In this document: in pieces, positions 1 through 64,000 of the stretch
Layout: each line of letters begins with the position of its first letter
Position numbering within the stretch: the stretch's first letter is position 1
Assembly (NCBI RefSeq): GCF_004349105.1
Contig: NZ_SMLB01000006.1
Span: 124,001-188,000, forward strand
Direction: 5' to 3'
Source: Jiangella aurantiaca
GTDB taxonomy: Bacteria; Actinomycetota; Actinomycetes; Jiangellales; Jiangellaceae
Length of the DNA: 64,000 bases
Program-made: the position numbers and the translations under genes
Notes under the pieces: model-generated
What the model saw: the letters and a program-made list of their open reading frames with translations, nothing else
The model's database searches: none
Told to the model about the DNA's origin: nothing

Positions 1-839
1 AGGTAGAGGCCGAACGCGGGCTGGCCGTTCGCCCTGGTCGGCAGGCACGTGTACCGCCGGCCGGCCCGCCAGTCCGCGCTGGCGCGGAGGAACCCGGCGA
101 TCGCCGCCGCCCCGAGGTACTGGTGCGGCGCCGGCGGCATGGCCAGCCAGGCGTCGTCGGTGAGCAGGGCAATGACGGCCTCGACGTCGTCGGCGACGAA
201 GGCGGCCGTGAACCGCCCCGTGAGGTCGCGTTCGGCCGCCGAGCCCGCGGGCGGCGCCGGTCGGCGCGGGCCCGGCGTCGTCGTCCGCAGCGTCGAGCGG
301 GCCCGCTGCAGCGTCCCCTTCACCGCCGTCGTCGTCGTGTCCAGCATGTCCGCCGCCTCCGCGAGCGGGAAGCCGAGCACGTCGCACAGCACCAGCGCGG
401 CGGTCTGCCGCGGCGGCAGCTGCTGCAGCGCCTCGACGAAGGCCAGCTCGACCTGCTCGCGCCGCAGGTAGGCCGGCTCGGGGAGCATCGCGTCCGGGCA
501 CGGCTGCACCCAGGGGACCTCGTGGTGACGGCTCGGCTCGGGTGCCTCGAACGGCGGGACCGGGGCGAGCGGCGGCCGACGCCCGGCGTCGCGGATCGCG
601 TTGAGGCAGCGGTGTGTCGCGATGCGGTACAGCCAGCCGCGCACCGACGCTCGCTCCTCGAACTCCGGCAGCCCACGCCACGCCGCCAGCAGCGTCTCCT
701 GCACCGCGTCCTCGGCATCGGGGAGCCGGCCGAGCAGCCGGTAGCAATGCAGCTGCAGCTCCCGCCGGTACGGGTCGACGAGCTCGGCGAACGCGTCGTG
801 GTCGCCTGTCCGCGCGCGGGTGAGGAGCACCGAGGTCAC
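1..839 (-). CDS. ECF sigma factor with SnoaL-like C-terminal domain (3' part outside window)
   Basis: About 279 codons are visible and the gene runs off the left edge. Reading from GTG at 839, the protein has a region 2 helix with HCYRLLGRLPDAEDAVQE and a following RGWLYRIATHRCLNAIRD segment. A region 4 helix-turn-helix follows (LPPRQTAALVLCDVLGFPLA). After about residue 190 comes a SnoaL/NTF2-like domain (FTAAFVADDVEAVIALLTDD, later GAAAIAGFLR). This order matches the extracytoplasmic sigma factors that carry a SnoaL tail (SigG/TIGR02960-like); in such families the tail modulates sigma activity. No anti-sigma gene is seen next to it. The start is uncertain because no clear ribosome-binding site precedes it; an ATG at 847 is out of frame and hits a stop. 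The gene is divergent from the SnoaL protein at 923. Confidence 0.85.
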   Translation of the reverse strand, partial: MTSVLLTRARTGDHDAFAELVDPYRRELQLHCYRLLGRLPDAEDAVQETLLAAWRGLPEFEERASVRGWLYRIATHRCLNAIRDAGRRPPLAPVPPFEAPEPSRHHEVPWVQPCPDAMLPEPAYLRREQVELAFVEALQQLPPRQTAALVLCDVLGFPLAEAADMLDTTTTAVKGTLQRARSTLRTTTPGPRRPAPPAGSAAERDLTGRFTAAFVADDVEAVIALLTDDAWLAMPPAPHQYLGAAAIAGFLRASADWRAGRRYTCLPTRANGQPAFGLY

Positions 840-922
840 CGTCGCATCGTCGCACGACCGTTCCGATCCAGGCGGCGCCGGTGTCAGTACGTCGGAAAGG
901 ATCCATCGAGAAGGGAACGATC

Positions 923-1315
923 ATGACTCGTGCCGCCCTGGACGTCGCGCTCGCCTACCACCACGCGTGGGCGGGCGGCGACTTGGACGCCGCGCTGCGC
1001 TACATCGCCGACGACGTCGTCTGCGAGGCCCCGCCCGGCGTGCTGGAGGGGATCGACGCCTACCGGGCGTTCCTCGAGCCGTACGTGTCGCAGCTGGTCA
1101 GCGCCTCGCTGATCGCCGCGTTCGGCGACGACGAGACGGCCCTCGTCATGTACGACTCGGTGACGCAGTTGGTGGCGCGGGCGCCCGGCGCGGAGTGCGT
1201 CCGCGTCGCCGATGGCCGCATCGTCCGCAGCTGGTTCGTCTTCGATCGGGCGCCGTTCATGGCCGCCCGGGCGGCCATGGTCGGATCACGGGATGCCCAA
1301 GGCTCCGCTCCCTGA
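923..1315 (+). CDS. SnoaL-like (NTF2 fold) protein
   Basis: A 130-residue protein starting MTRAALDVALAYHHAWAGGD, with the pattern of a SnoaL-like/NTF2-fold domain: helix, D-L-D-A-A-L-R-Y-I-A-D-D-V, and a C-terminal strand VRVADGRIVRSWFVFDR. ATG 923 was chosen over an upstream in-frame GTG because AAGGGA lies six bases before it. Members of the fold are small-molecule enzymes or binding proteins, so no reaction can be assigned. It is divergent from the sigma factor, which carries the same fold at its C-terminus, and shares an 83-base promoter region with it; co-regulation is an inference. The 3' end overlaps the next reading frame (start 1293). Confidence 0.8.
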   Translation: MTRAALDVALAYHHAWAGGDLDAALRYIADDVVCEAPPGVLEGIDAYRAFLEPYVSQLVSASLIAAFGDDETALVMYDSVTQLVARAPGAECVRVADGRIVRSWFVFDRAPFMAARAAMVGSRDAQGSAP

Positions 1316-1454
1316 CGACGTCAGCGCATTCCTCACCCGGCCCAACCCGGCCGTCATGGCGACGCTAGGACCGGCCGGGCCGGTCAGCGTCGCGACCTGG
1401 TACCTGTGGGAGGACGGCCGGGTGCTGGTCAACCTCGACGAGGGCCGCCGCTGA
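1293..1454 (+). pseudogene. Truncated PPOX-family (pyridoxamine-oxidase/F420-type) gene
   Basis: Only 53 codons remain. MPKAPLPDDVSAFLTRPNPA and VSVATWYLWEDGRVLVNLDE are typical of the N-terminal strands of the pyridoxamine 5'-phosphate oxidase-like, F420- or flavin-binding split-barrel family. Full members are usually about 130-150 residues. Here the frame stops directly after DEGRR, where family members continue with R/K-x-x-x-L. The start overlaps the end of the SnoaL gene by 23 bases, which suggests the two were once co-transcribed. The stop codon lies inside the left arm of a perfect hairpin shared with the convergent GNAT gene. The likely history is a deletion that removed the C-terminal half and joined the remnant to the terminator. 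Confidence 0.7.
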
Positions 1455-1473
1455 GCTCCGCATCGCTCAGCGG
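1448..1473. terminator. Bidirectional hairpin holding both stop codons
   Basis: CCGCTGAGC (1448-1456) and GCTCAGCGG (1465-1473) form a perfect 9-bp stem with an 8-base loop. The TGA of the truncated PPOX gene (1452-1454) and the TGA of the opposite-strand GNAT gene (1467-1469) sit in the two arms. There is no T-run, as is common in actinobacterial terminators. Terminator function is inferred from the convergent position. Confidence 0.6.
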
Positions 1474-2003
1474 AGGCCGACGGCGTCGTGGCGCCAGAAG
1501 ATCTCCGGATAGACGAGGGTGCCGGTCATCCACGGCTCGTACGTGCTGAGCGTCCGGACCTGGAACGCGGCGTCGGGGATTCGCAACGACGGCTTGCGGA
1601 ACCCGAGCGGCTCGCCGGGCCGGAACCCGAACCTCGGGTAGTAGCCCGGCGAGCCCTCCAGGAACACCGCCGGCGCGCCCTGTTCGTCGGCCAGCGCGAG
1701 GCCGCGGGCGATCAGGGCGCTGCCGATGCCGTTCTTCTGATGCTCCGGCAGCACCCCGATGGGGCTCAGCACCAGCACGTCGACCAGCCGCTCGGGTGCA
1801 TCGAGGATGCCGCGGGTGAACAGCACGTGCCCGACGATGTCGCCGTCCTCGACGGCCACGAGTGAGAGGCCGCTGGTGGGCGTGAGGAGGCCGCGGAGGT
1901 CGTCGGCGAGGGTGGCGACATGCTCGCCGTCGTCGCCGAACGCCTCGCGGTGCACGTGGTGGACGGCTGCGTGGTCGGCGGGTTCCTCCGGGCGCAGCTC
2001 CAT
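1467..2003 (-). CDS. GNAT family N-acetyltransferase
   Basis: A 178-residue protein beginning MELRPEEPADHAAVHHVHRE. It has the GNAT core: a strand VGHVLFTRGIL, and the acetyl-CoA pyrophosphate-binding loop in GVLPEHQKNGIGSALIARGL (Q/R-x-x-G-x-G/A pattern, here QKNGIG). These are followed by VFLEGSPGYYPRFGFRP, the YYxRFGF motif common in this subgroup (YhbS-like). It transfers an acetyl group from acetyl-CoA to an unknown small amine or protein N-terminus. A longer in-frame extension exists upstream but lacks GNAT similarity, so ATG 2003 (or GTG 2012) is preferred. It converges on the truncated PPOX gene. Confidence 0.85.
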   Translation of the reverse strand: MELRPEEPADHAAVHHVHREAFGDDGEHVATLADDLRGLLTPTSGLSLVAVEDGDIVGHVLFTRGILDAPERLVDVLVLSPIGVLPEHQKNGIGSALIARGLALADEQGAPAVFLEGSPGYYPRFGFRPGEPLGFRKPSLRIPDAAFQVRTLSTYEPWMTGTLVYPEIFWRHDAVGLR

Positions 2004-2062
2004 GGCGGTCACCGTAGGCGGAGGTGCCGGCGGGCCGCACGGCAATTTCCGGCCGGGCGGAC

Positions 2063-2152
2063 CTTGGCACGGCTGCCGTGGTGCTTGGCACGGCTGAGCG
2101 TCGCTGGCGCGCTCGGTTCGTCCGCATCGGAGCGACGCCCAGGCGTGCCAAG
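2063..2152. repeat. Short repeats CTTGGCACGGCTG (two direct, one inverted partial)
   Basis: CTTGGCACGGCTG occurs at 2063-2075 and again at 2084-2096, 21 bases apart (two helical turns). The core CTTGGCAC reappears inverted as GTGCCAAG at 2145-2152. The stretch is upstream of the GNAT gene and holds no supported reading frame. Two-turn spacing is compatible with a protein-binding site, but no regulator is identified. Confidence 0.4.
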
Positions 2153-2232
2153 CCATGTAGGGGCGTGCTCGTAGCGGTCGCTGTGACATCCCTGCTCCAT
2201 CATCCCGCGATGGCACGCTGGTGCCCGCGGAT

Positions 2233-2308
2233 CCGGCGGATACCCGCGAAACAGGCGGATAGCGCCCCGATTCCGCCGGCAAGCGTTGGTTTCGCGGGTA
2301 TCAGCCGG
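2233..2308. repeat. 20-bp inverted repeat inside toxin-antitoxin debris
   Basis: Bases 2239-2252 (GATACCCGCGAAAC) are perfectly complementary to 2289-2302. Extending outward to 2233-2252 and 2289-2308 gives 20-bp arms with one mismatch. A second inner stem (GGCGGA at 2254-2259 with TCCGCC at 2272-2277) nests inside. The right arm ends about ten bases before the recognisable antitoxin tail, so the element occupies the place where the antitoxin body should be. It shares no terminus with the GTTGATCTTGG repeats elsewhere in the window. Confidence 0.6.
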
Positions 2309-2315
2309 AAATCCG

Positions 2316-2372
2316 GGCAACGTCGCCACTCCGGTGCAGGAGATCGTCGACGACCTGCGTGGTGAGCGATGA
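2316..2372 (+). pseudogene. C-terminal remnant of an antitoxin
   Basis: In the frame ending at TGA 2370-2372 the last codons read GNVATPVQEIVDDLRGER. A proline-then-acidic-helix tail of this kind is usual at the end of Phd/VapB-type antitoxins. The stop overlaps the start of the following PIN gene as ATGA, the standard antitoxin-toxin junction. Nothing upstream in this frame looks like a DNA-binding domain; a large inverted repeat occupies that position. Assignment rests on the junction and the next gene, so it is tentative. Confidence 0.45.
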
Positions 2373-2551
2373 CCGTCTACGTGGAGACGTCGGCGGCGGC
2401 GAAGCTGCTGATCGAGGAGGCGGAGTCCGCGGCCCTGGCGGACTACCTGGACGGGCAGCAGGCCGCCGGCTTGCCGCTGATGTCGAGCATGCTGCTGGAG
2501 ACCGAGCTGCGCCGCCTCGCCACGCGCACCGGGATCGGACAGGAGCGCGTC
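2369..2551 (+). pseudogene. 5' half of a PIN-domain (VapC-like) toxin gene
   Basis: Residues 1-61 (MTVYVETSAAAKLLIEEAES through SSMLLETELRRLATRTGIGQ) match the N-terminal half of a PIN-domain ribonuclease: a strand ending in the first acidic residue (here Glu6 in YVETSA), then LLETELRR with the second acidic site. After residue 61 the reading frame runs into unrelated sequence and then the pyrR leader, so the C-terminal half with the remaining catalytic acids is missing. Intact VapC proteins are about 130-140 residues. The toxin is almost certainly inactive. The remnant lies directly upstream of the pyr promoter. Confidence 0.65.
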
Positions 2552-2618
2552 AGCGACCGAACCGGCGGTGTGACGGGGCCGACAGCGTGCCGCTCACGAG
2601 CGCGCCCGGCGCCGCTGA

Positions 2619-2624
2619 TAGGCT
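2619..2624 (+). promoter_or_regulatory. Probable -10 element of the pyr operon
   Basis: TAGGCT at 2619-2624 fits the actinobacterial -10 pattern TANNNT. Transcription starting near 2631 would give a leader of about 58 bases that holds exactly the PyrR-binding hairpin. No convincing -35 box is seen. Confidence 0.4.
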
Positions 2625-2642
2625 CGCACCTGAAACCGACGT

Positions 2643-2677
2643 CCTTTAAGTCCCGTCCCGTGAGGCGGGGAAGGAGG
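2643..2677 (+). promoter_or_regulatory. PyrR-binding RNA element overlapping the pyrR ribosome-binding site
   Basis: The sequence matches the PyrR-binding loop consensus step by step. TTTAA is at 2645-2649. A lower stem CCCG (2652-2655) pairs with CGGG (2666-2669), with one bulged T at 2656. An upper stem CC/GG (2657-2658, 2664-2665) closes a CGTGA loop, and the 3' flank AAGG follows. The flank is the first part of the Shine-Dalgarno AAGGAGG (2671-2677), 11 bases before the pyrR ATG. In mycobacteria PyrR bound with UMP represses translation at such a site. No terminator/antiterminator pair is seen, so translational control is the better reading. Confidence 0.85.
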
Positions 2678-2688
2678 TCCTGCGAAGC

Positions 2689-3264
2689 ATGTCTCGCGAC
2701 CTGTCCGGCGCCCGCGAGGTGCTCGACGGCGACGACGTCGCCCGGGCCCTGACGCGTATCGCCCACGAGGTGGTGGAGCGCAACAAGGGCGCCGCCGACC
2801 TCGTCCTCCTCGGCATCCCCAAACGCGGCGTCCCGCTCGCGTACCGGCTTGCCGAACGCATCTCCGCGGTAGAAGGCACCGAGGTCCCCGTCGGGGCACT
2901 CGACGTCACGATGTACCGCGACGACCTGCGGCTGCGGCCCGCCCGCGCCCTGGAGCACACGGACATCCCGCCCGGCGGGATCGACGACCGCATCGTGGTG
3001 CTGGTCGACGACGTCCTGTTCTCCGGGCGCACGATCCGGGCCGCGCTCACGGCGCTCGAGGACATCGGGCGGCCGCGCGCCGTCCGCCTCGTCGTCCTCG
3101 TCGACCGCGGGCACCGGCAGCTGCCGATCCGCGCCGACCACGTCGGCAAGAACATCCCGACGTCGCTGGTCGAGAGCGTGAAGGTCCGGCTCGCCGAGAC
3201 CGACGGCCACGACGGCGTCCTCCTCGACAAGCCGGCCCCGCAGACCACGGAGGTGCTGCCGTGA
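2689..3264 (+). CDS. pyrR: Bifunctional pyr operon regulator / uracil phosphoribosyltransferase
   Basis: A 191-residue type I phosphoribosyltransferase. The PRPP-binding loop [18 protein letters not shown] lies at about residues 103-120. [18 protein letters not shown] forms the flexible-hood and pyrophosphate region. In the family PyrR binds pyr mRNA when UMP or UTP is high, and converts uracil plus PRPP to UMP with low activity. The ATG is set by AAGGAGG, which is also part of the RNA target, so the protein probably represses its own synthesis and that of the coupled downstream genes. The stop overlaps the pyrB GTG by the GTGA junction. Confidence 0.96.
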
Positions 3265-4202
3265 TCCGTCACCTCCTGTCCGCCGGCGATCTGTCGCTCG
3301 ACGACGCCACGCTCGTGCTCGACACCGCGGACGAGATGGCCCGGCTCACCGAGGGCCGCGCGGTGAAGAAGCTGCCGACGCTGCGCGGACGCACCGTGGT
3401 CAACCTCTTCTTCGAGGACTCCACCCGCACCCGCACGTCCTTCGAGCTGGCGGCGAAGCGCCTGTCCGCCGACGTCATCAACTTCTCCGCCAAGGGGTCC
3501 AGCCTGTCCAAGGGCGAGAGCCTCAAGGACACCGCGCTGACGCTCGAGGCGATGGGCGCCGACGGCGTCGTCGTGCGGCACTCCGCCAGCGGCGCGCCGT
3601 ACCGGCTGGCGACGTCGGGCTGGATCAACGCCTGCGTGGTCAACGCCGGCGACGGCACCCATGAGCACCCCACCCAGGCACTGCTCGACGCGTTCACCAT
3701 GCGGCGGCACCTGGGCGAGCTGGCCGGCAAGCAGATCGTCATCGTCGGCGACGTCCTGCACAGCCGGGTCGCGCGCAGCAACGTCCTGCTGCTGGCGACG
3801 CTCGGCGCGAAGGTCACGCTGGTCGCGCCGCCGACGCTGCTGCCCAACGGCGTCGAGCACTGGCCCTGCGCGACGAGCTACGACCTCGACGACGCGCTGA
3901 CCGGCGCCGACGCCGTCATGATGCTCCGCGTGCAGAAGGAGCGCATGAACGCCGCGTTCTTCCCGTCGGCCCGCGAGTACAGCCGCCGCTACGGCCTCGA
4001 CGCCCGCCGCCAGGCGCTGATGCCGCCCGAGGCGCTGGTCCTGCACCCCGGCCCGATGAACCGCGGCATGGAGATCACCGCCGACGTCGCCGACAGCGCC
4101 CGCTCGGTCATCGTCGAGCAGGTCACCAACGGCGTCTACGTCCGCATGGCCGTGCTGTATCTGATGCTCGCCGGCAACGCGACCACGGAGGAGGCGGCAT
4201 GA
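3261..4202 (+). CDS. pyrB: Aspartate carbamoyltransferase catalytic subunit
   Basis: A 313-residue enzyme that condenses carbamoyl phosphate with aspartate, the second step to UMP. The carbamoyl phosphate loop [12 protein letters not shown] is near residues 51-62, HPTQALLD near 135, and the aspartate loop LHPGPMNRG near 261. Length is normal for the catalytic chain. No pyrI regulatory chain is present; in Gram-positive bacteria this enzyme is usually unregulated and PyrR sets its level. GTG start inside the pyrR stop; the 3' end overlaps pyrC as ATGA. Confidence 0.97.
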
Positions 4203-5512
4203 CCACCACGCTGATCACGAACGCGCGCGTCCTCGGCGGGGAGGCGCAGGACATCCTGATCGACGACGGCGTCATCGTCGCGCTCGGCGCCGACGCGGCC
4301 ACCCACGCCATAGTCGCGAACGCCACGACCATCGACGCCACCGGGCTCATCGCGCTGCCCGGCCTTGTCGACCTGCACACACACCTGCGCGAACCCGGGC
4401 GCGAGGACGCCGAGACGGTCGAGACGGGCACCCGGGCCGCGGCCAGGGGCGGGTTCACCGCCGTCCACGCGATGGCCAACACCGACCCCGTCGCCGACAC
4501 CGCCGGCGTCGTCGAGCAGGTCTGGCGGCTGGGCCGAGAGGCCGGGCACGCCGACGTCCGCCCGGTCGGCGCCGTCACCGTCGGGCTGAGGGGCGAGCGG
4601 CTGGCCGAGCTCGGCGCCATGGCCGAGTCCGCCGCCGGTGTGCGGGTCTTCTCCGACGACGGCGTCTGCGTGCACGACGCGATGCTGATGCGCCGCGCGC
4701 TGGAGTACGTCAAGGCCTTCGACGGCGTCATCGCCCAGCACGCACAGGAGCCGCGGCTCACCGAGGGCGCGCAGATGAACGAGGGCGAGCTGTCCGGCCG
4801 GCTCGGGCTGCGCGGCTGGCCGAGCGTCGCCGAGGAGGCCATCGTCGCCCGCGACGTGCTGCTGGCCGCGCACGTCGGCTCGCGAGTGCACATCTGCCAC
4901 CTCTCGACGAAGGGATCGGTCGAGATCGTCCGGCTGGCCAAGGAACGCGGGCTGCCGGTGACGGCCGAGGTCACGCCGCACCACCTGCTGCTCACCGACG
5001 AGCTGGTGGCCGGCTACGACCCGCGCTACAAGGTCAACCCGCCGCTGCGCTCCGCCGCCGACGTCGCGGCGCTGCGCGAGGCGCTGGCCGACGGCACCAT
5101 CGACATCGTCGCCACCGACCACGCGCCGCACCCGGTCGAGGCGAAGGACTGCGAGTGGGACGTCGCCGCGTTCGGCATGCTGGGGCTGGAGACGGCGCTG
5201 TCGGTCGTCCAGCACACCATGGTCGACACCGGGCTGCTCGACTGGGCCGGCGTCGCCGACCGGATGTCGTTCGCGCCGGCCCGCATCGGCCGCAGCGACA
5301 CCGGCGGCCAGCCGCACGGCCGGCCCATCGCGGCGGGCGAGCCGGCCAACCTCACCCTCGTCGACCCGAGCACCACCACCACGATCGACCCGTCGGCATC
5401 GGCGTCGCTGTCGCGGAACACACCGTACGAGGGGATGAAGCTGCCGGGCACCGTCGTCGCGACATTCCTGCGCGGCCGGCTCACGCACGACACAACTGGG
5501 GGACACGCATGA
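4199..5512 (+). CDS. pyrC: Dihydroorotase
   Basis: A 437-residue amidohydrolase that closes N-carbamoyl-aspartate to dihydroorotate. The metal-binding [10 protein letters not shown] starts near residue 58, later metal ligands lie in VRVFSDDG and HICHLST, and ATDHAPH near 305 gives the catalytic Asp. The size and the SDDG segment place it in the class I (long) dihydroorotases of Gram-positives rather than the short E. coli type. It is joined to both neighbours by ATGA overlaps. In the homologous mycobacterial and Streptomyces operons I recall a small membrane protein gene between pyrC and carA; here there is none. Confidence 0.96.
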
Positions 5513-6653
5513 CGACGAACGCACCGGCGCTGCTCGTGCTCGAGGACGGCCGGACGTTCCGCGGCCGCTCGTACGGCGCGCCCGGCGAGACGTTCGGCGA
5601 GGCCGTCTTCTCCACCGGCATGACCGGCTACCAGGAGACGCTGACCGACCCGTCCTACCACCGCCAGGTCGTCGTGCAGACGGCGCCGCACATCGGCAAC
5701 ACCGGGGTCAACGACGACGACCCCGAGTCCGGCCGCATCTGGGTCGCCGGCTACGTCGTCCGCGACCCCGCCCGCCGCGCGTCGTCGTGGCGGTCGCGGC
5801 GCAGCCTCGACGACGAGCTGGCCGCTCAGGGCGTCGTCGGCATCAGCGGCATCGACACCCGCGCGCTCACCCGCCACCTGCGCGAACGCGGCGCCATGCG
5901 GGTCGGCATCTCCACCGTCGAGACCGACGCCGACGCGCTGCGGCAGCGGGTGCTCGACAGCCCGGAGATGCTCGGCGCCGACCTCGCCGCCGAGGTCAGC
6001 ACCAAGGAGCCGTACGTCGTCCCGGCCGACGGCGAGCGCCGGTTCACCGTCGTCGCGCTCGACCTCGGCATCAAGTCGATGACGCCGCGGCGCATGGCCG
6101 AGCGCGGCATCGAGGTGCACGTGCTCCCGGCGACGGCGGGCATCGACGACGTGCTCAGCCGCGAGCCGGACGGGCTGTTCCTGTCCAACGGACCGGGCGA
6201 CCCCGCGACGGCGGACGGCCCGATGCATGTCGTCCGGGCGGCGCTGGAGCGCGACCTGCCGTTCTTCGGCATCTGCTTCGGCAACCAGGTGTTCGCCCGC
6301 GCCCTCGGCTTCGGCACCTACAAGCTCGGCTACGGCCACCGCGGCATCAACCAGCCGGTCCAGGACCGCGGCACCGGCAAGGTCGAGGTGACGGCGCACA
6401 ACCACGGCTTCGCGGTCGACGCGCCGCTGGACGGCCCGACGGAGACGCCGTACGGCGCCGCCGAGGTCAGCCACGTCTGCCTCAACGACGACGTCGTCGA
6501 GGGGCTTGCGCTGCGCGACCAGCGGGGCGACCTCAAGGCCTTCTCCGTCCAGTACCACCCGGAGGCCGCGGCCGGCCCGCACGACGCCGCCTACCTGTTC
6601 GACCGGTTCACCGACGTGATGTCGGCGGCACCGTCCGCCGCGAAGGAGGTCTG

Positions 6654-6654
<1 letters not shown>
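5509..6654 (+). CDS. carA: Carbamoyl-phosphate synthase small (glutaminase) subunit
   Basis: 381 residues. The N-terminal CarA domain begins [16 protein letters not shown] and contains [17 protein letters not shown]. The class I glutamine amidotransferase domain follows, with FLSNGPGDP, nucleophile Cys256 in FFGICFGNQ, and the His/Glu pair in [13 protein letters not shown]. It releases ammonia from glutamine and tunnels it to CarB. ATG 5509 was chosen because it forms the ATGA overlap with pyrC; a longer open frame upstream is out-of-frame pyrC sequence. The last base of its stop is the first base of carB. Confidence 0.97.
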
Positions 6655-9938
<3,284 letters not shown>

Positions 9939-9972
9939 TGCCCCGCCGGCCCCTCCCGCCCCGTCCCGAAAA

Positions 9973-10044
9973 GTTGATCTTGGAGTTTCCGGGGTATTCA
10001 TCGGACATTCCGGGCGGCAACTCCACGGTTACTCCAAGATCAAC
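9973..10044. repeat. GTTGATCTTGG inverted-repeat element, copy A
   Basis: GTTGATCTTGGAGT (9973-9986) is perfectly inverted at 10031-10044. The complement of 10021-10044 matches the left arm of the copy at 55037 at 23 of 24 positions. The centre shares ATCGGACATT and a terminal GCAA with the copy at 55933. The element fills most of the gap between carB and pyrD and ends two bases before the G-rich ribosome-binding stretch of pyrD. It encodes nothing. The RNA would form a long imperfect hairpin within the operon transcript. Confidence 0.85.
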
Positions 10045-10059
10045 GGGGGAGGGGGCGGC

Positions 10060-11127
10060 GTGACGGCGTACGACGTGCTGTTCCGGCGGGTGCTGTCGAA
10101 GCTCGACGCCGAGACCGCGCACAAGGGCGCGTTCGCCGCGATGCGACTGGCCGCCCGGGTGCCGGGGCTGGCGGCGTACGGACGGCGCAAGCTCGGCCCA
10201 CCCTCGGCAGGCGCCGTCGAGGCCTTCGGCCTGCACTTCCCGGGACCGCTGGGCCTGGCCGCCGGGTTCGACAAGAACGCCGTCGGCATCGACAGCCTGG
10301 CCGCACTGGGCTTCGCGTTCGTCGAGGTCGGGACGGTCACCGGACGGCCGCAGCCGGGCAACCCGCGGCCGCGGCTGCACCGCCTGGTCGCCGACCGCGC
10401 CGTCGTCAACCGCATGGGCTTCAACAACGACGGCGCCGCGGTGGTGGCCGCCCGGCTGGGGAAGCGGCGCCGGCGCCGGAACGCGCTGCCGGTCGTCGTC
10501 GGCGTCAACATCGGCAAGTCCAAGGCGGTGCCCGAGGCCGAGGCGATCGCCGACTACGAGGCCAGCACCCGGCTGCTCGCCCCGTACGCCGACTACCTGG
10601 TGGTCAACGTCAGCTCGCCGAATACGCCCGGCCTGCGCGACCTGCAGGCTGTGGAGAAGCTGCGGCCGCTGCTCACCGCCGTCCGGGCGCAGGCCGACGC
10701 CGTCACGACCCGCCGGGTGCCGCTGCTGGTGAAGATCGCCCCCGACCTCGGCGACGACGACGTCCTCGCGGTCGCGAAGCTGGCGCTCGAGCTGGAGCTG
10801 GACGGCATCATCGCGACGAACACCACCATCGGCCGCGACGGCCTGCGCTCCACGCCGCTCGCGGTCGAGCGGGCCGGCGCCGGCGGGCTGTCCGGGGCGC
10901 CGCTCGCGGCGCGGTCGCTGGAGGTGCTGCGACTCCTGCGTGGCGCCGTGGGGGAGCGGCTCACGCTGGTCGCGGCCGGCGGCGTCACGACCGCCGGGGA
11001 CGCGTACGAGCGGCTGCGGGCCGGCGCCACGCTGGTCCAGGCGTACACCGCGTTCATCTACGGCGGCCCGCTCTGGCCGGCCCGCGTGCAGCGCGAGCTG
11101 GCGCGGTTGATCGAGGAGGATCGTTGA
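10060..11127 (+). CDS. pyrD: Dihydroorotate dehydrogenase (quinone), class 2
   Basis: 355 residues. An N-terminal amphipathic stretch ([20 protein letters not shown]) suits membrane association. The FMN-barrel core has [12 protein letters not shown] near 65-75, [15 protein letters not shown], and [14 protein letters not shown] near 183-196; the Ser there is the class 2 catalytic base. [10 protein letters not shown] and AAGGVTT are FMN phosphate contacts. It oxidises dihydroorotate and passes electrons to quinone, linking the pathway to respiration. GTG 10060 is preceded by GGGGGAGGGGG. It is separated from carB by an inverted-repeat element, the only real gap in the operon. Confidence 0.96.
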
Positions 11128-11984
11128 TGGAGCCCTTCGGGCGGCGGCTGCACGCCGCGATGAAGGCCCGCGGGCCGTTCTGCGCCGGCGTCGACCCGCA
11201 CCCGGGTCTGCTCACCGCCTGGGGCCTGGCCGACGACGTCGCCGGGCTGGAGCGGTTCGCCCGCACGGCCGTCGAGGCGCTGGGCGAGACCGTCGCGGTG
11301 CTCAAGCCGCAGTCGGCGTTCTTCGAGCGGCACGGGTCGCGCGGCGTCGCGGTGCTGGAGCGGGTGATCGCCGACGCGAAGGGCGCCGGCGCGCTGGTGC
11401 TGCTGGACGTCAAGCGCGGCGACATCGGCTCGACGATGCAGGCCTACGCCGACGCCTACTGCGACCCGGCGTCGCCGCTGTGCGCCGACGCCGTCACCGT
11501 CTCGCCGTACCTGGGCTTCGAGTCGCTGCGCCCGGTGCTCGACACCGCGGCGGCACACGGCAACGGCGTGTTCGTGCTCGCGCTGACGTCCAACCCGGAG
11601 GGCCCCGAGGTGCAGCACGCCCGCGCCGCCGACGGCCGCACCGTCGCCGGGACCATGCTGGACCATGTTCGTGCCGCCAACGCCGCCGCGCTGGCCGCCG
11701 GTGACGCACTGGGCGGCGTCGGGGTGGTCGTCGGCGCCACGACCGGTGGATCCGGCGAGGATCTCGCCGTCGGGGGGCCGCTGCTGGCGCCCGGCATCGG
11801 CGCTCAGGGCGCTACCGTCGCGGACCTCGCGACGGTGTTCGGAGCGGCTTTGCCGCAGGTCGTGCCATCGGCGTCGCGAGAGGTCCTGTCCGCCGGACCG
11901 GACCCGCGGGCACTCCGCGAGGCAGCGGCCCGGACCATCGAGGACGTCCGTGACCTGCTGTTTCGTGCCTCCGCCGGTGCCTGA
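11127..11984 (+). CDS. pyrF: Orotidine 5'-phosphate decarboxylase, type 2
   Basis: 285 residues. FCAGVDPHPGLL opens the barrel and the catalytic LLDVKRGDIGSTMQAYADAY is near residues 92-110, with the Asp-Lys-Asp set of the family. ALTSNPEG and a C-terminal APGIGAQGA phosphate-binding loop follow. The length and the DVKRGDIGST form mark the type 2 (PyrF/Ura-like) group found in Actinobacteria and Myxococcus. It removes CO2 from OMP to give UMP, the last step of the pathway. Its ATG shares one base with the pyrD stop (TGATG). Confidence 0.96.
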   Translation: MEPFGRRLHAAMKARGPFCAGVDPHPGLLTAWGLADDVAGLERFARTAVEALGETVAVLKPQSAFFERHGSRGVAVLERVIADAKGAGALVLLDVKRGDIGSTMQAYADAYCDPASPLCADAVTVSPYLGFESLRPVLDTAAAHGNGVFVLALTSNPEGPEVQHARAADGRTVAGTMLDHVRAANAAALAAGDALGGVGVVVGATTGGSGEDLAVGGPLLAPGIGAQGATVADLATVFGAALPQVVPSASREVLSAGPDPRALREAAARTIEDVRDLLFRASAGA

Positions 11985-12030
11985 CCGGCACGAATCCAGG
12001 GACTTCCGGCGCGACACGCGGGGGACGTCG

Positions 12031-12068
12031 TACCGTGGATTCGTCCGGACAGGTACGGTGGATTGCGT
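12031..12068 (+). promoter_or_regulatory. Duplicated box upstream of mihF
   Basis: TACCGTGGATTCGT (12031-12044) and TACGGTGGATTGCGT (12054-12068) are near-identical blocks 23 bases apart in the pyrF-mihF gap. Each begins with a TANNNT hexamer, so they could be tandem -10 elements or two binding sites. A small CCGC-CGAA-GCGG hairpin lies farther down near 12110-12121. Confidence 0.35.
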
Positions 12069-12168
12069 TGCTGACCTGGTGGTTCACTCGCTAGGTTCCT
12101 GAAACAAGGCCGCCGAAGCGGTGGTCGGACCCACATCCACACAACGACACAACAGAGGTGACCCGCTC

Positions 12169-12483
12169 GTGGCGCTCCCTAACCTGACTCCCGAACAGCG
12201 CGCGGCCGCTCTCGAGAAGGCTGCCGAAGCTCGCCGGGAGCGTGCGGAGGTCAAGAACCGCCTGAAGAACGCCGGAGCCCGTCTCGGCGACGTGCTCAAG
12301 GAAGGCGAGAAGAATGAGGTCATCGGCAAGATGAAGGTTTCCGCCCTCCTCGAGTCGATGCCCGGCGTCGGTAAGGTCCGCGCCAAGCAGATCATGGAGG
12401 AGATCGGCATCGCCGAGACCCGTCGCGTCCGTGGCCTGGGTGCCAACCAGTCGGCGGCTCTGATCGAGCGTTTCGGCGGTTGA
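12169..12483 (+). CDS. mihF: Integration host factor, actinobacterial type
   Basis: A 104-residue nucleoid protein. The N-terminal coiled helix [20 protein letters not shown] is followed by [20 protein letters not shown] and the helix-hairpin/S13-like DNA-binding segment [20 protein letters not shown] with RRVRGLG. This is the actinobacterial IHF family, unrelated in sequence to E. coli IHF. It binds DNA non-specifically, bends it, and is essential in mycobacteria. GTG 12169 gives the usual [11 protein letters not shown]-terminus and has AGAGGTG about ten bases upstream. It shares its stop with the gmk start. Confidence 0.96.
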
Positions 12484-13082
12484 GCCTGCACACGTCCCAT
12501 CCGCGGTCGGCCCCGCGGGTCATCGTCCTGTCGGGGCCGACGGCGGTCGGAAAAACCACCGTCGTCAAGAAGCTGCGCGCCGCTCACCCGGAGTTGTGGA
12601 TCTCGGTGTCCACGACGACCCGGCCGCCGCGGCCGCGAGAGATCGACGGCGAGCATTACCACTTCGTCGACGACGCCACGTTCGACAAGATGATCGAGCA
12701 GGGCGAGTTCCTCGAGTGGGCCGTGGTGCACAAGCGGGCGAAGTACGGCACGCCCAGGGGGCCGGTCGAGCGCGCGCTCGCCGCCGGCCACTCAGTGCTG
12801 CTCGAGATCGACCTGCAGGGCGCCCGGCAAGTCAGGGAGACCATCCCCGACGCGCTGTTCGTGTTCCTCGCGCCGCCGAGCTGGGACGAGCTGGTCCGCC
12901 GGCTCATCGGCCGGGGCACCGAGACCGAGGCCGAGCGCGAGCGCCGGCTGACGACCGCGCGCGAGGAGCTGGCCGCGGAGGCCGAGTTCGACGTCACGCT
13001 GGTGAACACGGACGTCGAGACGGTTTGCGAAGAGTTGGTAGCCTTGATGCGTACACCCCACTTGACGAGCCCGGAGGCATGA
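12480..13082 (+). CDS. gmk: Guanylate kinase
   Basis: 200 residues. The P-loop GPTAVGKT is at 19-26. [20 protein letters not shown] is the GMP-binding region, followed by [27 protein letters not shown] and the lid [13 protein letters not shown]. It phosphorylates GMP to GDP with ATP. The start is TTG at 12480, overlapping the mihF stop; no internal ATG fits before the P-loop, so TTG is well supported. The 3' end overlaps rpoZ as ATGA. Confidence 0.95.
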
Positions 13083-13420
13083 GCGTGTCCGGTACCCAAG
13101 GCGTTGCCGAGGGCATCACTTTCCCACCCATCGACGACCTGCTGGCCAAGACCGACTCCAAGTACGGCCTGGTCATCTACGCGGCCAAGCGGGCGCGCCA
13201 GATCAACGCCTACTACTCGCAGCTGGGCGAGGGCCTGCTCGAGTACGTCGGGCCGCTCGTCGAGACCCACGTGCAGGAGAAGCCGCTGTCCATCGCGCTG
13301 CGCGAGATCGACGCGGGCCTGTTGACGGCCGAGCACATCGACCCGAACGACATCGACGCCGAGCTGCCGGTCGCCCCGGCCGCCACGGCTGACGAGCCCG
13401 CGGCCGAGCAGCAGAGCTGA
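13079..13420 (+). CDS. rpoZ: RNA polymerase omega subunit
   Basis: 113 residues. The conserved core [20 protein letters not shown], followed by [20 protein letters not shown], is the omega/RPB6 signature. [16 protein letters not shown] follows, and the acidic alanine-rich tail is typical for actinobacterial omega. It assists assembly of the beta' subunit. The ATG overlaps the gmk stop by ATGA, so translation is coupled. Confidence 0.95.
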
Positions 13421-13437
13421 CGGCCGGCGGCCGGTTG

Positions 13438-13459
13438 ATGGCTGATGGCTGATGGCTGA
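13438..13459 (+). other. Triple TGATGGC repeat with two four-codon minicistrons before coaBC
   Basis: TGATGGC is repeated three times at 7-base intervals, placing ATG at 13438, 13445 and 13452. The first two open frames are ATG-GCT-GAT-GGC-TGA. Their stops lie at 13450-13452 (touching the coaBC ATG) and 13457-13459. Only the third ATG opens the long coaBC frame. There is no clear Shine-Dalgarno before any of them. Confidence 0.5.
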
Positions 13460-14657
13460 GATCGTCCTCGGCGTCGGGGGTGGCATCGCCGCCTACAAGA
13501 TCGCCGAGGTGCTGCGCCGGCTCACCGAGTCCGGCCACGGCGTCACCGTCCTACCCACCAGGTCGGCCCTCCGCTTCGTCGGGGAGCCGACCTGGGCCGC
13601 GTTGTCGGGCCGTCCGGTGCGCACGGAGGTCTTCGACGACGTCCACGAGGTCCCGCACGTCCGCATCGGCCGGCACGCCGACCTCGTGCTGGTCGCCCCG
13701 GCCACGGCCGACCTGATGGCCAAGGCCGCCGCCGGGCTGGCCGACGACCTCCTGACGTCGACGCTGCTCACCGCGCGCGGGCCGGTGATCTTCGTACCGG
13801 CCATGCACACCGAGATGTGGGAGCACCCGGCCACCGTCGCCAATGTCGAGACGCTGCGCAAGCGCGGCGCGCTCGTCGTCGAGCCCGCCGTCGGCCGGCT
13901 CACCGGCGCCGACACCGGCAAGGGCCGGCTGCCAGAGCCCGCCGACATCTTCGCCTACGTCACCGACGTGCTGAGCCGCGGCGGCGCTGGGCCCGACCTC
14001 ACCGGCCGGCACGTCGTCGTCTCCGCCGGCGGCACCCGCGAGCACCTCGACCCCGTCCGGTTCCTGGGCAACCGCTCGTCCGGCCGGCAGGGCTACGCGC
14101 TGGCCCGGGCCGCGGCCGCGCGCGGTGCCCGCGTCACGCTGGTGGCGGCGAACGTGACGCTGCCCGACCCCGCCGGCGCCGACATCGTGCGGGTCGGTTC
14201 CGCGGCGCAGCTGTACGACGCCATGGTGGAGGCCGCGGCCGGCGCCGACGCCGTCGTCATGGCCGCCGCCGTCGCCGACTTCCGGCCGGCCGCCTACACC
14301 GACACGAAGATCAAGAAGTCGGCCGACGGGTCGACCCCGGTCATCGAGCTGGAACGCACCACCGACATCCTCGCCCACCTGGCCGCGCACCGGCCCAGCC
14401 CGCGGCAGGTCGTCGTCGGGTTCGCCGCCGAGACCGGCGACGCGTCCGGCAGCGTGCTCGACCACGGCCGCGCCAAGCTCGCCGCCAAGGGCTGCGACCT
14501 GCTGGTGGTCAACGAAGTGGGCGCCGACCGCGGGTTCGAGTCCGAGAACAACGCCGCGGTCGTGCTGGGCGCCGACGGCAGCTCCGTGACCGTCGAGAGC
14601 GGTCCCAAGTCCGCCCTCGCGCACGTCGTCTGGGACCTCGTCCGCGCCCGCCTCTGA
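13452..14657 (+). CDS. coaBC: Bifunctional phosphopantothenoylcysteine decarboxylase / synthetase
   Basis: 401 residues. The N-terminal flavoprotein (CoaC) domain, about 1-170, has [39 protein letters not shown] and [16 protein letters not shown]. The C-terminal CoaB domain from about 180 has [20 protein letters not shown] followed by SSG, then AAAVADFRP and the KIKK loop. It adds cysteine to phosphopantothenate with CTP and then decarboxylates, two steps to coenzyme A. The loop [16 protein letters not shown] lacks the Cys of the E. coli ACG loop; I recall the same in mycobacterial CoaBC, so it is likely lineage-typical. Start ATG 13452 is the third of three closely spaced ATGs. Confidence 0.95.
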
Positions 14658-14790
14658 TCGGCGGGTGCGCCCGTGTCTCAGGATGCGGGTGAAAACCGTC
14701 CAGTGCGTGGACGTTCGCAGGCCGGGTCCGCGACATTACCCTACAGTTGGGCTGCCTGGGTGTAGTCCGCGTCATGAGAGGGGGCATGGG

Positions 14791-15981
14791 TTGTCTCTAC
14801 GTCTGTTCACGTCCGAATCCGTCACCGAGGGTCATCCGGACAAGATCTGTGACCAGATCAGTGACGCCGTGCTCGACGCGCTGCTGAAGGACGACCCCAA
14901 CAGCCGCGTCGCGGTCGAGTCGATGGTGACCACCGGCCTGGTCCACGTGGCCGGCGAGGTGACCACACAGGGCTACGCCGACATCCCTGGCATCGTGCGC
15001 GACACCATCCTCGGCATCGGATACGACTCGTCGACCAAGGGCTTCGACGGCTACTCCTGCGGCGTGTCGGTGTCCATCGGCTCGCAGTCGCAGGACATCG
15101 CGCAGGGTGTGGACTCCGCGTACGAGCATCGCGTCGAGGGCGACCTCGACCCGCTGGACCTGCAGGGGGCGGGCGACCAGGGGCTGATGTTCGGCTACGC
15201 GAGCGACGAGACGCCGGAGCTGATGCCGCTGCCGATCATCGTCGCGCACCGGCTGGCGCAGCGGCTGGCCGAGGTGCGCCGGTCCGGCGCGGTGCCGTAC
15301 CTGCGTCCGGACGGCAAGACGCAGGTCACCATCGAGTACGACGGCGACCGCCCGGTCCGCCTCGACACCGTCGTCGTGTCGACGCAGCACGCGGCCAACA
15401 TCGACCTCGACCAGCTGCTCACCCCTGACATCACCAACCAGGTGGTCAAGCCGGTGCTCGAGACGTTCGAGCTCGACGAGCACGACTTCCGGCTGCTGGT
15501 GAACCCGACCGGCCGGTTCGAGATCGGCGGCCCGATGGGCGACGCCGGCCTCACCGGACGGAAGATCATCATCGACACCTACGGCGGCATGGCCCGGCAT
15601 GGCGGCGGCGCGTTCAGCGGTAAGGACCCGTCGAAGGTGGACCGCTCCGGCGCCTACGCCATGCGCTGGGTGGCGAAGAACGTCGTCGCGGCCGGGCTCG
15701 CCCGCCGCTGCGAGGTGCAGGTGGCCTACGCCATCGGCAAGGCTGAGCCGGTGGGCCTGTTCCTGGAGTGCTTCGGTACCGAGCGGGTGCCGGTGGAGCG
15801 CATCGAGAACGCCGTCACCGAGGTCTTCGACCTGCGTCCCGCCGCGATCATCCGCGACCTCGACCTCAAGCGGCCCATCTATGCCCAGACGGCCGCCTAC
15901 GGTCACTTCGGCCGCGAGCTGCCCGACTTCACGTGGGAGCGCACCGACCGCGTCGATGCGCTGCAGGCGGCCGCCGGCTGA
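14791..15981 (+). CDS. metK: S-adenosylmethionine synthase
   Basis: 396 residues. It begins [20 protein letters not shown], followed by [12 protein letters not shown]. The methionine/ATP segments [46 protein letters not shown] and [16 protein letters not shown] are intact. It makes SAM from methionine and ATP. The start is TTG 14791, six bases after GAGAGGGGG; a longer frame back to 14665 lacks family similarity. I looked for a SAM riboswitch in the 133-base upstream gap and saw none that I could support. Confidence 0.95.
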
Positions 15982-16064
15982 TCGGCCGAGGCCGAGCGAT
16001 GCCCGGCCGGATCCGTCCTGTGGACAACCGCGGGCCGGGTCCGCCAGTGCGGTAGAAACGGTCT

Positions 16065-18086
16065 GTGAGCGCATCCGAGCAGGCCGAGCCCGATCAGCTG
16101 GCGCTGGTCGCCGCGCCCGGCCGGCGCCGGTTCCGAACCCGCGCGCCCGAGCCGGTCGCGGAGGAGCGGCCGGTGGCCGCCGTGCTGGTCGACGTCGGCC
16201 TGCCGCATCTGGACCGGCCGTTCGACTACCTCGTGCCGGTCTCCATGGCCGACGACGCCGTCGTGGGCGCCCGCGTGTCGGTGCGGTTCGCCGGCACCGA
16301 TCAGGACGGCTTCGTCGTTGCCCGGAAGGACTCCAGCGACCACGAGGGAAAGCTCGCGCGGCTGCGCCGGGTGGTCTCGCCCGAGCCGGTGCTGGCGCCC
16401 GAGATCGCGATGCTGGCCCGCACCGTCGCCGACCGCTACGCCGGCACCGTCTCCGACGTCCTGCGCCTCGCCGTCCCGCCCCGGCACGCCACCGCCGAGA
16501 AGGCCGCGTCGCCCGACCCGCCGGTTCCGCCGGCCCGGCCCGACCCCGGCGGCTGGGCCCAGCACGTCGACGGCGTCGCGCTGCTCGACGCGCTGGCCGC
16601 CGGGGGAGCGCCGCGCGCCGTCTGGAACCCCGGCCCGGCAGCCGACTGGCCCGACCTCGTGGCCCGGCTGGTCGCCACGACACTGTCCGGCGGACGGGGC
16701 GCGCTGGTGGTGGTGCCCGACGGCCGCGACGTCGCACTGGCGTCGTCGGCGCTGACGGAGCTGCTGGGCGAGGGCCAGCACGTCGAGCTGGAGGCCGACG
16801 CCGGGCCGTCCACCCGGTACAAGCGCTGGCTGTCGGTGCGCCGGGGCGCCGTGCGGGCCGTCATCGGGACCCGGTCGGCGGCGTTCGCGCCCGTGCACGA
16901 CCTCGGGCTGGTGGTCCTCTGGGACGACGGCGACGACCTGCACGCCGAGCCGCGGGCGCCGTACCCGCATGCGCGCGAGGTGCTGCTGCTGCGCGCCCAC
17001 CAGGCCGGCGCGGCCGCCGTCGTCGGGGGGTTCGCGCGCACCGCCGAGGCCGAGCAGCTGCTGGCCACCGGCTGGGCGCGGCCGGTGACTCCGTCGCGGC
17101 AGGCGGTCCGGGCCGCGTCGCCGCACGTGCACGCCAGCGGTGACGACCACGAGCAGGCCCGCGACGAGGCCGCCCGCACCGCCCGGCTGCCGTCGCTGGC
17201 CTGGCGGACGGCGCGGGCCGGGCTCGCGCGCGGCCCGGTGCTGGTGCAGGTGCCGCGGGCCGGATACCTGCCCGGCGTCGCCTGCGCCCGCTGCCGCACG
17301 CCGGCGCGCTGCGCGGCCTGTTCCGGGCCCCTGGTGCTCGGCCAGGCCGACCGGCCGCCGCGATGCGCTTGGTGCGCGACGACGTACCCGTCGTGGCGGT
17401 GCGGGGAGTGCGGGCACGGCACGCTGCGGGCGACGGTCGTCGGCGTACGGCGGACGGCGGAGGAGCTCGGCCGCGCGTTCGCGGGCGTGCCCGTGCTGCT
17501 GTCACGCGGCGACGCCGTGCGAGATACTGTCGGCGCGGAGCCGGCGCTGGTGGTGGCGACGCCCGGCGCTGAGCCGGTCGCTGATGGTGGCTACACGGCG
17601 GCGCTGCTGCTGGACGGCACCGCGCTGCTGGCCCGGACCGGCCTGCGCGCCGCCGAGGAGGCGCTGCGCCGCTGGCTGCGCGCGGCCGCGCTGGTCCGTC
17701 CCGGGACGATGGGCGGGGAGATCGTCGTGGTCGCGGACTCCTCCGCGCCGGCCGTCCAGGCGCTGGTCCGCTGGGACCCGGCCGGCTTCGCCACGCGCGA
17801 ACTGGCCGAGCGTTCGGCGCTCCACCTGCCGCCCGCCGCGCGCGTCGCCGAGCTCACCGGTGCCGCCGCCGACGTCGACGACCTCCTCATGCACGCCGAG
17901 CTCCCGCCCGACGCCGAGGTCATCGGCCCGGTGCCGGTCGACGACGGCGCACGGGCGATGGTCCGCGCGCCCCGGGCGGCGGGGACGGCGCTCGCGGCGG
18001 CGCTGCGGGCGGCGGCCGGCATCCGCTCCGCCCGCCGCACCGGCGGCTCCGTCCGCGTCCGCATCGACCCCGTCGACTTCGGCTGA
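16065..18086 (+). CDS. priA: Primosomal protein N' (PriA), helicase-inactive actinobacterial form
   Basis: 673 residues. The N-terminal 3'-DNA-binding domain (VDVGLPHLDRPFDYLVP near 42-58) is intact. An eight-cysteine zinc cluster at about 406-450 (CARCRTPARCAAC, then CAWC and CGECG) is present. The helicase core is degenerate: no Walker A G-K-T/S is found where expected, and LWDDGDD stands in place of the DEAH box. This is the known condition of actinobacterial PriA, so it probably recognises stalled forks without unwinding DNA. The GTG start is preceded by TAGAAA six bases upstream, which may give a leaderless mRNA. It is followed by a convergent gene and a 14-bp hairpin. Confidence 0.9.
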   Translation: MSASEQAEPDQLALVAAPGRRRFRTRAPEPVAEERPVAAVLVDVGLPHLDRPFDYLVPVSMADDAVVGARVSVRFAGTDQDGFVVARKDSSDHEGKLARLRRVVSPEPVLAPEIAMLARTVADRYAGTVSDVLRLAVPPRHATAEKAASPDPPVPPARPDPGGWAQHVDGVALLDALAAGGAPRAVWNPGPAADWPDLVARLVATTLSGGRGALVVVPDGRDVALASSALTELLGEGQHVELEADAGPSTRYKRWLSVRRGAVRAVIGTRSAAFAPVHDLGLVVLWDDGDDLHAEPRAPYPHAREVLLLRAHQAGAAAVVGGFARTAEAEQLLATGWARPVTPSRQAVRAASPHVHASGDDHEQARDEAARTARLPSLAWRTARAGLARGPVLVQVPRAGYLPGVACARCRTPARCAACSGPLVLGQADRPPRCAWCATTYPSWRCGECGHGTLRATVVGVRRTAEELGRAFAGVPVLLSRGDAVRDTVGAEPALVVATPGAEPVADGGYTAALLLDGTALLARTGLRAAEEALRRWLRAAALVRPGTMGGEIVVVADSSAPAVQALVRWDPAGFATRELAERSALHLPPAARVAELTGAAADVDDLLMHAELPPDAEVIGPVPVDDGARAMVRAPRAAGTALAAALRAAAGIRSARRTGGSVRVRIDPVDFG

Positions 18087-18098
18087 CGCTCAACTCCA

Positions 18099-18148
18099 TG
18101 ATCATCAAGGATTCGACCCTCTATGGTGTGGTGGATCCTTGATGATCA
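18099..18148. terminator. 14-bp perfect hairpin between convergent genes
   Basis: TGATCATCAAGGAT (18099-18112) is perfectly inverted at 18135-18148, with a 22-base loop. It lies between the ends of priA and the opposite-strand ATPase gene, so it is placed as a bidirectional terminator. It contains TGATCATCAAGG and is preceded by AACTCC, reminiscent of but not identical to the GTTGATCTTGG family. Confidence 0.55.
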
Positions 18149-18182
18149 CGGGATCGCGGCGACGGCCCTCGGGCCAGACCCC

Positions 18183-18860
18183 CTACTCGAGACGCGACGC
18201 GAGGTCCACGTAGTACGCGACGGCGTCGGCCGGCAGACCGTCGAACACCAGGCGACCGTCGTCGAAGACCAGCACGCGGTCCATCGCCAGGACGGCGTCG
18301 AGGTCGTGCGTGACCAGCACGACCCGCTGCGGCACCTCGGCCAGCAGCGCCAGCACCTTCCGGGTGTTGCGCAGGTCGAGCAGCGTCGTCGGCTCGTCGC
18401 ACACGAGCACCTTCGGGTCCGTCACCAGCACCGAGCAGAGCGCCAGCAGCTGCTTCTGCCCGCCGGACAGCAGGTGCGCAGGATGGTCGGCGTGCCCGGC
18501 CAGCCCGAAGCGCTCCAGCGCCTCCGCCACCCGCGCTTCAACCGCCGACCGCGGCAGGTCCCGCAGCCCGAAGGCGACGTCCTCGGCGACCGTCGGCATG
18601 AGGATCTGCGCGTCCGGGTCGGTGAACACGAAGCCCACCGACCGCCGCACCTCGGCCCCGGACCGCCGCGTCGACAGCCCGTCCACCGTCACCGACCCTG
18701 ACGACGGCAGCACCAGGCCGTTGAGCAGCCGCGCGAACGTCGACTTGCCCGACCCGTTCGCCCCGATCACGCCGACCCGCTGCTCCGTCAGCGTCACCGT
18801 CACGTCGCGCAGGACGGTGCGGTCGCCGTACCGGTGCGTGACGGCGTCGACCTCGATCAC
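18183..18860 (-). CDS. ECF-type (CbiO/BioM-like) ABC transporter ATPase
   Basis: 225 residues with a complete ABC cassette: Walker A GANGSGKST near 34-42, Q-loop region VFTDPDAQILMPTVAEDVAF (the DPDxQ signature of the ECF/CbiO group), signature LLSGGQKQLLALCSVL, Walker B VLVCDEPTTLLD and switch VTHDLD. ATPases of this group energise vitamin and metal uptake together with an EcfT membrane protein and a substrate-binding S protein. Neither partner lies next to it; instead the upstream gene is a zinc metallopeptidase whose stop overlaps this GTG (GTGA). Partners are probably encoded elsewhere, as for shared ECF modules, or the pairing has another meaning. Confidence 0.85.
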   Translation of the reverse strand: MIEVDAVTHRYGDRTVLRDVTVTLTEQRVGVIGANGSGKSTFARLLNGLVLPSSGSVTVDGLSTRRSGAEVRRSVGFVFTDPDAQILMPTVAEDVAFGLRDLPRSAVEARVAEALERFGLAGHADHPAHLLSGGQKQLLALCSVLVTDPKVLVCDEPTTLLDLRNTRKVLALLAEVPQRVVLVTHDLDAVLAMDRVLVFDDGRLVFDGLPADAVAYYVDLASRLE

Positions 18861-19756
18861 AGCGACGACGCGGCGAACGTGTCGCAGGCCGCGATGTCGC
18901 CGGTCTCGAGACCCGTCCTGAACCACGCCTGCCGCTGGTCGCTGGAGCCGTGTGTCCACGACTCCGGCGTGATGGTGCCCTGGAACCGCTCCTGGATGTA
19001 GTCGTCGCCGACGGTTCCGGCGGCGGCCAGCGCGTCGGTGATGTCCTGGTCGGTCAGCTCGGTGATCAGCGGCTGGCCGGTCTCGTCCTCGGCGGTGGTG
19101 GCGTGGTGCGCCCACATGCCGGCGTAGCAGTCGGCCTGCAGCTCGAGGCGGACGGCGTCGGAGTCGGGCCCGGACTGGGTGCGGACCCGCTGCATCTGAC
19201 CGGTGAGGTTCTGCACATGGTGACCGTACTCGTGGGCCAGCACGTACGCCTCGGCGAACTGGCCGCTCGGCCCGCCGTACGTGGTGCGCAGCTGGTCGAA
19301 GAACCCGAGGTCAAGGTAGACCTGCTGGTCACCGGGGCAGTAGAACGGCCCCACCTGCGACGACGCCGTGCCGCATCGGGTGGTGACCGCGGAGGTGAAG
19401 AACGTCGTCGTCGACGGGCTGTACTGCTCGCCGGCGGCGGCGAAGTAGTCCTCCCAGAACGCCTGGACCGAGTTCACGTAGAGCACGAACCGGCAGTCGG
19501 GGTTCTCGTCGATGTCCGCGACCACCTGGCACTCACGCTCCAGCTCGCCCTCGGACCCCGGCTCGGCCTGGATCTGCGGCGTGCCGCCGTCGCCGCCGAG
19601 GACGTCGGCCGGGTTGGTGCCCGTCAGCAGCGCGAGCAACGCGAGGATGACCACCCCGATGCCTCCACCGGCCGCCGCCGTGCGGCCGGCCGGGCGCCGG
19701 CCACGCTGGTCGGACACCTGGGAAGGATCCAGGCGTGCCCGCCGGTTGAACTTCAT
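18857..19756 (-). CDS. Neutral zinc metallopeptidase (YpfJ family), membrane-anchored
   Basis: 299 residues. A short basic N-terminus (MKFNRRARLDPSQVSDQRGR) is followed by one membrane segment GGIGVVILALLALLTG near 30-47, so the rest is probably extracellular. The catalytic HEYGHH begins at His175 (H175-E176-x-x-H179) inside YVLAHEYGHHVQNLTGQMQR, followed by RLELQADCYAGMWAHH with the third ligand region. The family is known as putative neutral zinc metallopeptidase; substrates are not established. The ATG has GAGGTGA upstream. It is translationally coupled to the downstream ATPase gene and divergent from the ABC-F gene. Confidence 0.9.
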   Translation of the reverse strand: MKFNRRARLDPSQVSDQRGRRPAGRTAAAGGGIGVVILALLALLTGTNPADVLGGDGGTPQIQAEPGSEGELERECQVVADIDENPDCRFVLYVNSVQAFWEDYFAAAGEQYSPSTTTFFTSAVTTRCGTASSQVGPFYCPGDQQVYLDLGFFDQLRTTYGGPSGQFAEAYVLAHEYGHHVQNLTGQMQRVRTQSGPDSDAVRLELQADCYAGMWAHHATTAEDETGQPLITELTDQDITDALAAAGTVGDDYIQERFQGTITPESWTHGSSDQRQAWFRTGLETGDIAACDTFAASSL

Positions 19757-19863
19757 GGCCGATTCACCTCACGCGTAGACTGCTCACCATGATGCCCGTG
19801 GCGGACTGATCGTGCTGGACCGATCGCCCACCCCATCCCAGGCCACGGAGAGTTCACCCTGAC

Positions 19864-21462
19864 ATGATCACCGCTCACCAGCTAGAAGTGCGCGCAGGCG
19901 CGCAGGTGCTTCTCGAAGACGCCAGCTTCCGCATCGGTCCCGGCGACAAGGTCGGCCTCGTCGGCCGCAACGGCGCCGGCAAGACCACGCTCACCCGCAT
20001 CCTGGCCGACGAGGGCCAGCCCGCCGCCGGCTCGGTGGTGCGCAACGGCCCGATCGGCTACCTGCCGCAGGACCCGCGAGCCGGCGACCCCGAGATCGTC
20101 GCCCGCGACCGCATCCTGAGCGCCCGCGGGCTCGACGTCGTCGTCGCGGGCATGCGCAAGGCCGAGAAGCAGATGGCCTCCAGCGATCCCGACGAGCACG
20201 AGCGCGGCATGCGCCGCTACGCCCGGCTCGAGGCCGAGTTCCTGGCGGCCGGCGGGTACGCCGTCGAGAGCGAGGCGGCCACCATCGCCGCCAGCCTCGG
20301 GCTGCCCGACCGCGTGCTCGCGCAGCCGCTGAAGACGCTCTCCGGCGGCCAGCGGCGCCGGGTCGAACTGGCCCGCATCCTGTTCTCCGACGCCGACACG
20401 CTGCTCCTGGACGAGCCGACGAACCACCTGGACGCCGACTCCATCGTCTGGCTGCGCGACTTCCTGCGGGCCTACAAGGGCGGCCTGGTGGTCATCAGCC
20501 ACGACGTCGCGCTGCTCGACAAGACCGTCAACCGGGTCTTCCACCTCGACGCCAACCGCGCCGCCCTCGACGTCTACAACATCGGCTGGACGGCGTACCT
20601 CGCCCAGCGCGAGACCGATGAGCGACGCCGGCACCGCGAGCGGGCGAACGCGGAGAAGAAGGCCGCCGCGCTCAAGGCGCAGGCCGACCGCATGCGCTAC
20701 AAGGCCACCAAGGCCACCGCGGCGCAGAACATGGACCGCAGGGCGCAGCGGCTGCTGGCCGGCCTCGAGGAGCAGCGGCGCCAGGACAAGGTGGCCAAGC
20801 TGCGCTTCCCCGACCCCGCGCCGTGTGGCAAGACGCCGCTCACGGCGTCCGGCCTGTCGAAGTCGTACGGGTCGCTGGAGGTCTTCACCGACGTCGATCT
20901 CGCCATCGACCGCGGCAGCCGGGTTGTCATCCTGGGCCTCAACGGCGCCGGGAAGACGACGCTGCTGCGGCTGCTGGCCGGCGTCGAAGAGGCCGACACC
21001 GGCACCGTCGAGCCCGGGCACGGGCTGCGGCTGGGCTACTACGCCCAGGAGCACGAGACGCTCGACACCTCGCGCACGGTGCTCGAAAACCTCCGCAGCG
21101 CCGCTCCGGACCTCCCGGAGCTCGAGGCGCGCCGGGTGCTCGGCTCGTTCCTGTTCTCCGGCGACGCCGTCGACAAGCCCGCCGCCGTGCTGTCCGGCGG
21201 TGAGAAGACCCGGCTGGCGCTGGCCTCGCTGGTCGTGTCCAGCGCGAACGTGCTGTTGCTGGACGAGCCGACGAACAACCTCGACCCCGCCTCCCGCGAG
21301 GAGGTGCTGGCCGCGTTGCGCGGGTTCGCCGGCGCGATCGTCCTCGTGACCCACGACGAAGGCGCCGTCGAGGCGCTCGGCCCGGAGCGGGTCGTGTTGC
21401 TTCCGGACGGAGTCGAAGATCTGTGGAACCCTGACTATGCGGAGCTCGTCTCACTCGCATAG
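19864..21462 (+). CDS. ABC-F family ATPase (ribosome-associated)
   Basis: 532 residues with two ABC cassettes and no membrane segment. The first cassette has Walker A GRNGAGKTT near 37, signature LSGGQRRRVELARI and DEPTNHLDADS. The charged linker ETDERRRHRERANAEKKAAA, continuing through KAQADRMRYKATKATAAQNM, is the P-site tRNA interaction motif. The second cassette has GLNGAGKTT, LSGGEKTRLALASL and DEPTNNLDP. ABC-F proteins act on stalled ribosomes; some give resistance to ribosome-targeting antibiotics. Nothing here shows a resistance role, so a housekeeping translation factor is the conservative call. Confidence 0.88.
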   Translation: MITAHQLEVRAGAQVLLEDASFRIGPGDKVGLVGRNGAGKTTLTRILADEGQPAAGSVVRNGPIGYLPQDPRAGDPEIVARDRILSARGLDVVVAGMRKAEKQMASSDPDEHERGMRRYARLEAEFLAAGGYAVESEAATIAASLGLPDRVLAQPLKTLSGGQRRRVELARILFSDADTLLLDEPTNHLDADSIVWLRDFLRAYKGGLVVISHDVALLDKTVNRVFHLDANRAALDVYNIGWTAYLAQRETDERRRHRERANAEKKAAALKAQADRMRYKATKATAAQNMDRRAQRLLAGLEEQRRQDKVAKLRFPDPAPCGKTPLTASGLSKSYGSLEVFTDVDLAIDRGSRVVILGLNGAGKTTLLRLLAGVEEADTGTVEPGHGLRLGYYAQEHETLDTSRTVLENLRSAAPDLPELEARRVLGSFLFSGDAVDKPAAVLSGGEKTRLALASLVVSSANVLLLDEPTNNLDPASREEVLAALRGFAGAIVLVTHDEGAVEALGPERVVLLPDGVEDLWNPDYAELVSLA

Positions 21463-21587
21463 GAGAGGTCGATCCACCCTGCGCTTTTTCGTTCCCTGGA
21501 GGCACGATCCGGCCTTCGACTGGCGAAAAAGCGTAATGGAGCGGATCATTGTCCTCTGTCATGCAGGACAACGAAACGGGAGGACGC

Positions 21588-21809
21588 GTGGCCGAGAAGT
21601 TGGTAAAAGGCGCGCGGATCAGTGGGGGGCAGCGTGACAAGCTCGCCTCTGACCTGAAGAAGAAGTACGAAGGTGGTCGGAGCATCCGCGAGCTCGCCAC
21701 TGAAACCGGGCGTTCCTACGGGTTCGTCCACCGGGTTCTGTCCGAGTCCGGAGTCAACCTACGAGGCCGCGGAGGGGCCACACGAGGCAAGGCGAAGAAG
21801 CAGGCCTGA
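21588..21809 (+). CDS. Small helix-turn-helix protein, actinobacterial
   Basis: 73 residues: VAEKLVKGARISGGQRDKLA, then a basic helix LKKKYEGGRSIRELATETGR, the recognition helix SYGFVHRVLSESG, and a basic tail RGRGGATRGKAKKQA. This matches a conserved, very short actinobacterial HTH protein often found near ABC-F genes; its target is unknown. GTG 21588 is preferred to an upstream ATG at 21549 because GGGAGG precedes it and the family starts M-A-E. It is probably an autonomous DNA-binding protein. Confidence 0.8.
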   Translation: MAEKLVKGARISGGQRDKLASDLKKKYEGGRSIRELATETGRSYGFVHRVLSESGVNLRGRGGATRGKAKKQA

Positions 21810-22498
21810 ACCAGCCCCAGTTGGTCGAGATGCCGGAGGAGGGTGGCCTCCAGCAGCTCGATCACCCCGACACACGCTTCGTCACCCACTGCGCGGTCCC
21901 CGGCGCGCACGCCTCCCCAGGCGATGCGGCGGCGAATCACCGAGTCAGCCCGGCCGGTGAATCGTTCGGCGGATTCTCGAGTCGTCGTACTCGAACCCGA
22001 GGGGCCTTCTTTCCGATCAGTTGATCTTGGTCAGAGGTGAAGAGAGCCGATCGGCAAGTCCGACATATCGGACAGCCTTAAACGGTCGCACTCCGCACTG
22101 TTGATCTTGATTCACGCCATTGCCCGAGTAATCGGTGTGCTTTCACGCAGAGTGACGTGAAGGCAGTGTCGATGCCCGTTCGCGTCTTTTGCGCGAGGGA
22201 GGCCATCGGGCGCTTCAGCATGCCCGGAAACGCCGCCATCGGCCGGCCGGACGACGCTCCGGCCGACGTTCGGTGCGTTCCGGTACGGACCGGTCTGTAA
22301 CGTTGCGTGACGGATCGGGGAACGGCCGCCCGTGCCGCGGGGCGCCGATTCGATCACGGTGCGTGACGATCCGCGCGTGGCCGCGGCACGCGCGGTCGGC
22401 TCGCCTCTGAGCGAACGGGGGAAGAACCGTCGGCTGGGCGACGTTGTCGGCGGCGGGTCGCATGATGGTCGGCAACAGACGCGAGGAGGTCGACGCCG
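21810..22498. other. 689-base region without a supported gene
   Basis: Both strands were read; short open frames exist but none resembles a known family or has a clear ribosome-binding site. The stretch holds two direct copies of GTTGATCTTG and a GTCCGA-CATA-TCGGAC palindrome. It also contains a hairpin-like TTTCACG...CGTGAA near 22141-22161 and two related boxes TGCGTGACGGATCGG (about 22305) and TGCGTGACGATCCG (about 22360). The last part must contain the promoter of the ABC exporter at 22499. Confidence 0.5.
22020..22109. repeat. Relic of the GTTGATCTTGG repeat family
   Basis: GTTGATCTTG occurs at 22020-22029 and again in the same orientation at 22100-22109. Between them lies the palindrome GTCCGA-CATA-TCGGAC (22058-22073), which shares TCGGACA with the centres of the intact copies at 9973 and 55933. 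The arms are no longer inverted, so this is either a decayed element or two half-elements. Confidence 0.5.
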
Positions 22499-24394
22499 GT
22501 GTCGATGGGGATGGGTCACGCCTGGCGCGCATCGAGGTCGTTCTCGAGCGACCAGTCGGTCACGCACCAGCGGCTGGCCCGCGGCACGGTCAAGCGGATC
22601 GCCGGGTACGGCCGGCCCTACCGTTTCCAGCTGACCGTCTTCCTCGCCACCACCATCGCCGCGGCGGCGTCCGCGGCCGCCGTCCCGCTGCTGCTGAAGG
22701 TGCTCATCGACAGCGGCGTCAGCGCCGGCGACCGCGCGGTCGTCGTCTGGGCCGCGCTCGCGGTGGCCGGGCTGGCCGTCGTCGACGTCGTGCTCGGGCT
22801 GCTCGGCCGGTGGATGTCCGCCCGCGTCGGCGAGGGGCTCATCTTCGACCTGCGCCGCCAGGTCTTCGACCACGTGCAGCGCCAGCCGGTCGCGTTCTTC
22901 ACCCGGACGCAGACCGGCTCGCTGGTGTCGCGGCTCAACAGTGACGTCATCGGCGCCCAGCAGGCGTTCACGGGCACGCTCTCGCAGGTCGTCAGCAACT
23001 TCGTGACGCTGGTGCTGGCGCTCGGCGCGATGATCGTGCTGTCGTGGCAGATCACCCTGATCGTGCTGGTACTGGTGCCGCTGTTCCTCCTGCCCGCCCG
23101 GTTCATCGGCCGGAAGCTGGCCGACATCAGCCGCGAGGCCATGCAGCTCAACGCCGCGATGAGCCAGACCATGACGGAGCGGTTCAACGTGTCCGGCGCG
23201 CTGCTGGTGAAGATCTTCGGCCGCTACCAGAACGAGAACGCCGACTTCGGGCAGGCCGCCGGCCGGGTCCGCGACATCGGCGTCGTCCAGGCGCTCTACG
23301 CGCGCTACTTCTTCCTCGGCCTCACCTTCCTCGCCTCGCTGGCCACCGCGGTCGTCTACGGCGTGGGCGGCTGGCTGGCCGTCGGCGGCACCCTCGAGGT
23401 CGGCACGCTGGTGGCGCTGGCCGCGCTGCTGACCCGCCTGTACGGGCCGCTGACCGCGCTCTCGAACGTCCAGGTCGACATCATGACGGCACTTGTCAGC
23501 TTCGAGCGGGTCTTCGAGGTGCTCGACCTGCGGCCGATGGTCCGGGACGCCCCCGGTGCCCGCCCGCTGCCGGCCGGCGACGAGCAGCTGTCGGTGGAGT
23601 TCGACGACGTCCACTTCGCCTACCCGGGCGCCGACGACGTCTCACTGGCCTCGCTCGAAGCGGTGGCCCGGCCGATGACGGCGTCGCCCGAGCCGGTGCT
23701 CGAGGGTGTCTCGTTCGACGTCGCGCCCGGCCAGCTCGTGGCGCTGGTCGGCCCGTCCGGCGCCGGCAAGTCGACCATCACGCACCTGGTGTCGCGGCTC
23801 TACGACCCCACGTCGGGCGTGGTGCGGGTCGGCGGCCACGACCTGCGCGACGTCACGCTCGAGTCCCTGCACGAGGCCGTGGGCGTGGTCACCCAGGACG
23901 CGCACATGTTCCACGACACCATTCGCTACAACCTCGCCTACGCCCGCCCCGGCGCCACCGACGACGATCTGTGGGCGGCGCTCGAGGCGGCGCAGATCGC
24001 CGGGCTGGTCCGCTCGCTGCCCGAGGGCCTCGACACCGTCGTCGGCGACCGCGGCTACCGGCTGTCCGGTGGCGAGAAGCAGCGGCTGGCGATCGCCCGG
24101 CTGCTGCTCAAGGCGCCCCGCGTGGTGGTGCTGGACGAGGCGACGGCGCACCTGGACTCCGAGTCGGAGCTGGCCGTCCAGCGGGCCCTCGAGACCGCGC
24201 TGGCCGGCCGCACGTCACTGGTCATCGCGCACCGGCTGTCGACCATTCGCGGCGCCGACGTCATCCTCGTCGTCGACGACGGCCGCATCGTCGAGCGCGG
24301 CACCCACGAGCAGCTGCTGGCCGCCGGCGGCACCTACGCCGAGCTCTACCGCACCCAGTTCGCCCTGCAGGACGTCTCCACCCGCACCGCCTGA
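22499..24394 (+). CDS. ABC exporter, fused permease and ATPase
   Basis: 631 residues. A six-helix membrane domain occupies about 50-340, containing the coupling segment FFTRTQTGSLVSRLNSDV. The ATPase has Walker A GPSGAGKST near 420, Q-loop VTQDAHMFHDTI, signature YRLSGGEKQRLAIARLLL, Walker B VVVLDEATAHLD and IAHRLSTI. It is a type IV half-transporter that should form a homodimer; no second half-transporter gene is adjacent. Substrate (lipid, drug or peptide) cannot be told. An insertion SLASLEAVARPMTASPEPVL interrupts the start of the ATPase. GTG 22499 follows GAGGAGG by nine bases. Confidence 0.92.
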   Translation: MSMGMGHAWRASRSFSSDQSVTHQRLARGTVKRIAGYGRPYRFQLTVFLATTIAAAASAAAVPLLLKVLIDSGVSAGDRAVVVWAALAVAGLAVVDVVLGLLGRWMSARVGEGLIFDLRRQVFDHVQRQPVAFFTRTQTGSLVSRLNSDVIGAQQAFTGTLSQVVSNFVTLVLALGAMIVLSWQITLIVLVLVPLFLLPARFIGRKLADISREAMQLNAAMSQTMTERFNVSGALLVKIFGRYQNENADFGQAAGRVRDIGVVQALYARYFFLGLTFLASLATAVVYGVGGWLAVGGTLEVGTLVALAALLTRLYGPLTALSNVQVDIMTALVSFERVFEVLDLRPMVRDAPGARPLPAGDEQLSVEFDDVHFAYPGADDVSLASLEAVARPMTASPEPVLEGVSFDVAPGQLVALVGPSGAGKSTITHLVSRLYDPTSGVVRVGGHDLRDVTLESLHEAVGVVTQDAHMFHDTIRYNLAYARPGATDDDLWAALEAAQIAGLVRSLPEGLDTVVGDRGYRLSGGEKQRLAIARLLLKAPRVVVLDEATAHLDSESELAVQRALETALAGRTSLVIAHRLSTIRGADVILVVDDGRIVERGTHEQLLAAGGTYAELYRTQFALQDVSTRTA

Positions 24395-24398
24395 CCGC

Positions 24399-24443
24399 CC
24401 TGGAGTTGATCACGTTGAGTTGGGGTGATCACGCTCACCCAGG
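24399..24443. terminator. Imperfect hairpin after ABC exporter
   Basis: CCTGG (24399-24403) and CCAGG (24439-24443) enclose two TGATCAC half-sites that can pair with a bulge. It lies between the ends of the exporter gene and the opposite-strand SDR gene, so a termination role is plausible. Confidence 0.35.
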
Positions 24444-24479
24444 AACGCAGGCCTGGGGATGCGGTAGGACGCCTGGTGA

Positions 24480-25241
24480 TCAGAGGGAGCGGATCGAGCC
24501 GCCGTCGACGGCGATCACCGAGCCGGTGAGGTACGACGCGGCGGGGGAGAGGGCGAACGCGGCCACCCGGCCGAACTCCTCGGGCCGGCCGTAGCGACGC
24601 AGCGGGATGGTCTTCTCCGCGGCCGCCTTGACCTCCTCCGGGTCGCGGCCGGACATCGTGGCCAGCTCGCGGAGCCGGTCGGTCTCGATGCTGCCGGGGA
24701 GCAGGCCGACCGTCCGCACGCCGTCGGGCCCGAGCTCGTCGGCCAGCTGCTTGATCACCATCGCGAGGCCGGGCCGCAGCCCGTTTGAGGCCGCGAGGCC
24801 GGCGATCGGCGCCTTCACCGAGCTGGACAGCACGAACGCCAGCGCGCCGCCGCCGGACAGCTGGGCGGCGACCACCCGCGCGAGCCGCACGGCGCCGAGG
24901 AAGACGCTGTCGAACGCGGCCCGCCATTGATCGTCGGTGATCTCGGTGACGGGGCCGGCGGGCGGCCCGCCGACGCTGACGAGGGCGCCGTCGAGCCGGC
25001 CGAACCGGTCGAGCGCGGCGGCCACCAGCCGGTCCGGCGTGTCCGGGTCGGCGTTGTCGGCCGCCACGCCGACGACGGAGGCGGTGCCGAGCTCGTCCAC
25101 CGCCGCGTCGACCGCATCCTGCGAGCGCGACGTGACGACGAGCCGGGCGCCGTCGGCGACCAGGGCCTCCGCCCCGGCCCGGCCGAGCCCGCGCGTGCCG
25201 CCGGTGACGATGTAGACGCGATCCTTGAGGCCGAGATCCAT
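24480..25241 (-). CDS. Atypical short-chain dehydrogenase/reductase family protein
   Basis: 253 residues. The Rossmann glycine motif TGGTRGLG is at 13-20, and the family end LTGSVIAVDGGSIRSL is present. The catalytic region is unusual: after SSSVKAPIAG, where the classical Y-x-x-x-K is expected, the sequence reads LAASNGLRPGLAMVIKQLA with no Tyr. I recall a subgroup of bacterial SDRs with SNGLRPG in this place, so this may be lineage-typical rather than damage. It may bind NAD(P) without classical reductase chemistry. ATG 25241 lies eight bases after TACCAT (25255-25250), suggesting a leaderless mRNA. Confidence 0.85.
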   Translation of the reverse strand: MDLGLKDRVYIVTGGTRGLGRAGAEALVADGARLVVTSRSQDAVDAAVDELGTASVVGVAADNADPDTPDRLVAAALDRFGRLDGALVSVGGPPAGPVTEITDDQWRAAFDSVFLGAVRLARVVAAQLSGGGALAFVLSSSVKAPIAGLAASNGLRPGLAMVIKQLADELGPDGVRTVGLLPGSIETDRLRELATMSGRDPEEVKAAAEKTIPLRRYGRPEEFGRVAAFALSPAASYLTGSVIAVDGGSIRSL

Positions 25242-25311
25242 GGTCGATGATGGTAGCCACCAAAGCCGACCCGGGCGGCGGCGAGCACCACGACGGAAAG
25301 GAAACTGGTGG

Positions 25312-27099
25312 TCAGGCGTGGCCGGTGGCCGGTCCGGGCAGCTCCGCGAGCAGGTAGGCGGCCGTCACCAGCGGGATGTGGCTCAGCGCCTGCGGGAAGT
25401 TGCCGACCATGCGGCCGATGCGCGGGTCGTACTCCTCCGCCAGGAGCCCGAGGTCGTTGCGCAGGCTCAGCAGGTGCTCGAACAGCTCGCGCGCCCGTTC
25501 CGTCCGCCCGGTCAGGTGCAGCGCCTCGACCAGCCAGAACGAGCAGGCCAGGAACGCGCCCTCGTCGCCGGGCAGGCCGTCGACGTCGTGCTCGGTGCGG
25601 TAGCGCAGCACCAGCCCGGTGTCGGTGCACAGCTCCTTCGCGACGGCGTCGACGGTCCCGACGACGCGCGGGTCGTCGGGGGGCAGGAAGCCGACGATCG
25701 GGATCTGCAGCAGCGCGGCGTCGAGCGCCGGGTGGCCGTAGGACTGGGTGAACGTGTTGCGCTCGGCGTCGTAGCCGTGCTTGAGGACGTCGTCCATGAT
25801 GGTCGCACGCAGCGCCTTCCACCGGTCGGGCTGCCCGCTGACGCCGTCGCCCTGCAGGGCGTCGACGGCGCGGTCGGCGGCCACCCAGGCCATGACCTTG
25901 GAGTGGACGAAGTGCCGGCGCGGCCCGCGGACCTCCCAGATGCCCTCGTCGGGCTGGGTCCACGCGCCCTCGAGGTGCTGCAGCAGCTTCTCCTGCAGCG
26001 CCCACACGTGCCGTTCCAGCGGCAGTCCGTGCTGGCGGGCACGGGCCAGCGTGTCGATGACCTCGCCGTAGACGTCGATCTGCAGCTGCTCGGCGGCGGC
26101 GTTGCCCACCCGCACCGGGCCGGACGCCTCGTAGCCGGGCAGCCAGTCGATCTCGTACTCCTGCAGCCGACGCTCGCCGCTGATGCCGTACATGATCTGC
26201 AGGTCGCCGGGGTCGCCGCCGATGGCCCGGATCAGCCAGTCGCGCCATGCCCGCGCCTCGTCGACGTACCCGCTGCGGATCAGCGCGTCCAGCGTGAACG
26301 CGGAGTCGCGCAGCCAGCAGTACCGGTAGTCCCAGTTGCGCACGCCGCCGATGCCCTCGGGCAGCGATGTCGTCGGCGCCGCGACGATGCCGCCGGTGGG
26401 CTGGTACGTCAGCGCCTTGAGGGTGATCAGCGAGCGCATGACGGCGTCATGGTACGGGCCGTCGTAGGTGCACTGGGCCGCCCAGTCGTTCCAGAACTTC
26501 TCCGTGGCGTCCAGCGCCTCGAAGGCGTCGACGGGTGACTCGGGCGGGTCGTGCGACGGGCCCCACGCCAGCACGAAGCTGATGCGGTCGCCCTCGCCGA
26601 TGGTGAAGTCGGAGTGCGTCGTCAGCGCCCGGCCGTACGTCGGCACCTCGCAGTGCAGCGCGACGGAGTCGGGACCGGCCACGCCGACGATCAGGCCGTC
26701 CTTGCGGTGCACCCACGGCACCGAGCGGCCGTAGTCGAACCGCAGCCGCAACTCGCTGTGCATCGGGACCCGCCCCGACAGCCCCTCGACGATGCGAACG
26801 ACGTCGTGCTGACCTGTGCTCTCAGGCATGAAGTCGATGACCTTGACGCTGCCGTTCGGGGTGTCCCAGACGTGCTCGAGGATGAGGGTGTCGCCGCGGT
26901 ACCAGCGCCGGTCGGCCTGGCCGGCGCCGATCGGGGCGATCCGCCAGAACCCGTGCTTGGCCGTACCGAGCAGCGACGCGAAGCAGGCGGAGGAGTCGAA
27001 CCGGGGCAGGCAGAGCCAGTCGATGGTGCCGTCACGGTCGACGAGCGCCGCGGTGTGGAGGTCGCCGATGATGCCGTGGTCCTCGATGAGACCCGTCAT
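25312..27099 (-). CDS. Glycoside hydrolase family 15 (trehalase/glucoamylase-like)
   Basis: 595 residues. The N-terminal DUF5911-like start MTGLIEDHGIIGDLHTAALV is typical of bacterial GH15 trehalases. The (alpha/alpha)6 barrel carries GGVRNWDYRYCWLRDSAFTL near 250-270. The general acid is probably the Glu of GIWEVRGPRRHFVHSKVMAW near 390. The likely base Glu lies in LAEEYDPRIGRMVGNFPQAL, followed by SH, near 550. GH15 members cut terminal alpha-glucosidic bonds; the closest actinobacterial homologues I recall are mycobacterial trehalases, so trehalose breakdown is the best guess. It lacks a signal peptide and is probably cytoplasmic. Confidence 0.9.
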   Translation of the reverse strand: MTGLIEDHGIIGDLHTAALVDRDGTIDWLCLPRFDSSACFASLLGTAKHGFWRIAPIGAGQADRRWYRGDTLILEHVWDTPNGSVKVIDFMPESTGQHDVVRIVEGLSGRVPMHSELRLRFDYGRSVPWVHRKDGLIVGVAGPDSVALHCEVPTYGRALTTHSDFTIGEGDRISFVLAWGPSHDPPESPVDAFEALDATEKFWNDWAAQCTYDGPYHDAVMRSLITLKALTYQPTGGIVAAPTTSLPEGIGGVRNWDYRYCWLRDSAFTLDALIRSGYVDEARAWRDWLIRAIGGDPGDLQIMYGISGERRLQEYEIDWLPGYEASGPVRVGNAAAEQLQIDVYGEVIDTLARARQHGLPLERHVWALQEKLLQHLEGAWTQPDEGIWEVRGPRRHFVHSKVMAWVAADRAVDALQGDGVSGQPDRWKALRATIMDDVLKHGYDAERNTFTQSYGHPALDAALLQIPIVGFLPPDDPRVVGTVDAVAKELCTDTGLVLRYRTEHDVDGLPGDEGAFLACSFWLVEALHLTGRTERARELFEHLLSLRNDLGLLAEEYDPRIGRMVGNFPQALSHIPLVTAAYLLAELPGPATGHA

Positions 27100-27109
27100 C
27101 TACCCATGT

Positions 27110-27871
27110 CTACCCGACGGACTGAGTTCGTGCCTGTGACTCCCTGCCGGTGTCGTCGTGTGTCTCGTCACGTCCACGCGCCTCGGCTCGGATGAGCAGC
27201 ACGAACCCGCCGACGCCCACGACGGCGAACAGGAACCACTGGATGGCATAGGACAGGTGCGGCCCGGACTCAGTCGCGGGCGCGTCGATCAGCTGCAGCG
27301 ACGTCGAGGGCTCCGGGTTCTGGGTGATCAGCTCGCCCCAGGCGCCGTAGAGCGGGTAGGGGAGATCGGCGGCGATCGCCTCGACATCGACGAACCGCAC
27401 CGACCCCGACGACGGGTCGACGTCGTGGCCGGTCTCGCTGGATCGGACCCGTGCGGTGACGGTCACCTCGCCGTCCGGCGGTGGCGGCAGCTCGATCTCG
27501 TCGTCGTCGCGGCCGTCGGCGGCGACGAACCCGCGGTCGACCAGCAGCGCCGTGCCGTCGTCACCGACCAGCGGAGTCAGGGCGTGGACGCCGCGAGTGC
27601 CGTCGACCGGGCGCAGCCGCAGCCGGAGCTCGTTGTCGACGTCCCAGTGCCCGGTGACCTCGACGGTGCGCCACTTGTCGTGGTCGGCCAGCGGCTGCCC
27701 GGGGGGTGCGAGCTGCGCGGCCGGTACCGGGTCGTCGCCGACGTTGGCCTCGATGACGGCGTTGCGGTCCTGCCGCTGCTCGTTGCGGTCGAGCTGCCAG
27801 AGCCCGAGCCTGACGCACAACAGCACCAGCAGCACGCCGGCGAGTGTCAGCAGGAGCCAGCGGCGAATCAT
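27110..27871 (-). CDS. SURF1 family cytochrome oxidase assembly protein
   Basis: 253 residues with the two-helix topology of SURF1. An N-terminal helix (RRWLLLTLAGVLLVLLCVRL) runs into GLWQLDRNEQR, the family's GxWQxxR box. A soluble middle domain contains LVDRGFVAADGRDD and PVDGTRGVHALTPL. A C-terminal helix follows HLSYAIQWFLFAVVGVGGFV. SURF1 supports heme a insertion into cytochrome aa3 oxidase. ATG 27871 is set by the membrane segment; upstream frame sequence is moaA shadow. It is divergent from moaA. Confidence 0.92.
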   Translation of the reverse strand: MIRRWLLLTLAGVLLVLLCVRLGLWQLDRNEQRQDRNAVIEANVGDDPVPAAQLAPPGQPLADHDKWRTVEVTGHWDVDNELRLRLRPVDGTRGVHALTPLVGDDGTALLVDRGFVAADGRDDDEIELPPPPDGEVTVTARVRSSETGHDVDPSSGSVRFVDVEAIAADLPYPLYGAWGELITQNPEPSTSLQLIDAPATESGPHLSYAIQWFLFAVVGVGGFVLLIRAEARGRDETHDDTGRESQARTQSVG

Positions 27872-27970
27872 TTGCGCCCTCGGCGGAAAAGCGTGCCTCG
27901 GTCGGTCGCCAGGAACCTGTACACCCCACTGACGGTACGCCGACGGCGTGTGGTCCGGCCCGCCGGGGCT

Positions 27971-27976
27971 TAGGCT
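27971..27976 (+). promoter_or_regulatory. -10 element of a likely leaderless moaA mRNA
   Basis: TAGGCT is followed by exactly six bases and then the moaA GTG at 27983. This spacing puts the transcription start on the start codon. No Shine-Dalgarno is present. Confidence 0.6.
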
Positions 27977-27982
27977 TGAACG

Positions 27983-28972
27983 GTGCTGGTTGACCGATAT
28001 GGACGCGTGGCCACCGACCTGCGGGTCTCGCTGACCGACCGGTGCAACCTGCGCTGCACCTACTGCATGCCCGAGGAGGGGCTGGCCTGGCTGCCGCGCC
28101 AGGACGTCCTCACCGACGACGAGGTGGTGCGGCTGGTCCGCATCGCCGTCGAGCGGCTGGGCGTGCGCGAGGTCCGGTTCACCGGCGGCGAGCCGCTGCT
28201 GCGCCGCGGCCTGGTCGACATCGTCGCCGCCTGTGCCCGGCTGGAACCGCGGCCGGAACTGTCGCTCACGACGAACGCCGTCGGGCTGGCCCGGGTGGCC
28301 GGCGCGCTGGCCGAGGCGGGGCTCGACCGCGTCAACGGCTCGCTCGACACCCTGCGGCCGGACCGGTTCGAGACGCTGACCCACCGGCGCCGGCTCGACG
28401 ACGTGCTGGCCGGGCTGGCCGCGGCGCGCGAGGCCGGGCTCGATCCTATCAAGATCAACACGGTCCTCATGCGCGGCATCAACGACGACGAGGCGCCCGA
28501 GCTGCTCGCCTGGGCGCTCGAGCACGACTACGAGCTGCGGTTCATCGAGCAGATGCCGCTCGACGCGCAGCACGGCTGGGACCGCGCCACCATGGTGACC
28601 GCCGAGGAGATCCTCGCGTCGCTCCAGTCGGTGTTCTCACTCACCCCGCAGGGCGACGTCGAGCGCGGCAGCGCGCCGGCCGAGACCTGGCTGGTCGGCG
28701 GCGGCCCGGCCCGCGTCGGCGTCATCGCGTCGGTGACCCGCCCGTTCTGCGGCAGCTGCGACCGCACCCGGCTCACCGCCGAAGGCCAGGTGCGTAACTG
28801 CCTGTTCGCGCGGGAGGAGTCCGACCTGCGCGGCGCCATGCGCGGCGGCGCTGACGACGCCGAACTGGCGCGCCGCTGGGAGATGGCGATGGCCGGCAAA
28901 GCGGCTGGTCACGGCATCGATGACCCCGGGTTTCTACAGCCGTCGCGGCCGATGTCCGCGATCGGCGGCTGA
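27983..28972 (+). CDS. moaA: GTP 3',8-cyclase (molybdenum cofactor step 1)
   Basis: 329 residues. The radical-SAM cluster CNLRCTYC is near residues 22-29, with [14 protein letters not shown] following. The second, C-terminal Fe-S motif [20 protein letters not shown] has the three cysteines that bind GTP. The C-terminal end lacks an obvious Gly-Gly partner sequence beyond SAIGG. It converts GTP to 3',8-cyclo-GTP with MoaC. No other moa gene is in the window. The GTG start lies six bases downstream of TAGGCT and lacks a Shine-Dalgarno sequence. Confidence 0.95.
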
Positions 28973-29175
28973 TTCCGTCGAAACCACCGGTGAACTGCGG
29001 CGATCGGCCGTTGATCAGCAGCGAGAGGCGGCGACTCGGCCGGAAGATGAGGACGACGCCGGGCAGCCACGGGGGAAGCCGCCCGACGTCGCCGGTACGC
29101 AACGCACCGACGGGGGAATACGGAACGTGCGCCTGGGGAGTATTGCACGTTCCACAACGACTTCGGAAGGCCCTG

Positions 29176-29499
29176 TCAATGTTCGATTCGATCTTTGGCC
29201 ACCGGGGCCTCCGGAAGCTCCAGTCGCGGCGGCGGGACCACCGGTGAGAGGGCACTGTGGCGCGGCTGGCGGGTCGCGTTGGCGATGACCACCGCGATGT
29301 ACGGCAGCACGACCGCACCCAGGATGAACACGATGCGCAGCCAGCCCTGGCTGATGACGGCCAGGGGCAGGCACGCGAGGCGGATGCCCATCATGATGAG
29401 GTACCGGCGTTGCCGGCTGGCGAGGTCGTCACTGCGCGGCGCCGCGGCCGTCGTGACCGACGGCACAGGATCGCTGCGACGCGCGCCGTGACCGTTCAC
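29176..29499 (-). CDS. DUF3099 membrane protein
   Basis: 107 residues. After a polar start VNGHGARRSDPVPSVTTAAA, ASRQRRYLIMMGIRLACLPL leads into a first membrane helix and LRIVFILGAVVLPYIAVVIA forms a second. A proline-rich basic tail ends the protein. The pattern is that of the actinobacterial DUF3099 family; function unknown. GTG 29499 was chosen because GGAAGG directly precedes it; the frame stays open farther upstream without family-like sequence. In related genomes such genes lie near SURF1 and fabG-fabI, as here. Confidence 0.8.
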   Translation of the reverse strand: MNGHGARRSDPVPSVTTAAAPRSDDLASRQRRYLIMMGIRLACLPLAVISQGWLRIVFILGAVVLPYIAVVIANATRQPRHSALSPVVPPPRLELPEAPVAKDRIEH

Positions 29500-29577
29500 C
29501 CTTCCACGGTAGGCCAGAATCGTGCGATCAAGTGCAGCCGGGCCGCCCAATGCGCCGGCGACTGGAGGGAGAGCGTC

Positions 29578-29787
29578 ATGAACCGCACCTATCGGGTGAC
29601 CGAGATCGTCGGCACGTCCACTGAGGGAATCGACGCGGCGGTGCGCAACGGCATCGGCCGAGCCGCTCAGACCCTGCGCCATCTGGACTGGTTCGAGGTC
29701 ACGGAGGTCCGCGGTCAGATCGTCGACGGCGAGGTCCAGCATTTCCAGGTCGGGATGAAGGTCGGCTTCCGGCTCGAGGACGCCTGA
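29578..29787 (+). CDS. Dodecin family protein
   Basis: 69 residues: NRTYRVTEIVGTSTEGIDAA, then RNGIGRAAQTLRHLDWFEVT, EVRGQIVDGEVQHFQVGMKV and a short end. Length and the central Trp of LRHLDWFEV, which stacks on flavins, fit dodecins. These assemble into hollow dodecamers that store or buffer riboflavin, FMN or CoA. ATG 29578 is preceded by GGAGGGAG. It is divergent from DUF3099. Confidence 0.92.
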   Translation: MNRTYRVTEIVGTSTEGIDAAVRNGIGRAAQTLRHLDWFEVTEVRGQIVDGEVQHFQVGMKVGFRLEDA

Positions 29788-29839
29788 CGGTAGCGTCGGC
29801 GCGGACGCACGAGACGCCCTAGCAGGAGGAGACAAGGAC

Positions 29840-30544
29840 GTGGGTCGGTCCGTACTGGTGACCGGTGGCAATCGTGGCATCGGCCTGGCCATCGCGCGCT
29901 CGTTCGCGCAGGCCGGTGACGACGTCACCATCACCTACCGCAGCGGCGAGCCGCCCGAGGGGCTGGCCGGGGTGCGCTGCGACGTCACCGACAGCGAGTC
30001 GGTCGACGCGGCGTTCACCGAGGTCGAGGCCGCGCAGGGGCCGGTCGAGGTGCTGGTCGCCAATGCCGGCATCACCCGCGACACGCTGCTGCTGCGGATG
30101 AGCGAGTCCGACTTCACCGACGTCCTCGACACCAACCTGACCGGCGCGTTCCGGGTCGCTAAGCGGGCCGCCAAGGGCATGTTGCGGGCCCGGAAGGGCC
30201 GCGTCGTGTTCATCTCCAGCGTCGTCGGTCTGCTCGGTTCGCCGGGGCAGATGAACTACGCCGCCAGCAAGGCCGGCCTGGTCGGACTGGCCCGGTCGAT
30301 GGCGCGCGAGCTGGGCAGCCGCAACATCACCGCCAACGTCGTCGCGCCGGGGTTCGTCGAGTCGGCCATGACCGCCGAGCTCACCGACGAGCGGCGCAAG
30401 GAAATCCTCGACGGCATCCCGCTGGGCCGCTACGCCAGCGCCGACGAGGTGGCGCGGGTGGTGCGCTGGGTGGCCAGCGACGACGCGGCGTACGTGACGG
30501 GAGCCGTCATTCCGGTGGACGGCGGATTGGGGATGGGTCACTGA
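29840..30544 (+). CDS. fabG: 3-oxoacyl-ACP reductase
   Basis: 234 residues. NADP-binding TGGNRGIG is near 8-15, VANAGITRD follows, and the catalytic pair is Tyr140 and Lys144 in MNYAASKAG, with Ser in FISSVVG. The end GAVIPVDGGLGMGH is typical. It reduces 3-oxoacyl-ACP in fatty acid elongation. GTG 29840 follows AGGAGGAGA; a TAGCGT hexamer near 29792 may be the -10. Its stop shares one base with the fabI ATG, the same order as mabA-inhA of mycobacteria. Confidence 0.95.
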   Translation: MGRSVLVTGGNRGIGLAIARSFAQAGDDVTITYRSGEPPEGLAGVRCDVTDSESVDAAFTEVEAAQGPVEVLVANAGITRDTLLLRMSESDFTDVLDTNLTGAFRVAKRAAKGMLRARKGRVVFISSVVGLLGSPGQMNYAASKAGLVGLARSMARELGSRNITANVVAPGFVESAMTAELTDERRKEILDGIPLGRYASADEVARVVRWVASDDAAYVTGAVIPVDGGLGMGH

Positions 30545-31308
30545 TGGGCATTCTGGAGGGCAAGCGGATCCTGGTCACCGGGGTCCTGACGGAGGCATCG
30601 TTCGCGTTCCACGTGGCGCGGCTCGCGCAGCAGGAGGGCGCCACCGTCGTGCTCACCGGGTTCGGCCGGATGAGCCTGGTGGAGCGCATCGCCAAACGGC
30701 TGCCGTCGACGCCGCCCGTGATCGAGCTGGACGTGCAGAACACCGAGCACCTCGACACCCTGGCCGCCCGGGTCAAGGAGCACGTCGACGGCCTCGACGG
30801 CGTCGTCCACTCGATCGGCTTCGCCCCGGCGACGGCGCTCGGCGGGAGCTTTCTGGAGACGCCGTTCGAGGACGTCTCGACCGCTGTCCACGTGTCGACG
30901 TACTCGCTGAAGTCGCTGACCATGGCCACGCTGCCGCTGATGCCCGACGGCGGCTCCGTCGTCGGCCTCGACTTCGACGCGCAGGTGGCCTGGCCCGGCT
31001 ACGACTGGATGGGCGTGGCGAAGGCCGGCATGGAGGCGACGGCGCGGTACCTCGCCAAGTACCTGGGCGAGAAGAACATCCGGGTCAACCTCATCTCCGC
31101 CGGGCCCGTGAAGACGATGGCGGCGCGGTCGATCCCCGGGTTCTCCGACTTCGAGGGCGTGTGGAACGAGCGCGCGCCGCTGGGCTGGGACCTGTCCGAC
31201 CCCGAGCCGGGCGCGCGCGGCGTCGTCGCGTTGCTGTCCGACTGGTTCCCTAAGACGACCGGTGAGGTCATCCACGTCGACGGCGGTGTGCACGCGGTGG
31301 GCGCGTGA
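30544..31308 (+). CDS. fabI: Enoyl-ACP reductase (InhA/FabI type)
   Basis: 254 residues. The divergent SDR start GKRILVTGVLTEASFAFHVA is that of InhA-like enzymes. LDVQNTEHLDTL, VHSIGFAP and the catalytic YDWMGVAK (Tyr153, Lys160) follow. RVNLISAGPVKTMAARSIPG is the substrate-binding loop. It reduces enoyl-ACP with NADH as the last step of each elongation cycle. It is coupled to fabG upstream and overlaps the peptidase gene downstream by GTGA, so the three form one transcript. Confidence 0.95.
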   Translation: MGILEGKRILVTGVLTEASFAFHVARLAQQEGATVVLTGFGRMSLVERIAKRLPSTPPVIELDVQNTEHLDTLAARVKEHVDGLDGVVHSIGFAPATALGGSFLETPFEDVSTAVHVSTYSLKSLTMATLPLMPDGGSVVGLDFDAQVAWPGYDWMGVAKAGMEATARYLAKYLGEKNIRVNLISAGPVKTMAARSIPGFSDFEGVWNERAPLGWDLSDPEPGARGVVALLSDWFPKTTGEVIHVDGGVHAVGA

Positions 31309-32606
31309 TCCCGGCCGGCCGCGACGGTTCGGTCCGGCTGGGTGGGCTGGTCCTGCGGGACCACTGGTTCGACGCCCCGCTGGACCATGCCGGTGCGCCG
31401 GGCGGGGAGACGATTCCGCTGTACGCGCGCGAGGTCGTGTCTGCGGAGCGGGCCGCCGACGGGTCCGACCGCGAGCAGCCGTGGCTGCTGTTCCTCCAGG
31501 GCGGCCCAGGCGGGAAGGCGACCCGGCCGCCCGGCGCGTCAGGCTGGATGGGCCGGGCGGTCAAGGACTTCCGGGTGCTGCTGCTCGACCAGCGCGGCAC
31601 CGGCCGGTCGACGCCCGCGACGGCGGCGACGCTGGCCCGGCGCGGCGACGCGGCCGCGCAGGCGGAGTACCTGGCGCATTTCCGGGCCGACGCGATCGTG
31701 GCCGACTCCGAGCTGATCCGCCGTCAGCTGGTCGGCGACGACGGGCGCTGGCACGTGCTCGGCCAGTCCTACGGCGGGTTCTGCTCGCTGACCTACCTGT
31801 CGTTCGCACCCGAGGGTCTGGCGTCGGTGATGCTGACCGGCGGCCTCGCCCCGGTCGCCGTCGGCGCCGACGACGTCTACGCCGCCACCTATCGCACCGT
31901 CGAGCGGAAGAACGAGCGGTTCCACGCCGCGTACCCGTGGGCCCGCGCGCGGCTGGAGGAGGTGGCCGCGTTCGTCCGTGCCAACGAGGTCGTGCTGCCG
32001 GACGGGTCGCGGCTCACCGTCCCGCGGCTGCAGGCGCTGGGGCACGGGCTGGGCGCGAGCTCGGCGATCCCCGGGATCGCCTACCTGCTGGAGGAGGCGT
32101 TCGCCGCCGACGGCGTGCTGTCCGACACTTTCCTCGTCGGGGCATGGCAGGCGCTGTCGTTCGCGAGCCAGCCGCTGTACGCCGTCCTGCACGAGGCCTG
32201 CTACGCCCATAACGCCTCGACCCAGTGGTCGGCGCAGCGGGTAGGCGCCGGGCTGCCGCAGTTCTCGCCCGACGCGGACCCGCTGCTGCTCACCGGCGAG
32301 ATGATCTACCCCTGGATGTTCGAGCACGACCCCGCGCTGGTCCCGCTGCGCGAGACGGCCGAGCTGCTCGCCGAGCGGTCGTGGGGTCCGCTCTACGATC
32401 TCGACCGGCTGGCCGCCAACGACGTCCCGGTCGTTGCCGCCCTCTACACCGAGGACATGTACGTCGACGCCGGCCTGTCCCGCGACACCGTGGCGCGGGT
32501 CCGCGGCCTGCGCGCGTGGGAGACCAACGCCCACGAGCACGACGGCCTGCGCGAGACCGAGGACGTCGTCGACCGGCTGATCCGGATGAACCGAGGAGAG
32601 CGCTGA
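31305..32606 (+). CDS. S33 family alpha/beta hydrolase (proline iminopeptidase-like)
   Basis: 433 residues. The oxyanion segment FLQGGPGGKATRPP, DQRGTGRSTPA and the nucleophile elbow GQSYGGF (Ser near residue 151) are the S33 signature. A long cap domain follows. VPVVAALYTEDMYVDAGLS probably holds the acid, and the C-terminal NAHEHDGLRE holds the catalytic His. Homologues remove N-terminal proline or act on dipeptides; this long type is a tricorn-interacting/prolyl aminopeptidase relative. No signal peptide. The GTG start lies in the fabI stop, so it shares the fatty acid operon without an obvious link. Confidence 0.88.
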   Translation: MIPAGRDGSVRLGGLVLRDHWFDAPLDHAGAPGGETIPLYAREVVSAERAADGSDREQPWLLFLQGGPGGKATRPPGASGWMGRAVKDFRVLLLDQRGTGRSTPATAATLARRGDAAAQAEYLAHFRADAIVADSELIRRQLVGDDGRWHVLGQSYGGFCSLTYLSFAPEGLASVMLTGGLAPVAVGADDVYAATYRTVERKNERFHAAYPWARARLEEVAAFVRANEVVLPDGSRLTVPRLQALGHGLGASSAIPGIAYLLEEAFAADGVLSDTFLVGAWQALSFASQPLYAVLHEACYAHNASTQWSAQRVGAGLPQFSPDADPLLLTGEMIYPWMFEHDPALVPLRETAELLAERSWGPLYDLDRLAANDVPVVAALYTEDMYVDAGLSRDTVARVRGLRAWETNAHEHDGLRETEDVVDRLIRMNRGER

Positions 32607-32717
32607 CTGCGGACAGAGGCGACCGAGCCGAGCTGTGCCGGCGACAGCAGGAGGCGCTCCAGGTGGCCGAGCGCCCGCCGGCGGCGGGTGGGGTGCGGTC
32701 GTGCGGCGACCCGGCGG

Positions 32718-33818
32718 TCAGTGCGTCCGCTCCGTCGCCAGCTCGATGAGCTGCGACAGCGCCTTGCGGCCGACGTCGGTGACGTCGGCGGCGTCGAGGG
32801 TGGCGCGGGCGTCCGCGACCAGGTCGGTGACCAGCGCCTCGACCCGGGCCAGCGCGCCGGTGCCGACCAGCACGCCGCGCAGCGCCGTCACCCCGTCGAG
32901 GTCCAGCCCGGGGTCGCCGAGCAGCGACCCGACCATCGCGGCCTCCTCCACCGATGCCCGCTCCAGGGCGTACGCGATGAGCAGCGTCCGCTTGCCCTCG
33001 CGCAGGTCGTCGCCGGTGGGCTTGCCGGTCTGCGCGGGGTCGCCGAACACGCCGAGCACGTCGTCGCGGAGCTGGAACGCCTCGCCGAGGGCCGCGCCGA
33101 ACCGCCGGTACGACGCCAGCACCGGATCCGGCGCCCCGGCCAGCGCACCGCCGATGACCAGCGGATGCTCGACGGAGTAGCGCGCGGACTTGTAGCGGAT
33201 CACCGTCCGGGCGCGGTCAGCTTGACCCCCCGGCAGCCCGCCGCCGCTGACCTGCTCGAGCATGTCGAGGTACTGGCCGCCGCCGACCTCGGTGCGCATG
33301 CGGTCGAACACCGCCCGCGCGGCCCGCAGCCGGTCGCCGTCGACGACGGCGTGGTCGAACAGCTCGGCGCTCCATGCCAGGAGCATGTCGCCGAGCAGGA
33401 TCGCCGCGGCCGTGCCGAACGCGTCCGGGTCGCCCTGCCAGCCGGAGTCGCGGTGCAGCGTTGCGAACCGGCGGTGGACGGACGGCAGCCCGCGGCGGGT
33501 GTCGGAGCCGTCGATGAGATCGTCGTGGACCAGCGCCGAGGCCTGGAACAGCTCCAGCGCCGCCCCGACGGTCACCAGCGCGTCGTCCGCCGGGTCGCCG
33601 CCGGCTGCCCGCCAGCCCCAGTAGCAGAACGTCGGGCGCAGCCGCTTGCCGCCGGACAGGAACGCCGCCGAGGCGTCGACCAGCGGCAGCGTCTGCGGGC
33701 TGGCCTCGCCCAGCAGTTGGCGCTGGGTGTCGAGGAACGCGTCGAGGGCCTCCTGGACGCGAGGCCGCAGGAGGCCGACCGGGTCGTCGGGGCCCGCGAG
33801 GGGCGCAAGGTTCACCAC
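32718..33818 (-). CDS. Polyprenyl (geranylgeranyl-type) diphosphate synthase
   Basis: 366 residues. The first aspartate-rich motif is in SALVHDDLIDGSDTRRG near 95-110 and the second in QLRDDVLGVFGD near 250. FLSGGKRLRPTF binds isopentenyl diphosphate. The two residues before the first motif (A-L-V-H) are small, which in the family favours C15-C20 products, but length cannot be fixed. It supplies prenyl chains for quinones, carotenoids or cell-wall carriers. GTG 33818 lies seven bases after TAGCCT, a leaderless arrangement. It is divergent from metF, as in mycobacteria (idsA2-metF). Confidence 0.9.
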   Translation of the reverse strand: MVNLAPLAGPDDPVGLLRPRVQEALDAFLDTQRQLLGEASPQTLPLVDASAAFLSGGKRLRPTFCYWGWRAAGGDPADDALVTVGAALELFQASALVHDDLIDGSDTRRGLPSVHRRFATLHRDSGWQGDPDAFGTAAAILLGDMLLAWSAELFDHAVVDGDRLRAARAVFDRMRTEVGGGQYLDMLEQVSGGGLPGGQADRARTVIRYKSARYSVEHPLVIGGALAGAPDPVLASYRRFGAALGEAFQLRDDVLGVFGDPAQTGKPTGDDLREGKRTLLIAYALERASVEEAAMVGSLLGDPGLDLDGVTALRGVLVGTGALARVEALVTDLVADARATLDAADVTDVGRKALSQLIELATERTH

Positions 33819-33825
33819 GCCTGCA

Positions 33826-33831
33826 AGGCTA
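33826..33831 (-). promoter_or_regulatory. -10 element of a likely leaderless prenyl synthase mRNA
   Basis: On the minus strand TAGCCT (33831-33826) is followed by seven bases and GTG at 33818. The spacing supports this GTG as the true start although the frame is open farther upstream. Confidence 0.5.
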
Positions 33832-34036
33832 GGGGTGCCGGTCGCGTCCGGCCCGGCCAGGGCGGCCTCCAGGTCGTCGACGATCGCGTGCGCCGACGAC
33901 GTGATCGTCTCGCGGGCGCCGGTGTTCTGCCCGTTGGCCAGGACGAAGATTCGCGCGCGCGCAGGTCGTCCTAACGCCGAAGATCGCCAGCTGCCCGACC
34001 GCTGAGACGATCTGTCCGAAACCCGGACGTGGTCGG

Positions 34037-34042
34037 TACGCT
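34037..34042 (+). promoter_or_regulatory. -10 element of a likely leaderless metF mRNA
   Basis: TACGCT is followed by six bases (GAGCGA) and the metF ATG at 34049. No Shine-Dalgarno is seen in that space. Confidence 0.55.
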
Positions 34043-34048
34043 GAGCGA

Positions 34049-34966
34049 ATGGCTCTGGGACTTCCGTCGACGATGCCCGGCGGTGCGCGCACCATCCGGG
34101 AGCTGTTGGCCGCCGGCGGGAGATCGTTCTCGTTCGAGTTCTTCCCCCCGAAGAGCGAGCAGGGCGAGATCACGTTCTGGCAGACCATGCGCGAGCTCGA
34201 GCGGCTGCAACCGACGTTCGTCTCGGTCACGTACGGCGCCGGCGGCACCACGCGCGACAAGACGGTGCGCATCACCGAGGGCGTCGCCCGCGACACCACG
34301 CTCACCGTCGTCGGCCACCTCGCCGCGGTCAGCCACTCGGTCGCCGAGCTGCGCAACGTCATCGGCCAGTACGCGGACGCCGGGGTGCGCAACTTTCTCG
34401 CGTTGCGCGGCGACCCGCCGGGCAATCCGCGGGGCGAGTGGGTCAAGCATCCGGAGGGCTTCGAGTTCGCCGAGGACCTGGTCCGGCTGATCCGCGCCCA
34501 CGGCGACTTCTGCGTCGGCGTGGCCGCGTTCCCGGACAAGCACCCGCGCTCGCCCGACCTCGAGACCGACGCCCGGTTCCTGGCCCGCAAGTTCCAGGCC
34601 GGCGCCGACTACGCCATCACCCAGATGTTCTTCCACGCCGACGACTACCTGCGGCTGCGCGACCGCGTCGCGGCGGCCGGCGGAGAGGCGCCGATCATCC
34701 CGGGCATCATGCCGGTGACGAACCTGCGGCAGATCCAGCGCTTCGCCGAGCTCACGGCCGCCGACTTCCCGGCTCCACTGGCGCAGCGGCTGCTCGCCGT
34801 CGAGGACGACCCCGAGGCCGTGCGCGCGATCGGCGTCGAGGTGGCGACCGAGTTGTGCGAGCGGCTGCTCGCCGAGGGCGTCCCCGGGTTGCACTTCATC
34901 ACGCTGAACAAGTCGACGGCGACGCGCGAGATCTACCAGAACCTCGGGGTCGGCGCCCTGTCCTGA
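34049..34966 (+). CDS. metF: 5,10-methylenetetrahydrofolate reductase
   Basis: 305 residues of the TIM-barrel MetF family. [14 protein letters not shown] contains the catalytic Glu. [15 protein letters not shown] binds folate, and FLALRGDPP with [15 protein letters not shown] bind [12 protein letters not shown] and [10 protein letters not shown] complete the barrel. It reduces methylene-THF to methyl-THF for methionine synthesis, linking with metK earlier in the window though not adjacent. Its start fits a leaderless mRNA. Confidence 0.96.
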
Positions 34967-34979
34967 GAGTCGTCAGGCG

Positions 34980-36137
34980 TCAGGCCCGGCCGATCCGGTC
35001 GGTGACGATCGCGGCCGACAGCGCGACCAGTGGGATGCCCGGGCCGGGGTGCGCGCCCGCGCCGGCCAGGTAGAGGCCGCGGACCCGGGTGACGTTGGCC
35101 GGGCGGCGGAAGATCGCGGTGACGCGGCCGGCGGCGGCGCCGTGGACGGCGCTCGGGGCGACGTGCTCCACGCGGCCGTCGGGCGTGTCGTAGGTGATCG
35201 TGGCCGGGCCGCCATCAGCCGGGAAGCGGACAGACGGGGTGGAGCCAGGTTCCGCGTCTGCCGGGAGCGGCGTGACGACGGTGCGGACGGCGCCGGGCGC
35301 GGGCTCGCGGTGGTCCCGTCGGCGCCGGAAGAGGCCGCGGCGGTCGTCGGCGATCCCGCCGGGCAGCAGCCGCGGTGATGCCGTCCACACGACGGCGTCG
35401 GCGTGCACCGTCTCGCCGCCGGCCAGCACCACGCCAGTGACCCGTTTGCCGTCCAGCGCCGGGCCGGCCGCCGGCGCGTCGTAGCGGAACGTCGCGCCGC
35501 GCTCCGTCGCCCGCGCCGCCAGCACGCCGACCAGCCGCGTCAGCCCGTCGGGCACCGTCCACACCCCGAACGTCTGCTCCAGGTACGGCAGCACGGTGAG
35601 CGCGGCGGGCGCCGTCGCCGGGTCCGCGCCGTGGCGGGTCGCGTACGACCCCAGCACCGCCCGCAGCCGCGGCTCCCGCAGTGACGCGGCGACGTCGCGC
35701 AGCGTCTCGCCGGACGGAGCGGGCTTGGCGCCGGCGTGCCCGAGCACGAGCGGCCGCAGCTCCCGCCAGGACCGGTCGCCGTGCGCGACGACGGCGTCCC
35801 ACTGCGCGCCCGTGCCGGCGCCGAACGCCTGGTCGAGGGCACGCCGGGTGCCGGACGGGCTGGCGTTCGGGACGCTGACCCCAGTGCCGTCGGCGAACAC
35901 CCAGCGGGCCGCGGGGTCGACCGGGACGACGTCGAGCTCGCGCTCCAGCGGCCGGCCGGTCTTGCGGAACAGGTCGCGCAGGACCGCCGGCAGTGTGAAC
36001 GGCTGCGGAGGGAAGACCAGCTGGCCGCCCGGCGCCGGACCGGACTCTAGCACCGTCACGTCGTGGCCGAAGTCGGCGAGGGCGAGGGCGGAACAGAGCC
36101 CGGCCAGGCCGGCGCCCACGACGACGACGCGCGCCAT
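34980..36137 (-). CDS. FAD-dependent CrtI/phytoene-desaturase-like oxidoreductase (short)
   Basis: 385 residues. The N-terminal dinucleotide fold VVVGAGLAGLCSALALADFG and DVTVLESGPAPGGQL is intact. The C-terminal FAD signature GLYLAGAGAHPGPGIPLVAL is that of the CrtI/CrtN group. Carotenoid desaturases usually have about 480-510 residues; the middle substrate domain is shorter here, without a frameshift. A prenyl synthase lies nearby, but no phytoene synthase is present, so carotenoid work is only a possibility. It converges on metF with a 13-base gap. Confidence 0.82.
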   Translation of the reverse strand: MARVVVVGAGLAGLCSALALADFGHDVTVLESGPAPGGQLVFPPQPFTLPAVLRDLFRKTGRPLERELDVVPVDPAARWVFADGTGVSVPNASPSGTRRALDQAFGAGTGAQWDAVVAHGDRSWRELRPLVLGHAGAKPAPSGETLRDVAASLREPRLRAVLGSYATRHGADPATAPAALTVLPYLEQTFGVWTVPDGLTRLVGVLAARATERGATFRYDAPAAGPALDGKRVTGVVLAGGETVHADAVVWTASPRLLPGGIADDRRGLFRRRRDHREPAPGAVRTVVTPLPADAEPGSTPSVRFPADGGPATITYDTPDGRVEHVAPSAVHGAAAGRVTAIFRRPANVTRVRGLYLAGAGAHPGPGIPLVALSAAIVTDRIGRA

Positions 36138-36143
36138 GTGCCG

Positions 36144-36644
36144 TCAGGCGGTGACGTCGACGGGGGTGCCGCCGGTGACCCGGACCAGCTCGTCGAACGT
36201 CGTCGGGAAGACGGTGTGCGGGTGGCCGGCGGCGGCCCAGACCCGGTCGTACTTGGCCAGCCAGACATCGACCAGCGTGCGCACCGGCGCCGGGTGGCCG
36301 ACCGGCGCGACGCCGCCGATGGGCTGGCCGGTGTGCGTGCGGACGAACGCGGGGTCGGCCCGCCCGACGGTGGCGGCCCCGGCCGCGCGGGCCAGCGCCG
36401 CGACGTCTGCCCGGTGGGCGCCGCTGGTGAGAACGAGCAGGGGAGCGCCGTCGCAGTCGAAGATCAGCGAGTTGGCGATCGCGCCGACCTCGCAGCCGAG
36501 CTGTTCGGCCGCAGCTGCGGCGGTCGGCGCGGAGTCGGTGAGGGCGACGACCTCGGGGCTTGCGCCCGCCGCCGCGAGCGCCGCCCGGACACGCTGGACG
36601 TTCGGGTGGGCGAGGACCTTGTCGGCACTGTCAGAGCTGGTCAC
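36144..36644 (-). CDS. YbaK/prolyl-tRNA editing domain protein
   Basis: 166 residues. VQRVRAALAAAGASPEVVAL, TAAAAAEQLGCEVGAIANSL, LVLTSGAHRADVAALARAAG and TGQPIGGVAPVGHPAPVRTL cover the YbaK/ProX fold, including the GGVAPVGH substrate-pocket loop. Such proteins remove wrongly attached amino acids (Ala or Cys) from tRNA-Pro in trans. GTG 36644 is eight bases after TAGGGT on the minus strand. It ends six bases before the start region of the oxidoreductase gene and is probably co-transcribed with it. Confidence 0.9.
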   Translation of the reverse strand: MTSSDSADKVLAHPNVQRVRAALAAAGASPEVVALTDSAPTAAAAAEQLGCEVGAIANSLIFDCDGAPLLVLTSGAHRADVAALARAAGAATVGRADPAFVRTHTGQPIGGVAPVGHPAPVRTLVDVWLAKYDRVWAAAGHPHTVFPTTFDELVRVTGGTPVDVTA

Positions 36645-36652
36645 AGGGGTCG

Positions 36653-36658
36653 ACCCTA
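36653..36658 (-). promoter_or_regulatory. -10 element upstream of the YbaK gene
   Basis: Minus-strand TAGGGT (36658-36653) lies eight bases before GTG 36644, consistent with a leaderless or near-leaderless transcript. Confidence 0.45.
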
Positions 36659-36718
36659 CCGCCTTCGCCGTCGTCCTCGAGACGTTGTCGGTGCCGGGGT
36701 GTACATTGCTCAGTGAGG

Positions 36719-36734
36719 TCGAACAGTCGTTCGA
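36719..36734. promoter_or_regulatory. LexA-binding SOS box
   Basis: TCGAAC-AGTC-GTTCGA is a perfect match to the actinobacterial/Bacillus-type SOS consensus TCGAAC-N4-GTTCGA. It lies 20 bases upstream of the HEPN gene ATG (36754), just downstream of a TACATT hexamer at 36702-36707. It should block transcription of that gene until DNA damage. The divergent YbaK gene starts 75 bases away and might also be affected. Confidence 0.85.
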
Positions 36735-36753
36735 ACATGATGCGGAGGCGGCC

Positions 36754-37269
36754 ATGACTGTCGAGGTTCAGGAGTTCAGCAGGGTTGCGGGCGGCCACGG
36801 TCTGCCGGCCCGGCGGACGCGGCCGCCCCTGGGTCACGCCACCCTCGATCTCATCGAGCACGCGCGCCTGTGCCTCGCCGAGGCGGCGTCGGCCGGCCAC
36901 GCGGGCGACCGGTTCGCCGCGGCGCACCTGGCGGCGCTGCGGGCCGCGGCCGCTGTGCTGGCGGCGAAGGCCCGGCCGGCCCAGACCGGAAAGGGCCGCG
37001 GCCGGCGCGGGCACGGGCCGCGCAACGTGTGGGAGCTGCTGCCCGGGGTCGCGCCCGAGCTGGCCGAGTGGGCCGCGTTCTTCGGCGCCAATGCCGGCAA
37101 GCGGGCCGCCGCGCAGGCCGGGCTGCCCGGCGCGGTCACCCCGCGCGAGGCCGACGACCTGCTCCGCGAGGCCGACACTTTCCTCGGGCTGGTCTGCGTC
37201 CTGCTCGGGCTGCCGTACCAGGAGCCGCTCGACGGCCCGGTCGTGGCGCTGGTCCCCGGCGCGGCCTGA
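36754..37269 (+). CDS. SAV_6107 family HEPN domain protein
   Basis: 171 residues. The all-helical core is HATLDLIEHARLCLAEAASA, FAAAHLAALRAAAAVLAAKA, then a basic loop and NVWELLPGVAPELAEWAAFF, and a last helical part AVTPREADDLLREADTFLGL. This matches the SAV_6107 HEPN family of actinobacteria. Many HEPN proteins are RNases, but a clear R-x4-6-H motif is not certain here; RRGHGPRNVW is the nearest region. ATG 36754 is preceded by GCGGAGG. A perfect SOS box directly upstream indicates DNA-damage control. Function is unknown. Confidence 0.85.
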   Translation: MTVEVQEFSRVAGGHGLPARRTRPPLGHATLDLIEHARLCLAEAASAGHAGDRFAAAHLAALRAAAAVLAAKARPAQTGKGRGRRGHGPRNVWELLPGVAPELAEWAAFFGANAGKRAAAQAGLPGAVTPREADDLLREADTFLGLVCVLLGLPYQEPLDGPVVALVPGAA

Positions 37270-37388
37270 CAGCCGACGCGGCGTGGGCCGCCGGCGCCGG
37301 TCGGCATCGCCGGTCCGGGAAGCCCTGGGGCGGCCGCTGCGTTACAGAGGTTGTTTGGTCTTGTCTGTCCGATGTCGGGAGTGCCGCC

Positions 37389-38321
37389 ATGCCGAGCCGC
37401 AGTGAGCTGTACGAGCTCGTCGAGGAGCCGTCCGGGCTGGAATCGCCCGTTCTGGTCTACTGGTTCGACGGTTTCGTGGACGCGGGCCGGGCCGGCGGCG
37501 GTCTCGTCGACCACCTGCTCGCGACCCTCGACACCGAGGTGGTGGCCCGCTTCGACGTCGACTCGCTGATCGACTACCGCTCCCGCCGCCCCGAGATGCG
37601 ATTCGCGGACGGCGCGTTCCAGGACTACGACGCGCCGGAGCTGACGCTGCGGCTGGTCCGCGACGACGTCGGCTCGCCGTTCCTGCTGCTGTCCGGCCCC
37701 GAGCCCGACATGCGGTGGGAGGCGTTCGTCTCCGCGGTCACCGACCTCATCGAGCGGCTCGGCGTACGGCTGTCCATCGGGGTGCACGGCATCCCGAACC
37801 CGGTGCCGCACACCCGACCGCTGAGCGTGCTCACCCACGCCAACCGGCCCGGCCTCCTCGACGACGCAGCGCTGGTCGATGTCGAGCTGCGCGTGCCCGG
37901 CAACGTCGCATCGCTATTGGAGTACCGCCTGGGCCAGACCGGCCACGACGCCATCGGCCTGGTCGCCCGCGTCCCGCACTACCTCGCCGAGTCCGAGTAC
38001 CCGCAGTCGTCGCTGACGCTGCTGCGCGCGCTGAGCGCCACCACGGGTCTGCTGCTGCCGTCCGGCGAGCTGGCCGAGGCCGCCCGCCGCACCGACGAGC
38101 TGGTCCGCGAGCAGGTCGAGGGCAACGACCAGGTCGCCAAGGTCGTCCACGCGCTGGAGAACCAGTACGACGCCTTCGCCGGCGGCGACACCCGCGGCAG
38201 CCTCATCGCCGAGCAGCGGGCCGTGCCCAGCGCCGACGAGATCGGCGCCGAACTCGAGCAGTTCCTCGCCGACCTCGACGACCGCGCCGACTCCGAAGAC
38301 GAGGACCCCGGCGACCGCTAG
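37389..38321 (+). CDS. PAC2 family protein
   Basis: 310 residues. ESPVLVYWFDGFVDAGRAGG, TEVVARFDVDSLIDYRSRRP, SIGVHGIPNPVPHTRPLSVL and GLVARVPHYLAESEYPQSSL define the PAC2 domain (about 1-235), related to proteasome-assembly chaperone 2. A charged C-terminal tail is rich in Asp and Glu. Actinobacterial members are conserved, but their exact role is unknown; some of these bacteria have a 20S proteasome. The ATG was chosen by the start of the fold; a longer upstream frame is shadow sequence. Confidence 0.9.
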   Translation: MPSRSELYELVEEPSGLESPVLVYWFDGFVDAGRAGGGLVDHLLATLDTEVVARFDVDSLIDYRSRRPEMRFADGAFQDYDAPELTLRLVRDDVGSPFLLLSGPEPDMRWEAFVSAVTDLIERLGVRLSIGVHGIPNPVPHTRPLSVLTHANRPGLLDDAALVDVELRVPGNVASLLEYRLGQTGHDAIGLVARVPHYLAESEYPQSSLTLLRALSATTGLLLPSGELAEAARRTDELVREQVEGNDQVAKVVHALENQYDAFAGGDTRGSLIAEQRAVPSADEIGAELEQFLADLDDRADSEDEDPGDR

Positions 38322-38356
38322 CCGCAGTCGCGCTTGGGCGGGCGGTTCGCCGGCCG

Positions 38357-39385
38357 CTACTCCGAGTCGGACGGGCGGCGCATGCGGTTGGTGATGTTGT
38401 CGAACAGCTTGCCGCCCGCGTCGCCGACGCCGCTCAGGATGTCGCGCAGGGTGCTGATCAGCGGGTCGGAGGTCCGGTTCCACGACTCCTGGTAGGACTT
38501 CGCGGCGTTGCGGACCTCCTGGTTGATGGAGGCGTCGTGGTCGTCGGAGCGGCGCGGGTAGTCGCCGGCGAGGATGCGGCTGTACTCGCCGGACGCCGCC
38601 CACCGGTCCAGCTCGGCCAGCCGGACCACGGCCTGCGGGTGGGTGCGGCCCATGAGGCTCATCAGCTTGATCAGGCCGTCGCGGGCGTCCTCGCCGGCGT
38701 CGTACTCGCGGGCCTGCTGCAGGAACGCGTCGATGTCCATCTCGGCGAGACGGGAGCCTCCGGCCATCTTCATCAACGAGCGCTTCGCGGCCTCGGGATC
38801 CTGCGACGACAGCAGTCCGGCGCGGTCGGCGGACAGCTCGGACTTGCGCTGCCACTCCTCGAGTGCGAACACGATGGCGCGCAGCCCGACGTAGCCGAGC
38901 GGGATCCACGCGACCCGCAGCGCGAGCCGGGTCAGCATGAGCAGCAGCGTGCGGTAGACGGCGTGCCCGGACAGGATGTGCCCGACCTCGTGGCCGATGG
39001 CGACCCGCCGCTCCTCGGCGTCGAGCAGGTCGAACAGCCCGGTGGTGAGGACGATGAACGGCCGGTCGGTGCCGATGGCCATGGCCCGCGGCTGCGGGTC
39101 CTGGACGATGTAGAGCTCGGGCCGCTCGACGTCGAGGATGTGGGCGGCGTCGACGACGTCCTGGTAGACGTCGCGGAACTGGGTCTCGCCGACCCGGACC
39201 GCGCTGGACAGGAAGTGCAGCCGCAGGCTCCGCTCGTTGAACAGGCCGGACATCTTCCGTAGCAGGGTGTCGAACCCGCGCAGCGACCGCATGGCGACCA
39301 GCGCGCCGCGGTCGGCCGGGTGCTCGTACGCGCGCGAACTGAGGTCGGGGAAGCGGACTCGGCTGCGGTCGGGCTCAGTCGTCAT
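38357..39385 (-). CDS. M48 family membrane metallopeptidase
   Basis: 342 residues. The zinc motif HEVGH is H132-E133-x-x-H136 in RRVAIGHEVGHILSGHAVYR. A membrane pair follows (LLLMLTRLALRVAWIPLGYV), with the third ligand region ELSADRAGLL. It resembles HtpX-like or Oma1-like M48 enzymes that act on membrane proteins. ATG 39385 lies six bases after TACGAT on the minus strand (39397-39392), a leaderless layout. It converges on PAC2 and is divergent from the efflux operon. Confidence 0.9.
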   Translation of the reverse strand: MTTEPDRSRVRFPDLSSRAYEHPADRGALVAMRSLRGFDTLLRKMSGLFNERSLRLHFLSSAVRVGETQFRDVYQDVVDAAHILDVERPELYIVQDPQPRAMAIGTDRPFIVLTTGLFDLLDAEERRVAIGHEVGHILSGHAVYRTLLLMLTRLALRVAWIPLGYVGLRAIVFALEEWQRKSELSADRAGLLSSQDPEAAKRSLMKMAGGSRLAEMDIDAFLQQAREYDAGEDARDGLIKLMSLMGRTHPQAVVRLAELDRWAASGEYSRILAGDYPRRSDDHDASINQEVRNAAKSYQESWNRTSDPLISTLRDILSGVGDAGGKLFDNITNRMRRPSDSE

Positions 39386-39391
39386 ACAGCC

Positions 39392-39397
39392 ATCGTA
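39392..39397 (-). promoter_or_regulatory. -10 element of a likely leaderless M48 gene mRNA
   Basis: Minus-strand TACGAT is followed by six bases (GGCTGT) and ATG 39385. No Shine-Dalgarno lies between. Confidence 0.55.
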
Positions 39398-39407
39398 GAC
39401 TGCCCTA

Positions 39408-39433
39408 TTGACAATGCACATACTCGGTATACA
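39408..39433 (+). promoter_or_regulatory. Promoter/operator of the MacAB-like efflux operon
   Basis: A consensus TTGACA is at 39408-39413, followed by ATAC-TCG-GTAT (39420-39430), a small perfect palindrome, and TATACA at 39428-39433. The spacer of 14 bases between the two hexamers is short. The palindrome in the spacer would suit a repressor of the PadR or similar type; no regulator gene is adjacent. Confidence 0.5.
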
Positions 39434-39477
39434 AGCTGTGCTCCCACAGAGTCCGGAGCCCGAGAGGGAGCACGTAC

Positions 39478-40539
39478 GTGGGCGTCACGCGCCGCATCGT
39501 CCTGCCGACGATCAAGATTTTGCTGCTGGCCGTCATCGCGGTGGCCGCGGTCCGCCTCGCGTTCGGAGGCGACGACGAGTCGACGGCCGACGACGACCCG
39601 GCGGTCCCGTCCGTCGACATCGTCCAGCCGGAGGTCCCGGCGAGCATCGGCACCGTCGTCAACACCGTCGAGGTCGACGCGGTCATCACGGCCGACGCGC
39701 CGACGCCGGTCCGCGCGACCGACGGGGGCGAGGTGACGGTGTTCCTGGCCGACCCCGGCGACATCGTCGAGGAGGGCGACCCGCTGCTCGAAGTCGTGTT
39801 CGAGGAGGAGGGCGAGCCCACCACCGAGACCGACGACGAGGGCAACGAGGTCGAGGTGCCGGGCGAGCCGGTCCGCCGGTTCCGCACCATCGAGGCGCCC
39901 GCCGCCGGCACCGTCGGCGAGTACGACGTGCTCGTCGGCGAGACGGTCGCAGTCGGCGACACCGTCGGCAGCATCGCCACCGGTGGCTTCACGGTGTCCG
40001 GCGCGCTGTCGGCGGAGCAGCAGTACCGGCTGGTCAGCGGCCCGACGTCGGCCGAGGTGCAGGCCCGCGGCGGCCCGGCCCCGTTCGCCTGCACAGAGCT
40101 GCGCACCGGCCGCTCGGCCTCAGGCGACGGCGGAGGCGGCGAGAACGGCGGGGACGGCGGCGCCGTACCGCCGCAGGACCCGATGGCGCCGCCGGACCAG
40201 GGCGGCGGCTCCAGCACCGCCGTCTCGTGCACCGTCCCACCCGACGTCACCGTGTTCGACGGGCTGGCCGCGACAATGGTGATCGAGGCCGGGCGGGCCG
40301 AGAACGTACTGGTCGTTCCGGTGACGGCGGTCGAGGGCGCGTTCGAGTCCGGCAACGTGTGGAAGGTCGGCCCCGACGGTGAGCCGGTGGAGACGCCGGT
40401 GACGCTCGGCCTCACCGACGGTGAGCTGGTCGAGATCCGCGAGGGCCTGGCCGAGGGCGACGCCGTCCTCGAGTTCGTCCCCGGCGGCGCACCGGACGAG
40501 GAGATGGTCGGTCCCGAGATGGTGGGCGAGGCCGGATGA
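39478..40539 (+). CDS. Efflux periplasmic-adaptor-like (MacA/HlyD family) protein
   Basis: 353 residues. An N-terminal signal anchor RRIVLPTIKILLLAVIAVAA precedes an acidic linker. A biotinyl-lipoyl-like hairpin follows (PTPVRATDGGEVTVFLADPG and IVEEGDPLLEV, with the second half IEAPAAGTVGEYDVLVGETV). A long acidic and glycine-rich insert (GDGGGGENGGDGG) splits the barrel domain, and NVLVVPVTAVEGAF plus VEIREGLAEGDAVLEF end it. In Gram-positives such proteins sit outside the membrane and work with MacB-type ABC permeases. Its stop overlaps the ATPase gene start (ATGA). Confidence 0.85.
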   Translation: MGVTRRIVLPTIKILLLAVIAVAAVRLAFGGDDESTADDDPAVPSVDIVQPEVPASIGTVVNTVEVDAVITADAPTPVRATDGGEVTVFLADPGDIVEEGDPLLEVVFEEEGEPTTETDDEGNEVEVPGEPVRRFRTIEAPAAGTVGEYDVLVGETVAVGDTVGSIATGGFTVSGALSAEQQYRLVSGPTSAEVQARGGPAPFACTELRTGRSASGDGGGGENGGDGGAVPPQDPMAPPDQGGGSSTAVSCTVPPDVTVFDGLAATMVIEAGRAENVLVVPVTAVEGAFESGNVWKVGPDGEPVETPVTLGLTDGELVEIREGLAEGDAVLEFVPGGAPDEEMVGPEMVGEAG

Positions 40540-41258
40540 GCCTCATCGAGCTCGACGGCGTCGGCCGGACGGTGATCCTGCCCGACGGCGAGCGCCTGGA
40601 GATCCTGCGCGACGTCACGCTCGCCGTCGAGGTGGGCGAGCACGTCTCGATCGTCGGCCGGTCCGGGTCGGGCAAGTCGACGCTGCTCAACCTCATGGGC
40701 CTGCTCGACACACCGACCGAGGGGGAGTACCGGCTGGACGGCCGGGCTACCAGCGGGCTGTCGCAGCGGCAACGGGCGCGGCTGCGCGGCGCCGGGTTCG
40801 GCTTCGTGTTCCAGCAGTTCAACCTGCTGCCCGGCCGCACCGCGCTGCAGAACGTCGCCGCGCCGCTGCTGTACTGCGGCGGCCGCGACTTCTGGCGCCG
40901 GAACCGGCTGGCCGCCGACATGCTAGAGCGGGTCGGCTTGGGCGAGCGCGCCGACACCATGCCGGAGAAGCTGTCCGGTGGCGAGCAGCAGCGGGTCGCC
41001 ATCGCCCGCAGCCTGATCCGCTCGCCGCGCGTCATCCTGTGCGACGAGCCCACCGGCGCGCTGGACGTGCAGACCGGCACCGAGATCATGGACCTGCTCG
41101 ACGCCGTCGCGGCGGAGTCCGGCGCGACGCTGGTCACCATCACGCACGACACGATGGTCGCCGCGCGGGCGCACCGGCACTATCGCCTCGACGCCGGCGT
41201 GCTCGGCCCGCTGGACCCGGCCGTGCTGGTCCCGCCCCGTCAGGTGATCGCGTCGTGA
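40536..41258 (+). CDS. MacB/LolD-type ABC transporter ATPase
   Basis: 240 residues. Walker A GRSGSGKST near 43, Q-loop FVFQQFNLLPGRTALQNVAA, signature LSGGEQQRVAIARSLI, Walker B VILCDEPTGALD and ITHDTM are complete. FQQFNLLPGRTALQNV is characteristic of the MacB/LolD/FtsE group that powers mechanical, non-transport or export cycles with FtsX-like permeases. It is coupled by ATGA to the adaptor upstream and by GTGA to the permease downstream. Confidence 0.93.
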   Translation: MSLIELDGVGRTVILPDGERLEILRDVTLAVEVGEHVSIVGRSGSGKSTLLNLMGLLDTPTEGEYRLDGRATSGLSQRQRARLRGAGFGFVFQQFNLLPGRTALQNVAAPLLYCGGRDFWRRNRLAADMLERVGLGERADTMPEKLSGGEQQRVAIARSLIRSPRVILCDEPTGALDVQTGTEIMDLLDAVAAESGATLVTITHDTMVAARAHRHYRLDAGVLGPLDPAVLVPPRQVIAS

Positions 41259-42454
41259 CGGGACTGGTCGCGGCGTTCGCCGAGGCGTGGGACGAGGTCC
41301 GCATCCACAAGGTCCGCGTCATCGTGTCGCTGATCGGCGTGCTGATCGCCGTCGCCGCGATGACGGTGATCACGGCGCTGGGCGACATGGCCCGCCAGGC
41401 CAACGCCGAGCACTCCGAGCGCACCAGCGGCCGCCCGGCGACGCTGCAGGTCAGCGCCTGGACGATGGACGGCTCGATGCTCCCGGCCGAGACGCTCACC
41501 GATGCCTACGCCGAGCTGGTCGAGCGCCACTCGGTCGCGTACTCGTCGGTCCTGAGCAACACCGAGCTGCGGTTCCGGCTCGCCGACGGCACCGAGCCGG
41601 TGTGGACCACGTACATCGACCGCTCGTACGGCGAGATGCACCGCATCGAGCCGGAGCAGGGCCGCTGGTTCACCGCCGCCGACGAGCGCCGGTTCGCCCC
41701 CGCGGTCGTCGTCAACGAGGCGTTCCACCAGCGGATGGGCGAGCCGGACCTGCGCACCAACCCGACGGTGGTGATCGGCGGCGAGCGGCCGGTGCGGGCC
41801 ACGGTCATCGGCGTCACGCCGAACGCCTACAGCGACGAGATGCCGTCGGCGTACCTGCTCCACGCGCACCAGGCGCAGTGGGGCATCCAGGGCCTCTACC
41901 CGATCCCGCCGATGCTGGAGCTATGGGTCCCGCCGGAGAGCGCCGAGGAGCTGACCGGCGTGCTCACCTCCGACCTCGCCGGCCTGCTCGGCGACGACCT
42001 GCAGATCGACGTGTACCGGATCGACCCGTCCGACTTCGACGTCATCGACGGCCAGCTGCAGTGGGTGATCCGCGGCGTCAGCGTCATCGCGCTGGGGATG
42101 GGCGCGCTGGGCCTGGTGAACATCGCGCTGGTGACGGTCCGGTACCGGGTCCGCGAGATCGGCGTGCGGCGCAGCTTCGGCGCGACGTCGGGCCGGGTGT
42201 TCTTCTCGGTGATGATGGAAAGCGTGTTCGCGACGGCGGTCGCCGGCCTGGCCGGGGTCGTGCTGGCCGTCGCCATCGTCGAGAACGTGCCGATCGAGGA
42301 GCTGATCGGCGGCAGCGTCACCGACGTGCCGCCGTTCCCCGTCCGGGCCGCGGTCGAAGGGCTGGTCGCGGCGACCCTGGTCGGGGCCCTGGCCGGGATC
42401 ATCCCCGCCACGGTCGCCGTCCGCGTCAAGGTGATCGACGCGATCCGCTTCTGA
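41255..42454 (+). CDS. MacB/FtsX-type ABC transporter permease
   Basis: 399 residues with the one-plus-three helix layout. The first helix is VRVIVSLIGVLIAVAAMTVI near 20-40. A large extracytoplasmic MacB-PCD domain lies at about 50-270, and three C-terminal helices follow (VIRGVSVIALGMGALGLVNI; VMMESVFATAVAGLAGVVLA; GLVAATLVGALAGIIPATVA). YRVREIGVRRSFGATSGRVF is the conserved FtsX/MacB box. With the two upstream genes it forms a tripartite efflux or signalling unit; substrate unknown. It ends five bases before the convergent subtilase. Confidence 0.9.
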   Translation: MTGLVAAFAEAWDEVRIHKVRVIVSLIGVLIAVAAMTVITALGDMARQANAEHSERTSGRPATLQVSAWTMDGSMLPAETLTDAYAELVERHSVAYSSVLSNTELRFRLADGTEPVWTTYIDRSYGEMHRIEPEQGRWFTAADERRFAPAVVVNEAFHQRMGEPDLRTNPTVVIGGERPVRATVIGVTPNAYSDEMPSAYLLHAHQAQWGIQGLYPIPPMLELWVPPESAEELTGVLTSDLAGLLGDDLQIDVYRIDPSDFDVIDGQLQWVIRGVSVIALGMGALGLVNIALVTVRYRVREIGVRRSFGATSGRVFFSVMMESVFATAVAGLAGVVLAVAIVENVPIEELIGGSVTDVPPFPVRAAVEGLVAATLVGALAGIIPATVAVRVKVIDAIRF

Positions 42455-42459
42455 CGGCG

Positions 42460-45400
42460 CTACCCGACGGCGACCACCGTGACGCTGGACGTGGCGGCGT
42501 AGCCGACCAGCCCGAGGTGCGGCACGCCCGCCTGGAGGCCGGTCCACCCGACCGTCACGTCGGAGGGCTCGCCGGCCCGGCCGGGCAGCGGGTCGGGTGC
42601 GACCGTCGCGTTGCCGGCGGCGTCCGCCCCGACGGCGAAGTTCCGCAGGCTGAAGTCGACCACCGACCCGTCCGGGCTGGAGAACATGTGCACCAGCACC
42701 TGGTACGTCCCCGGCTCGGGCGCCATCACGTCGACCCGTTCGGAGGCCGCGCCGGTCGCACCGTTCACCGGCAGCTCCGCGCCGTCGGGACCGTAGACGT
42801 ACATGTCGTAGTCGGCTGACTCCTCCGCCGCGACCAGATCGAACCGGGCGAGCGACGTGCCCTCCGGGATCTCGAACGACACCAGCCGGGATGACGCGTT
42901 GCCTTCCGGGTCCGGCCCCTCGCCAGGCGTCAGCGACCCGTCCGTGACCTCGCCCGGCACCAGGCCGCGCAGCGTGAGGTCGACGTCGCCGGTCGTCGAC
43001 GTCGTCACCGGGTAGGTCACCGAGCCGGCCGCGCCGGTACCGGTCACCTCGGCCGGCGCGGCGACGGCGACCGGGCGGGCCACGATCGGGCTGCGCACCG
43101 TCGTCCCGGCGCCGCTCCAGGTCAGTATGCCGTGCGCGTACTCATCCAGCGCCGCGCGCGTCCGCGTGAGGGTGACCTCGAACGTCTTGCTCTGCCCGGG
43201 CCGGCCGAAGTGCAGCACCGACGGCGTGACCCGCGCGGTGAAGCCGGGCACGTCGATGCCGGCCCGGTAGAGCCCCGGGATGACGGCGGTGACGGTGCGG
43301 GTGATCGTCTGCCGGCCGGCGAGCGCGCCGATTGCGATGGACGGCTGATTGAGCTCGGACGGGTCGATCGGCTCGACGCCTGGGACGCCGGTATCCTCGC
43401 CGGCGCCCTCCATGAACGCCAGCCAGTCGCGGACGCCGGACTCGTACACCAGGCCGGGGTCGAGGAACCGGGCCGGATCGACGTGCCCGGCACCGGCGTG
43501 GAACCGGTCGCGGTCGGGCTCATCCGATGCCACGACGAGGTCGTACGCGGTCGTCATCATCGCCGACTTGATCGCGGGCGCCGACCACTCGGGGTGCTCG
43601 GCCCTGATCAGCGCCGCCAGCCCGGCGATGTGCGGCGCCGCCATCGACGTCCCGGAGAGGAAGTCGTAGTCGTTCCCGTGGTGCGGTCCGGGCGCGACCG
43701 CCGCGAGCACGTCGACGCCCGGCGCGGAGATGTCCGGCTTGAGCAGGTCGCCGCCGTTGGCCAGCGCCGGGCCGCGGGAGGAGAACCCGGCCAGCACGGG
43801 CTTCGGCGTCGGCGGCAGGTCGGTCTGGTCGCCGACCAGCAGCGCCGCGGTGGCGCCGTCCGTTGCCGCATACTCCCTGATCACCGCGGCGTCGGCCGCG
43901 CCGACGTGCGTGGTCGGGATGACGTGGAAGTCGGCGTTCAGCGTCTCGGCGGGGTCGAGATTGCCGAGCACCGTCCCGAGGCCGCCGGCCCGCTGCACCT
44001 CGGCCGACTTCGCGACACGGTCGTAGACGCCGCGGTCGCAGATCACCACCGCGCCGGCCGCCCGCGCGCCGTCCAGCGACGACGGCGCGCACAGCGCCGC
44101 CTCCTCCGGGTCGACGCCGGACGCTGCGATGTCGCGCGCGTAGACCAGCGGTGTCTGCTCCGGGACGCCGGCGTCGCTGATCATGGAGCCGCGGAAGCGC
44201 CGGCCGTCGCCCACCTCGACGGTGCCCTCGTAGACCTGGTGCGTGCTGGCCGCGACGGTGGTGACCCACGGGCTGTTGTGGGCGACGGTCGACTCGTCCG
44301 GCCCGGAGTTCCCGGCCGACGCGGCTATGAAGACGTTCGCCGACGCCGCGGAGAGGAAGGCCAGCTCGACCGGGTCGACAAGCGTGTCGGTGGCGCCGGA
44401 GATCGAGTAGTTGATGACGTCGACGCCGTCGAGGATCGCCTGGTCGATGGCGGCGACGGAGTCGGACGGGTAGCAGCCGCCGGTCGCCTCGTCGTCGTCC
44501 TGCCAGCACACCTTGTACGCCGCGATGGACGCGCCCGGCGCCATGCCCGATCCGTCGCCGAAGTCACGCCCGTTCACCGACATCGGCACGCCGTGGTTCC
44601 CGGCCGCCGTGCCGGCGGTGTGGCTGCCGTGGCCGTCGACGTCACGCGTGGAGAGGTGTTCGCTCGGGTCGCGGTGCTCCGGCGGGACGTTGGCGACGAA
44701 GCCGTCGTCGTAGTAGCGGGCCGACACGAGCTTGCCGTTGCACAGGCCGGCGGTCCAGTTCTCGCCGGTCTCGCACTCGCCGGTGAACGTGTCGCCGTTC
44801 GCCTTCAACACCGCCGTGCCGGTGTCGGACGTCCGGTAGGCGGTGCCGATCTCGCCGGTGGGTCCGCCGGCGAGCTCCGGCCCGGCGAACGACGCGCTCT
44901 CCGGCCAGATGCCGGTGTCGATGACGCCGACGACGACGCCGCTCCCGGCCTCGGCCGTCCCGCCCAGCTGCGACCAGAGGCCGTCGTCGCCGGTCAGGCC
45001 GAGGAACTCCGGCGACGCGACGGTGTCGACGGCGCGTGGCTCGTCCGGGACGACGGCGAGCACCTGCGGGTCGGCGGCCAGCTCGGCGGCCTGCGCCGCG
45101 GAGAGCTCGGCGGCGAACCCGTTCACCGCGACCGTGTACTGGTACAGCGGCTCGGCACCGACGTCGGCGGCCAGCGCCCGCTGCCGCTCGCCGAGGTGCG
45201 CCCGATAGTCGCGGACCGCGCGGTCGCCGGCCCGCAGCCGCTCGCCGTCGCCGGGAGCCGTCGCCGCCAAGCCCCGCACCCCGCCGTCGTAGGTGGCCGC
45301 CGGATCGCCGGTCAGCACGACGACGTAGGAGCCGTCGGCGTAGTGCCGCGGCGCCGGCGCGGCCAGGTCGCCGGACGCGGACGGTGCGGCGCCGGCGACG

Positions 45401-45480
45401 GCGACGGCGCTCGAGGCGGCGGCCGCGACGACGCCGGCCAGCGCGAGGGCCAGGCGGGGGCTGGGGATCGGGTTCGGCAC
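42460..45480 (-). CDS. Secreted subtilisin-like serine protease (S8, with PA insert)
   Basis: 1006 residues. A signal peptide (PSPRLALALAGVVAAAASSA, cut near 30) is followed by an inhibitor_I9 propeptide (SYVVVLTGDPA to about 145). The catalytic domain has Asp188 in GVIDTGIWPES, His284 in DGHGSHTAGT and Ser612 in GTSMAAPHIAG. The long His-Ser distance is due to a protease-associated (PA) domain around 400-530. A fibronectin-like tail and a C-terminal pre-peptidase-like domain (LARFDLVAAEESADYDMYVY) follow. It is an extracellular protein degrader. GTG 45480 has GGAGGA upstream. Confidence 0.95.
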   Translation of the reverse strand: MPNPIPSPRLALALAGVVAAAASSAVAVAGAAPSASGDLAAPAPRHYADGSYVVVLTGDPAATYDGGVRGLAATAPGDGERLRAGDRAVRDYRAHLGERQRALAADVGAEPLYQYTVAVNGFAAELSAAQAAELAADPQVLAVVPDEPRAVDTVASPEFLGLTGDDGLWSQLGGTAEAGSGVVVGVIDTGIWPESASFAGPELAGGPTGEIGTAYRTSDTGTAVLKANGDTFTGECETGENWTAGLCNGKLVSARYYDDGFVANVPPEHRDPSEHLSTRDVDGHGSHTAGTAAGNHGVPMSVNGRDFGDGSGMAPGASIAAYKVCWQDDDEATGGCYPSDSVAAIDQAILDGVDVINYSISGATDTLVDPVELAFLSAASANVFIAASAGNSGPDESTVAHNSPWVTTVAASTHQVYEGTVEVGDGRRFRGSMISDAGVPEQTPLVYARDIAASGVDPEEAALCAPSSLDGARAAGAVVICDRGVYDRVAKSAEVQRAGGLGTVLGNLDPAETLNADFHVIPTTHVGAADAAVIREYAATDGATAALLVGDQTDLPPTPKPVLAGFSSRGPALANGGDLLKPDISAPGVDVLAAVAPGPHHGNDYDFLSGTSMAAPHIAGLAALIRAEHPEWSAPAIKSAMMTTAYDLVVASDEPDRDRFHAGAGHVDPARFLDPGLVYESGVRDWLAFMEGAGEDTGVPGVEPIDPSELNQPSIAIGALAGRQTITRTVTAVIPGLYRAGIDVPGFTARVTPSVLHFGRPGQSKTFEVTLTRTRAALDEYAHGILTWSGAGTTVRSPIVARPVAVAAPAEVTGTGAAGSVTYPVTTSTTGDVDLTLRGLVPGEVTDGSLTPGEGPDPEGNASSRLVSFEIPEGTSLARFDLVAAEESADYDMYVYGPDGAELPVNGATGAASERVDVMAPEPGTYQVLVHMFSSPDGSVVDFSLRNFAVGADAAGNATVAPDPLPGRAGEPSDVTVGWTGLQAGVPHLGLVGYAATSSVTVVAVG

Positions 45481-45547
45481 GGGCGTCCTCCGGTGGGCTT
45501 GGGGCCGGGACGATGGTGGTCGCCCGGGTGACGGCGGTCAACGCGTT

Positions 45548-45603
45548 TCGTCCGCTTCGGTCCGTTCGGACGAGGCGGCCCGGCGTGCCCGTGACATTCG
45601 TCA
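45548..45603. promoter_or_regulatory. Candidate operators between subtilase and ABC/two-component operon
   Basis: TCGTCCG (45548-45554) is inverted as CGGACGA (45567-45573). TGAC-ATTC-GTCA (45592-45603) is a small inverted repeat, and its half GTGACAT recurs near 45636. The region separates the divergent subtilase and ABC genes. A NarL-type regulator encoded at 48717 could bind one of these, which is conjecture. Confidence 0.35.
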
Positions 45604-45725
45604 TGGGCCGCCCCCGCGTCCGTCATCGAGGCCCGTGACATCACCCACCGGATCAGGCCGCGTGCCCCGGCCACGATGGGGTCATGGAAGGGATCGAACC
45701 ATTTCCGGTGACCCGAGGAGGGGAC

Positions 45726-46652
45726 GTGGCTGAGGTCGTCGAGGTCTCGGACGTGCGCCGCAGCTACGGCGACTACGAGGCCGTTCGGGGCGTCACGTTC
45801 TCCGTCGCGCGCGGCGAGCTGTTCGCGCTGCTCGGCACGAACGGCGCCGGCAAGACGTCCACCCTGGAGGTGGTCGAGGGACTGGCCCGGCCCAGTGGCG
45901 GCCGGATCCGGGTGCTCGGCCACGACCCCTACGCCGGCCGCGCCTCCGTCCGGCCGCGGATCGGCGTCATGCTCCAGCAGGGCGGGTTCCCGGCCGACCT
46001 CACCGTGACGGAGACCGCGGCGATGTGGGCGGGGACGCTCACCGCGCCGCGACCGGTCGCCGAGGCGCTGGAACTCGTCGATCTCACCCACCGCGCCGGT
46101 GTCACCGTCAAACAGCTCTCCGGTGGTGAGAAGCGCCGCCTCGACCTCGCGCTCGCCGTTCTGGGCCGGCCGGAGGTGCTGTTCCTCGACGAGCCGACCA
46201 CCGGGCTGGACCCGGAGAGCCGCCGCAACACCTGGGCGCTGGTCCGCACGCTGCTCGACGACGGCGTCACCGTGCTGCTGACCACCCACTATCTCGACGA
46301 GGCCGAGGAGCTGGCCGACCGGCTGGCGATCATGCACCGGGGCCGGCTCGTCCGCACCGGCACGGTCGCCGAGGTGGTCGCCTCGCAGCCGGCGACGGTG
46401 TCGTTCGCGCTGCCGCCGTCGGTGCCCCGGGAACGGCTGCCGGAGCTGGCCGGCGCGCTCGTCGTCGACGACGGCAACCGGGTCGAGGTGCACACGGACA
46501 CCATGCAGGCGACGCTGACCGGCCTGCTGCTGTGGGCCCGCGACCACGACGTCGAGCTGCGCGAGCTGTCGGCGCGGCCGGCGTCGCTGGAGCAGGCATT
46601 CCTGGCGGTGGCCTCCTCCCCGGAGGAGCGAGACGTGGAGGTGGCTGCATGA
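45726..46652 (+). CDS. ABC-2 type transporter ATPase (DrrA-like)
   Basis: 308 residues. Walker A GTNGAGKTS near 38, Q-loop VMLQQGGFPADLTVTETAAM, signature QLSGGEKRRLDLALAV, Walker B VLFLDEPTTGLDPES and LTTHYLDEAEELADR are present. A C-terminal domain of about 80 residues, typical of the drug/antibiotic DrrA/CcmA group, ends in LEQAFLAVA. GTG 45726 with GAGGAGGG upstream gives a natural start; an ATG at 45684 would add 14 residues and is less likely. It is coupled to the permease, and the two-component genes follow in line. Confidence 0.9.
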   Translation: MAEVVEVSDVRRSYGDYEAVRGVTFSVARGELFALLGTNGAGKTSTLEVVEGLARPSGGRIRVLGHDPYAGRASVRPRIGVMLQQGGFPADLTVTETAAMWAGTLTAPRPVAEALELVDLTHRAGVTVKQLSGGEKRRLDLALAVLGRPEVLFLDEPTTGLDPESRRNTWALVRTLLDDGVTVLLTTHYLDEAEELADRLAIMHRGRLVRTGTVAEVVASQPATVSFALPPSVPRERLPELAGALVVDDGNRVEVHTDTMQATLTGLLLWARDHDVELRELSARPASLEQAFLAVASSPEERDVEVAA

Positions 46653-47458
46653 GGGCGTTGACGACGACCGGAGCGCCGCGGCGGGTCCGTGCCATCGCGA
46701 CGGCCGAGCTCCGGCTCCTGGTGCGCAACCGCACGGCGATGTTCACCGCGCTGGCGCTGCCGCTGATCACCGTCGCCGGGCTGAGCGCGATCGGGTTCGG
46801 CGAGAACGGCGACCTGCCCCTAGGCGCGCTGGTCGTGACGATGCTGGCCGGCTTCACCCTGCTGTACGTCGTCTACTACAACCTCGTGTCAGCGTACGTA
46901 GCCCGGCGCGAGGACCTGGTGCTCAAGCGGCTGCGGGTCGGCGAGCTGACCGACGCGGAGATCCTGGCCGGCACGGCGCTGCCGTCGGTCGTCGTGGCGG
47001 TCACGCAGGTCGTGCTGACCGCTGTCGTCGCGGCGCTGGCGCTCGGCCTGGACATGCCGGCGAACGCGCTGCTGGTGGTCGTGGCCGTCGTCGGTGGCGT
47101 GGTGATGTTCGTGCTGCTGGCCGCGGCCTCGACGGCGTTCACCCGCAACGTCGAGATGGCGCAGGTCAGCACGTTGCCGGTGCTGTTCCTCTGCATGGGC
47201 AGCCTGATCTTCTCCGGCGTCGTGGTCCCCGCGGACTCGGTGCCGGACGCGGTGCAGGATGTCTTCCAGTTCGTCCCGCTGACTCCCGTGCTCGACCTCC
47301 TCCAGCTCGGGCTGACCGGGCGGACGGCGGACGGCGACACCGTCGGGTTCGGCGCGAGCTTCTCAGCGGCGGCCTTCCCGCTGATCATCATGGGATTGTG
47401 GATCGTCAACGGCATCGCGGCCCTGCGCCGGTGGTTCCGGTGGGAGCCACGTACCTGA
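46649..47458 (+). CDS. ABC-2 type transporter permease
   Basis: 269 residues with six predicted membrane segments, for example AMFTALALPLITVAGLSAIG, LVVTMLAGFTLLYVVYYNLV, ALLVVVAVVGGVVMFVLLAA and FPLIIMGLWIVNGIAALRRW. ARREDLVLKRLRVGELTDAE is the conserved cytoplasmic loop of ABC-2 permeases. It pairs with the upstream ATPase through an ATGA overlap. In actinobacteria such pairs followed by a NarL-type two-component system usually sense and export membrane-active compounds. Confidence 0.9.
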   Translation: MRALTTTGAPRRVRAIATAELRLLVRNRTAMFTALALPLITVAGLSAIGFGENGDLPLGALVVTMLAGFTLLYVVYYNLVSAYVARREDLVLKRLRVGELTDAEILAGTALPSVVVAVTQVVLTAVVAALALGLDMPANALLVVVAVVGGVVMFVLLAAASTAFTRNVEMAQVSTLPVLFLCMGSLIFSGVVVPADSVPDAVQDVFQFVPLTPVLDLLQLGLTGRTADGDTVGFGASFSAAAFPLIIMGLWIVNGIAALRRWFRWEPRT

Positions 47459-47478
47459 TCGGGCGCCGTGACAAGCTG

Positions 47479-48720
47479 ATGTCCGTGTCGATGGTCACCC
47501 GGTGGTGGGAGGAGCGCAGCGCGCTGCAGCGCTTCGACCTCTACACCCGCGGGACCCTGTACTCGATGCTCGCGGCGGAGCCACTGGTTGCGTTGTTCAT
47601 CGCGTCGTCCAGTGAAGACCTCGCGTCGCCCGCCGCGGTCGCCGCCTTCGCCGTCGTCGTCGCCGGGCACGCGGCGATCGGCGCCGTCGTCCTCCGGGCC
47701 GGGATGGAGTGGTATCTCGGCCGCGGCCCGTGGCCGTATCGCTGGACGGTGGCGCTGCTGCTGGTGACGGCGTGCGCGGTGGCCGCGGCGGTGGTGGCCT
47801 TCGGCTGGGACGGGCCGCCGGAGCCGGGCGTCATCACCGGTGGGGTCACCGCCCAGCTGGCGATCCTCATGGTCCTCGGATTCACCGTCGGGGCGCTGGC
47901 CCCGCGGCTGGACAGCCGGCGGCTGGTGGTGCTGGCGGTCGGGATCGCGGCGGGCCTGGCCGCGGCCGGGTTCCTGAGCGGCTGGCCGCGGCCCAGCGCT
48001 ATCGCGGCGGGGATCTCGGCGCTGTTCGCCTACCTCGGTGGCTGGTCGGCGTTCCGGGCGTCGGTGTGGATGCTGGGTGTCGTGTTCGAGCTGGACCGGT
48101 CGCGGCAGGTACAGGCCGACCTCGCCGTCGCCGAGGAACGGCTGCGGTTCGCCCGCGACCTGCACGACATCCTGGGCCGCAATCTCTCCGTCATCGCCGT
48201 CAAGAGCGAGCTGGCCGCCGCGCTGGCTCGGCGTGGCCGCGACGAGGCGGGGGAGGAGATGATGGCCGTCCGCGACATCGCCCAGGAGTCGCTGCGCGAG
48301 GTCCGCGACGTCGTCCGCGGCTACCGCGAGGTCGACCTGACGACCGAGCTGGCCGGCGCCCGCTCCGTCCTGCGCTCGGCCGGCGTCGCCACCCGCGTCG
48401 TCGGCGAGGTTTCGCCGCTGTCGGCGGAGGTGCAGGCGGTGCTCGGCTGGGTCGCCCGCGAGGGCACGACGAACGTGCTGCGGCACAGCTCGGCGTCGAC
48501 CTGCGTCATCACCGTCGGGCGGTCCGACGGGAGCGTGACGCTGACCATGGAGAACGACGGCGTGCGGGCGGCGTCCGACGGGCGCGGCTCGGGGCCTGGG
48601 TCCGGGCTGTCCGGGCTGGCGGAGCGGCTGGGCGACCTCGGCGGGTCGTTGTCGGCCGACCGGCTCGACGGCGACCGGTTCCTGCTGTCCGCCCGGGTGC
48701 CGTCTGGGGTGATGCCGTGA
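47479..48720 (+). CDS. NarL-group sensor histidine kinase
   Basis: 413 residues. Five or six membrane helices occupy about 25-185 with no large sensor domain. HisKA_3 follows with the H-box FARDLHDILGRNLSVIAVKS and His229. The ATPase has VAREGTTNVLRHSSAST (N-box) and GSGPGSGLSGLAERLGDLGG (G-box). With few extracytoplasmic residues, it probably senses within the membrane or through its partner transporter. ATG 47479 (or 47491) was chosen; the frame is open back to 47398. Its stop overlaps the regulator gene by GTGA. Confidence 0.9.
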   Translation: MSVSMVTRWWEERSALQRFDLYTRGTLYSMLAAEPLVALFIASSSEDLASPAAVAAFAVVVAGHAAIGAVVLRAGMEWYLGRGPWPYRWTVALLLVTACAVAAAVVAFGWDGPPEPGVITGGVTAQLAILMVLGFTVGALAPRLDSRRLVVLAVGIAAGLAAAGFLSGWPRPSAIAAGISALFAYLGGWSAFRASVWMLGVVFELDRSRQVQADLAVAEERLRFARDLHDILGRNLSVIAVKSELAAALARRGRDEAGEEMMAVRDIAQESLREVRDVVRGYREVDLTTELAGARSVLRSAGVATRVVGEVSPLSAEVQAVLGWVAREGTTNVLRHSSASTCVITVGRSDGSVTLTMENDGVRAASDGRGSGPGSGLSGLAERLGDLGGSLSADRLDGDRFLLSARVPSGVMP

Positions 48721-49322
48721 TCCGCGTCCTGCTGGCCGACGACGAGAACCTCATCCGGTCCGCGCTGCGGGCGCTGCTGTCGCTGGAGGACGGCATCGAG
48801 GTGGTCGCCGAGGCCGCCACCGCCGACGAGGCGCTGGCGATGGCCCGATCCTCTGCGCCTGACGTGGCCGTGCTGGACCTGCAGCTGCCGGACCGTGACG
48901 GGATCTCGCTGGCGGCCGACCTGCACGCCCAGGTGCCCGGCTGCCGGACGATGATCGTCACCAGCCACGGGCGGCCCGGGTACCTCAAGCGGGCGCTGGC
49001 CGGGGGAGTGGGCGGCTTCCTGCCCAAGACGGTGTCGGCCTCGGTGCTGGCCCAGGTCGTCCGCACCGTCCACGACGGCGGCCGGTACGTCGACCCGGAG
49101 CTGGCCGCCGAGGCGATCAGCGCCGGCGACAGCCCGCTGACGGCGCGGGAGGCGGACGTGCTCGAACTGGCCGCCGAGGGCGCGCCGGTCGAGGAGATCG
49201 CCCGTCGGGCCGCGCTGACGCCGGGTACGGTGCGCAACTATCTGTCGTCGGCGGCGTCGAAGCTCGGGGCGGCGAATCGGCACGAGGCCGTGCATGTCGC
49301 TCGTCGGCATGGGTGGATCTAG
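48717..49322 (+). CDS. NarL/LuxR-family response regulator
   Basis: 201 residues. The receiver has the acidic pocket DDEN near 8-11, phospho-acceptor Asp54 in VAVLDLQLPDRDG, Thr/Ser in MIVTSHG and Lys in GFLPKTV. A LuxR-type helix-turn-helix follows (LTAREADVLELAAEGAPVEE and IARRAALTPGTVRNYLSSAA). It should bind DNA as a dimer after phosphorylation by the upstream kinase and control the ABC genes. It ends 41 bases before the convergent dinB. Confidence 0.93.
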   Translation: MIRVLLADDENLIRSALRALLSLEDGIEVVAEAATADEALAMARSSAPDVAVLDLQLPDRDGISLAADLHAQVPGCRTMIVTSHGRPGYLKRALAGGVGGFLPKTVSASVLAQVVRTVHDGGRYVDPELAAEAISAGDSPLTAREADVLELAAEGAPVEEIARRAALTPGTVRNYLSSAASKLGAANRHEAVHVARRHGWI

Positions 49323-49363
49323 GGTCCAGCCCCGCCCCTACTCAACATGATCAACCAGAGCGA

Positions 49364-50686
49364 TCAGGCGGCGGCGAGCGGGTCGGTGGGGATCACCGGC
49401 GGGGGAGCGGGCGACAGCTCGGGGTCGTCGACGGCGAAGGTGCGGACGGGCCCGGGCGGGGTGGACGCCGTCTCGAATCGGACCGTGACCCGGCCGCGTC
49501 CGGACCCCCACACCCAGCCGGCACCGTGCACCGCGTGGACGACGTCCATGCCGGGCGACCAGCCGCGGCGCTCGTGCAGGACCTCCTCGACCTGGTCGGC
49601 GGGGTCGTCGGCCGCCTCGGCCCGCTCCGAGACGAACAGGTCGTCCTGCACCCAGTCGGACAGCCCCGACACGCCGACCCCGAGCAGCCGGACTCCGCCC
49701 GTGGTGTCGACGTCGTCCAGCAGGCGGGTCGCCACCCGGGAGAGCACGCGGACGTCGTCGGTCGGCGCGGGGAGGGTGGCCGAGCGGGACAGCGTGGTGA
49801 AGTCGTGCAGCCGCGTCTTCAGCGTGATGGTCCGCCCGGACAGCCCGGCCTCGACCAGCCGCGCCGCCACCCGCTCGGCCAGCCGGGCGACGATCGCCGC
49901 CAGCAGCGCCGGGTCGGTGAGGTCGCGGTCGAAGGTGTCCTCGACGCTGACGGACTTCGACTCGCGCTCGGCGCTGACCGGCCGGTCGTCCTGCGCGAGC
50001 GACAGCCGGTGCAGGGAACGGCCGTGCGCCTCGCCGAGCAGGTCGACGAGGTCGGATTCCGTGATGCGGGCGAGGTCGCCGACGGTCTTCACGCCGAACC
50101 GGGCCAGCCGGGCGGCCGTCGCCGGGCCGACGCCGGGCAGCGCGCGGATCGGCAGCGGGTGCAGCAGCTCGAGCTCCGTCCCCGGCTCGACGACGACCAG
50201 ACCGTCGGGCTTGGCCTGCTCGGAGGCGATCTTCGCCATCAGCTTGGACCCGGCGACGCCGACGGAGGCGGTCACGCCGGTCTCATCGACGATCGTCGAT
50301 CTCAGCTCAGCGGCCAGCGTCCGCACCTCGGCCACGGACGAGGGCACGCCGCCGGCACGACCGGCGAGGTCGACGAACGCCTCGTCCAGCGACAGCGGCT
50401 CGACCACCGGCGACAGTGCCCGCAGCCGCGCCATGACCACCGCGCTGACCGCGCGGTAGACGGCGAACCGGCCGGACAGGTAGGCGGCGTGCGGGCAGCG
50501 CGACCGGGCCTCGCTCATCGACATGGCCGACCGGACGCCGGATGTGCGCGCCTCGTAGGACGCCGTCGACACCACGCCGCGCGGCCCGAGCCCGCCCACG
50601 ATGACCGGCTTGCCCCGCAGCGACGGCTTGTCGCGCTGCTCGACCGAGGCGAAGAATGCGTCCAGGTCGAGATGGAGGACGCGCAT
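49364..50686 (-). CDS. dinB: DNA polymerase IV (Y family)
   Basis: 440 residues. The catalytic acids are in LHLDLDAFFASVEQ (near 4-17) and EPLSLDEAFVDLAG (Asp-Glu near 105). The steric-gate Phe is in DAFF, and IRALPGVGPATAARL is the thumb helix-hairpin-helix. The little-finger domain follows. A C-terminal extension of about 60 residues (GMDVVHAVHGAGWVWGSGRG and beyond) is seen in actinobacterial DinB1. It lacks an evident beta-clamp motif at the very end. No SOS box was found in the 91-base upstream gap. It is error-prone translesion polymerase. Confidence 0.93.
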   Translation of the reverse strand: MRVLHLDLDAFFASVEQRDKPSLRGKPVIVGGLGPRGVVSTASYEARTSGVRSAMSMSEARSRCPHAAYLSGRFAVYRAVSAVVMARLRALSPVVEPLSLDEAFVDLAGRAGGVPSSVAEVRTLAAELRSTIVDETGVTASVGVAGSKLMAKIASEQAKPDGLVVVEPGTELELLHPLPIRALPGVGPATAARLARFGVKTVGDLARITESDLVDLLGEAHGRSLHRLSLAQDDRPVSAERESKSVSVEDTFDRDLTDPALLAAIVARLAERVAARLVEAGLSGRTITLKTRLHDFTTLSRSATLPAPTDDVRVLSRVATRLLDDVDTTGGVRLLGVGVSGLSDWVQDDLFVSERAEAADDPADQVEEVLHERRGWSPGMDVVHAVHGAGWVWGSGRGRVTVRFETASTPPGPVRTFAVDDPELSPAPPPVIPTDPLAAA

Positions 50687-50777
50687 CCCCCGATCGTCGC
50701 ACGCCGCACCGACACCCGGTGGCTGCGGTACGGTTGCGCCGCGACCGGAGTTCACGCCGGAGTGAGAGAAGGTTCCG

Positions 50778-51188
50778 ATGACCGCGATCGTCGTGGGCTA
50801 TGTCCCCAAGTCCGAGGGCCGCGCGGCACTGCGCCGGGCCGCCGAGGAGGCGCGGCTGCGCGGGGCCAGGCTGATCGTCGTCAACTCCGCCCGGGGCGGG
50901 CGTGAGTTCGACGACGACGACGCCATCCGCGCCGACGCCGAGCTGGCCACCGTCAGCCAGCAGCTGAAGGACGCCGGCATCGAGGCCGAGGTGCGCCAGC
51001 TGGTGCGCGGCATGGACGTGGCCGAGGACCTCATCGCGGTGGCCGAGGAGAACGCGGCCGACTTCATCGTCATCGGCCTGCGCCGCCGAAGTCCCGTAGG
51101 AAAACTGATCTTGGGAAGCAACGCCCAGCGTATCCTGTTGGACGCACCGTGCCCTGTCCTGGCCGTCAAGGCCGAGGACGTGGACTGA
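50778..51188 (+). CDS. Universal stress protein
   Basis: 136 residues with one Usp domain. IVVGYVPKSEGRAALRRAAE, LIVVNSARGG and the ATP-binding loop GLRRRSPVGKLILGSN (G-x2-G-x9-G-S type) are followed by AQRILLDAPCPVLAVK. ATP-binding Usps are stress-linked and often dormancy-related. TACGGT near 50727 may be the -10. It is divergent from dinB and directly upstream of the HhH-GPD gene (16-base gap). Confidence 0.92.
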   Translation: MTAIVVGYVPKSEGRAALRRAAEEARLRGARLIVVNSARGGREFDDDDAIRADAELATVSQQLKDAGIEAEVRQLVRGMDVAEDLIAVAEENAADFIVIGLRRRSPVGKLILGSNAQRILLDAPCPVLAVKAEDVD

Positions 51189-51204
51189 GAAGGGTTCCGC
51201 GAAC

Positions 51205-51777
51205 GTGACCACGCTGTACCTGGCCGGCACTCCCGAGGCCGACGCGCTGCTAGCTCGTGACCCGTTCGCGCTGCTCACCGGCATGTTACTGGACCAGCAG
51301 GTGCCCATGGAGAAGGCCTTCTCCGGCCCGGCCGTCATCGCCGAGCGCATGGGCGTCGACCACCTCGACCCCGCGGCCATCGCCGCGTACGACCCCGAGG
51401 CGTTCGCCGAGATCTTCTCCCGCACCCCGGCCGTCCACCGATTCCCGGGGTCCATGGCCGAGCGGGTGCAGAAGGTGGCCGCGTACGTCGCCGAGCACTA
51501 CGGCAACGATGCGGCGAACATCTGGGCCGACGCCGGCACCGGCACCGAGCTGCTGAAGCGGCTCAAGGCGCTGCCCGGGTTCGGTGAGCAGAAGGCCAAG
51601 ATCATGGTCGCGCTGCTGGGCAAGCAGATCGGCGTGCGGCCCGAAGGCTGGCGCGAGGCGGCCGGCGACTACGGCGCCGAGGGCGCCACCCGGTCGGTGG
51701 CCGACGTCGTCGACGCCGACACGCTGGCCCAGGTCCGGGCGACGAAGCGGGAGATCAAGCGTGCGGCGAAGGCCTAG
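51205..51777 (+). CDS. HhH-GPD family base-excision repair-like protein
   Basis: 190 residues. PFALLTGMLLDQQVPMEKAF is the N-terminal helix pair. LKRLKALPGFGEQKAKIMVA holds the helix-hairpin-helix, which normally binds the DNA backbone. The usual catalytic Lys/Asp after the hairpin is not obvious; the family of this length in actinobacteria is annotated as an HhH-GPD base-excision protein without proven activity. GTG 51205 follows GAAGG. It lies between a universal stress protein and an SpoIIE phosphatase. Confidence 0.85.
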   Translation: MTTLYLAGTPEADALLARDPFALLTGMLLDQQVPMEKAFSGPAVIAERMGVDHLDPAAIAAYDPEAFAEIFSRTPAVHRFPGSMAERVQKVAAYVAEHYGNDAANIWADAGTGTELLKRLKALPGFGEQKAKIMVALLGKQIGVRPEGWREAAGDYGAEGATRSVADVVDADTLAQVRATKREIKRAAKA

Positions 51778-51782
51778 CGGCG

Positions 51783-53387
51783 ATGCGACCGGCTGACGCC
51801 CAGCGCCTGCTCGGTGCGCTGGCCGGGGTCGACGCGCCCGTGGGGTTCGCGGTCTTCGACGAGGAACACCGGTACCTGGCCATCAACGCCGCCCTGGCGG
51901 AGCGGTCCGGCAAGAGCATCGCCGATCACCTCGGACGGACGCCGGCCGAGGTGCTGCCGCCGGAGCTGGCCGCGCACACCGACGAGATGATCGAGCGCGT
52001 CCTGCGCACCGGCGAGTCGGTCGAGGCCGAGGAGCCGGCCGTCTCCGGGCGCACCGACACCTATCACCTGCACTCGTCCTGGTACCTGGTCGACGAGGGC
52101 CGCGGCCGCGAGGTCGCCATGTTCGTCGTCGACGACACGTCGCACCAGCGCGCCATCTCGTCGCTGCGCCGCAGCCGGGCCCGCAACGCGCGGCTGCTCG
52201 AGGTGTCCGACGTGCTGTCGCGGGCGGTGACGGTGCGCGAGGTCGCCGACGGCGCCGCCGCCATCGGCCGGCGCAACGTCCAGGCGCTGCGGACCGCCGT
52301 CACGCTCATCGGGCCCAACGGCCGCCCGTACCCCGTCACCACCGGGATCGGCGAGAGAGAGGCCGTCGCCGTCTGGCCGCACCAGGCCGTCACGCCCACC
52401 GACGAGGTGCTGCGCAGCGGCTGGCCCATGTTCCTCGGCAGCCGCGACCGCGCCCGCGCCGCCGCGCCCGGCGACCCCGTCTTCGGCGACTTCCTCGACC
52501 GCACCGACGAGCGCGCCTGGGCGGTGCTGCCGCTGGCCGGCGAGGACGGCTGCGTCGGCGCCGTCCGGTTCTCCTTCGCCACGGAGCAGGAGTTCGACTC
52601 CGACCAGTGCCGGTTCCTGCGCGCCGTCGCCCAGCAGTGCTCGCTGGCCTTCGCCCGGGCCCGGCTGTTCGAGCGGGAGCGGACGGCGGCAGTGTCGCTC
52701 AGCCAGGGGCTGCTGCCGCGCCGGCTCCCGACGGTGGCCGGCATCGATCTGGCGGCCCGCAGCCGCACCGACGTCGGCGAGCACTCCGTCGGCGGCGACT
52801 GGTACGACGCGCTGGTGATGCCCGACGGCGAGCTGGCCCTGGTGGTCGGCGACGTCATGGGTCACGGCGTCACGGCCGCCAGCGCGATGGGGCAGATGCG
52901 GGCGGCGCTGCGGGCGCTGGCGCTCACCGACCCCGATCCCGCGGCGGTGCTCGGCGGGCTGGACCGCCTGGTCGAGCGCGACGACGCCGTCGAGATGGTC
53001 ACCGTCGTCTACGCCCTGGTCGACCCGATCAACGGGACGGTCCGGGTCGGCGACGCCGGCCACCTGCCCCTGATCCGCATCCCCGAGGTCGGCGCCGTCG
53101 AGTTGGTCGACGCCGGCGCCGGCACCACGCCGATCGGCGTCACCGAGCCGCGCAGCACCCAGTCCGTGCGGCTCTGGCCGGGTGACGTGCTCATCGCGTT
53201 CACCGACGGGCTGATCGAGAGCCGGCTGCGTTCGCTCGAGGAAGGCTTCGCCCAGCTGCTGCGTTGCCTGGAGGAACAGCGCGGCGTGCCGCTCGAGCAG
53301 ATGCTCGACGCGGTCGTCCGTTGCATGCAGATCGACGGCGCCGCCGACGATCAGACGATTCTCGCGCTACGGTGGGCCGGGCGATGA
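51783..53387 (+). CDS. PAS-GAF-SpoIIE protein phosphatase (PP2C)
   Basis: 534 residues. The PAS domain is at about 5-125 (PVGFAVFDEEHRYLAINAAL; DHLGRTPAEVLPPEL). The GAF domain lies at about 150-315 (VSDVLSRAVTVREVADGAAA; WAVLPLAGEDGCVGAVRFSF). The SpoIIE phosphatase domain from about 325 has VGGDWYDALVMPDGELALVV and GDVMGHGVTAASAMGQMRAA for metal binding, then DGLIES and ADDQTILALR. Such enzymes dephosphorylate anti-anti-sigma factors in stress pathways. No partner sigma or anti-sigma gene is adjacent; sigA next door is not of the partner-switch type. Confidence 0.92.
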   Translation: MRPADAQRLLGALAGVDAPVGFAVFDEEHRYLAINAALAERSGKSIADHLGRTPAEVLPPELAAHTDEMIERVLRTGESVEAEEPAVSGRTDTYHLHSSWYLVDEGRGREVAMFVVDDTSHQRAISSLRRSRARNARLLEVSDVLSRAVTVREVADGAAAIGRRNVQALRTAVTLIGPNGRPYPVTTGIGEREAVAVWPHQAVTPTDEVLRSGWPMFLGSRDRARAAAPGDPVFGDFLDRTDERAWAVLPLAGEDGCVGAVRFSFATEQEFDSDQCRFLRAVAQQCSLAFARARLFERERTAAVSLSQGLLPRRLPTVAGIDLAARSRTDVGEHSVGGDWYDALVMPDGELALVVGDVMGHGVTAASAMGQMRAALRALALTDPDPAAVLGGLDRLVERDDAVEMVTVVYALVDPINGTVRVGDAGHLPLIRIPEVGAVELVDAGAGTTPIGVTEPRSTQSVRLWPGDVLIAFTDGLIESRLRSLEEGFAQLLRCLEEQRGVPLEQMLDAVVRCMQIDGAADDQTILALRWAGR

Positions 53388-53513
53388 GAACCGTCGGTGT
53401 GGGCGGCGGCCTTTCGGGATGAACGGGACCGTGCTGCTGTGCCACAATGATGTGTTGCCGTCGCCACCTCGCGTACTGCGCTGCCCCTAACCAAAGACAT
53501 CGAGAGGTCGTAC

Positions 53514-55028
<1,515 letters not shown>

Positions 55029-55036
55029 GCCGTGAG

Positions 55037-55108
55037 GTTGATCTTGGAGTAACGGTGGAGATGCGGTCCGATTCGCCCGATTGATTCCACAGTTACTCCA
55101 AGATCAAC
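55037..55108. repeat. GTTGATCTTGG inverted-repeat element, copy B
   Basis: GTTGATCTTGGAGTAAC (55037-55053) is perfectly inverted at 55092-55108. With one mismatch the arms extend to 55059 and back to 55086, 23 bp each, with a 26-base loop. It begins nine bases after the sigA stop, so it may act as the sigA terminator. Its left arm is 23/24 identical to the inverted right arm of copy A at 9973. Confidence 0.9.
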
Positions 55109-55172
55109 TCAGCGTCGCCCGGATGTCCGCACGGATGCCCGGCTGTTCGGGGACCAGTGGCAGAATCGACCG

Positions 55173-55913
55173 ATGACCCGCATCCTCGTGCCCTACCACC
55201 TCGACGAGCACCGGCCCGGCCTCGACGTGCCGTTCGAGCCGGGGGTGACGGTGACGCGCGAACTGGCCGGTGACGACGTCTGGGCGCGGCTGGCCGGGCT
55301 GTACGACGAGGTCGCCGACGTCGTGGCGGCCGACGTGCGGGGCGGCGAGGTGCCGCTGGTGATGTCCGGCGACTGCATGGTGTCGCAGGCGGTCGTCGCC
55401 GGGGTCGAACGGGCCCACGACGGCGCGCCGCCGTCGGTCGTCTGGTTCGACGCGCACGGCGACGTCCAGACGCTGGAGACGACGACGTCCGGGTACCTCG
55501 GCGGGATGCCGCTGCGCATGCTGGCCGGTTACCGGCCGGAGCTGCTCGCCGACGGGCTCGGGCTGGCGCCGGTCCCGGAGGACCGCATCGTGCTGGTCGA
55601 CGGGCGCGACCTGGACCCGCCGGAGCGCGACTACCTGGCCGCGTCGGAGATCCGGCAGGTCTTCACGGCCGAGCTGCACTCGTCCCGGGTTCCGGACGGC
55701 CCGGTCTACCTGCACGTCGATCTGGACGTGATCGACGGCGCGCAGCTGCCGGGCCTGCTGTTCCCGGTCCCGGGCGGGCCGTCGGCGAGCGAGGTCGGCC
55801 AGGCCGTCCGCCGCGTGCTCGACACCGGACGGGTCGCGGCCGTCGGCCTCGGCTGCACCTGGCACGACGGCCAGGGCGCGGCCGCGCGCGTCCGCGGCGC
55901 GCTGCCGTTCTGA
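55173..55913 (+). CDS. Arginase/agmatinase family protein
   Basis: 246 residues of the ureohydrolase fold. Metal motifs are WFDAHGD (Asp-His-Asp) and YLHVDLDVIDG (Asp-x-Asp). The first motif reads MSGDCMV, with Cys where classical members have the His ligand of GGDHS. The C-terminal Glu of the classical substrate site is not evident in VGLGCTWHDG. It may be a divergent hydrolase with one altered metal site; substrate unknown. It is flanked on both sides by copies of the same inverted-repeat element and has no operon partner. Confidence 0.82.
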   Translation: MTRILVPYHLDEHRPGLDVPFEPGVTVTRELAGDDVWARLAGLYDEVADVVAADVRGGEVPLVMSGDCMVSQAVVAGVERAHDGAPPSVVWFDAHGDVQTLETTTSGYLGGMPLRMLAGYRPELLADGLGLAPVPEDRIVLVDGRDLDPPERDYLAASEIRQVFTAELHSSRVPDGPVYLHVDLDVIDGAQLPGLLFPVPGGPSASEVGQAVRRVLDTGRVAAVGLGCTWHDGQGAAARVRGALPF

Positions 55914-55932
55914 CGGCCACCGCCCACCTGGT

Positions 55933-56004
55933 GTTGATCTTGGAGTTGTTCGGCCATCTATCGGACATTTCACCCCGCAAATGCCGAACAACTCCAAGAT
56001 CAAC
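55933..56004. repeat. GTTGATCTTGG inverted-repeat element, copy C
   Basis: Bases 55933-55954 (start GTTGATCTTGGAGTTGTT) are perfectly complementary to 55983-56004: 22-bp arms with a 28-base loop. The loop shares ATCGGACATT and CGCAA with copy A. It starts 20 bases after the stop of the arginase-like gene. Copies B and C thus bracket this single gene. Confidence 0.9.
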
Positions 56005-56042
56005 GCGCGGGAGAGCCTCGTCTCGCAGGCGGCGGGCGTGCA

Positions 56043-56048
56043 TAGACT
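56043..56048 (+). promoter_or_regulatory. -10 element of a possibly leaderless rhomboid mRNA
   Basis: TAGACT is followed by six bases (GGGGAG) and ATG 56055. The GGGGAG could also serve as a very close Shine-Dalgarno, so a leadered transcript from another start is not excluded. Confidence 0.45.
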
Positions 56049-56054
56049 GGGGAG

Positions 56055-56651
56055 ATGTCGTCCTCGGGTCAGATCACGCCCCGTCGATCCGTGCCGCCGG
56101 CCCTGGCGGGCACCGTCTCGGTGTTCGTCCTCGTGCTGCTCATGTGGGCCGAGGAGATCGTCGACGCGTTCCCGGGCGTGAATCTCGACCAGTACGGCAT
56201 CCAGCCGCAGGACCCCGAGGGCCTCGTCGGCATCGCCGCGGCGCCGTTCCTGCACGGCGGGTTCGGCCACCTCATCGCCAACACCGGCGCGTTCCTGGTG
56301 CTGGGCTGCCTCATCGCCATGACGACGCGGCGGTTCTGGCCGGTGACGATCGGCGTGGCGCTGGTCGGCGGGTTCGCGACGTGGCTCGCGGCCGCGCCCA
56401 ACACCGTGCACATCGGCGCCAGCGGACTGGTCTACGGCTACGCCGCGTTCCTGGTGGCGTGGGGCGTGTTCAGCCGGCGGGCGCTGGCCATCGTGGTCGC
56501 GGTCGTCGTGGTGCTGATGTACGGCGGCATCGTGGTGGGCGTGCTGCCCGGCCAGCCCGGCATCTCCTGGCAGGGACACCTGTTCGGCGCGCTGGCCGGT
56601 GTGCTCATGGCGTGGCTGCTGCGGGGGAGCGGCGCTCGTCAGCGCGCGTGA
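56055..56651 (+). CDS. Rhomboid family intramembrane serine protease
   Basis: 198 residues with six membrane helices. HGGFGHLIANTGAFLVLGCL is helix 2 with the conserved HxxxN. The nucleophile Ser123 is in GASGLVYGYAAF, and the catalytic His175 is in WQGHLFGALAGVLMAWL. It cuts helices within the membrane; natural substrates are unknown. The 3' end overlaps the convergent DUF1579-like gene by 47 bases, so no terminator fits between. Confidence 0.93.
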   Translation: MSSSGQITPRRSVPPALAGTVSVFVLVLLMWAEEIVDAFPGVNLDQYGIQPQDPEGLVGIAAAPFLHGGFGHLIANTGAFLVLGCLIAMTTRRFWPVTIGVALVGGFATWLAAAPNTVHIGASGLVYGYAAFLVAWGVFSRRALAIVVAVVVVLMYGGIVVGVLPGQPGISWQGHLFGALAGVLMAWLLRGSGARQRA

Positions 56652-57045
56652 ACCGCATGTCCATCCAGTGCCGCCACTCGCCGGCGTCGTCGCGGCGGTC
56701 CCAGCGCGCGGCCATGCTCGCGCCGTCGCCGGCCACGATCAGCCGCGCCCGCGACGCCGGCCCGGTCAGCGTCACCACCCCGGCCTCGTCGGCCCGCACG
56801 GTCATCGTGCCGGTCTCGCCGTCGCTGTCGTAGGCGCGCGCGACGACGGCGTCGCCCTCGGCGCCGAACACCTCCAGCGCCTGGTACCGCCGTCCGTCGA
56901 TCGTCACGTCGACGTGGTGCACCAGGAAGTACCGACCGGGCAGCCACTCGTAGACGTCGCTGCCCTCGATCCGCACGACGGGGTCGTCCACCGTCTCGCC
57001 CTCCGAGCGCCAGGCACCCGTCAGCGCGTCCAGTTTCTCGATCAC
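56605..57045 (-). CDS. DUF1579-like lipocalin-fold protein
   Basis: 146 residues. LDALTGAWRSEGETV, YEWLPGRYFLVHHVDVTIDG, YQALEVFGAEGDAVVARAYD and GTMTVRADEAGVVTLTGPAS resemble DUF1579-type small beta-barrels. GTG 57045 was chosen from the domain start. It is divergent from an ArsR-type regulator gene with a palindromic operator in the 58-base gap, so the regulator probably controls it. Such ArsR-linked proteins may bind small molecules, but function is unknown. Confidence 0.75.
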   Translation of the reverse strand: MIEKLDALTGAWRSEGETVDDPVVRIEGSDVYEWLPGRYFLVHHVDVTIDGRRYQALEVFGAEGDAVVARAYDSDGETGTMTVRADEAGVVTLTGPASRARLIVAGDGASMAARWDRRDDAGEWRHWMDMRFTRADERRSPAAATP

Positions 57046-57064
57046 GACCGCTCCCCAAGCTAGG

Positions 57065-57088
57065 CTGTGTAAGCAACTTCTTACACAG
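57065..57088. promoter_or_regulatory. Palindromic operator for the ArsR-type regulator
   Basis: CTGTGTAAG (57065-57073) is perfectly inverted as CTTACACAG (57080-57088) with a six-base centre. It lies between the divergent DUF1579-like and ArsR genes, covering the likely promoters of both. Size and A+T-rich core fit an ArsR/SmtB-type operator. Confidence 0.7.
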
Positions 57089-57103
57089 ACTACTGGGAGG
57101 GAC

Positions 57104-57409
57104 GTGGACGACGCACTGCGCGCGGTCGCAGACCCGACCCGCCGGGCGATCATGGAGCTGGTGCGCGACGGCGAGCGCTCGGCCGGCGACATCGCGGCGG
57201 GCTTCCCGGCGATGAGCCGCCCGGCCGTGTCCCAGCACCTCAAGGTGCTCGCCGACGCAGGGCTGGTGGACGTGCGCCGCGACGGCAATCGGCGACTCTA
57301 CGCGCTGCGGCCGGAAGGGCTGGCCGACGCGGCCGGGTTCATCGAGCGCATGTGGTCGTTGCAGCTGCGGCGGCTCAAGAAGGCGGTGGCAGCCGACCGC
57401 GAGGTCTGA
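57104..57409 (+). CDS. ArsR-family transcriptional regulator
   Basis: 101 residues of winged helix. LRAVADPTRRAIMELVRDGE, AGDIAAGFPAMSRPAVSQHL (recognition helix), KVLADAGLVDVRRDGNRRLY and a C-terminal dimer helix are present. No cysteine cluster is seen, so it is not a classical arsenic or heavy-metal sensor. It belongs to the type usually paired with SRPBCC/AHSA1 genes. GTG 57104 is preceded by GGGAGGG. A broken SRPBCC gene follows 12 bases later. Confidence 0.92.
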   Translation: MDDALRAVADPTRRAIMELVRDGERSAGDIAAGFPAMSRPAVSQHLKVLADAGLVDVRRDGNRRLYALRPEGLADAAGFIERMWSLQLRRLKKAVAADREV

Positions 57410-57421
57410 CGCCAGTCCCCG

Positions 57422-57702
57422 ATGTTGAGTGGAGAACGAAGGATCGAGCAGGCCATCCGCATCGACGCGCCGCCGGAACGGGTGTGGGCGTACCTCACCG
57501 ATGCGACCAGACTGGCGCGGTGGTGGGGCAGGGCGCAGGCCGACCCGCGTCCCGGTGGCCTCCTGCGCGTCGCGATGGACGGCGGGCCCGAACCGTGACC
57601 CTCCGCCACGGTGGTCTGCCGGCGACGCTGCGCGGCGAGACCACCGACGGCTGGCTGATCGTGCTCCGTCGCCTGGCGGAAGAGGCGGCCGCAGGCCACT
57701 AG
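57422..57702 (+). pseudogene. SRPBCC/AHSA1 gene with internal deletion and frameshift
   Basis: The 5' part encodes QAIRIDAPPERVWAYLTDAT and LARWWGR, then RPGGLLRVAMDGGPEP and a TGA at 57596-57598. In the next frame the sequence TVTLRHGGLPATLRGETTDG and WLIVLRRLAEEA follows at once and runs to TAG 57702. Intact AHSA1 proteins have about 45-50 more residues between these blocks (the middle strands). The simplest reading is a deletion with a frameshift at about 57593-57598. It follows the ArsR gene as expected for this pair, so the operon has lost its second gene. Confidence 0.8.
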
Positions 57703-57711
57703 GAGATGGCT

Positions 57712-57737
57712 CGGCCGCCTCGCGAAGGAGGCGGCCG
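57712..57737. terminator. Bidirectional terminator hairpin
   Basis: CGGCCGCCTC (57712-57721) and GAGGCGGCCG (57728-57737) form a perfect 10-bp G+C-rich stem with a six-base loop. It lies between the ends of the convergent SRPBCC remnant and DUF7455 gene. No T-run follows. Confidence 0.7.
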
Positions 57738-57761
57738 GCGGCGTCTAGGAAGAGCGGAAGA

Positions 57762-57980
57762 TCAGTCCGTCACGGGGGTGGACTGGGGCTGGAGGCGGTC
57801 GGTCTCGTCGTGCCACTCCACAGCGATGGGGCGGAGCTTGGCCTCGTGCCGGCGGCCGTGGTGGCCGCAGAACAGCAGCTCGCCCTCGTTCAGGACGACG
57901 CGGATGTACGCCTGGGCGCCGCAGCTGTCGCAGCGGTCGGCGGCCTTCAGCGGGCTGGTAGCGAGAGCCGTAGTAGTCAC
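57762..57980 (-). CDS. DUF7455 zinc-ribbon-like protein
   Basis: 72 residues. ADRCDSCGAQAYIRVVLNEG and ELLFCGHHGRRHEAKLRPIA hold C-x2-C and C-x-H-H groups that could bind one zinc. The pattern and position between the sigA and parE genes match the actinobacterial DUF7455 family; function unknown. GTG 57980 is preceded by AGGTAGG. It is divergent from parE. Confidence 0.85.
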   Translation of the reverse strand: MTTTALATSPLKAADRCDSCGAQAYIRVVLNEGELLFCGHHGRRHEAKLRPIAVEWHDETDRLQPQSTPVTD

Positions 57981-58202
57981 GTCGCCTACCTTCCTGATCG
58001 TTGGTCCACCGAAGGATCCGGTGGTGTCGTGCATCCGTACCAACATGTAATCACCCCCAGACGTTCCCGCATCTCCAGCGTGGGGTGGTTCGCTCTCCGC
58101 GTAATCGGCCCAGCTGTGACGGTGGTCACCTGATCGACTCGTCAACACGTTCGGACGTGGTGATCTCCGCGCGCCTGCGCCGGTTCTGCTGGCCCGAGGG
58201 CT

Positions 58203-58208
58203 TACGCT
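58203..58208 (+). promoter_or_regulatory. Probable -10 of parE
   Basis: TACGCT at 58203-58208 predicts a start near 58215. This gives a leader of about 32 bases with AGGAGGG, or, if an in-frame ATG at 58217 is used, a leaderless variant with ten extra residues. Confidence 0.4.
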
Positions 58209-58246
58209 GGCACAGCATGTGCTCATCAGCAGGAGGGAACCGCGAC

Positions 58247-60346
58247 GTGACCGCCGAGCGCGCCGACGCCGTGACCACCGGTGGCGACTACACCGCCCGC
58301 CACCTGTCGGTGCTGGAAGGGCTGGAGGCGGTCCGCAAGCGCCCGGGCATGTACATCGGCTCGACCGACGCCCGCGGCCTCATGCACTGCCTCTGGGAGA
58401 TCATCGACAACGCCGTCGACGAGGCGCTGGGCGGGTTCTGCGACCGCGTCGAGGTCGTCCTGCACGCCGACGGCTCGGCCTCGGTCAGCGACAACGGCCG
58501 TGGCATCCCGGTCGACATCCACACCAAGTCCGGGCTGTCCGGCGTCGAGGTCGTCTACACCAAGCTGCACGCCGGCGGGAAGTTCGGCGGCGGGTCGTAC
58601 GCTGCCACCGGCGGCCTGCACGGCGTCGGCGCCAGCGTGGTCAACGCGCTCTCGGTCCGGCTCGACGTCGAGGTCGACCGCAACGGCCGCACGCACGCCA
58701 TGTCGTTCCGCCGCGGCGAGCCCGGCGTCTGGGACGGCGACGGCCCGGCCGCCGCGTTCGCGCCGTTCACCGACCACTCCGAGCTGCGCATCACCGGCCG
58801 GGTGGCCAAGCGGGTCACCGGCACCCGGGTCCGCTTCTACGCCGACCGCCAGATCTTCCTGCGCGAAGCCGCGTACTCGTGGGACGACCTCGTCTCCCGC
58901 GCCCGGCAGACGTCGTACCTGGTCCCCGGCCTGCAGCTGGTGATCCGCGACGAGCGTGGCGACGAGATCGCCGAGGAGACGTTCCGGCACGACGGCGGCA
59001 TCAGCGAGTTCGTCGAGTTCCTCAGCCCGGGCGCGCCGGTCACCGACGTCCTGCGGCTCACCGGCGAGCAGACCTTCCGCGAGACCGTCCCCGTCCTCGA
59101 CGACGACGGCCAGCTGGTCAGCAAAGACACCGAGCGTGTCTGCCAGGTCGACGTCGCGCTGCGGTGGGACACCGGCTACGACACCGTCGGCCGCTCGTTC
59201 GTCAATGTCGTCGCCACCCCGAAGGGCGGCACGCACGTCACCGGGTTCGAGCAGGGCCTGCTCAAGGCGCTGCGCGACCAGGTCAAGGTGAACGCCCGGC
59301 GGCTCAAGGCCGGCAACGACAAGATCGAGAAGGACGACGTGCTCGAGGGCCTCACCTCGGTGGTCACCGTCCGGCTCGACGAGCCGCAGTTCGAGGGCCA
59401 GACCAAGGAGGTCCTCGGCACCGCGGCCGTCCGCGCCATCGTGGCGAACGTGGTCGAGCGCGAGCTCAAGAGCGTCCTGACCTCCACCAAGCGCAACGAC
59501 AAGTCGCAGGCCGCCGCGCTGCTGGAGAAGGTCGTCCAGGCCGCCAAGGCCAGGGTCGCAGCCCGGCTGCACAAGGAGACCGTCCGCCGCAAGAACGCAC
59601 TCGAGACCAGCTCGTTGCCGACCAAGCTGGTCGACTGCCGGTCCAACAGCCTGGAGCGCTCCGAGCTCTTCATCGTCGAGGGCGACTCCGCGCTCGGCAC
59701 CGGCCGCTCCGCCCGCGACGCCGAGTACCAGGCGCTGCTGCCCATCCGCGGCAAGATCCTCAACGTGCAGAAGGCGTCCGTCGCCGACATGCTGAAGAAC
59801 GCCGAGTGCGCCGCCATCATCCAGGTGCTCGGCGCCGGCAGCGGCCGCACGTTCGACATCGATCAGTCCCGCTACGGCCGGGTCATCCTGATGACCGACG
59901 CCGATGTCGACGGCGCGCACATCCGCACGCTGCTGATCACGCTCTTCTACCGGTACATGCGCCCGTACGTCGAGGCCGGCCGGCTGTTCGCCGCGATGCC
60001 GCCGCTGCACCGCATCGAGCTGGCCAACCCGAAGAAGGGCCAGGACAAGTACATCTACACCTACACCGACGCCGATCTCGACCGCACGCTGCGCGATCTC
60101 GCCCGCAAGGGGGTCCGGGTCAAGGAGACCCCGCAGCGCTACAAGGGCCTCGGCGAGATGGACCCCGACCAGCTGGCCGAGACGACGATGGATCCCCGGC
60201 ACCGGCGGCTGCGGCGCATCAACGCCAAGGACGCCGAGCAGTCCGAGCGCGTGTTCGAACTGCTCATGGGCAACGACGTCGCGCCGCGCAAGGAGTTCAT
60301 CATCGCGGGCGCCGCCGAGCTGGACCGCGCCCGCATCGACGCCTGA
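58247..60346 (+). CDS. parE: Type IIA topoisomerase subunit B (ParE/GyrB)
   Basis: 699 residues. The GHKL ATPase has LHCLWEIIDNAVDEALGG-like text near 40-60 (seen as CLWEIIDNAVDEAL), VSDNGRGIPVDIH and YAATGGLHGVGASVVNALS. The transducer domain follows, then TOPRIM with IVEGDSALGTGRSARDAEYQ and MTDADVDGAHIRTLLI. The C-terminal GLGEMDPDQLAETTMDP is typical. TOPRIM lacks the EGDSAGG of usual GyrB (here EGDSALG), as in the second actinobacterial subunit near hrdB. GTG 58247 has AGGAGGG nine bases upstream. No parC-type partner is in the window. Confidence 0.9.
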   Translation: MTAERADAVTTGGDYTARHLSVLEGLEAVRKRPGMYIGSTDARGLMHCLWEIIDNAVDEALGGFCDRVEVVLHADGSASVSDNGRGIPVDIHTKSGLSGVEVVYTKLHAGGKFGGGSYAATGGLHGVGASVVNALSVRLDVEVDRNGRTHAMSFRRGEPGVWDGDGPAAAFAPFTDHSELRITGRVAKRVTGTRVRFYADRQIFLREAAYSWDDLVSRARQTSYLVPGLQLVIRDERGDEIAEETFRHDGGISEFVEFLSPGAPVTDVLRLTGEQTFRETVPVLDDDGQLVSKDTERVCQVDVALRWDTGYDTVGRSFVNVVATPKGGTHVTGFEQGLLKALRDQVKVNARRLKAGNDKIEKDDVLEGLTSVVTVRLDEPQFEGQTKEVLGTAAVRAIVANVVERELKSVLTSTKRNDKSQAAALLEKVVQAAKARVAARLHKETVRRKNALETSSLPTKLVDCRSNSLERSELFIVEGDSALGTGRSARDAEYQALLPIRGKILNVQKASVADMLKNAECAAIIQVLGAGSGRTFDIDQSRYGRVILMTDADVDGAHIRTLLITLFYRYMRPYVEAGRLFAAMPPLHRIELANPKKGQDKYIYTYTDADLDRTLRDLARKGVRVKETPQRYKGLGEMDPDQLAETTMDPRHRRLRRINAKDAEQSERVFELLMGNDVAPRKEFIIAGAAELDRARIDA

Positions 60347-60503
60347 TCGCTGGGAGATTCCTCACCTCACCGGCCGGAATACCGGCGCGGCGACGCTGGT
60401 GACGGCGAATCCGGTGGTCCGCGCGTCCCGCCGGCGGTCCGGAGGCGACCCTCCGGACCGATAGGGTGAGGGCGACGCACGAGCAGCGGGGGAGGGACGA
60501 CGC

Positions 60504-60908
60504 ATGGTCACCGCGCCCCGGACCGTGCTCCGGAACCTCGTCGCCGCGCTGCTCGCCGCCGGCCTCGTCGTGCTGGCGGCCGCCATGGTCACCGGGGGCG
60601 GCGACACCGTCCGTGGCCTCGGCCCGGCCATCCACCCGGCCGCGGAGATCACTCCCAACTCGCTGCCACGCGCCGACGACGACCAGCACCCGCTCGACGA
60701 GGTCGCGCGGCACACTCCCGACGACGGCGCCACCTCGGCCGGCGACCACGCCGGCCCTGACTCCGCGGCCGTCGTCGGCGACGCCGCGCCCGGCGGTGCC
60801 GCCCGCACCGGTACGGACCGGGTCCACGACACCACTGCGCGGCACGCGGCGTCCGCTCCCACAGGCACGGTCGACGGCCGCGCGCCACCTGAACCCGGCG
60901 CCCGCTGA
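60504..60908 (+). CDS. Small membrane-anchored or secreted protein of unknown function
   Basis: 134 residues. TVLRNLVAALLAAGLVVLAA (about 8-27) is a signal or anchor helix. The rest is Ala, Asp, Gly, Pro and Thr-rich without cysteines, repeats or a recognisable domain. ATG 60504 is preceded by GGAGGGACG, and TAGGGT near 60463 may be the -10. It is between parE and the Mrp operon and reads in the same direction. Composition alone does not prove it is expressed. Confidence 0.5.
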   Translation: MVTAPRTVLRNLVAALLAAGLVVLAAAMVTGGGDTVRGLGPAIHPAAEITPNSLPRADDDQHPLDEVARHTPDDGATSAGDHAGPDSAAVVGDAAPGGAARTGTDRVHDTTARHAASAPTGTVDGRAPPEPGAR

Positions 60909-60998
60909 CCGTCCCGTCCGTGTGAATGTGCCCCTGCGACCCTCCGCAGGCGGCACGATCGAAGGGCTTCCCGTGTCGACCGTCCGTGAGAGCCGCTC

Positions 60999-63953
60999 AT
61001 GATGCTGGCCCTGATCGCCGCGCACTTCGCCGCCGCGGCGCTGGCGCCTGCCCTCGTGTCCTGGCTGCGCCGCCGTGCGCTGCTGCTCCTGGCCGTCGTC
61101 CCCGCCGCCGGGTTCGTCTGGGCCGCCGCGATGACCGGCGAGGTCCGGCACGGCGACGCCGTCGAGCAGCGGATCCGCTGGGTCGAGACGCTCGGCCTGG
61201 AGCTGTCGTTCCGCCTCACCACGCTCACCTGGGTGATGACGCTGCTGGTCACCGGCGTGGGGGCGCTGGTGCTGGCGTACTGTGCGGCCTACTTCCGGCG
61301 CGACGACGCCGGACTGCCACGGTTCGCGGGGCTGCTGACGGCGTTCGCCGGGGCGATGCTCGGGCTGGTCATCGCCGACGACCTGCTGGTGCTGTACGTG
61401 TTCTGGGAGCTCACGACCGTCCTGTCGTACCTGCTCATCGGGCACAACCCCGAGCGCAAGGCGAACCGCCGGGCGGCGATGCAGGCGCTCATGGTGACGA
61501 CGTTCGGCGGGTTGGCCATGCTGGTCGGCGTCATCGTCATCGGGCAGGCGGCCGGGACGTACCGGATCTCCGAGGTGCTGGCGAACCCGCCCGGCGGCGA
61601 CGCCGTCACCGTCGCCGTCGTCCTGGTGCTGATCGGGGCGGTGTCGAAGTCGGCGCTGATCCCGTTCCATTTCTGGCTGCCGGGCGCGATGGCCGCGCCG
61701 ACCCCTGTCAGCGCCTACCTGCACGCCGCCGCCATGGTGAAGGCCGGCGTGTACCTGGTCGCGCTGTTCGCGCCGGCGTTCGCCGGGCTGCTGCCGTGGC
61801 GGCCGCTGCTGCTGACGCTCGGTGTGTTGACGATGCTGCTGGGCGGGTTGCGGGCGCTGCGGCAGACCGACCTCAAGCTGCTGCTGGCGTATGGGACGGT
61901 GAGCCAGCTCGGCTTCCTCGTCGTGCTGGTCGGCGCCGGCACGCGGGCGGCGGCCATGGGCGGCGTCGCGATGCTGGTGGCGCACGCGCTGTTCAAGGCG
62001 GCGCTGTTCCTGGTGGTCGGCCTGGTCGACCGCGCCACCGGCACCCGCGACCTGCGTGAGCTGTCCGGGCTGGGCCGCCGGCTGCCGGTGCTCATGGTGA
62101 CGTCGGTGCTGGCGGCGGCGTCGATGGCGGCCATCCCACCGCTGGCCGGGTTCGTCGCCAAGGAGACCGCGTACGCCGCGGCCGTCGACATCGCCGAGAC
62201 CGGCGACGGTACCGGCGTCGGGACGATGGCCGGCTGGGCGCTGGTCGCCGGACTGGCCGTCGGCTCGGCGCTGACCGCCGCGTACAGCATCCGGTTCGTC
62301 TGGGGCGCGTTCGCCGTCAAGCCGGGTGTGCCGCCGATCGCCGCGTCCGAGTGCCGGTTCCCGACCGCCGGGTTCTCCGCCGCGCCGGTGGTGCTGGCGG
62401 CCGCCGGGCTGGCGCTGGGCTTCCTCGGCCCGGCCGAGACCGAGCTGCTGGAGCCGTACGCCGCGCTGTTCCCCGAGGGCGCGCACGAGCCGGAGCTGAG
62501 CCTGTGGCACGGCGTCAACACGGCGTTGCTGCTGTCGATCGCGTCGGTCCTGGCCGGCATCGTCCTGTTCCGCTGGCGCAATCGGGTCGACCGGTGGCAA
62601 GGCCGGCTGGTGGCCGGCGGCGACGCCGAGGTGGCCTACCGGGCGATCATGCGCGGCGTCGACCGGCTCGCCGTCGAGGTCACGGGCGCCACGCAGCGCG
62701 GCTCGCTGCCCAGCTACCTCGCCGTCATCTTCCTGGTGGTGGTCGCGGTGCCGGGTGGGGTGCTGGTGGCCGGGCAGCCGTGGACAGACGCCTCCGGCGG
62801 AGTCGGTGTGCGGGCGTGGGACAACGTCGGGCAGGCCGTGGTCGGCGCGATCATGATCGCCTCGGCGGTGCTGGCCGCGCGGTCGCGGCGCCGGCTCAAG
62901 GCGGTGCTGCTGGCCGGCGGCACCGGCTACGGCATGGCGATGCTCTTCATCCTGCATGGCGCGCCGGACCTCGCGCTGACCCAGGTGCTCGTCGAGACCG
63001 TGACGCTGGTGATCTTCGTGCTGGTGCTGCGTCGACTGCCGACGTACTTCTCCGACCGGCCGCTGACCAAGTCGCGCTGGTGGCGCATGGGCCTCGGGAT
63101 CGCCGTCGGCCTGGTGATGGCCGGGCTGGCGCTGGCCGCGGCGGGCGCCCGGACCGCCGAGCCCGTCTCCGACGGTTTCGCAGAGCCGGCCGTGTCGTAC
63201 GGCGGCGGGCACAACATCGTCAACGTGACGCTGGTCGACATCCGGGCGTGGGACACCATGGGCGAGATCTCCGTCCTCGTCGTCGCCGCGACCGGCGTGG
63301 CCAGCCTGATCTTCCTCATCACCAGCCGGAACGGGCGGTGGCGGCCGGACGACGCGATCGCCAGCGCGCCCACGTCGCCCGATCGCCTTCCGCACCGCAA
63401 CCTGTGGCTGCGGGCCGGCCGCACCGTCGCGCCGGAGGGCCGCTCGATCATGTTCGAGGTGGTCACCCGGCTGGCGTTCCACGTGGTCATCGTCTTCTCG
63501 ATCTACCTGCTGTTCGTCGGGCACAACGAGCCGGGAGGCGGGTTCGCCGGGGGTCTGGTGGCCGGGCTCGCGCTGATGGTCCGTTACCTCGCCGGAGGCC
63601 GGCACGAGCTGAACGAGGCCGCCCCGGTCGACGCCGGCCTGGTGCTGGGCATCGGGCTGTTCATCGCGACCGGCAGCGGGCTGGTGCCGCTGGCCTTCGG
63701 CGGCGACGTCCTGCAGAGCGCCGTGGTCGACTTCGAGCTGCCGCTGGTCGGGCACGTGCACTTCGTGACGTCGCTGTTCTTCGACGTCGGCGTGTACCTC
63801 GTCGTGGTCGGGCTGATGCTCGACGTGCTGCGCAGCCTCGGCGGCGGCGTCGACAAGCAGGCCGGCGACGACGCCGAGCCGGGCGAGACCATCGAGTCCG
63901 CGGAGGAGGCGTCTACTGCGGCCCGCCGCGAGGCGTCAGGGGGTAATCAGTGA
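60999..63953 (+). CDS. mrpA: Na+/H+ antiporter subunit A with fused subunit B (MrpAB)
   Basis: 984 residues and about 25 membrane helices. The NuoL-like core has VLYVFWELTTVLSYLLIGHN, SALIPFHFWLPGAMAAPTPV, SAYLHAAAMVKAGVYLVALF and LLLAYGTVSQLGFLVVLV. The MrpA-specific DUF4040/MbhE-like middle contains LARSRRRLKAVLL-type helices. From about 820 a complete MrpB domain follows (VVTRLAFHVVIVFSIYLLFV, GHNEPGGGFAGGLVAGLALM, VHFVTSLFFDVGVYLVVVGL). It is part of the multi-subunit antiporter that exports Na+ in exchange for H+. It overlaps subunit C by GTGA. Confidence 0.93.
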   Translation: MMLALIAAHFAAAALAPALVSWLRRRALLLLAVVPAAGFVWAAAMTGEVRHGDAVEQRIRWVETLGLELSFRLTTLTWVMTLLVTGVGALVLAYCAAYFRRDDAGLPRFAGLLTAFAGAMLGLVIADDLLVLYVFWELTTVLSYLLIGHNPERKANRRAAMQALMVTTFGGLAMLVGVIVIGQAAGTYRISEVLANPPGGDAVTVAVVLVLIGAVSKSALIPFHFWLPGAMAAPTPVSAYLHAAAMVKAGVYLVALFAPAFAGLLPWRPLLLTLGVLTMLLGGLRALRQTDLKLLLAYGTVSQLGFLVVLVGAGTRAAAMGGVAMLVAHALFKAALFLVVGLVDRATGTRDLRELSGLGRRLPVLMVTSVLAAASMAAIPPLAGFVAKETAYAAAVDIAETGDGTGVGTMAGWALVAGLAVGSALTAAYSIRFVWGAFAVKPGVPPIAASECRFPTAGFSAAPVVLAAAGLALGFLGPAETELLEPYAALFPEGAHEPELSLWHGVNTALLLSIASVLAGIVLFRWRNRVDRWQGRLVAGGDAEVAYRAIMRGVDRLAVEVTGATQRGSLPSYLAVIFLVVVAVPGGVLVAGQPWTDASGGVGVRAWDNVGQAVVGAIMIASAVLAARSRRRLKAVLLAGGTGYGMAMLFILHGAPDLALTQVLVETVTLVIFVLVLRRLPTYFSDRPLTKSRWWRMGLGIAVGLVMAGLALAAAGARTAEPVSDGFAEPAVSYGGGHNIVNVTLVDIRAWDTMGEISVLVVAATGVASLIFLITSRNGRWRPDDAIASAPTSPDRLPHRNLWLRAGRTVAPEGRSIMFEVVTRLAFHVVIVFSIYLLFVGHNEPGGGFAGGLVAGLALMVRYLAGGRHELNEAAPVDAGLVLGIGLFIATGSGLVPLAFGGDVLQSAVVDFELPLVGHVHFVTSLFFDVGVYLVVVGLMLDVLRSLGGGVDKQAGDDAEPGETIESAEEASTAARREASGGNQ

Positions 63954-64000
63954 GCGCGAACCTGGTCCTCGTCGTCGTGGTCGGCGTGCTGTTCGCCGCC
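63950..64000 (+). CDS. mrpC: Na+/H+ antiporter subunit C (5' end only)
   Basis: Only 17 codons are visible: VSANLVLVVVVGVLFAA, the first hydrophobic helix. The position after MrpAB and the GTGA overlap fit MrpC (NuoK-like). The rest lies outside the window. Confidence 0.8.
   Translation, partial: MSANLVLVVVVGVLFAA

Follow-up and report, generated by a model that had tools for sequence, protein, structure and literature searches.

MITEs of the Correia, RUP and ERIC type are non-coding, have inverted ends and occur in many copies, mostly between genes, and integron attC sites have core ends of the form GTTRRRY and RYYYAAC and come with gene cassettes. REPs are palindromes recognised by a terminal GTAG tag and form subfamilies with alternative complementary stem bases (PMC3733652); they are also the known target of the IS110-family element IS621 (PMC11208160). 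RPEs are short dispersed palindromes of ca. 150 bp that occur between genes and in frame within protein genes, nearly half of those of R. conorii lying within ORFs (PMC10969869). The R. conorii RPEs carry CGTC at one end and, like other CGTC-type repeats, have no dedicated transposase (PMC3733652). The same survey reports palindromes of the GTAG type from Proteobacteria, Cyanobacteria, Chloroflexi and the PVC group, and those of the CGTC type from five phyla; Actinobacteria are not mentioned in it (PMC3733652). Independently of selection, template switching at quasipalindromes can make inverted arms more alike (PMC7202029, PMC8604942).

The palindromes of Jiangella described here resemble RPEs in being short, dispersed and intergenic, with some copies in frame within genes, but differ in length (72 bp versus ca. 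150 bp), sequence and phylum and lack the CGTC end tag. They share with REPs and REPINs a position 3′ of genes, subfamilies with alternative complementary stem bases and targeting by an IS110-family element; however, they begin with GTTG and end with CAAC, have no GTAG tag and measure 72 bp instead of 20–40 bp. In addition, no Y1 (RAYT, PF01797) transposase was found in any of the 12 Jiangella genomes at E 0.001, in a search that returned a match in 5 of 14 named control genomes. A RAYT/REP origin was rejected on the missing transposase and tag. Terminal inverted repeats, a short non-coding body, many, mostly intergenic copies and copy-free sites in relatives recall MITEs, from which the Jiangella repeat differs in that no target duplication of fixed length was detected and in being a palindrome over nearly its whole extent. 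An integron attC site was rejected, since GTTGATC is, by eye, unlike GTTRRRY and the window copies have ordinary chromosomal genes as neighbours. The repeat works like an RPE, REP or MITE but, by the tests applied, belongs to none of these groups. The palindromes are probably copies of a small, non-autonomous, hairpin-forming mobile repeat of Jiangella.

Three palindromes in the window

The window, i.e., the whole 64,000-nucleotide stretch of Jiangella aurantiaca DNA that was analysed, contains three palindromes with the following features.

9973..10044, no strand: copy 1, 72-bp palindrome in the carB-pyrD gap of the carB-pyrD-pyrF gene row (carB stop 9936-9938; pyrD start 10060)
9973..9985, plus strand: copy 1 left end, 13 bp, GTTGATCTTGGAG
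10032..10044, minus strand: copy 1 right end, 13 bp, inverted
55037..55108, no strand: copy 2, directly 3′ of the main sigma factor gene (53514-55028) and followed by an arginase-family gene (55173-55913)
55037..55049, plus strand: copy 2 left end, 13 bp
55096..55108, minus strand: copy 2 right end, 13 bp, inverted
55933..56004, no strand: copy 3, in the gap that separates the arginase-family gene from a gene of the rhomboid family
55933..55945, plus strand: copy 3 left end, 13 bp
55947..55954, plus strand: copy 3 inner left arm (positions 15-22), variable among copies, pairing with 55983-55990 in a predicted hairpin
55955..55982, no strand: copy 3 asymmetric centre
55992..56004, minus strand: copy 3 right end, 13 bp, inverted

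A preliminary description had reported three 72-base copies at 9973-10044, 55037-55108 and 55933-56004, and both coordinates and length were confirmed. All three copies start with GTTGATCTTGGAGT and finish with ACTCCAAGATCAAC; the complementarity claimed for their ends extends over 14 bp and is perfect in each. Its finer comparisons also held when read from the sequence: once inverted, the right arm of copy 1 agrees with the left arm of copy 2 in 23 of 24 bases, and ATCGGACATT and GCAA occur in both copy 1 and copy 3. The window contains the exact 14-mer six times, each time as an end of copies 1–3, and has seven matches if up to two mismatches are allowed, against 0.06 expected and at most one in any of 100 shuffles. 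The intergenic position claimed for the copies (carB/pyrD, sigma factor/arginase-family and arginase-family/rhomboid-family) agrees with the output of a rough, home-made gene finder trained on the window, which places them in gaps of 121–177 bp between genes on the same strand. The predicted hairpins of copies 1, 2 and 3 have energies of −36.3, −39.0 and −40.6 kcal/mol (z = −7.9, −7.4 and −10.7 versus shuffled controls), with up to 22 continuous pairs in the single-strand fold.

Distribution and anatomy of the family

The dispersed copies expected of a mobile element in the preliminary description were found. In the J. aurantiaca genome (6.62 Mb, 102 contigs), the 14-mer matched 116 times per strand with at most one mismatch (controls, 0 and 1); 72 pairs had exact ends, and allowing one open position at each end gave 110 paired copies (control, 0). 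By the same rule, the other Jiangella genomes contained 97 (G008), 80 (G002), 60 (G007), 55 (G003), 39 (G001), 39 (G011), 27 (G009), 14 (G006), 9 (G005), 4 (G004) and 2 (G010) copies. The family was thus present in all 12 Jiangella genomes examined, with 2–110 copies each. Among 393 genomes drawn from the class, it occurred in 14, namely these 12, G018 (4 copies; probably Haloactinopolyspora) and G078 (3). In the set of named contigs, 77 of the 79 stretches among the matches listed belonged to Jiangella, one to Haloactinopolyspora alba and one to Dactylosporangium fulvum. The last of these, in a 10.5-Mb genome, is a single 76-bp palindrome with the same 14-bp ends (L065) and may reflect chance, transfer or a distant relative. 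The copies of G078, a genome of another family, are three 62-bp palindromes of the GTTGATCATGGAG type (L371).

Lengths of 108 copies of several species, picked by near-exact ends, were 72 (80 copies), 71 (23), 73 (3), 70 (1) and 76 bp (1). Several Jiangella genomes also contain a second size class of 60–61 bp with the form GTTGATCATGGAGAA...TTCTCCATGATCAAC (G008:C1:4212494, 4268232, 4326892 and 4545652; G007:C2:60096). Viral contigs gave no exact match to the palindrome and plasmids no match to the one 72-mer queried, and phage or plasmid carriage was rejected on these grounds. Literature searches gave no paper with the exact 14-mer and, for the GTTGATCATGGAG variant, papers unrelated by title; among the matches listed for actinobacterial palindromic repeats, Jiangella genomes and actinomycete repeats, the family is not named. 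The family is mainly restricted to the genus; within these searches, it is new in sequence and host and of a known general kind.

Each copy is a long hairpin composed of near-fixed 13-bp ends, a variable and mostly self-complementary inner arm, and an asymmetric centre that proved conserved once copies were oriented alike. Pairing was examined in copies at least 60 bp from a locus end; here, as in the target-duplication and flank-extension tests, copies were not turned to one orientation. Positions 1–14 were fixed by the search pattern in one pairing sample and nearly so in the other, and their constancy is therefore uninformative. At positions 15–20 and 22, which were not used for finding copies, pairing was far above permutation (z = 5–12). 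Little excess was seen within the dominant arm type; among the 59 of 166 copies outside it, pairing exceeded permutation at positions 17–20 (z = 3–6), and columns 17, 18 and 20 held three or four Watson–Crick pair types. Perfect pairing at positions 15–21 occurred in 54 of 166 copies versus 34 expected (largest of 500 permutations, 44). These perfect seven-base arms are of three distinct kinds, with 51 of the 54 copies having one sequence, and outside the dominant type the number (3 of 59 versus 1.4 expected; largest permutation, 6) showed no clear excess. The idea that the inner arm has undergone numerous independent compensatory changes was rejected, since the perfect arms are nearly all one sequence. 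The covariation that the preliminary description had linked to an RNA role is present in the inner arms and by itself is no proof of such a role. Selection on the hairpin or arm-to-arm correction by template switching would each produce this pairing. Template switching could account for arms that are paired yet variable, but leaves the dispersal and the copy-free sites unexplained.

Outside the core, the left flank is rich in C and the right flank in G over ca. 20 bp, whichever way the copy lies. Contiguous pairing of at least six bases beyond the core was found in 7 of 166 copies versus 0.7 expected, and a general continuation of the palindrome into its flanks was rejected given that it was seen in these seven only. 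A weak positional flank signal reaches ca. 10 bp in 38 near-consensus own copies, which suggests a moving unit that probably extends a little beyond 72 bp. Likewise, the added sequence at the filled sites of copies 1 and 3 (ca. 117–122 bp) exceeds 72 bp, suggesting that 72 bp may not mark the true borders of the unit.

Gene context and variation among species

Gene context, called with the same home-made gene finder, and flanks were recorded for 87 of the about 110 own copies, those in fetched loci. The 82 classifiable copies comprised 47 in tandem, 29 in convergent and 6 in divergent gaps, against 44.6, 14.1 and 23.3 expected by intergenic length (P = 6e-7) with four other genomes and the window, not the own genome, as background. 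Copies favour convergent gaps, avoid promoter gaps and usually lie just 3′ of genes: their median distance is 40 bp to the nearest 3′ gene end and 130 bp to the nearest 5′ end, versus 35 and 29 bp for random intergenic positions.

This bias towards 3′ ends and convergent pairs, together with the strong hairpins, would suit a functional RNA or terminator, i.e., hairpins in the 3′ part of transcripts that stop transcription or shield the mRNA, are spread and kept by selection and have their fixed stem base read by a protein. The several base-pair types per inner-arm column point the same way, as does the place of copy 2, since a GC-rich hairpin follows the sigma gene in 7 of 11 relatives (with GTTTCG after it in three). 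We nevertheless regard this explanation as unlikely. The window copies have the hairpin of an intrinsic terminator without its T run or any T-rich tail, copy 1 being followed by GGGGGAGGGGG, and assignment to intrinsic terminators was rejected on this basis. A scan of copies 2 and 3 gave a single terminator-like match, straddling the left border of copy 3 (1 versus a shuffle mean of 0.3), and Rfam gave no match at gathering score in the window, the sub-threshold matches of copy 1 being microRNA precursor models. In tandem gene pairs, the asymmetric centre points along the direction of transcription in 21 copies and against it in 26. Finally, copy 1 and a copy in G007 and G008 separate pyrimidine genes whose counterparts in relatives overlap or adjoin, a position at which termination would do harm.

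Three of the 87 own copies lie in frame within predicted ORFs, a small minority in contrast to the RPEs.

L248:650-1951: E2 acyltransferase, copy in the linker between the lipoyl and E3-binding domains (Pfam domains around the copy)
L240:786-2726: copy at the joint of a LivM-LivG fusion
L005:634-1635: copy in the tail of a sugar-isomerase-like protein

The E2 linker copy occurs in 5 of 12 species (the own genome G000, G008 and G009, and more diverged in G011 and G006); it was not seen in G001, G003, G004, G005, G007 and G010, and in G002 a contig break lies nearby. Since E2 is of similar length with the insert (420–433 residues) and without it (417–429), the linker seems to have been replaced rather than lengthened.

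The preliminary description had proposed that empty sites in relatives would support mobility. Such sites were found, the copy being absent at the three window loci in 7, 11 and 11 of the 11 relatives, respectively. At the copy 1 locus, a copy is present in G002, G003 and G006, and one with damaged ends lies beside a contig border in G011; the carB–pyrD gap with the repeat measures ca. 100–120 bp in the own genome, G002, G003 and G006. In the seven relatives without it, the stop of carB and the start of pyrD overlap, leaving no gap. Copies 2 and 3 were absent from the fetched sigma–arginase–rhomboid regions of all 11 relatives, with up to three mismatches allowed per end. The arginase–rhomboid gap, measured to the nearer rhomboid start at 56055 as the anchor, is 19–24 bp in G002, G004, G005 and G010 versus 141 bp in the own genome. 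The copy of G007 and G008 lies between pyrD and pyrF, genes that overlap in G010; in G002, the same gap retains GATCAAC with C-rich and G-rich flanks, which is likely a relic of the repeat.

At further loci, 26 near-consensus own copies were compared with the sister species G002. Both flanks were located for 16 of these, of which 14 lack the copy in G002 and two share it; the other ten, with no locatable site there, are outside the count. Many of the 14 sites contain other sequence instead of a clean junction (one, that of own copy number 3, has a different palindrome), so insertion and replacement are not always separable. Other palindromes were also observed in orthologous gaps, namely GGATGGGTGAGCGTTCGG... 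in G002 (L344) and GTTGATCACGTTAAG... in G007 (orthologue of G008:C1:4343276), and Jiangella gaps appear to exchange palindromes. Within the own genome, identical 72-mers occur at loci with different flanks (L001, L007 and L173). The repeat has apparently been mobile recently. For the carB–pyrD and E2 copies, presence disagrees with the species tree, and gain, loss and interspecies exchange are therefore indistinguishable at these two sites.

An explanation that needs no mobility of the repeat itself is spread by recombination, with repeats carried by larger repeats or by gene conversion. Some flank similarity to another copy (E 1e-4), partly adjoining the core and over 40–350 bp, was found for 27 of 87 own copies; C36:117004, which has the same near flanks as C40:28670, was counted together with it. 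Longer common flanks unite two groups of copies in the own genome. One is a larger repeat of several hundred bases with ends alike inverted (CTTCTGCTGCTTCCGTGGGTGCG), which occurs with and without the 72-bp core (L178, L043, L411-L418 and L429). Copies 0, 19, 21, 40 and 47 belong to its core-containing form; at C80:120096 the arms are joined without a core, which may never have been present or may have been lost. In the second larger repeat, the member C10:114896 has only the ten bases GTTGATCAAC in place of the core, which we infer to be a deletion relic with the two ends joined at their common GATC. GTTGATCAAC occurs 67 times in 12 genomes versus 0 for the reversed control and is commonest in G004 (13), a genome with few copies, and two inspected sites resemble coding sequence. 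It was accordingly rejected as a general excision scar, and we regard C10:114896 alone among these occurrences as a relic.

Replacement also seems to have acted on the carB–pyrD copies of the own genome and its sister G002, whose interiors differ at 23 of 46 positions and whose ends are identical. As an account of the whole family, however, spread by recombination alone is very improbable. No such flank similarity was found for 60 of the 87 own copies; gaps whose genes overlap in relatives gained the repeat and little else; and the same core sits within two different outer repeats, indicating that it is independent of either, though able to travel with them.

The ends and the interior evolve differently at old sites. 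Five sites are common to at least two species, with 11 partner copies located through their surroundings, including two damaged copies in G011 and the E2 copy of G006. The 13-bp ends of these partners have nine substitutions and three deleted bases in 286 positions, compared with 119 changes in 506 interior positions (Fisher P = 3e-14); as reference copies and branches recur among the comparisons, which therefore lack independence, the P values here are rough guides. Third-position divergence of the neighbouring genes predicts 44.6 end changes against the 12 observed, or 22.3 if the reference copy, found by its ends, is assumed to be intact (P = 0.013 for at most 12 changes). End changes per partner were 0–2 in nine of the 11 and 3 and 5 in the two G011 copies.

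Judged from the sequences, the slow change of the ends may reflect selection on them or the replacement of interiors from other copies. It is unexpected for an inert insertion and counts against the mobile-repeat reading, and it is also in favour of a functional RNA. Alternatively, the repeats could be a family of protein-binding sites for a chromosome organiser or regulator, with the ends bound as DNA, the interior serving as filler and selection keeping the ends. The difference between 12 and 119 changes over the five sites is what such sites would show, with the reservation that the partners share a reference copy and branches and that both G011 copies have damaged ends. This explanation appears improbable, because a binding site has no need of a paired inner arm and because copy numbers of 110 to 2 among close species, with most positions unshared, are unlike those of an essential organiser. 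A further, quite doubtful reading combines both aspects: the 13-bp ends would be a docking site under continued selection, with the hairpin interior free to change or be swapped, and a Jiangella protein acting on the ends would place the repeat as well as swap its interior with other copies. This would explain both the conserved ends at old sites and sister carB–pyrD copies that differ only inside.

Search for a mover and a model of spread

The suggestion of a miniature mobile or RNA element made in the preliminary description is supported by the dispersed copies and the copy-free sites in relatives. Two further checks that it proposed gave negative results. Target duplications are not general: left and right flanks of 166 copies at least 260 bp from a locus end were no more similar in local alignment than permuted flanks, in a test that could miss a duplication of a few bases. 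One of the 166 stands out, C4:116062 (L001/L031), with a 90-bp target duplication that is single in G002 and ca. 100 bp of extra left flank beside it. Secondly, no transposase or longer element with these ends was found in the sequence examined. None of 415 distinct left ends, in sequence mostly fetched around copies, opened a longer element or a parent insertion sequence, which may be a further difference from MITEs. Six of the 415 had no near partner, comprising three IS110 insertions and three chance-like matches. In the fetched loci of the own genome, every left end (at most one mismatch) had a near partner except two, one with an IS110 insertion and one in a copy shortened to 43 bp.

The IS110-family insertion sequence, in which transposase domains were found, sits at one fixed central point in three own copies (L181:2432-3922 in G000:C10, L378 in C22 and L380 in C65), with the junction ..CGGGGCT/ACTAGACG, where the slash marks the border. 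All four own-genome matches of the element run into contig ends, and therefore only left junctions are visible. The same element also occurs at non-repeat sites in the own genome (C18), G011 and G007. Its non-coding left end carries CTTCTGGGCT, which resembles the non-repeat targets in G000 (C18), G007 and G011 and could be a bridge-RNA guide. The element uses the repeat as a target, comparable to the targeting of REPs by IS621 (PMC11208160), and is no explanation of the repeat's own spread.

For the mobile repeat that we favour, the following route is inferred. An enzyme supplied in trans would recognise the ends or the folded hairpin and insert the repeat. Insertions would be kept mainly where they are harmless, closely following stop codons and at a distance from promoters, with occasional in-frame insertions tolerated in flexible linkers of proteins; copies would be lost through deletion across the hairpin. 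Resident repeats serve as landing sites for the IS110-family insertion sequence and can hitch-hike in larger repeats.

The family thus represents a dense, apparently recently active group of palindromes in an actinomycete genus of soil bacteria. As no REP-linked transposase class was found in the genus, Jiangella provides a clean background for an enzyme search. The family offers near-fixed ends, sites in relatives that have no copy, insertions in frame within proteins and an IS110-family element with the repeat as its target, and the slower change of the ends at common sites makes the gain of a host function by such repeats directly testable.
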